A program made the position numbers and the translations under genes. The notes beneath the pieces were generated by a model that saw only the letters and a list, made by a program, of their open reading frames with translations, searched no databases and was not told the origin of the DNA. A stretch of DNA of 22,095 nt from a virus. The DNA lies in IMG/VR virus record IMGVR_UViG_3300034112_000436, positions 1 through 22,095 of that record, one strand, 5' to 3'. This document shows positions 1 to 22,095 of this stretch, one piece after another (position 1 is the first letter of the stretch; every line of letters begins with the position of its first letter).

Positions 1-140
1 AATCTTTGATAGATTTGCTTGAACCGCCGATGAAGCAGTTGCTGAAGGAAAAGCTGAAGATAATGGAAGCAAAGCAGGCGCAGCAGCCGCAACAGCAAAC
101 GCAACAAAGTAAACCTGACCTAAAAGCAGTGGGGGAATAA
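1..140 (+). CDS. Portal protein, C-terminal end (partial)
   Basis: The window opens inside a gene whose reading frame runs from base 3 to a TAA at 138-140. The visible 45 residues start SLIDLLEPPMKQLLKEKLKI and continue into a Gln-rich tail (AQQPQQQTQQ) ending KAVGE. A helix followed by a Gln-rich disordered tail is common at the C-terminus of podovirus portal proteins. The gene lies where a portal is expected, upstream of the scaffold-like and coat genes. The identification rests on position plus this tail style, since no diagnostic portal motif is inside the window. The stop overlaps the next start (TAATG), so the two are translationally coupled. It could also be another head protein placed between portal and scaffold. 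Confidence 0.5.
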   Translation, partial: SLIDLLEPPMKQLLKEKLKIMEAKQAQQPQQQTQQSKPDLKAVGE

Positions 141-307
141 TGGCACAAGATGCAATTTCACCAAAGGCTGACCAACCGAGAGCAGGCACAACGGCTCCGA
201 TGCAAGATTCGCCCCGCCAGCCTAATTTGCAGTATCGGGTGCAAGGCGTAAGGAGTTTTGACCGTAGCCCGTCCACACGGACTTACGGACGTACAGTAAG
301 GGGATAA
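140..307 (+). CDS. Small basic protein, 55 residues, unknown function
   Basis: The ATG at 140 shares its A with the stop of the preceding gene, and a purine-rich GTGGGGGA stretch just upstream serves as ribosome site. The product begins MAQDAISPKADQPRAGTTAP and its second half is rich in Arg, Tyr and Ser (RSFDRSPSTRTYGRTVRG), so the C-terminus is strongly basic. No hydrophobic segment, Cys pair or known motif is visible. The tight coupling and start context support a real gene despite its size. Coupling to the probable portal gene suggests a role in head assembly or with packaged DNA, which is inference. I do not recognise the family. Confidence 0.6.
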   Translation: MAQDAISPKADQPRAGTTAPMQDSPRQPNLQYRVQGVRSFDRSPSTRTYGRTVRG

Positions 308-325
308 ACCTGTCAGGAGATGACG

Positions 326-367
326 ATGTACAAGAAAATGAAGCGCGGTCGCAAGACTCGTCGGTAA
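326..367 (+). CDS. 13-residue Lys/Arg-rich mini-protein (copy 1)
   Basis: This tiny frame reads MYKKMKRGRKTRR and stops at TAA 365-367. Nine of 13 residues are Lys or Arg. An AGGAG at 315-319 sits six bases before ATG 326. An earlier in-frame ATG at 320 would give MTM at the front, but it abuts the AGGAG, so 326 is preferred. Evidence that it is translated is the well-spaced ribosome site and a second gene of exactly the same length and composition 109 bases downstream. Possible roles are a DNA-condensing peptide packed in the head, a capsid-binding peptide, or a leader peptide controlling the following genes. Nothing in the sequence decides between them. Confidence 0.55.
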   Translation: MYKKMKRGRKTRR

Positions 368-389
368 TTCCTAGTAAGGAATGGGGTCT

Positions 390-423
390 GGCTGACTTCC
401 CCTGTTAAGTTGGCCGCATTTTG
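390..423 (+). terminator. Hairpin between the two mini-genes, possible terminator or attenuator
   Basis: GGCTGACTT (390-398) pairs with AAGTTGGCC (407-415), giving nine pairs that include two G-U wobbles, around the loop CCCCTGTT. It is followed by GCATTTTG, so the T run is only four bases. An upstream palindrome TTCCT-AGTA-AGGAA lies at 368-381. The structure could be a weak terminator, an attenuator read with the preceding mini-gene, or an mRNA-stabilising stem. The short T run keeps confidence low. Confidence 0.35.
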
Positions 424-434
424 TGGAGGCTACT

Positions 435-476
435 ATGGCACGCAAAGGTCGCAAAGGTCGTAAAGGCCGCAAGTAA
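435..476 (+). CDS. 13-residue Lys/Arg-rich mini-protein (copy 2)
   Basis: The frame reads MARKGRKGRKGRK and ends with TAA 474-476. A strong GGAGG at 425-429 lies five bases before the ATG, among the best ribosome sites in the window, which argues for real expression. The peptide is a tandem RKG repeat encoded by a nine-base unit (CGCAAAGGT and variants) repeated three times plus a partial copy. Eight of 13 residues are basic. It matches copy 1 in length, charge, ribosome site and the kind of sequence following its stop, suggesting duplication or parallel selection. The RKG repeat resembles protamine or histone-tail sequence, so nucleic-acid or capsid-interior binding is a plausible but unproven role. 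Confidence 0.6.
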   Translation: MARKGRKGRKGRK

Positions 477-581
477 TCCTTAGTGATTTCCCTGCGGGGG
501 CGGGGAGTTTAAATATACGCCCCTACTTGACAAAAGCTATCAAAAAGCTTACTTCTATCGCCAAAATTAATTGGGGTATTT
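477..581 (+). promoter_or_regulatory. Intergenic control region with possible promoter
   Basis: This non-coding stretch precedes the 147-residue gene. A perfect TTGACA lies at 527-532. The best -10 candidates at 16-18 base spacing (around TACTTC, 550-555) match poorly. An inverted repeat AAGCT (534-538) / AGCTT (546-550) falls in the spacer. Upstream, a GC-rich stretch around 496-510 can pair GGGGCG with CGCCCC near 519-524. The combination could separate portal from head-gene transcription. A promoter is only weakly supported. Confidence 0.25.
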
Positions 582-1025
582 ATGAGCGTACCACCGGATC
601 AACTGATGCAAATGATGCGTAGCCAGCGTGGGGCTGAACAGCCTTCTCCTTTGGCCTCTGAAGCGTCTGCAACAGATCAAACCCCGCCAATGTCTGCCCC
701 AATGTCCACACCTGAACCCAAAATGGGTAATCGTGAAGGCGCAATGGTCAACTTAGGCTTGGCGATGGACTTAATTCAACAAGCACTGCCTGCGTTGGGT
801 AGCAGTTCACCTGAAGGCGTTAAAGTCTTGTCTGCGCTACGCACCTTAACTGGTGTCATCGGCGGCAAGAAAGAATCCGTTGACGAATTGAAGCAGTCTG
901 AGATTCTTCAGATGCTACAAACACTTCCGCAGGCGGGTGGCGCAACGCCGGAAGGTAAAGCTTTGGCAGCAGCGCCAGCAATACCTGGTATGCAGATGCC
1001 AGGCGCAACCCCTCAACCAATGTAA
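582..1025 (+). CDS. Head-region protein, unknown function (147 residues)
   Basis: The first 45 residues are a low-complexity, Met/Ser/Pro-rich segment starting MSVPPDQLMQMMRSQRG. Residues about 50-115 look helical (AMVNLGLAMDLIQQALPALG, then SALRTLTGVIGGKKESVDEL), and the tail from about 116 is Ala/Pro/Met-rich and probably disordered. There is no signal peptide or membrane helix. The ribosome site is a modest TTGGGG before the ATG. It lies between the portal end and the scaffold-like gene and is followed by a 61-residue gene nine bases later, so it probably acts in head assembly. I do not recognise a family. Confidence 0.75.
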   Translation: MSVPPDQLMQMMRSQRGAEQPSPLASEASATDQTPPMSAPMSTPEPKMGNREGAMVNLGLAMDLIQQALPALGSSSPEGVKVLSALRTLTGVIGGKKESVDELKQSEILQMLQTLPQAGGATPEGKALAAAPAIPGMQMPGATPQPM

Positions 1026-1034
1026 GGAGAAATC

Positions 1035-1220
1035 ATGGATTTATTCAAGCCTCGCGGTGCTTCTGCACCTCGTAAACCTACCGACAACAACCAGCAGAAT
1101 GGTCAAATCGTTAATACTCCACGTTACTCGGAGTTTGGCGGTCTGAAGAACGCTGGCGCAGCAGGCAGCAAGAACAAGATGCAAGTTCAGAAGCCTGGTG
1201 ACGGTAAGCGCGTTATCTAA
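1035..1220 (+). CDS. Small basic head-region protein, unknown function (61 residues)
   Basis: A clear AAGGAGA precedes the ATG. The product begins MDLFKPRGASAPRKPTDNNQ and ends QKPGDGKRVI. It is rich in Lys, Arg, Asn, Gly and Gln, has no hydrophobic core of note and is probably flexible. It sits between the 147-residue protein and the scaffold-like gene in what looks like one transcription unit. Its basic, disordered character resembles the other tiny basic proteins near the portal end. No function is assigned. Confidence 0.7.
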   Translation: MDLFKPRGASAPRKPTDNNQQNGQIVNTPRYSEFGGLKNAGAAGSKNKMQVQKPGDGKRVI

Positions 1221-1238
1221 TTTATTAAGGGGATAGTC

Positions 1239-1769
1239 ATGTCATTAGAAGACCTAACACCAGAAGCCCGTGACGAACTGGCTTTGCTTGCAAAACAACT
1301 GTCCGAGAATCCTGAAACCCGCAAAGACTTTCTGCGTCAAGTACGGAAGGTTAAGCCGGAGATGCCGATTCCCGAACTGGAAATTGAAGACTACACGCGC
1401 AATGCGGTAGATAAAGCGTATGACCGTGTAAATCAATTGGAAGCAAAGCTGCGTGAGCGCGATGCGATGGATGAACTCAACAAGCGTCGTAGCAAGTTGA
1501 AGTCCAAAGGTCTGATTGACAACGACGAAGATATTGAAGAAGTGGAGAAGGTGATGTTGGAAAAAGGCATTACTAACCACGAAGCAGCAGCAGAATACTG
1601 GCGCTGGATGCAGCAATCTGCCGCACCGACGCCAACTGGTTACAACCCGTCAACTATCAACAAGTTCGACCTGTCGAAATACTGGAAGAACCCTGTTGCT
1701 GGCGCACGGGATGAAGCAGCAAAAGCACTCAATGAGTTGCGGAAAAACCCGCGACCCATTGGCCTGTAA
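1239..1769 (+). CDS. Probable capsid scaffolding protein
   Basis: The 176-residue product is highly charged and helical. Residues 1-45 contain SLEDLTPEARDELALLAKQL and further acidic or basic helix. About 50-115 is coiled-coil-like (YDRVNQLEAKLRERDAMDEL). The basic C-terminal region (about 150-176) contains KYWKNPVAGARDEAAKAL and ends RPIGL. Scaffolding proteins are typically helical, charged, poor in Cys and encoded just before the coat gene, with a basic C-terminus that binds coat. All these fit, and no other scaffold candidate is near. AAGGGGA precedes the ATG. Assignment is by position and composition, not by a recognised motif. Confidence 0.6.
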   Translation: MSLEDLTPEARDELALLAKQLSENPETRKDFLRQVRKVKPEMPIPELEIEDYTRNAVDKAYDRVNQLEAKLRERDAMDELNKRRSKLKSKGLIDNDEDIEEVEKVMLEKGITNHEAAAEYWRWMQQSAAPTPTGYNPSTINKFDLSKYWKNPVAGARDEAAKALNELRKNPRPIGL

Positions 1770-1799
1770 ACAAGGGGATTTTTGACTCGGAGATAAACT

Positions 1800-2801
1800 A
1801 TGCCTATTGGTGGCGGTATTCTTCCGGCAACGGGTAGTACGCAATTTACGGAACTAACTTACGTTACCCGTAGGGCGTTTATCCCGAAGCTGGTCGTACA
1901 ACTCTATAACTCGACACCGCTGATGGCGGCTCTGATTGCTAACTCGCAACAGGCTTCCGGCGGTGTTTCCTCTGTAACTGTTCCTGTCCAGGGTTCACAG
2001 TTCGTAAACGCTCAGTGGTCAGACTACAGCGGCTCGTTCGCTCAACCGTCTGTTCAGCAGGGTGCTTACAACGCTGAATTCAACCTGAAGCTGATGATTG
2101 CCCCAGTACCGTTCCTCGGTATGGAAGGTGCAGTTCAGCAAGACGCAGCTATCATTCCTCTGATCGAAGCGCGTATGAATGACGCGACTAACGTGATGAT
2201 GGATGCAATGGCAACTGCCTTGTACAACAACACGACGAACACCCAACAGTTCACCGGCCTACCGGCTGCTGTTTCGTCATCGGGTACTTACGGCAACATT
2301 AGCCGTTCGGCCTACACTTGGTGGCAGTCGAAAGAGTATGCCGCTGGTTCGGTCAATCCAACCCGTCAAAACATCCTTCAGTACATTAGCGGAACCGTGA
2401 AGAACGGTGCTGAAGTACCGTCGTTTGGTGTTTGCGGTTTCGGTACTTGGACTCTGTTGGCTCAAGACTTTGTCGGTCAAGAGCAGTACATGATCACCCC
2501 AGGTAACGGCTTTGATGGTGACGCCAATGGCCCACAAGCAGCTTTCCGCGCTTTGATGGTCGCTGGTGTGCCAATTTATCCTGATCCTTATTGCCCTGAA
2601 GGTACTGTTTACTTCCTGAACAGCAACTACCTGTCGCTCTATATTCATGAGCAGGGTTCGTTCGTGTTCACGGGCTTTGAATCGACCCTTCCGAACTGGC
2701 AGATTGGCTACGTTGGCGCAGTGCTGACGATTGCTGAATTGGTCAATACGAAGCCTAAGTCGATGACCAAGGTCACGGGCTATAACTCTCTAACACTGTA
2801 A
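1800..2801 (+). CDS. Major capsid protein
   Basis: This 333-residue protein forms the capsid shell. Size, position after the scaffold-like gene and sequence style fit an HK97-fold coat protein. The N-terminal region reads TELTYVTRRAFIPKLVVQLY and NSTPLMAALIANSQQ. A Gly/Ser/Gln-rich stretch at about 55-90 (TVPVQGSQFVNAQWSDYSGS) fits the extended loop. A helix-rich stretch at about 105-145 (IEARMNDATNVMMDAMATAL) fits the spine helix. The C-terminal half contains ALMVAGVPIYPDPYCPEGTV and an ending with YVGAVLTIAELVNTKPKSMT. No cleavable N-terminal pro-domain is obvious, consistent with a separate scaffold. The fold assignment is inference from context and pattern. Confidence 0.8.
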   Translation: MPIGGGILPATGSTQFTELTYVTRRAFIPKLVVQLYNSTPLMAALIANSQQASGGVSSVTVPVQGSQFVNAQWSDYSGSFAQPSVQQGAYNAEFNLKLMIAPVPFLGMEGAVQQDAAIIPLIEARMNDATNVMMDAMATALYNNTTNTQQFTGLPAAVSSSGTYGNISRSAYTWWQSKEYAAGSVNPTRQNILQYISGTVKNGAEVPSFGVCGFGTWTLLAQDFVGQEQYMITPGNGFDGDANGPQAAFRALMVAGVPIYPDPYCPEGTVYFLNSNYLSLYIHEQGSFVFTGFESTLPNWQIGYVGAVLTIAELVNTKPKSMTKVTGYNSLTL

Positions 2802-2814
2802 AGGAGAAATAGTC

Positions 2815-3147
2815 ATGGCACTTGGCTTAAATAAAATTCTACTTGCTAACTCGGCAACTGGCGGTGACGGTTCGTACTTCCAGCCTTATTCTGCCGGTAA
2901 CGCAACTGTTGTTCTTGATGCTGGCACTTATTACATTGCGCCAACGGCAAACGTCACGATTGAACTGAACACCAATACGTCGGGCAACATCAGCAACGCT
3001 ACTTGGGCTGTTGTTGTTGCTAACAATACTGGTGGTCTGTTCATTGCTGACGGTACTAACGTCCGTGCAAACGTGCTGTCAGGTACGCCGACCATTACCC
3101 TCTACACCGTTAATGGTGGCGAGGATGTAGGCAGCACCTACGCATAA
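2815..3147 (+). CDS. Probable head decoration or minor structural protein
   Basis: The 110-residue product is rich in Thr, Asn, Val, Ala and Gly, with alternating beta pattern (VVLDAGTYYIAPTANVTIEL, then ATWAVVVANNTGGLFIADGT), and no Cys or membrane helix. AAGGAG precedes the ATG, 13 bases after the coat stop. A small beta protein directly after the coat gene is the usual place for a decoration or cement protein. It shares NVT-type stretches with several other structural proteins here. The function is inferred from position and composition. Confidence 0.6.
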   Translation: MALGLNKILLANSATGGDGSYFQPYSAGNATVVLDAGTYYIAPTANVTIELNTNTSGNISNATWAVVVANNTGGLFIADGTNVRANVLSGTPTITLYTVNGGEDVGSTYA

Positions 3148-3159
3148 GGAGCCAACAAC

Positions 3160-3570
3160 ATGAACGCAAACCATGTAGGTTCGCTCTATCCAGACGGGTT
3201 TGGTAACTTTGCTTTCGGTAAGGCAGTTGGCGTTAGCGTCGCTGCTACCGGAAACGCAGTTGCTCAAATTCCTGTCGTGGGTGGCAGCGAGTACATTGTT
3301 CGCAGGATTGTTGTCGCTAATGCAAATCAGAGCATTGCTGCGGCTAACGTGACGATCTTGACATCTAACGATGGCAATGCGTCTAACGCTGTTAGCAATG
3401 CAACTGTTTTGTCCTCCGTCAGTGGCACAGATAAGTACCAGGATGTTACCTTGGCAACTGGTACTGCTACGACGGTTTATTCTGCTGGTTCAATGTATGT
3501 AAAAGTGAACACAGCGGTTAGCGGCGGCACTTGCGACATTACTGTTTACGGTGACATTATTACGCTATGA
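3160..3570 (+). CDS. Probable minor structural or decoration protein (136 residues)
   Basis: The product begins MNANHVGSLYPDGFGNFAFG and then becomes beta-rich and Ala/Val/Asn/Thr-rich (VRRIVVANANQSIAAANVTI; SGGTCDITVYGDIITL at the end). The later part (about 45-136) reads like a single beta-sandwich, similar in style to the 110-residue protein before it. AAGGAG precedes the ATG. Its stop overlaps the next start (ATGA at 3567-3570). A second decoration protein or head-fibre base is plausible. I do not recognise a named family. Confidence 0.6.
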   Translation: MNANHVGSLYPDGFGNFAFGKAVGVSVAATGNAVAQIPVVGGSEYIVRRIVVANANQSIAAANVTILTSNDGNASNAVSNATVLSSVSGTDKYQDVTLATGTATTVYSAGSMYVKVNTAVSGGTCDITVYGDIITL

Positions 3571-3905
3571 CAACTATCTATGTGACGAATCGGGGCGAAA
3601 AGGCTCTGATCCAAACCTACGCTTTTAAAGACTATAAGTTTCCTGTAAACGAATCAGTTGAGATCAGCGTGGAGATGGCGCGTCATGTATTTGGTTATGA
3701 GCAGGAAAATAAACTTCCTGCGATGGTGATGCTTGGGTTATGCAAATCAACCAATGAGATCGAAGAAGGTTTGGTCAGGTTGGCAAAGTTTGAGATAACC
3801 CAAGACAAGCCGGAACAGAATCGCTTTTTATCCCCTGGCGATGACTCAGTAACCCCCCTTGTGCCTAAAGCACATCGGGGGAGAACAGTCGTTAAAGCCG
3901 CTTAG
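3567..3905 (+). CDS. Conserved-looking small protein, unknown function (112 residues)
   Basis: The start overlaps the previous stop by four bases. The product begins MTTIYVTNRGEKALIQTYAF and contains DYKFPVNESVEISVEMARHV, FGYEQENKLPAMVMLGLC and a short helical stretch NEIEEGLVRLAKFEITQ. The last 30 residues are basic and probably flexible. The mix of an N-terminal beta segment and later helix suggests a small folded virion or assembly factor between decoration and adaptor genes. A strong RNA hairpin lies in its last codons. No known motif is recognised. Confidence 0.65.
   Translation: MTTIYVTNRGEKALIQTYAFKDYKFPVNESVEISVEMARHVFGYEQENKLPAMVMLGLCKSTNEIEEGLVRLAKFEITQDKPEQNRFLSPGDDSVTPLVPKAHRGRTVVKAA
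3853..3882 (+). other. Strong hairpin inside the end of the 112-residue gene
   Basis: CCCCC (3854-3858) pairs with GGGGG (3877-3881), and TGTGC (3860-3864) pairs with GCACA (3870-3874), around the loop CTAAA. A small internal bulge separates the two stems. No T run follows, so it is not a standard terminator. It could stabilise or mark an end of the upstream coat-gene message, or simply arise from the codons. Confidence 0.5.
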
Positions 3906-3918
3906 ATATGGGTCTTAA

Positions 3919-4764
3919 ATGGCAACTCTTAACAGCTATATCACGGAAGTCCGTAGGCTGTTGCACGATGCAAACGGGAATTTCTATTCCGACTCCGAAC
4001 TGACTGATTACATCAACGGAGCGCGGGAGCGTGTTGCCAGAGATACCGGCTGTTTAAGAAAACTACAAGTTGCTCAAACACCAATAGCACCCGTAGGCTA
4101 TTCCGGTAATCCGGTAGCGTGGGCTGCGAATACGGCGGTCAATCTGAATGACTTGGTTTTCTCAAACATCTTTACCTATGTCGTTACTACGGCTGGTATA
4201 ACGGGTGATGACCCGCCGCCGTATCCAGATTCTTATACGAACTTCCCGCCATCAACGCCTTTTGCGAATGGCACAGCACAGCTTCAGTATGTCGGCAATG
4301 TTGAGATCATTCCTTATGGCAGTTTGCCGGAAGCTGGTCAGACGCTAGACATTCTGAACATTAATGTGTTTTGGGGGAACAGCCGCTACCCGCTGTCCTA
4401 TATGTCTTGGACACAGTTCAACGCACAGTTGCGGTATTGGCAGAACTACATCGGGCGTCCAGTAGCGTTTTCGGTATTTGGTCAAAACCAGATTTACATT
4501 TCGCCAGTACCTGATCAGGTCTACACCATTGAGGTAGACACGACCATTTTGCCTTTGCCCTTAGTGAATGGCGCAGAGGTCGATACCATTATTGATCCGT
4601 ATACAACACCTGTTGCGTACTACGCATCGTATACGGCGAAGTTTAAAGAACAGTCTTATGGCGAATCTGAAATTTTCTATCAGCAATATGTCAGCAAGGT
4701 TCGCTCTGTACTCAACACCACGTTCACAAGGCGAATGCCTGACCCCTATAGCACTCCGTTCTAA
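3919..4764 (+). CDS. Probable head-tail adaptor protein (gp4-like)
   Basis: The 281-residue product opens with a helical segment MATLNSYITEVRRLLHDANG followed by FYSDSELTDYINGARERVAR, a pattern typical of podovirus adaptor proteins that bind below the portal. A middle part (about 55-200) is beta-like, with NFPPSTPFANGTAQLQYVGN and IYISPVPDQVYTIEVDTTIL. The final region (about 215-281) is helical (YYASYTAKFKEQSYGESEIF) and ends PDPYSTPF. It precedes the gp10-like hub by two bases, the order seen in P22-type genomes. No strong ribosome site is visible at the ATG. Placement supports the call better than any single motif. Confidence 0.6.
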   Translation: MATLNSYITEVRRLLHDANGNFYSDSELTDYINGARERVARDTGCLRKLQVAQTPIAPVGYSGNPVAWAANTAVNLNDLVFSNIFTYVVTTAGITGDDPPPYPDSYTNFPPSTPFANGTAQLQYVGNVEIIPYGSLPEAGQTLDILNINVFWGNSRYPLSYMSWTQFNAQLRYWQNYIGRPVAFSVFGQNQIYISPVPDQVYTIEVDTTILPLPLVNGAEVDTIIDPYTTPVAYYASYTAKFKEQSYGESEIFYQQYVSKVRSVLNTTFTRRMPDPYSTPF

Positions 4765-4766
4765 CT

Positions 4767-6731
4767 ATGGCTGCGACAGAGCAAAAGAAAAGCTACGAAG
4801 TAGTCAAGAACTTCAAAGGTATCAATACCAAAGCTAACCGCACGGCTATTGATAAGGATGAGTTTGCGTGGCTAGAAAATGCCATGCCTATCGGTTACGC
4901 CAACCTCAAGATTGTTCCAACGTACACCACTGCGAACGTCACGTTTGCCAATACAGTAACTACTTTAGCATCTTGCAACATCAACAATGATGATCTTGCG
5001 CTAGGTTTTTGTGCGGACGGAAGGGCAGAATATGTCAACGTCATTGGTTACAGTAAAGGAAATGTCGCAACTACTGGTACGTTTTCTAATGGCGGTATTA
5101 ACGTCACACAGTGGAAAAGCGAACGCATACTTATCGGCGATCCAAACAATGGTGTCTACACTTGGGATGGCACTAATCTTGTATCTATTGGATCAGTTGG
5201 ATCAGTAGTTATTACCAATGGCGGCAGCAATTATGCCAACGTGCCTGCGGTAGTCATTAGCGCCCCGAATGAAACAGGCGGGATACAAGCAGAAGCACAA
5301 GCCTCGGTGTTGGCGAATGTGGTAACAGCGATTACCCTGACAGAAGCCGGATCAGGTTACACCTCGCCGCCTACGGTCACAATCTCCGGTGGTGGTGGCA
5401 CAAACGCGACAGCAATTGCTAGTTTGTCTACGTTTAAAAAAGGCACGGTGTCGGTGCTGATTACAAACGGTGGTTCAGGCTACACCAACGCAGCTAACAC
5501 GGTAGTCACGATTTCAGGTGGTGGCGGTACAAACGCAGCAGGTACGGCAGTGTTGGCAGGTGGTCAAATTACCCGTGTGGTGATGACCAATCCTGGCACG
5601 AACTACACCAACAACTCAAACATCACCGTAACCATTACGGGCGGGGGAGGCAGCAATGCGACAGCCAAAGCAGTCATCCTCACCGACCCCATCTCAGGCA
5701 TCCAAACCTTTTCGGGCAGAACTTGGGTTAGTCAGGGAAGAACGGTTAGTTATTCTGCTGCTGGTAGCTACAGCGACTTTACAAGCGTTTCTGCTGGCGC
5801 ACTTACTCTGACTGATTCGACACTGCACAGTAATATCGTGCAACTGTTGTCAGCCAATAACTTTTTGTACATCTTTGGTGAGGACAGCATTAACGTCTTC
5901 TCTGATGTCAGGGTGACCAATGTTGGCACAACGATTTTTACCAACACAAACGTCAGTGCGTCAGTAGGTACGCGCTTGCCTTACGGTCTGTTCCCGTATT
6001 TTCGTTCAGTATTATTTATGAATGAGTACGGGATGTACGCTTTGGTTGGCTCGACCACATCCAAGATTTCAGACCCGCTAGACGGTGTATTCCCGAACAT
6101 TGACTTTACAACTGCCATTATTACGGCAGGTCAGGTGCTGCTGAATAACATTCTGTGCGCGGCGTTTAACATCCGGTACAACGACAACGGTACTTATCGG
6201 TATGTTCAAGCGGTGTTTTTTGATAAGAAATGGTTTTTTACCAATCAGAACACAGCAACCAAGTTGATTACGTCCATCCAAACAGGCGGCAAGATCAATT
6301 TGTACGGCACGACCGGAACAGACTTGTTGTATCTGTATTCCGATTCTGTAAGCACTGTGCCAAGTCTTATTGAAACGGCATTGATGCCGATGACTGATCC
6401 GATCAGGACAAAGCAGGCGCTAAAGATTGGTATTGAGGCAACTATCTCTGGTGGTGGCATTTTGCTAACAACGGTGGATAGCGAAACTAGCGCCAGCCCT
6501 GTTTATGAACTTGGCAATTACGTCAATTGGATTAATAATTTTGGAAATCCAATTTCTTGGCTTAATAATTCCTCTGCAATTATTTTGTGGATCGGTGGTC
6601 AGGGATTTGTGCTGTACAAAACAGACGCGCAGCAATGGGGTAAGTATCTTGGTATGACCGTTACTTCCAATTCATCAGCAATGGTGATTAACGGTTTTGA
6701 GTACGAACATGAATTGAGAGTGAGGTTCTAA
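4767..6731 (+). CDS. Tail hub or stabilisation protein, P22 gp10-like, with repeat insertion
   Basis: Residues about 10-50 carry NFKGINTKANRTAIDKDEFA and WLENAMPIGYANLK, a signature of the gp10-type hub or DNA-stabilisation proteins of podoviruses, which plug the portal channel and anchor tail parts. The product is 654 residues, against 472 for P22 gp10. Most of the extra length lies in residues about 145-304: four related units of about 40 residues ending in a TISGGGGTNAT-like turn. After them the hub-like sequence resumes (FSGRTWVSQGRTVSYSAAGS, FLYIFGEDSINVFSDVR, FFDKKWFFTNQ). Start two bases after the adaptor stop suggests coupling. Confidence 0.75.
   Translation: MAATEQKKSYEVVKNFKGINTKANRTAIDKDEFAWLENAMPIGYANLKIVPTYTTANVTFANTVTTLASCNINNDDLALGFCADGRAEYVNVIGYSKGNVATTGTFSNGGINVTQWKSERILIGDPNNGVYTWDGTNLVSIGSVGSVVITNGGSNYANVPAVVISAPNETGGIQAEAQASVLANVVTAITLTEAGSGYTSPPTVTISGGGGTNATAIASLSTFKKGTVSVLITNGGSGYTNAANTVVTISGGGGTNAAGTAVLAGGQITRVVMTNPGTNYTNNSNITVTITGGGGSNATAKAVILTDPISGIQTFSGRTWVSQGRTVSYSAAGSYSDFTSVSAGALTLTDSTLHSNIVQLLSANNFLYIFGEDSINVFSDVRVTNVGTTIFTNTNVSASVGTRLPYGLFPYFRSVLFMNEYGMYALVGSTTSKISDPLDGVFPNIDFTTAIITAGQVLLNNILCAAFNIRYNDNGTYRYVQAVFFDKKWFFTNQNTATKLITSIQTGGKINLYGTTGTDLLYLYSDSVSTVPSLIETALMPMTDPIRTKQALKIGIEATISGGGILLTTVDSETSASPVYELGNYVNWINNFGNPISWLNNSSAIILWIGGQGFVLYKTDAQQWGKYLGMTVTSNSSAMVINGFEYEHELRVRF
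5199..5678 (+). repeat. Four degenerate protein repeats in the hub gene
   Basis: Residues about 145-190, 185-225, 228-265 and 267-304 of the hub share the scheme (V/I)xxLITNGGSGYT...VTISGGGGTNAT. Best conserved parts are GSGYT/GSNYA/GTNYT and TISGGGG/TITGGGG. Unit length is about 39-42 residues (roughly 120 bases). The nucleotide copies are diverged, so this is an old duplication, not a recent tandem array. The first unit lacks the glycine run. Confidence 0.75.
6527..6570 (+). repeat. Short direct repeat near the hub 3' end
   Basis: TTGGATTAATAATT (6527-6540) recurs as TTGGCTTAATAATT (6557-6570), 30 bases apart, with 13 of 14 bases identical. It encodes WINN and WLNN in the hub C-terminal region and is AT-rich relative to its surroundings. 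Confidence 0.6.
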
Positions 6732-7520
6732 ATGCCAGTTCCAAATACATTTGCCAATGCAACAACGTCTATACCGTTGTCGCAATTGGATGCCAATTTT
6801 GCTACCCCGATCACGTTAGGCAATACTGCTATCCAGCTTGGCAACACGGTCACAACACTCAACAACATGAGTTTTGCGAATGTGACCATCACTAGCGTAT
6901 CAACACCGATTACTGCTGCACAAGGCGGTACTGGTTTAACCAGTTTGACCGCAGAGAATGTGTTGATTGGTAATGGCGCAAATGCAGTCAAGGTTGTAGC
7001 GCCAGGCACTGCTGGTAACGTGCTGGTGTCTACGGGAACCACTTGGGCTAGCCAAGCACCAGGAGCAGCAAGCGGCAACGTCACCATTGGTAATACAACC
7101 ATTGCGTTAGGTGGCACAAGCAGTTCGTTAGGCAATGTTACGTTAAACAATGCGACTGCGGGTAATGCCGTATCTGATAGCGCCAATGTAGTTGGCTATA
7201 TCGGTCTGCCACAGAATAGCCAGAATGGTAATTACAACGTCGTGTTGGGGGATGCGGGTAAACATATTTATCACCCGACAGGCCAAGCAGCAGCGACTTA
7301 CACTTTTCCTGCAAACTCTAACGTGGCATTCACGGTGGGTTCAGCGGTTACGATCATCAATGGTTCTGCCAACAACGTCACGATCTCTTTGACAACAGAC
7401 ACGCTGTATTTGTCATCAAATGGCGCAACTGGTAGCAGAACACTAACCCAGTGGGGTGTGGCAACCGCAGTCAAGATTTCTAGCCAAGTTTGGGTTATCT
7501 CTGGATCGAATATCACATGA
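6732..7520 (+). CDS. Tail fibre-like structural protein (262 residues)
   Basis: The product is Asn/Thr/Gly/Val-rich and beta-patterned, with repeated GNT and NVT stretches (LGNTAIQLGNTVTTLNNMSF, GNVTIGNTTIALGGTSSSLG). It carries AAQGGTGLTS at about residues 63-72, a motif recurrent in phage tail fibre shafts. The C-terminal 90 residues (VVLGDAGKHIYHPTGQAAAT; VTISLTTDTLYLSSNGATGS) look like a tip or trimer-forming module. The ATG follows the hub stop directly and its own stop overlaps the next start (ATGA). Fibre shafts of this kind link to the tail hub encoded just upstream. Exact role and receptor are unknown. Confidence 0.65.
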   Translation: MPVPNTFANATTSIPLSQLDANFATPITLGNTAIQLGNTVTTLNNMSFANVTITSVSTPITAAQGGTGLTSLTAENVLIGNGANAVKVVAPGTAGNVLVSTGTTWASQAPGAASGNVTIGNTTIALGGTSSSLGNVTLNNATAGNAVSDSANVVGYIGLPQNSQNGNYNVVLGDAGKHIYHPTGQAAATYTFPANSNVAFTVGSAVTIINGSANNVTISLTTDTLYLSSNGATGSRTLTQWGVATAVKISSQVWVISGSNIT

Positions 7521-9160
7521 CAGGCATCCTACAAGCACTTTTGATGGGTTATGGCGCTGCTGGAGGCGGTGGCGGTTTAACCATCATCGAAACTTTCACA
7601 TCGACAAAGGACTGGACTTGTCCAGATGGTGTCACGCAAGTGGACTATTTGGTGGTGGCAGGTGGTGGTGGTGGGGGCGGTGCAAGCCCCGGAGATTATT
7701 GTGCTGGCGGTGGTGGTGCTGGTGGCTTCCGTACTGGTACTGGTTTGTCTGTCACCGCTGGCACAACTTACACAGTGACTGTTGGCGGTGGTGGGAATGG
7801 TGGTGCGGCTGGTTCAAATCAAGGAAGTAGCGGATCAAATTCTGTTTTTTCTACGATTACATCTAATGGCGGTGGTGGCGGGGCAAAAGGACAACCAAGT
7901 TCAGGAACAATACAAGGGTCATCGGGTGGTTCTGGTGGTGGTTCTAGTTATAGTTCGCCCGGAGGGGCTGGTAACACGCCTTCAACATCTCCATCACAAG
8001 GAAATAATGGTGGAGCTGGAGCTATATTTAGCGCACAGTTTGGCGGGGGAGGTGGTGGTGGTGCGAGTGCAGTTGGTAGCGATGGATCAGGAACAAAAGG
8101 CGGTGACGGCGGCAACGGAACAGCATCTACGCTTTCAGGAAGTTCAGTAACCTATGCTGGTGGTGGTGGCGGTGGTGGTTATACAGCTCCTGCTTCAACA
8201 AATGCTGGAGCTGGTGGTACTGGTGGCGGAGCAAATGGCGGCGCTAAATCTACTGGTTCTAGTGCAACAGCAAATACTGGTGGTGGCGGCGGCGGTACTG
8301 GTTCTTCTGGAACTCCGAGCGCATCTTTCGCTGGCGGTGCTGGCGGCTCTGGCGTAGTCATCATTAAGTACACAGCACCATCTAACAACGTGCTTGTGTT
8401 CAAAGGTTCATCTCAATGGACTTGCCCAACAGGTGTGACCAGCGTTGATTATCTGGTCGTAGCTGGTGGTGGTGGTGGTGGCGATGGTGCTGCTGCTGCT
8501 GGTGGCGGCGCTGGTGGCTTTAGAACAGGCACAAGTTTATCGGTTACCGCAGGAAATACCTACACGGTAACGGTCGGCGCAGGCGGCGCTGGTGGGTCTA
8601 GTGGCGGGTTAAGGGGTTCTTCAGGGGGGAATTCGGTTTTTTCCTCAATTACGTCTAATGGTGGCGGCGGAGGTGGGTCATCAAATTCGGGGGAAAGAAT
8701 TGGCGGTAGTGGCGGTTCGGGGGGTGGTGGTTCAGGGGATGGTAATAACGCTGGCGGAGCGGGCAACACTCCCAGCACATCACCGTCCCAAGGAAATAAC
8801 GGTGGGTCAGGTTTAGATGGAGGAGCGACTAATGCTGGCGGTGGCGGTGGTGGAGCTTCTGCTGCTGGTGGAAGCGCGTCTGGTTCTCCAGTTGCGCCCG
8901 GAAATGGTGGCAATGGAACGGCATCAAGCATTTCAGGTTCGTCTGTGACTTACGCTGGCGGCGGTGGAGGGCATCGAAATGCCCAATCGCCCAACCCCGG
9001 TGGTACTGGAGGCACAGGTGGTGGAGGTAATGGCGGGGGTGAAAATAACAATCCTGCTGGTTCTGCCGGTACTGCAAACACGGGCGGCGGTGGTGGTGGT
9101 ACAGAAAACACTTCCTATGCTGGCGGCTCCGGTATCGTAATTATTAAACTCAATTCATAA
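7517..9160 (+). CDS. Glycine-rich tail fibre or adhesin with duplicated module
   Basis: I place the start at ATG 7517 (ATGA overlap with the previous stop), giving 547 residues. A frame start at 7490 would lie inside the upstream gene. The protein is mainly glycine runs with a short hydrophobic N-terminus (MTGILQALLMGYGAAGGGGG). It contains two copies of a module beginning WTCPxGVTxVDYLVVAGGGG and continuing GGFRTGT and TAGTTYTVTVG. Each copy ends in (V/I)VIIK. This matches the glycine-rich domain widespread in phage tail and bacterial surface proteins. Long glycine runs can pack as polyglycine II helices, as in the adhesin of Salmonella phage S16. Receptor binding at the fibre tip is the likely role. 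Confidence 0.75.
   Translation: MTGILQALLMGYGAAGGGGGLTIIETFTSTKDWTCPDGVTQVDYLVVAGGGGGGGASPGDYCAGGGGAGGFRTGTGLSVTAGTTYTVTVGGGGNGGAAGSNQGSSGSNSVFSTITSNGGGGGAKGQPSSGTIQGSSGGSGGGSSYSSPGGAGNTPSTSPSQGNNGGAGAIFSAQFGGGGGGGASAVGSDGSGTKGGDGGNGTASTLSGSSVTYAGGGGGGGYTAPASTNAGAGGTGGGANGGAKSTGSSATANTGGGGGGTGSSGTPSASFAGGAGGSGVVIIKYTAPSNNVLVFKGSSQWTCPTGVTSVDYLVVAGGGGGGDGAAAAGGGAGGFRTGTSLSVTAGNTYTVTVGAGGAGGSSGGLRGSSGGNSVFSSITSNGGGGGGSSNSGERIGGSGGSGGGGSGDGNNAGGAGNTPSTSPSQGNNGGSGLDGGATNAGGGGGGASAAGGSASGSPVAPGNGGNGTASSISGSSVTYAGGGGGHRNAQSPNPGGTGGTGGGGNGGGENNNPAGSAGTANTGGGGGGTENTSYAGGSGIVIIKLNS
7613..9157 (+). repeat. Two tandem glycine-rich modules
   Basis: Copy A starts at the codon for W33 (7613) and copy B at W301 (8417), so the period is about 268 residues (804 bases). 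Conserved landmarks in order are WTCP-GVT, VDYLVVAGGGG, GGFRTGT, SVTAG-TYTVTVG, NSVFS-ITSNGGGGG, AGNTPSTSPSQGNNGG, GGNGTAS, SGSSVTYAGGGGG, TANTGGGGGGT and GSG(V/I)VIIK. Indels lie between landmarks. Confidence 0.85.
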
Positions 9161-9162
9161 CC

Positions 9163-9414
9163 ATGAAAAAAATCTACCGCTTCTACGGCATCGACGTTGC
9201 AATGCAGATGCTTCGTCCGGGTGCTAAATGGGAGATCAGCAACAACGTCTTTACCCGTTGGGATGATCCTAGACCTTGCCCAAGCATGGAAGAAGTGTAT
9301 TGGATGATGGAAAAGATCAAAGAGTTTGAGGAAAGCATCCCGACCATTTGGCTACCTGAACAGTTAGAGCAGCACAAGCAAGAGGAAGAAGAACTAGAAA
9401 AGGCACTCGCATGA
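9163..9414 (+). CDS. Small fibre-region protein, unknown function (83 residues)
   Basis: The product begins MKKIYRFYGIDVAMQMLRPG and contains WEISNNVFTRWDDPRPCPSM, then a charged helical C-terminus with EEVYWMMEKIKEFE and a Glu-rich end (EQHKQEEEELEKALA). The combination of an aromatic N-terminal half and a coiled C-terminal half, placed directly after a fibre gene, suggests a fibre assembly factor or small accessory protein. I recall similar proteins in phage fibre regions, without a known function. Its stop overlaps the oxygenase start (ATGA at 9411-9414). Confidence 0.65.
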   Translation: MKKIYRFYGIDVAMQMLRPGAKWEISNNVFTRWDDPRPCPSMEEVYWMMEKIKEFEESIPTIWLPEQLEQHKQEEEELEKALA

Positions 9415-10013
9415 ATATGCACAACCTGTTTCCTACGCCAATCGGTATGTTCGACTTAGATAGAGAATTTACCGATGAGGAACTGTTGTTTGTTCGTGGT
9501 CAGGAAACTAGAGCAAATGAAGGCAATACCACTAGCGTAAACAACTTTGTGCTGCGTGATCCGATTATGACTTCTTTGCGGGATTGGGTAGAGGGCTGCG
9601 TTTCTGAATACTTTAAGGCTACAAGCGATCCAAAGCATGACGTTGATTTGCGAATTACTCAGTCTTGGTTTAACTATTCAGAGCAAGGTCAGTGGCATCA
9701 CAAACACGCTCACCCAAACAGTTTTGTTTCAGGCGTGTTTTATCTGAATACCAACCCTGATGACCGTATTTACTTTTATCGTTCAGGCTGGCAGCAAATA
9801 AAGTTTCCACCTGAAAACTATAACTTGTACAACTCTGAATCGTGGTGGTTTGAGGCGATTAAAGGGCGGCTGATTCTGTTTCCTTCGTCGCTTGAGCATA
9901 ACGTGCCGACAGTTCAGGGTGAAGATGTGCGGATAAGCATGAGTTTTAATACGTTCCCTGTTGGGATTGTTGGGGATGAGATGTCGTTGACTGGTTTGAA
10001 ATTGGAGGCTTGA
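9411..10013 (+). CDS. Probable 2OG-Fe(II) dioxygenase
   Basis: The 200-residue product resembles the phage branch of 2-oxoglutarate/Fe(II) oxygenases. Residues 85-112 read SWFNYSEQGQWHHKHAHPNS then FVSGVFYLN, matching the family pattern W-N-x-Y-x-x-G-x-x-x-x-H-x-H-P-x-S-x-x-S-G-V-x-Y-L. H99 and H101 are likely metal ligands in an HxH arrangement instead of the classic HxD. H163 (in FPSSLEHNVP) is the distal His ligand, and R174 is a candidate 2-oxoglutarate-binding Arg. The N-terminus has LFPTPIGMFDL, typical of this family. Substrate unknown. Location among fibre genes suggests hydroxylation of a virion protein or host molecule, which is inference. Confidence 0.75.
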   Translation: MNMHNLFPTPIGMFDLDREFTDEELLFVRGQETRANEGNTTSVNNFVLRDPIMTSLRDWVEGCVSEYFKATSDPKHDVDLRITQSWFNYSEQGQWHHKHAHPNSFVSGVFYLNTNPDDRIYFYRSGWQQIKFPPENYNLYNSESWWFEAIKGRLILFPSSLEHNVPTVQGEDVRISMSFNTFPVGIVGDEMSLTGLKLEA

Positions 10014-10382
10014 ATGGCGCACTTTGCTGAACTTGATAGCAACAACGTGGTGTTGCGTGTCATTGTGGTGGATAACAAAGACACAAGCGATGCCAACGGC
10101 GTTGAGAAGGAATACATAGGCGCAGCCTTCTGTGAGCGTTTATTTGGCGGCACATGGAAACAAACTAGCTATAACGGCAACTTTCGTAAAAACTTTGCCG
10201 GTATTGGCTACAGCTATTTGCCTGCACCGATTGATGGCTTTGCGCCACCCCGTCCGTATCCAAGCTGGAACCTTGATCCTGATGTTTGCCAGTGGGTTGC
10301 GCCAGTGCCTATGCCTACTGACGATCAGCGTTACTCTTGGAATGAAGAAACGCAATCTTGGGAGGTGACAGATGGGAATTAA
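10014..10382 (+). CDS. Conserved phage protein, unknown function (122 residues)
   Basis: The sequence matches a protein type I recall from many tailed phages, especially aquatic ones: MAHFAELDSNNVVLRVIVVD at the start, then GGTWKQTSYNGNFRKNFAGI, GYSYLPAPIDGFAPPRPYPS and a C-terminal WNEETQSWEV. Trp, Tyr and Pro are abundant and there is no membrane helix. These proteins usually lie beside fibre or adhesin genes, but no function is established to my knowledge. The ATG follows the oxygenase stop with no gap, suggesting a shared expression unit. The end overlaps the next gene by 11 bases. Confidence 0.7.
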   Translation: MAHFAELDSNNVVLRVIVVDNKDTSDANGVEKEYIGAAFCERLFGGTWKQTSYNGNFRKNFAGIGYSYLPAPIDGFAPPRPYPSWNLDPDVCQWVAPVPMPTDDQRYSWNEETQSWEVTDGN

Positions 10383-10701
10383 TGCTTTTACCAAAACTGG
10401 TAACACGGTCACGTTTCTGGCGGCTACGACTGCCCCCACTCCCGTGCAGTGTTCGTCAACGACTCTTGGCGGCAACCAATACCGTGTCATTAACTCTGGC
10501 ACGGGTATCGTGTTTTTAGGTTACGGAACAACAGCGGCTGACGCTAACAGTTCAGCGCAATTAGTTAGTAGTAGCCAAGCAGCATTTCCGTTATTGCCAA
10601 ATACAGATGAGATTCTGACGTTTGTTCCAAATGCGTATTTCACGGGCATAACGGCATCTGGCACAGCGACTGTGTACATCACGCCTGGCGATGGCCTATA
10701 A
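10372..10701 (+). CDS. Small beta-rich structural protein (paralogue 1)
   Basis: The 109-residue product is Thr/Ala/Val-rich with beta pattern (FTKTGNTVTFLAATTAPTPV; YRVINSGTGIVFLGYGTTAA) and ends TATVYITPGDGL. A strong GGAGGT at 10361-10366 precedes ATG 10372, which lies inside the preceding gene. The ending and layout match the 115-residue protein encoded at 20042-20389 (ending AEIYITPGEGL), so the two are probably paralogues. Such single-domain beta proteins may be head fibres, decoration proteins or fibre-base proteins. The exact role is unknown. Confidence 0.65.
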   Translation: MGINAFTKTGNTVTFLAATTAPTPVQCSSTTLGGNQYRVINSGTGIVFLGYGTTAADANSSAQLVSSSQAAFPLLPNTDEILTFVPNAYFTGITASGTATVYITPGDGL

Positions 10702-10710
10702 GGAGTAATC

Positions 10711-11424
10711 ATGCTAAAGGTAGCTGGTGGTGGTATAGCGACAGGCACACTGTCTTATCAAGGCACATGGGATGCTAATGCAAACTCACCTTTGCTTACT
10801 TCTAGCGTAGGAACGCAGAACCAGTATTACGTTGTTAGTGTTGCCGGAACAACTAATCTTAATGGCATTACCGATTGGCAGATTGGTGATTGGGCAATCT
10901 TTAACGGTTCTGTTTGGCAAAAGATAGATCAAAGTCCGGCGGTTTTGTCCGTCAATGGTCAGACGGGCGCAGTTGTTTTGACAGCGGCTAACGTCGGCGC
11001 AACACCAAACACGACTTTTGTATTGGCAGGAACTGGCATCTCCGGTGGTGGGCAGTTGACCGGCAATGTCACTATCAACTTAGCTAACACAGCAGTCACC
11101 GCTGGTACTTACGGCACAGCAACTCAAGTGTCGCAGGTCACTGTAGACGCTCAAGGGCGCATTACCAGCGCATCTAATGTCGCTATCGCTATTGCCAACA
11201 GCGCGGTGTCTGGTCTTGGCACGATGTCTACACAAGATGCCAACAATGTCACGATTACTGGCGGGTCAGTCACAGCAAATGTAACGTCTGCTAATGTCAA
11301 TTTGACAGGCAGTACGTCATCTACGGCTACGTTTGCAACAGACAGTTTGCCGTTAGTGCCAGAGGGCTACATCACCATACAAATTGGTGGTGTGAACAAA
11401 AAAATTCCTTACTACGGTGTGTAA
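10711..11424 (+). CDS. Tail fibre-like structural protein (237 residues)
   Basis: Residues about 14-75 (LSYQGTWDANANSPLLTSSV ... WQIGDWAIFNGSVWQKID) form a module frequent near fibre N-termini and in virion decoration proteins. It is followed by VLSVNGQTGAVVLTAANVGA, a very common phage fibre shaft motif, and by Asn/Thr-rich beta repeats (GTYGTATQVSQVTVDAQGRI). The C-terminus ends ITIQIGGVNKKIPYYGV. AAGGAG precedes the ATG. It probably joins with the other fibre-like genes in host contact. Which domain contacts the receptor cannot be seen here. Confidence 0.65.
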   Translation: MLKVAGGGIATGTLSYQGTWDANANSPLLTSSVGTQNQYYVVSVAGTTNLNGITDWQIGDWAIFNGSVWQKIDQSPAVLSVNGQTGAVVLTAANVGATPNTTFVLAGTGISGGGQLTGNVTINLANTAVTAGTYGTATQVSQVTVDAQGRITSASNVAIAIANSAVSGLGTMSTQDANNVTITGGSVTANVTSANVNLTGSTSSTATFATDSLPLVPEGYITIQIGGVNKKIPYYGV

Positions 11425-11649
11425 ATGGAAGGTCAAATGCTCTTTAATCTTGTTGTCGGCGTTGCAGCATTCTTTGGTGGCTGGACACTAAACAACATTA
11501 CACGGATGTTGAACCGGATAGACGATGACATTCGGGAGTTGCCGCATTTGTACGTCAGTAAAGAAGATTACAAAACTGATATCCATGATATCAAAGGGAT
11601 GTTGGGCAAGATTTTCGATAAGTTAGAAGGTAAGGCCGACAAAACATGA
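11425..11649 (+). CDS. One-helix membrane protein, unknown function (74 residues)
   Basis: Residues 5-22 (MLFNLVVGVAAFFGGWTL) form one membrane segment. The remainder is charged and helical (NRIDDDIRELPHLYVSKEDY; DIKGMLGKIFDKLEGKAD). I recall similar small proteins in many tailed phages without a settled function. An inner-membrane spanin-like or holin-accessory role is possible from the N-terminal helix and coiled tail, but no outer-membrane partner is visible, and the lysis genes are 8 kb away. ATG follows the fibre stop immediately. The next gene begins within its stop (ATGA region at 11646). Confidence 0.65.
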   Translation: MEGQMLFNLVVGVAAFFGGWTLNNITRMLNRIDDDIRELPHLYVSKEDYKTDIHDIKGMLGKIFDKLEGKADKT

Positions 11650-11990
11650 ACATGGACGCTCTTAGCATTGTGAAGTTCGGCGATAGGGATTCGCTGGGAG
11701 AGTTTTTGTTTGAAAACGGTCTACAGCACAAGTTATTCCAAGAAACCTTCATGGATCAGGGCATTTCAGTGCCTGTTTTCCCTTTAATTGACGCAAATAT
11801 CGACAATTTGGACGATTGGTTACAGGTTCACCAGGTCGAACACCAAGCATTTGCAAGCCTTTTGGGGCTAAATAACCCCTTTAATTTGCTTGATACGGAT
11901 TGGAATAGAGAGGAAGATTTCTACGATTGGATCGCTAGTCACTTGTATATTCACGAACAAATTGCAGCATCCCTTAACTTGTCGAGTTGA
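11646..11990 (+). CDS. Unrecognised protein, 114 residues
   Basis: The start overlaps the preceding stop. A second in-frame ATG lies two codons later. The product begins MNMDALSIVKFGDRDSLGEF and is acidic and helical, rich in Leu, Asp, His and Phe (FPLIDANIDNLDDWLQVHQV; EDFYDWIASHLYIHEQIAAS). No Cys is present and no membrane helix or known motif is visible. Position just before the internal virion genes suggests a virion or assembly role. Confidence 0.65.
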   Translation: MNMDALSIVKFGDRDSLGEFLFENGLQHKLFQETFMDQGISVPVFPLIDANIDNLDDWLQVHQVEHQAFASLLGLNNPFNLLDTDWNREEDFYDWIASHLYIHEQIAASLNLSS

Positions 11991-11992
11991 AC

Positions 11993-12325
11993 ATGATTGC
12001 TCCTCCCCAACCAAATATGAATGTTGCAGCGCAACAAAATGCAGATGTGATGCAAGCCATGCAAGGCGGTAACAATTTTGCGAATAATCCGCAAATTGAA
12101 CAAGCCAAACAAATGGTTATGCAGCTTATGCAAGAACACGGGTTGATGCCAGAACAATTAAAAGAACTAGGGCAGTTGGCAGAAATGAGTATCCAAAATA
12201 AACAGGCTTACCCAATGTTTTTGGAAAGGCTTAGAAGATTTGGATTGGGTGATGCGGAAAGTATGCAAGGTGATATTGATTACCAAGCACTTGCAATATT
12301 TGCTACGGCTGCGAAATTGATTTAA
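11993..12325 (+). CDS. Unrecognised Gln/Met-rich helical protein, 110 residues
   Basis: I choose ATG 11993. A TTG at 11987 in the same frame has no ribosome site, while a GAG at 11984-11986 is spaced correctly for 11993. The product starts MIAPPQPNMNVAAQQNADVM and is rich in Gln, Met and Asn. A helical section (QAKQMVMQLMQEHGLMPEQL) is followed by YPMFLERLRRFGLGDAESMQ and ALAIFATAAKLI. No membrane helix is seen. Short helical Gln/Met-rich proteins often accompany internal virion genes, so a virion role is possible. Confidence 0.65.
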   Translation: MIAPPQPNMNVAAQQNADVMQAMQGGNNFANNPQIEQAKQMVMQLMQEHGLMPEQLKELGQLAEMSIQNKQAYPMFLERLRRFGLGDAESMQGDIDYQALAIFATAAKLI

Positions 12326-12335
12326 GGAAAATAAC

Positions 12336-14072
12336 ATGGATGCTTCTCAGCACGTTGCCAGACTATTCCTGCGAGATTTAGGCAGAACACCCGATGCTGG
12401 AGGACAAGCATTTTGGGAAAACAGAGCGAAAGAAGTTCCTCCTGCCCAGCTTAATCTGGAGTTTCGTGAAGCCGCTAAACTAGAAAATCCGCAGGCTGGT
12501 CAGCCGCGAGGTAGCGGTATGGGAACCGATCCATATTCAAGAATCGCGCTTCCTGGAGAAGAAGGTTATACACCAGATAAATCAACCAACTTTTTTCAAC
12601 AGCTTGCTCCTTTTGTTATTCCCATCGTTGCAATTGTCGCACCTACGTTAATCCCGACTATTGGTTCTGCTTTGTTGCCTGCTGGCGCAAGTGCGGCTGC
12701 GGTCAATGCCGCAGGTAGCGCAGTCATTAATGCTGCTGTTACGGCGGCTCAAGGCGGTGATGCTGGTGACATTTTGAGGTCTGGTGCGGCTGGTGCTGCT
12801 GGTGGATACGCAGGCACAACAGCTAGTCAAGCGGTTAAAGCGGCAGAAGCCGCCGGTAAGATAGGCATATCAAGTTCACTACCTTCTGGTGTTGTACCTG
12901 CTGCTGCGGGTGGTGCTGCGGGTACTGGCGCGAGAACATTAGTAGAAACGGGTGATGTTGGCAGATCATTACAGGCTGCTGGTTTATCAGGATTAGCATC
13001 AGGCGCTGGTCAGGCCGCATCCGTAACAGCACAAGGTGCGTTGCCAGCAGGTACAAGTAGAACAACACAAGCGTTAGTTGCTGGTGGCACTGGTGGCGCA
13101 ACAGAGGCCGCTATTGAAGGTGCAAACCCGATTACAAGCGCTCTTGGTAGTGCGCTACAAACAGCCCGTGTAACTTCTGCAATGGATGCAGACGCAGCGC
13201 GTAGAGCAGAGGAAGCAAGAACACAGCAAATTATCTCTGCATTTGAACAACCAACTACACCTAGCACACAATTTGGACCAGCAACAGCGGGAGCAACACC
13301 AGCGCGTTTACCTGGATATACAACCACTGAGTTTGATACGCCTGAATTTACAGCTTCTGGCAGACCTATTGCTGGAAGATTTGATCCGACTATTGTTGGC
13401 GGTGAAGAAACATTAAGTCCAAGCGATAGGCTTGCGTTAGATGAATTAAGGCGTGCTGCGATTACAGGCGATGTACAAACTTTAAGAGAAGTAACACAAA
13501 CAGGCGGGTTGCCAACCGCCACGCCAAGTACAACTATCAATCCAGCGCTTGCTTCAACAACGGGATTTACAACAAGACAACCATCAACGCCTACCCGTAC
13601 TGGTGGCGCTGCTGGATTAACAGGTCAAACAACAACCAATAGAGATACGCAGATATTAAATTTAACGGGTATTACAAAACCTACCGACGCATTGCCAGGC
13701 GTAGAGGTTACTGGTCAAGACGAACTCGACAGGTTGCCGAATGTTGACGTTACTGGCGAGGAAGAAACAGAAGTTACTAGAAAGCCAACTGAAGACACAA
13801 TTGTTAGCCAACGATTCCCGCTAACACCTGATGAGCCAATAATTAAAAGACCACCAATTATTGACTACAGGTCTTTTAATGTTTTTGATCCTACTTTTAC
13901 TATGCCACCGATAACAACTGCTATGGCGCCTGGATCAAGCGCACTAGCGCAGGCATTGGGTGTGGGTGATCCTGGGGTGTCGTATTTAAGTAAGAAGGGT
14001 AAGGAACGTAAGCCTGTTTGGAACGTGGAGTCGTTAAAACTATCAGATGAATTAGGTGGACGTTATGGCTAA
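12336..14072 (+). CDS. Candidate internal virion protein with DUF4214-like N-terminus
   Basis: The 578-residue product has three parts. Residues about 7-45 (HVARLFLRDLGRTPDAGGQA FWEN) look like a DUF4214-type helical unit. Residues 88-112 (QQLAPFVIPIVAIVAPTL) are hydrophobic enough for membrane insertion and lead into an Ala/Gly-rich stretch to about 285. The C-terminal half is Thr/Pro-rich and disordered, with GVEVTGQ and NVDVTGEEE repeats. Hydrophobic Ala/Gly-rich stretches occur in ejected proteins that cross the host membrane. AAGGA precedes the ATG. The first of four large consecutive genes in the position of P22 ejection proteins, though no direct homology is visible. Confidence 0.6.
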   Translation: MDASQHVARLFLRDLGRTPDAGGQAFWENRAKEVPPAQLNLEFREAAKLENPQAGQPRGSGMGTDPYSRIALPGEEGYTPDKSTNFFQQLAPFVIPIVAIVAPTLIPTIGSALLPAGASAAAVNAAGSAVINAAVTAAQGGDAGDILRSGAAGAAGGYAGTTASQAVKAAEAAGKIGISSSLPSGVVPAAAGGAAGTGARTLVETGDVGRSLQAAGLSGLASGAGQAASVTAQGALPAGTSRTTQALVAGGTGGATEAAIEGANPITSALGSALQTARVTSAMDADAARRAEEARTQQIISAFEQPTTPSTQFGPATAGATPARLPGYTTTEFDTPEFTASGRPIAGRFDPTIVGGEETLSPSDRLALDELRRAAITGDVQTLREVTQTGGLPTATPSTTINPALASTTGFTTRQPSTPTRTGGAAGLTGQTTTNRDTQILNLTGITKPTDALPGVEVTGQDELDRLPNVDVTGEEETEVTRKPTEDTIVSQRFPLTPDEPIIKRPPIIDYRSFNVFDPTFTMPPITTAMAPGSSALAQALGVGDPGVSYLSKKGKERKPVWNVESLKLSDELGGRYG

Positions 14073-15234
14073 ACAAATTGCAAAACTGCTGAAGGCTACC
14101 ATTCAAGACAGCAGCGACCTTAAACAGATTGCCAAACAGCTTGCCGGTAAAGGCAGGGGTGGTGACAGTATGCTTGTCCACATCACTCCTAGAGAAGCCA
14201 TGATGCTGAAAGACGCTGGTGGCGCTGGCACGATCAACCCTGATACGGGGCTGATGGAGTTCTATGATGGCGATTTCAGTTTAATGCAATACGCAGGTGA
14301 TCCAGACGTTAGAACAGGTGGCTATACCAGGTCTATGACGCAATCCGTTCCTACGCCATCAGTTTCAGATTATGTGCCATCGGGTCGATATGATTTGATG
14401 CAATTTGGTGGTTCGCCAAATGTGCAGACAGGTGGTTATCAACAGCCTACTTATACACCGGCAGGAGGTCGAACTGATCTCATGAATTTAGGCACTGGTG
14501 AATTTAACCCAAGAACAGGCGGTGTTACGGGTCAGCCAACAGATGTCACTGGTGACTTTTCACTGTATGGAGTAAGACCAGGTAGCCAAAACTTAAGAGC
14601 AGTGCCATCTGTTCAAGGTTTAAGAATGACGCCAGCAGCAGCAGCGGCAGCGCCTCCTTCGCCAGTTTTTCCAGGCGCAATTACGCCAGTAGGTGAAGTG
14701 CAACAAGCGTTGACTAGAGAGCCATCAGTAGCACAGCGTTTGAAATCAACACTGACCAGCCCAAGAATGATTGAAAACCTAGCACTGGGTGGTTTGCAAG
14801 CCTTGCCTGGAATTATTGCTTCAAGGAATGCTGCTAGACAAGGCCAACGTGCTAGAGAAGAAATGCAAGCGATGGCAGAGCCTTATCGTCAGCGCGGTCA
14901 GGAACTTCTTGCTCAAGCACAGTCTGGTGCGTTAAGTCCTGCCGAGCAACAGCAACTGCAAGCTATGCAAGCACGGATAGCACAAGGTGTAGCAGGTCGT
15001 GGTGGCGTAGGCGCAGAACAAGCACAAGTTCAGCTAGAGGCTTTCCGTCAGCAAATCTTGCAAAACAAATATGACTTAGGTCTGAAAGTGTCTGGAATTG
15101 CTGATCAAATTGCGACAGGCGCTATTAAAGCAGGCTTGGAAGCAGATCAGTATGTCAGCGAATTAACTGGCAACTATTTCTCTAATGCTATGCAAATGGC
15201 AATGATGAACATGGGTCAAAGACCGCAAACGTGA
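14065..15234 (+). CDS. Candidate ejection protein with three LMQ-TGGY repeats
   Basis: I prefer ATG 14065 (389 residues), with AGGTGGA just upstream, over a GTG at 14056. The N-terminus is basic and helical (MAKQIAKLLKATIQDSSDLK), then HITPREAMMLKDAGGAGTIN and NPDTGLMEFYDG, a stretch I associate with phage virion proteins. Residues 70-153 carry three copies of a DLMQxGGxPxVxTGGY-type motif. The middle (about 195-215) is Ala/Pro-rich. From about 260 a Gln/Arg/Ala-rich coiled region (EEMQAMAEPYRQRGQELLAQ; SPAEQQQLQAMQARIAQGVA) runs to the end. Overlap of eight bases with the preceding gene suggests coupled translation. Confidence 0.6.
   Translation: MAKQIAKLLKATIQDSSDLKQIAKQLAGKGRGGDSMLVHITPREAMMLKDAGGAGTINPDTGLMEFYDGDFSLMQYAGDPDVRTGGYTRSMTQSVPTPSVSDYVPSGRYDLMQFGGSPNVQTGGYQQPTYTPAGGRTDLMNLGTGEFNPRTGGVTGQPTDVTGDFSLYGVRPGSQNLRAVPSVQGLRMTPAAAAAAPPSPVFPGAITPVGEVQQALTREPSVAQRLKSTLTSPRMIENLALGGLQALPGIIASRNAARQGQRAREEMQAMAEPYRQRGQELLAQAQSGALSPAEQQQLQAMQARIAQGVAGRGGVGAEQAQVQLEAFRQQILQNKYDLGLKVSGIADQIATGAIKAGLEADQYVSELTGNYFSNAMQMAMMNMGQRPQT
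14269..14523 (+). repeat. Three related motifs in the 389-residue gene
   Basis: Residues 70-87 read DFSLMQYAGDPDVRTGGY, 110-125 read DLMQFGGSPNVQTGGY, and 138-153 read DLMNLGTGEFNPRTGG. A degenerate fourth DFSLYG lies at 164-169. Spacing is about 28-40 residues, with low-conservation Pro/Thr linkers between copies. The pattern looks like a short linear motif amplified within one virion protein. Confidence 0.7.
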
Positions 15235-15241
15235 GGTAAAC

Positions 15242-16681
15242 ATGGCTGATCCAAGATTTTCTAGCGCGTTAGAGAACATCACTGGAATGCGTGATCCGCT
15301 TGCTGGTTCTGCGGTTACTGGGCGTACACAAGCCCCTAAACAAGATTTTATGACGCCTCAAGCTAGGCTTAGCAGAGAGTATCAAATACAAGATCAGCTG
15401 ATTCCAAAACTCGGAAATTTGGCAGTGCAGTCTGCTGAGTTTGAGGGTTTGACCAAAAAGGAAGCAGCTACTAGAGCCGCTGAGGTTGCTAAAGGTGAAC
15501 GTCAACTTGCGGAGGAAAGAGCAACCACATTAGAGCAGCCAGCGCTGCGTCAAGAGCGTACACAGTTGCGTCAAGAACTTGGTAAGCCATTTGTGCCGAC
15601 TCAAGAAAACGCTCAAGAAATGGCAACCATTTTTAGTTTTATTGGTGTATTAGGGTTTGCGTTAGGTGCTGGCGGCAAGAACAATTCCATACAAGCCATG
15701 AGCGCCATGAATGGCATGATGGAAGGTTACAAACAAGGAAACATAGCGCGTTACGAAAAAGAGAAAGATATTTTTTTAAATAACGTCAAATCTTTAACAA
15801 CGAAAATTTCTGCTATTGATGCAGAACTGGATGACATAGCGCAACTTGCTTCTATTAGCTATGACAAAGGCATGGCAAAACTTAAAGAGGTGGCTTTGCA
15901 GAATGAAGCTGACTTTTTAATAAACTATTCCGATAAAGTTGGCTTGCCAAAAACCATTGAATATGTGAAATCATTAAAAGCCTCTAATGACAAAAACATT
16001 GATAGATTAGAAAAAGAATTGGCAAGAGTTGCAACGGCAGAACAAAAGTTTCAGAACGACAAAATTATGGAAGCCATCCGGCAGTCTGGACGCCGAGATA
16101 TTGTCGTTTTGCGAGATAGTCTAAGAGGTGATGGCAAGGGTGGCGGTCAAAAGCTTACTGAAAAAGATCGTTCAGCGCATCGTTTGCGTGAAAACCTGAT
16201 TCCTGAGTTAGAGGAAGGTATTGACATACTTGACCGTTTGAACCGAGATGGTCAATGGAGCAAGATGACTTCCTTACTAGCCGTAGACACTAGAGCCGCA
16301 GAACTTGCGTTCAAGGATGATCCAGAGGCACTAAAGCTAATCAGAACCTTTGCATTCTTCCGTAGTAAAGAATTTGAAACGGGTGGTAAGGCACTAACTA
16401 GAATAGAAGACCGCATTCTTGCTCCGCTGTATAGGTCTGACTTGCGTGTTTATGAGGCGGTCAGAAACGCGATGGTTCAGGGCGTGACTGAAATGTCGAG
16501 AGAGAAATCGCGGTTAGAAGACCAATTCCCGCAACTAGGTGGCGGTGTTGATCGTCGTAGCGAAATGCCAGCGCCTAAATCTATGCCAAGCGGTGACAAG
16601 CTGAAGGCTTACGCAGACGCCAACTTCGGTGGCGATCAAACCAAAGCTAAAGACTTCTTACGTTCACAGGGGTATCAATAA
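15242..16681 (+). CDS. Candidate internal virion protein, helical (479 residues)
   Basis: The N-terminus (MADPRFSSALENITGMRDPL) leads into a charged helical stretch at about 60-115. One hydrophobic segment lies at 128-146 (ATIFSFIGVLGFALGAGGK). Residues about 165-285 form long coiled-coil-like helices (TTKISAIDAELDDIAQLASI; RLEKELARVATAEQKF). A later helical part (about 320-430) includes RTFAFFRSKEFETGGKALTR. The C-terminus ends FGGDQTKAKDFLRSQGYQ. GAGG precedes the ATG. A helical protein with one hydrophobic segment between other large late genes fits a DNA-ejection protein. No enzyme motif is visible. Confidence 0.6.
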   Translation: MADPRFSSALENITGMRDPLAGSAVTGRTQAPKQDFMTPQARLSREYQIQDQLIPKLGNLAVQSAEFEGLTKKEAATRAAEVAKGERQLAEERATTLEQPALRQERTQLRQELGKPFVPTQENAQEMATIFSFIGVLGFALGAGGKNNSIQAMSAMNGMMEGYKQGNIARYEKEKDIFLNNVKSLTTKISAIDAELDDIAQLASISYDKGMAKLKEVALQNEADFLINYSDKVGLPKTIEYVKSLKASNDKNIDRLEKELARVATAEQKFQNDKIMEAIRQSGRRDIVVLRDSLRGDGKGGGQKLTEKDRSAHRLRENLIPELEEGIDILDRLNRDGQWSKMTSLLAVDTRAAELAFKDDPEALKLIRTFAFFRSKEFETGGKALTRIEDRILAPLYRSDLRVYEAVRNAMVQGVTEMSREKSRLEDQFPQLGGGVDRRSEMPAPKSMPSGDKLKAYADANFGGDQTKAKDFLRSQGYQ

Positions 16682-19113
16682 TGGCTGTTGACATTAGCGA
16701 TCTACCAAAACCGTCGCAAACAGATTTTAGCGACCTGCCGACACCTAAAGCGCCTTCAGCGCCTAAAGCGCCGACAACATCACCTGAAAAGCCGTTTGGA
16801 CAGCGCTTAGAGGACATTGGTGTTGCGACAGGTGTTGGTACTGCTGCTGGCGCTTTCTCGCCGGAGATTGCTTTTGGTACAGGCTTGCTACTAGAAAAGT
16901 TCCCCTTGTCTCCTCCACCTGTTAAAGCCGCTGGTAGAGCCATGCAAGCCGCAGCCCCGTCTATGGAAGGCGCTAAAGGTCGTGCGCTAGGTTCTTTGGC
17001 TGGTGGCTTTGGTGGATTGACTAGCGAAACAGCAGGCCAGGCGGCTGAGTTGTTTGGCGCTTCTCCACCTGTTGCTGAGAGCGCTAGGATTGTTGGCGGT
17101 CTGCTACCACTAGAAGCAGTGACCAGCGGCACTAGAGGTGTTGGATCATTGATTAGTATGGTCAAGCCTGGTGCTGGCACTGCCTACAATGTGATGAGAA
17201 GCGTGATGCAAGATGTTGGCGTGGCTAATCTCGCAGGCAAACAGCGTGAACTGGTTATGCAGCGGATTGAAGAACTCCGCAAGTCACCGTTTACGACTGA
17301 CGCTCAAAAGAAGATTTACGACACGATTGCCGATTCCGTTAGCAAATCTACCAACATAGCGGAGGTTGAGGCTGATCTGGCTAGACGCGCTGCTGAAGCA
17401 GAGGCTAGAGGTGTGCGTAGTACGGCAGAAACCGTATCTAGAGAAGAACGGGAACGAGGCGTTAAGTTAGCCGGAACCAGAGCAGAATTAGAAGAAGCAA
17501 AAAGAACTCTGGTTGATAGGGCTAAGAGTGGGTTGCGACAGGTAGGCGATGCCACAGTAGAACTGTCGCAAATGGGCAGAACCTTGCGCGACAGGATTTT
17601 GCAAAGGTTTGAAACTGGATCACTGGAAAGGTCGCAAGCCTACAAAGACCAAAAAGCCTTGCGTGATCAGGATGTTGCGAACAAAGAGAGCAAAGGTATT
17701 TTTGTTGATTCAACGCCTGAATACAAAGAACTTCTAAAAGATTTAACAAGCAAGTTGTTAATTGGAAGGCAACCGCTTACCAAGAAAACCGCAGAAGTAA
17801 CTGAGCCTGGTGTTGAATCAGCTTACAGAAAAATCTATGACGCGATTACAAACAAGCGCGTGATGATTGAAGGTTCGGCAGATGATGTTGCTAATTATGT
17901 TGCAGAACTCAAAGCAGCAGGTATTAGCGTAAGACAAGGCACAAATCCTAAAACTGGCGAACCTGTGTTTTATCGGGAATACAAAACATCATTTGATGCA
18001 ATGGATGATGTTCGTCGTAAATTAGGTGATGCTGCTTTTGGCAAAGAGGCAGAAGGATATGAAGCACTTGGACAGAAAATAGCGCAGGAGTATTACGCCA
18101 AAATTAGCAATCTACAATCCAAGTTTGCTGGTCAATCGCATGATGTCTTGCAAAGTGAGTATGAGATTGCTTCTCGGCTGCTAGAGAAGTACAGAACTAA
18201 GGCGGGTGCTAAAGCGACTGCGTTAGACCGGATAGATCCTACTCAGTTCAAAGCAGACGCTAAGTCACTACCTGGAGCATTGTTCAACAGCCAACAGTCT
18301 GTGGCAGACGCGATTGCGCTGACGGGTGATCGGAACCTGGTAGTTCAAGAAGCTAGAAACTATGTGGCTAGAACGATTGCCAACATGGATGCTAAAGCCG
18401 CAAAGAACTGGCTGACCAGCAAGCAGAACTCAGATTGGTTGAGCGCGTTGCCGGAGGTTAGAACTGCCGCCAACAACTACGTTATGAACCTAGAGCGTGC
18501 TGAAGGCATGGCTGCGGGTGCTGGTAAGGTTGCGACAAGGAAAGAAGCGTTAGAGCGCCAGGCCGGTAGAGAAGCTGGCAAGGCGCTGGAGATCGGTGAA
18601 AAAGAAGCTGGCAGGCTAGTTAAGGAAGGCGAAGCTGTTGCCGGAAAGATTACGGATGCAGCCAGGAAAGAAGCCGCGACCATTCTGAGTACGGCTGAAC
18701 CTGCCGCCCGTGTCCAAGAGATCATTACGTCAGGTGACAGAACCCTGTGGGATCGGGTTGCGCCTGCGATTGCGGCTAGTCCTAATGGCAAGCAAATTTT
18801 GGAGCAAGCGATCCGTCAGACGATGGCTGACAGAGCGCAGCAAGGCGTATTCGGCGCACAGCGTTTCTGGCAGACTAGCCTGAAGGATTCGCTAGCCAGA
18901 ACAGGCTTGATGCCGACTAACAAGATCAATGAGATCAGTCAGCAACTAGATGCTATTGCTAATTCGGCATTGCCAGAGCAACAGAAACTCACCTTGTTTG
19001 GCAGAACCATTAAGAACATCATTGTGACTTACGGAGCGCCTGCTGTTGGCACATCTGCCTACGATGTCATTACTGGCGCAGGTAAACCAACTTCTATGCA
19101 ACCAGTGAGGTAA
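16681..19113 (+). CDS. Candidate large internal virion or ejection protein (810 residues)
   Basis: This is the largest gene in the window. The N-terminal 35 residues repeat a SDLPxP unit ([20 protein letters not shown]) and are Pro-rich. Residues about 45-170 are Gly/Ala-rich and weakly hydrophobic ([40 protein letters not shown]). The rest is mostly charged helix ([40 protein letters not shown]). No lytic transglycosylase catalytic motif is evident. The size, helix content and Gly/Ala N-terminus resemble gp16-type or T7 gp16-like ejected proteins. ATG overlaps the previous stop by one base (TAATG). The function is inferred. Confidence 0.6.
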
Positions 19114-19115
19114 TT

Positions 19116-19253
19116 ATGCCGCTGACAAAAGGATTTAGCCAAAAGACAATTAGCAAGAATATAAGTCGTGAGGTGAAGCGTGGGAGGCCACAGAAGCAAG
19201 CGGTGGCTATTGCTCTTAATGTTGCTAGGAAAGCAAAGAAAGGAAGAAAATGA
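19116..19253 (+). CDS. Small basic phage protein (45 residues)
   Basis: The frame reads [20 protein letters not shown], continues with [18 protein letters not shown] and ends KAKKGRK. I recognise the TISxNI...[13 protein letters not shown] pattern from many phage genomes, where such short proteins are annotated as hypothetical. Fifteen of 45 residues are Lys, Arg or His-like basic residues, with no acidic ones apart from one Glu. Its ATG is two bases after the stop of the large virion gene, and its stop overlaps the next start (TGATG). DNA binding is plausible from charge but untested. Confidence 0.7.
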
Positions 19254-19378
19254 TGCGTAACCGTAGACCGCAAGAAGCTGGTATTGGTGATCAAACGCCA
19301 CCACCAACCATGATCAAGCCGATGCGTAAGATGAAGCGTCAAGAACAGGCCATGCAGAAGCGCAAGAATAAGCGATGA
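19253..19378 (+). CDS. Small basic protein (41 residues), unknown function
   Basis: The start overlaps the previous stop by one base. The product begins [20 protein letters not shown] and ends with a Lys/Arg/Met-rich helix (PMRKMKRQEQAMQKRKNKR). There is no hydrophobic core. The overlap on both sides (TGATG upstream, ATGA downstream) indicates a tightly coupled set of mini-genes. The basic tail echoes the 13-residue peptides near the portal. No family is recognised. Confidence 0.65.
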   Translation: MRNRRPQEAGIGDQTPPPTMIKPMRKMKRQEQAMQKRKNKR

Positions 19379-19575
19379 CTAAGAAGACCAAGGGGATAAA
19401 TCCAGAGTTGGAGAAGGCGATTGGTGATCTGCTGAAGGCCACCATGTCTGACCCGACTGCTAGTTTGACCGACAAGTCAAAGATCATCGACAGAGCGTTA
19501 AAACTTGAACAACTAAAAGCCAGAATATCGGATGATGATTGGGGTTCAGGGTTTGCTGATGATGAGGATGAGTAG
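19375..19575 (+). CDS. Small helical protein with acidic tail (66 residues)
   Basis: The product begins MTKKTKGINPELEKAIGDLL, has KATMSDPTASLTDKSKIIDR and ALKLEQLKARIS, and ends in an acidic stretch DDDWGSGFADDEDE. I recall this NPELEKAIGDLLKA...LTDKxKIIDRALKLE pattern from many phages, annotated hypothetical. The helix pair followed by an acidic tail could serve as a scaffold- or assembly-type partner of the basic proteins encoded next to it, but this is inference. It begins four bases before the end of the preceding gene. Confidence 0.7.
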   Translation: MTKKTKGINPELEKAIGDLLKATMSDPTASLTDKSKIIDRALKLEQLKARISDDDWGSGFADDEDE

Positions 19576-19612
19576 TAAGATATGAGTATCCATTTCGAAA
19601 GGGGATACAAGT

Positions 19613-19837
19613 ATGGATGCTATTTCACTGGTACGCTTGGCTTTGAGTGTCATCAGCGAGAGATTGTTGGTGATTCTGGCTTTGTGCCTGAACTTCGCAC
19701 TCGCTTGCTGGACAATGTGGGGATTGATGTGGGAGAGGCTGGTAGCGTTAGCCGTGTTTGCGTTATTCAGCTACCTTTTGATAAGAATGGAAAGGAATAA
19801 AGATGCGCGACAAGAAAGATCTAACGCTCAAGAGTAG
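19613..19837 (+). CDS. Two-helix membrane protein, holin-like candidate (74 residues)
   Basis: The product starts MDAISLVRLALSVISERLLV. Two hydrophobic segments at about residues 18-37 and 42-58 are joined by a short turn (GLMWER). The C-terminus is charged (RMERNKDARQERSNAQE). Size, two-helix hairpin and charged tail fit small phage membrane or class II holin-like proteins. A good AAAGGGGA at 19598-19605 precedes the ATG at a suitable distance. A frame at 19582-19800 in another phase is a shadow of this gene. Its last 35 bases overlap the next gene. Confidence 0.65.
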   Translation: MDAISLVRLALSVISERLLVILALCLNFALACWTMWGLMWERLVALAVFALFSYLLIRMERNKDARQERSNAQE

Positions 19838-20042
19838 CGTACCTGGGGCTGAAGAACTCAACTACAGCCAGAAATACGCGAAAGCTATCCGTCCTCAGAA
19901 ACCATCTGATACGACAGAACGTTATCAGAAGTGGCAACCAGGTCAAGTACCTATGGGTGGCTTCCGTTCCACTTTCTGCTTTGATGACAGCTACAACAGC
20001 AAAGAAAGCCCGACTTCTGGCGGTGGCAAGAAGGTGTACTAA
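19803..20042 (+). CDS. Small protein, unknown function (79 residues)
   Basis: AAAGGAA upstream (19790-19796) supports ATG 19803. The product begins MRDKKDLTLKSSVPGAEELN and contains YSQKYAKAIRPQKPSDTTER, WQPGQVPMGGFRSTFCFDDS and the ending SPTSGGGKKVY. It is polar and basic without a membrane helix. It starts inside the preceding gene in another frame, overlapping by 35 bases, which is unusual for this otherwise tight layout. The stop overlaps the next start (TAATG). I recognise no family. Confidence 0.65.
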   Translation: MRDKKDLTLKSSVPGAEELNYSQKYAKAIRPQKPSDTTERYQKWQPGQVPMGGFRSTFCFDDSYNSKESPTSGGGKKVY

Positions 20043-20389
20043 TGGCTAACAATATTGCCTTTCAGCCGATGGGCAACTGCGTGGTTGCGGTTGCCGCATC
20101 TGCGAACACTCAAGGTGCTGTGGTTTCTTTAACGGCTGTTAGTCCGGTGAATCAATACTTGGTGTTCAATACAAGTAAAGACTATCCTGTGTTTGTTGCC
20201 TATGGACAAACAGCCAATATCACGGCAAGCATCCCAACTGCTAATGGCGCTCCGGTAGTTGCCATCCCACCATACAGTGAAAAGGTTTTTACAGGGCCAC
20301 AGGTTAGCGCAACCAAAACGGTCTACGTTCGTATTATTGCTCCTCACAACAATGCGGAGATATACATCACGCCAGGAGAAGGACTATGA
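20042..20389 (+). CDS. Small beta-rich structural protein (paralogue 2)
   Basis: The 115-residue product is Val/Ala/Thr/Asn-rich with beta pattern (NCVVAVAASANTQGAVVSLT; YLVFNTSKDYPVFVAYGQTA) and ends AEIYITPGEGL. The tail and overall layout match the 109-residue protein encoded at 10372-10701, including the variable middle with a hydrophobic-rich GY/AYG turn. It is probably a paralogue. A beta protein in the lysis region instead of the fibre region is odd; a head-fibre or decoration role remains possible. Its stop overlaps the holin-like start (ATGA). Confidence 0.65.
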   Translation: MANNIAFQPMGNCVVAVAASANTQGAVVSLTAVSPVNQYLVFNTSKDYPVFVAYGQTANITASIPTANGAPVVAIPPYSEKVFTGPQVSATKTVYVRIIAPHNNAEIYITPGEGL

Positions 20390-20550
20390 AACAGTACATT
20401 CTTGATCGTGCAAAAGAACCGTCCACCTGGCGCGGTGCAATTCTTTTCCTGACCGCTTTGGGTGTGCCTATTGCCCCTGCTCTAGCTGAACACATAGTCA
20501 CGGTTGGTCTGGGCATTGCCGGTATCGTCGGGATGGTCACCAAGGGATGA
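20386..20550 (+). CDS. Probable holin (54 residues)
   Basis: The product begins MKQYILDRAKEPSTWRGAIL. Two hydrophobic segments at about residues 17-33 and 36-52 (HIVTVGLGIAGIVGMVT) with a short Pro/Ala turn suggest two membrane helices. The KEPSTWRG start is frequent in small phage holins located beside endolysin genes. It starts within the previous stop (ATGA) and its own stop overlaps the endolysin start (ATGATC), so it is translationally linked to the lysis enzyme. The identification rests on this neighbour and the helices. Confidence 0.7.
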   Translation: MKQYILDRAKEPSTWRGAILFLTALGVPIAPALAEHIVTVGLGIAGIVGMVTKG

Positions 20551-20966
20551 TCAACTCACGCAGTCTAGATGACCTGTTACCGCAGGTTAGAGAGCGCGTC
20601 GAGAAGATGATTGCTGGTTGCGAGGCAGAAGGTATAGAACTGCTGATCACCAGCATCTACCGAGATAACTTTAGCCAAGCAGCGCTATACGCTCAAGGTA
20701 GAACCACACCAGGAAGGATTGTCACAAATGCACGGGCTGGTCAGTCTTTTCATAATTACCGTTGTGCTGTGGATGTCGTTCCGTTACTACACGGAAAACC
20801 TGTTTGGGATGCCAAGAACTCAATCTGGCAAGACGTTGGCAGAATAGGCAAAGCAGCAGGATTAGAGTGGGCGGGTGATTGGAAGCGGTTTAAGGAATAT
20901 CCGCACTTCCAGTACACAGGTGGCCTGACATTAGCGCAACTACAGCGAGGAGCCAAAATTGCCTAA
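20547..20966 (+). CDS. Endolysin, M15 family zinc peptidase
   Basis: The 139-residue protein would cut the peptide bridge in the host cell wall at the end of infection. It carries the M15 pattern: ITSIYR at 34-39, then SFHNYRCAVDV at 67-77 with zinc ligands H69 and D76, and EYPHFQ at 117-122 with H120 as the third ligand and E117 as the likely catalytic acid. The size matches single-domain L-alanyl-D-glutamate endopeptidases such as phage T5 endolysin. No wall-binding domain or signal peptide is present, so release depends on the holin-like neighbour. All expected active-site residues are intact. Confidence 0.85.
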   Translation: MINSRSLDDLLPQVRERVEKMIAGCEAEGIELLITSIYRDNFSQAALYAQGRTTPGRIVTNARAGQSFHNYRCAVDVVPLLHGKPVWDAKNSIWQDVGRIGKAAGLEWAGDWKRFKEYPHFQYTGGLTLAQLQRGAKIA

Positions 20967-21360
20967 GAAGGAAACATTAGACCCCGCTGGCTTTCCAATT
21001 GAGATGGACAGGCCGGTAGTGTTCGAGGAAGGGGATTACAAAAGTCCTCACACCGAACTTTCCATTACCGAGTCAGCAGAGGCGCTAGGTCTGCCAGGTA
21101 AGGGCTTCTATAACGTGCCAAGCATCTACGGTGGCGTGATCTACGATCCTAAGACACAGTTCGATGTCATCAAACAGAACGTCCAGAAGCAAGCACAAAC
21201 AGGATTCCGTTTCCCTAACTTCCCGACCGTTCAGGAAGCAGAGAAGGCAGCACAGGCAAGAAGCGCCTATTTCAACAAAGTCAAAGCAGATATGTTGCGC
21301 GAGGCAGTCAATAAGCGTAAACAGGAACTGCTGCTGAAGATGATGAAAAAGGGTAAGTGA
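20959..21360 (+). CDS. Unrecognised phage protein, 133 residues, TTG start
   Basis: The start is a TTG at 20959, with an AGGAG at 20948-20952 six bases upstream. The next ATG (21004) would remove 15 residues that fit the frame and lacks a ribosome site of this quality. The product reads PKKETLDPAGFPIEMDRPVV, then FEEGDYKSPHTELSITESAE, then FRFPNFPTVQEAEKAAQARS, and a helical Lys-rich end (NKRKQELLLKMMKKGK). There is no membrane helix. It overlaps the endolysin by eight bases and the next gene by one base (TGATG). I recall similar proteins in phages but no function. Confidence 0.7.
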   Translation: MPKKETLDPAGFPIEMDRPVVFEEGDYKSPHTELSITESAEALGLPGKGFYNVPSIYGGVIYDPKTQFDVIKQNVQKQAQTGFRFPNFPTVQEAEKAAQARSAYFNKVKADMLREAVNKRKQELLLKMMKKGK

Positions 21361-21593
21361 TGCCAAGAAAGAACGTCAAGCTATCAGTAGGCAGAGGTGA
21401 GAAGCTGTCCGTCAAAGCAGGTAGCGGCTTAACTGCTAAAGGCAGAGCCAAGTACAACCGTGCCACTGGCAGCAACCTCAAAGCCCCCACCAAAGATTCT
21501 TCAAATCCTCGCCACAAGTCTTTCTGCGCTAGAAGCCGCAGTTGGACAGGTGATCGCGGTAAAGCAGCCAGGAAGCGTTGGGGTTGCCGGTGA
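21360..21593 (+). CDS. Conserved basic phage protein, DUF6321-like (77 residues)
   Basis: I use ATG 21360, overlapping the previous stop; a GTG just upstream (21357) is less likely. The product contains GLTAKGRAKYNRATGSNLKA, then KSFCARSRSWTGDRG and ends KAARKRWGCR. The KGRAKYNRATGSNLKAP...KSFCAR pattern is widespread in phages and, as I recall, is named DUF6321. Two Cys (in KSFCAR and WGCR) and many Lys/Arg could support a small metal- or nucleic-acid-binding fold, unproven. Function unknown. The next gene starts within its stop (GTGA). Confidence 0.7.
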   Translation: MPRKNVKLSVGRGEKLSVKAGSGLTAKGRAKYNRATGSNLKAPTKDSSNPRHKSFCARSRSWTGDRGKAARKRWGCR

Positions 21594-22095
21594 GCCATCC
21601 AGCACAGATTGAATTCGTTGCCAGCCTCAAGTCACAGTTCCCTGATTACTTTGTTCGCAAGAACGTGCTGGAAGTTGGTAGCCTAAACATCAATGGTTCA
21701 ATACGTCCATTTTTTGAGCAATGTATCTATGTTGGCGTTGATCTTGGCGCAGGAGCCGATGTTGATGTGGTGGCTAGAGGAGAAGACCTCGCCTATCCTG
21801 ATAGCAGTTTTGATGTTGTCGCTAGTTGCGAGTGCTTTGAGCATAATCCTGCTTGGGTGAAAACCTTTGCCAATATGATTAGGATGTCCTCTGGTCTGGT
21901 CTTCTTTAGTTGTGCGACCACAGGCAGGGCAGAGCATGGCACACGCCGCAGCAACCCGTATGACGCGCCATTCTGCGGTGACTACTATAAAAACTTAACT
22001 GAGCAAGACTTCCGAGAAGCGTTTGACCTGTCAGAATTCAAGCAGTATGCTTTCTCGACCAATGATCAGGCGCACGACCTTTACTTTTGGGGTGT
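21590..22095 (+). CDS. SAM-dependent methyltransferase, class I (partial, cut by window end)
   Basis: A GTG at 21590 overlaps the previous stop (GTGA) and gives a frame open to the window end (168 residues). Motif I is NVLEVGSLNINGSIRPFFEQ, with the acidic residue after the second strand in YVGVDLGAGADVDVV. A later stretch DSSFDVVASCECFEHNPAWV matches the post-motif helix of the methyltransferase-11 type, including FEHNPAW. The frame continues GLVFFSCATTGRAEHGT and later YKNLTEQDFREAF. It might methylate a glycan, protein or small molecule. The C-terminal end lies outside the window. Confidence 0.75.
   Translation, partial: MSHPAQIEFVASLKSQFPDYFVRKNVLEVGSLNINGSIRPFFEQCIYVGVDLGAGADVDVVARGEDLAYPDSSFDVVASCECFEHNPAWVKTFANMIRMSSGLVFFSCATTGRAEHGTRRSNPYDAPFCGDYYKNLTEQDFREAFDLSEFKQYAFSTNDQAHDLYFWG

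Follow-up and report, generated by a model that had tools for sequence, protein, structure and literature searches.

Tandem 13-codon mini-genes for lysine/arginine-rich peptides and a candidate RNA pseudoknot in the packaging/head gene block of a dsDNA phage group

The neutralization of DNA charge in tailed phages is generally ascribed to ions and polyamines. In the microvirus phiX174, each RF molecule carries a coat of about 120 copies of protein J, which also guides the genome within the capsid (PMC13386984). Adenovirus core peptide X (mu) is arginine-rich and DNA-condensing; its mature form has 19 residues and is present in 100-300 copies per virion (PMC7998265). A phage RNA pseudoknot is known from the gene 32 mRNA of T4, where it lies 5' of the ribosome site and serves as translational operator, so that gp32 represses its own mRNA (PMC535899). 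A survey of small genes in bacteria worked with a lower limit of 15 codons (PMC11188072), and the genes described here, with 13 codons, fall below that limit.

We analyzed a stretch of viral DNA of 22,095 nucleotides (IMG/VR record IMGVR_UViG_3300034112_000436), referred to as the window. From its 5' end it encodes a portal C-terminus, a 55-aa ORF, mini1, mini2, a 147-aa gene, a 61-aa gene, a scaffold-like gene and the major capsid gene (phrog_9953). A sequence-only reading had described two frames of 42 bases between portal and head genes, each with its own well-spaced Shine-Dalgarno sequence (SD) and each encoding a peptide with more than 60% basic residues. This description was borne out (Table 1). 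Both genes have 13 codons, 8 of the 13 residues (62%) are basic in either product, and the pair is preceded by the portal C-terminus and followed by the scaffold and capsid genes. A second in-frame ATG of mini1, at position 320, follows the SD without a gap and probably does not serve as a start. At the promoter-like site that follows mini2, a strict consensus scan gave no detection. Further downstream, the window holds a glycine-rich 556-aa ORF (7490-9160), whose halves resemble repeats of each other and which perhaps encodes a tail-tip or receptor-binding protein.

Table 1. Features around the mini-genes, in coordinates of the window.
Feature	Position	Strand	Remarks
55-aa ORF	140..307	+	basic C-terminus (...YGRTVRG); conserved within the main clade
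SD of mini1, AGGAG	315..319	+	6 nt to ATG; from sequence, retained in relatives
mini1 gene	326..367	+	ATG 326, stop 365-367; product MYKKMKRGRKTRR; position and frame conserved among relatives
Small hairpin TTCCT-AGTA-AGGAA	368..381	+	directly 3' of the mini1 stop
Pseudoknot stem 1	383-386 with 399-402	+	AU, GC, CG and UA all at one pair; RNAalifold recovers the stem unaided
Pseudoknot stem 2	389-397 with 408-416	+	crosses stem 1; CG/UA and CG/AU/UA swaps
SD of mini2, GGAGG	425..429	+	5 nt to ATG; from sequence, retained in relatives
mini2 gene	435..476	+	ATG 435, stop 474-476; product MARKGRKGRKGRK; pN/pS, motif scan, Arg codons
Promoter-like TTGACA-N17-TACTTC	527..555	+	upstream of the next operon; TTGAC box recurs in relatives; weak, compared by eye

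A search with the major capsid protein (MCP) yielded 80 relatives, and both mini-ORFs were found at the same place in dozens of them. Additional searches and de-duplication, with at least 1.5 kb of upstream sequence required, gave 237 loci, 231 of them in the group. Under strict criteria, which demanded at least 4 nt of SD, these 231 distinct loci comprise 126 pairs, 5 triples, 41 single mini-genes and 59 loci with none, and the position is kept across all 126 pairs. With looser criteria, several single-gene loci become pairs in which the SD is weaker or the start codon differs (e.g., L207, L168, L242, L245 and L239). The SDs are mostly AGGAG or GGAG located 5-8 nt from the start, in a set for which inclusion itself needed at least 4 nt of SD. 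The short basic frames that the sequence-only reading proposed to look for in related genomes are therefore present at the same site. It had also named, as evidence against its proposal, relatives that lack such frames or carry broken ones; this is not what is seen, except that two subclades are without strict mini-genes.

Very short frames are frequent in random DNA. However, the 0.30 Mb of target strand contained 308 SD-preceded ORFs of 7-20 aa whose Lys/Arg content was 45% or more, and 3.8 Mb from elsewhere in the same loci contained 2, i.e., about 103 versus 0.05 per 100 kb. Furthermore, two patterns, one for the mini1 end and a degenerate one for the end of the mini2 peptide, were scanned over 2.9 million viral contigs. 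Among the matches listed, 78 of 80 loci with the mini2 pattern were mini2 genes of this phage group, with a capsid gene 1.3-2.4 kb 3' of mini2 wherever an MCP match existed. The mini1 pattern led to newly fetched loci of which, again among the matches listed, 50 of 50 adjoin the group's portal, 147-aa, scaffold or capsid genes. Taken together, 128 of the 130 examined matches among those listed lie at this locus. We regard chance ORFs as ruled out by the 308 to 2 count, and the return of both scans to the locus leaves them a negligible probability.

In-frame pN/pS (raw) was 0.53 for mini1 and 0.36 for mini2, compared with 1.38-2.74 in other frames, the ratios being descriptive values from non-independent sequence pairs with no formal test attached. 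Codon position 3 is the most variable, and mini-gene length changes in whole codons (mostly 9-15 residues, with single longer variants of 17-23). Among the distinct 13-residue mini1 peptides, all 41 have R9, K10 and R13. Conserved position with an excess of synonymous change, which had been put forward as support for coding, was thus observed. Together with the in-frame length changes, the kept SDs and the fact that relatives have either no gene or opposite-strand ORFs annotated at this site, it upholds the earlier claim that these are real and widely missed genes. From these comparisons we consider it near certain that mini1 and mini2 are genuine genes.

The 131 distinct peptides consist of 33.5% R and 30.8% K (64% K+R), followed by G, A, S, T, Y, H, M and C. 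Acidic residues are nearly nil (D 0.1%, E none), W and L are absent, and the net charge ranges from +5 to +10. Judged from this composition, the peptides would be disordered. They cannot be enzymes. A peptide set with 64% K+R, essentially no D or E and neither W nor L fits a nucleic-acid binder, unlike an amphipathic membrane peptide. At several columns R and K are not freely swapped, hinting toward recognition beyond bulk charge. All 445 Arg codons of mini2 are CGT or CGC; the share of these codons is 86% in mini1, 80% in the MCP gene and 36% in the other window genes. The strong SD and the exclusive use of CGT/CGC suggest that mini2 is heavily translated and its product made in many copies.

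Composition, location in the late packaging block and codon bias favor a stoichiometric nucleic-acid-binding role. The explanation we prefer, with a probability of roughly 0.4, is that the products act in packaging or inside the head as protamine-like nucleic-acid-binding peptides. Mini1 and mini2 would be produced together with the terminase/portal packaging genes, as disordered peptides of 9-15 residues (rarely longer) that carry a charge of about +8, lack acidic residues and have hardly any hydrophobic ones. They would bind nucleic acid as small protamine-like counter-ions or DNA organizers, during DNA packaging or within the head, and the pseudoknot upstream of the mini2 ribosome site would adjust mini2 translation. 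DNA condensation or a capsid function is plausible.

The hairpin after the mini1 stop has GNRA-type loops in many relatives. Its score was 4.84, whereas shuffles averaged 2.25 and did not exceed 2.87 (88 distinct sequences). The stem differs on both sides between relatives, and the loop and stem sequences vary widely. Between this hairpin and the mini2 SD lies a predicted H-type pseudoknot (383-416) with a two-base loop and the invariant core UGGCU, in which 89.1% of cells are paired across 63 distinct sequences. We counted 69 cells changed on both sides versus 20.5 ± 3.4 in shuffled and 0-15 in slid controls, and a covariation score of 0.233 versus 0.091 ± 0.008 shuffled and at most 0.129 slid; the model was proposed from the same sequences on which it was scored, and kinship inflates the shuffle tests and is preserved in the slid controls. 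One base pair of stem 1 is found as four pair types and one of stem 2 as three, and divergent pseudoknots swap both strands together, such as CCTGCTC with GAGTAGG in L233. Single-sequence folding of the window was no more stable than that of shuffles (z -0.23), and it is consequently covariation that carries the case for RNA structure. The pseudoknot region had no Rfam match at the gathering score, and a U7 hit at E 3.3 was judged to be chance. A terminator reading of 389-416 was rejected: the match of the terminator scan is stem 2 of the pseudoknot, and the T-rich tail is not general. No convincing terminator-like hairpin was seen in the window.

With its good covariation, the pseudoknot is in our view a candidate for a new structured RNA. 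Within the main clade it accompanies mini2; none of 14 mini1-type last-gene loci has it, and the deep clades lack it as well. The pseudoknot therefore looks like an added control of mini2 that is not core to peptide function, and as a cis-acting element just upstream of the mini2 ribosome site it probably tunes mini2 translation. Since a covarying pseudoknot and a hairpin directly adjoin the genes, the products might be arginine-rich RNA-binding regulators of phage mRNA and not virion components, perhaps acting on these very structures in autogenous control. The conserved order of R and K would suit such a role, and repression by T4 gp32 of its own mRNA via a pseudoknot 5' of the ribosome site is a precedent (PMC535899). 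However, mini1-only phages and the deep clades retain the peptides without the pseudoknot, the varying hairpin offers no fixed binding sequence, and a regulator would not need a high-copy codon bias. We consider this explanation unlikely.

The same structures bear on the earlier suggestion of leader peptides, according to which the translation of Lys/Arg codons would set RNA folding for the downstream head operon, by attenuation or coupling, and the product itself would be irrelevant. Short, basic genes next to RNA structures are what this predicts, and in the deep-clade relative L257 a terminator-like hairpin follows. Yet purifying selection acts on the amino acids while synonymous change is free, and the pseudoknot precedes mini2 and does not lie between mini2 and the head operon. 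In addition, the promoter-like site follows mini2, some phages have one or three copies, and the RNA context differs in the deep clades, which keep the peptides without the pseudoknot. Leader peptides are thus disfavored and, in our estimate, very improbable.

The post-stop flank TAAT-CCT-AGT shared by the two genes had been taken as a hint of duplication. Only the window and its nearest relatives show it; in other loci the two flanks are hairpins of different sequence, and flank similarity is at most weak evidence. A mini-gene duplication is suggested by the paralogue-like triples in L111, L113, L198, L233 and L268.

These triples stand in tandem upstream of the capsid gene. Their extra first gene ends in ...RKSCK and always encodes the sole Cys of the set. 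One Cys is likewise present in the peptide of single-mini-gene main-clade lineages (L024, L029, L031, L033, L025, L028, L061 and L062; RKCRR, RKMCK or RKCRK). Most pair peptides are without Cys, and genomes with two Cys peptides were not found. The lone Cys might permit disulfide dimers. Other loci differ in length or arrangement. The mini2 of L182, located at about -1546 relative to the capsid gene, has grown to 22 residues in a repeat-like manner (MARRGRKAHKGHKARKGRKARK). In L018 an inserted 155-aa ORF, HNH homing endonuclease-like as judged by eye only, separates the 147-aa gene from the 61-aa gene (about -1268 to -800 relative to the capsid gene). In L093 two additional genes of 184 and 135 aa follow the mini-genes and precede the 147-aa gene (-2289 to -1280 relative to the capsid gene).

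A tree built from scaffold plus MCP shows the pair in each of the three deep clades (capsid protein identity ~65%, ~74% and >83%), indicating that the mini-genes are old. The state without mini-genes requires two changes on this tree, which was built by a quick method and has some long branches. In the two subclades without strict mini-genes, the genes were lost or a weaker relative was kept, and one of these subclades has a capsid protein ~95% identical to that of the window. In one clade of this kind, some members have a proline-rich, less basic relative at the same site (MYGKMPKPMKKPPMRDGKRS in L205, MAYKMPMKPMKRPPMRDGKRS in L274). No convincing relocated or substitute mini-genes were detected elsewhere in six genomes without them, and genomes lacking mini-genes are not smaller (35.6-39.7 kb vs 36.3 kb). 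With two such subclades and no equivalent elsewhere in the genomes examined, the peptides do not seem indispensable; by this distribution the mini-genes are old yet dispensable in some lineages. In the more distant Mx8 and BUCT555 (capsid ~28% identical) there are no such ORFs. The N-terminus of the 147-aa gene (582-1025) is more acidic in phages without the pair; charge compensation by this neighboring protein was rejected, as the association has no support on independent branches.

Differing presence in phages with nearly identical capsid proteins would be expected of accessory, host-directed peptides, for example ones that bind nucleic acid or an acidic host factor in takeover or counter-defense and are lost in some lineages. 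Many small phage proteins do target the host (PMC11323111). On the other hand, the mini-genes always lie within the late packaging/head block and never elsewhere in the genomes examined, and the peptides have none of the hydrophobic residues that membrane-active peptides need. We hold a host-directed function to be improbable, and the probability left over after all these explanations goes to none in particular. Against a packaging role stand the absence of strict mini-genes in two subclades, the restricted R/K exchange and the deep clades without a pseudoknot. For the preferred explanation we infer nucleic-acid binding, a role in the head and regulation by the pseudoknot. A bolder version, which we rate as a long shot, is an ancient dedicated family of 9-15-codon genes, among the shortest conserved genes known and in tandem arrays of up to three, whose protamine-like products would enter the head with the DNA and would set their own dose by acting on the pseudoknot of their mRNA.

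A comparison of portal and capsid proteins with the annotated phage collection brought up just two closely related genomes, which come from Manatee Spring and are uncultured, and no cultured phage of this group. In MW202753.1 two minus-strand hypothetical proteins are annotated over the mini-gene site (4740-5038), and in MW202825.1 one opposite-strand hypothetical protein (25683-25943); the mini-genes are unannotated in both, and the opposite-strand proteins are probably spurious. A literature search, thin on subscription journals, found no report of this mini-gene family. Conserved genes so short fall under common gene-finder limits, and they are missing from the annotation of both deposited relatives. 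In this respect they resemble the predicted small phage genes of Fremin et al. (2022), as cited in PMC11323111, which were unannotated and found by conservation. The mini-genes show that strong selection acts on some phage peptides of 10 residues and that position combined with composition can reveal such peptides.

Like phiX174 J, the mini-peptides are small and very basic; J is known to bind the genome, as the mini-peptides would on the reading preferred here. Whereas J belongs to a ssDNA phage, the two or three mini-peptides of 9-15 residues come from dsDNA phages that have a terminase and a portal; no homology is claimed. Protein J is also longer than these peptides. They share shortness and arginine richness with adenovirus mu, of which DNA condensation is a feature. 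Whereas mu is cut by a protease from a precursor in a eukaryotic virus, each mini-peptide has its own gene, and again we claim no homology. In type and location the candidate pseudoknot is like the operator of T4 gene 32: both are pseudoknots in phage RNA that lie 5' of the ribosome site for a product that binds nucleic acid, or in the case of mini2 would bind it. The candidate differs from the operator in sequence and phage group and precedes a 13-codon gene, and autogenous repression is a feature of T4. If the peptides are virion DNA organizers, this would be a case of a tailed phage using protamine-like neutralization.
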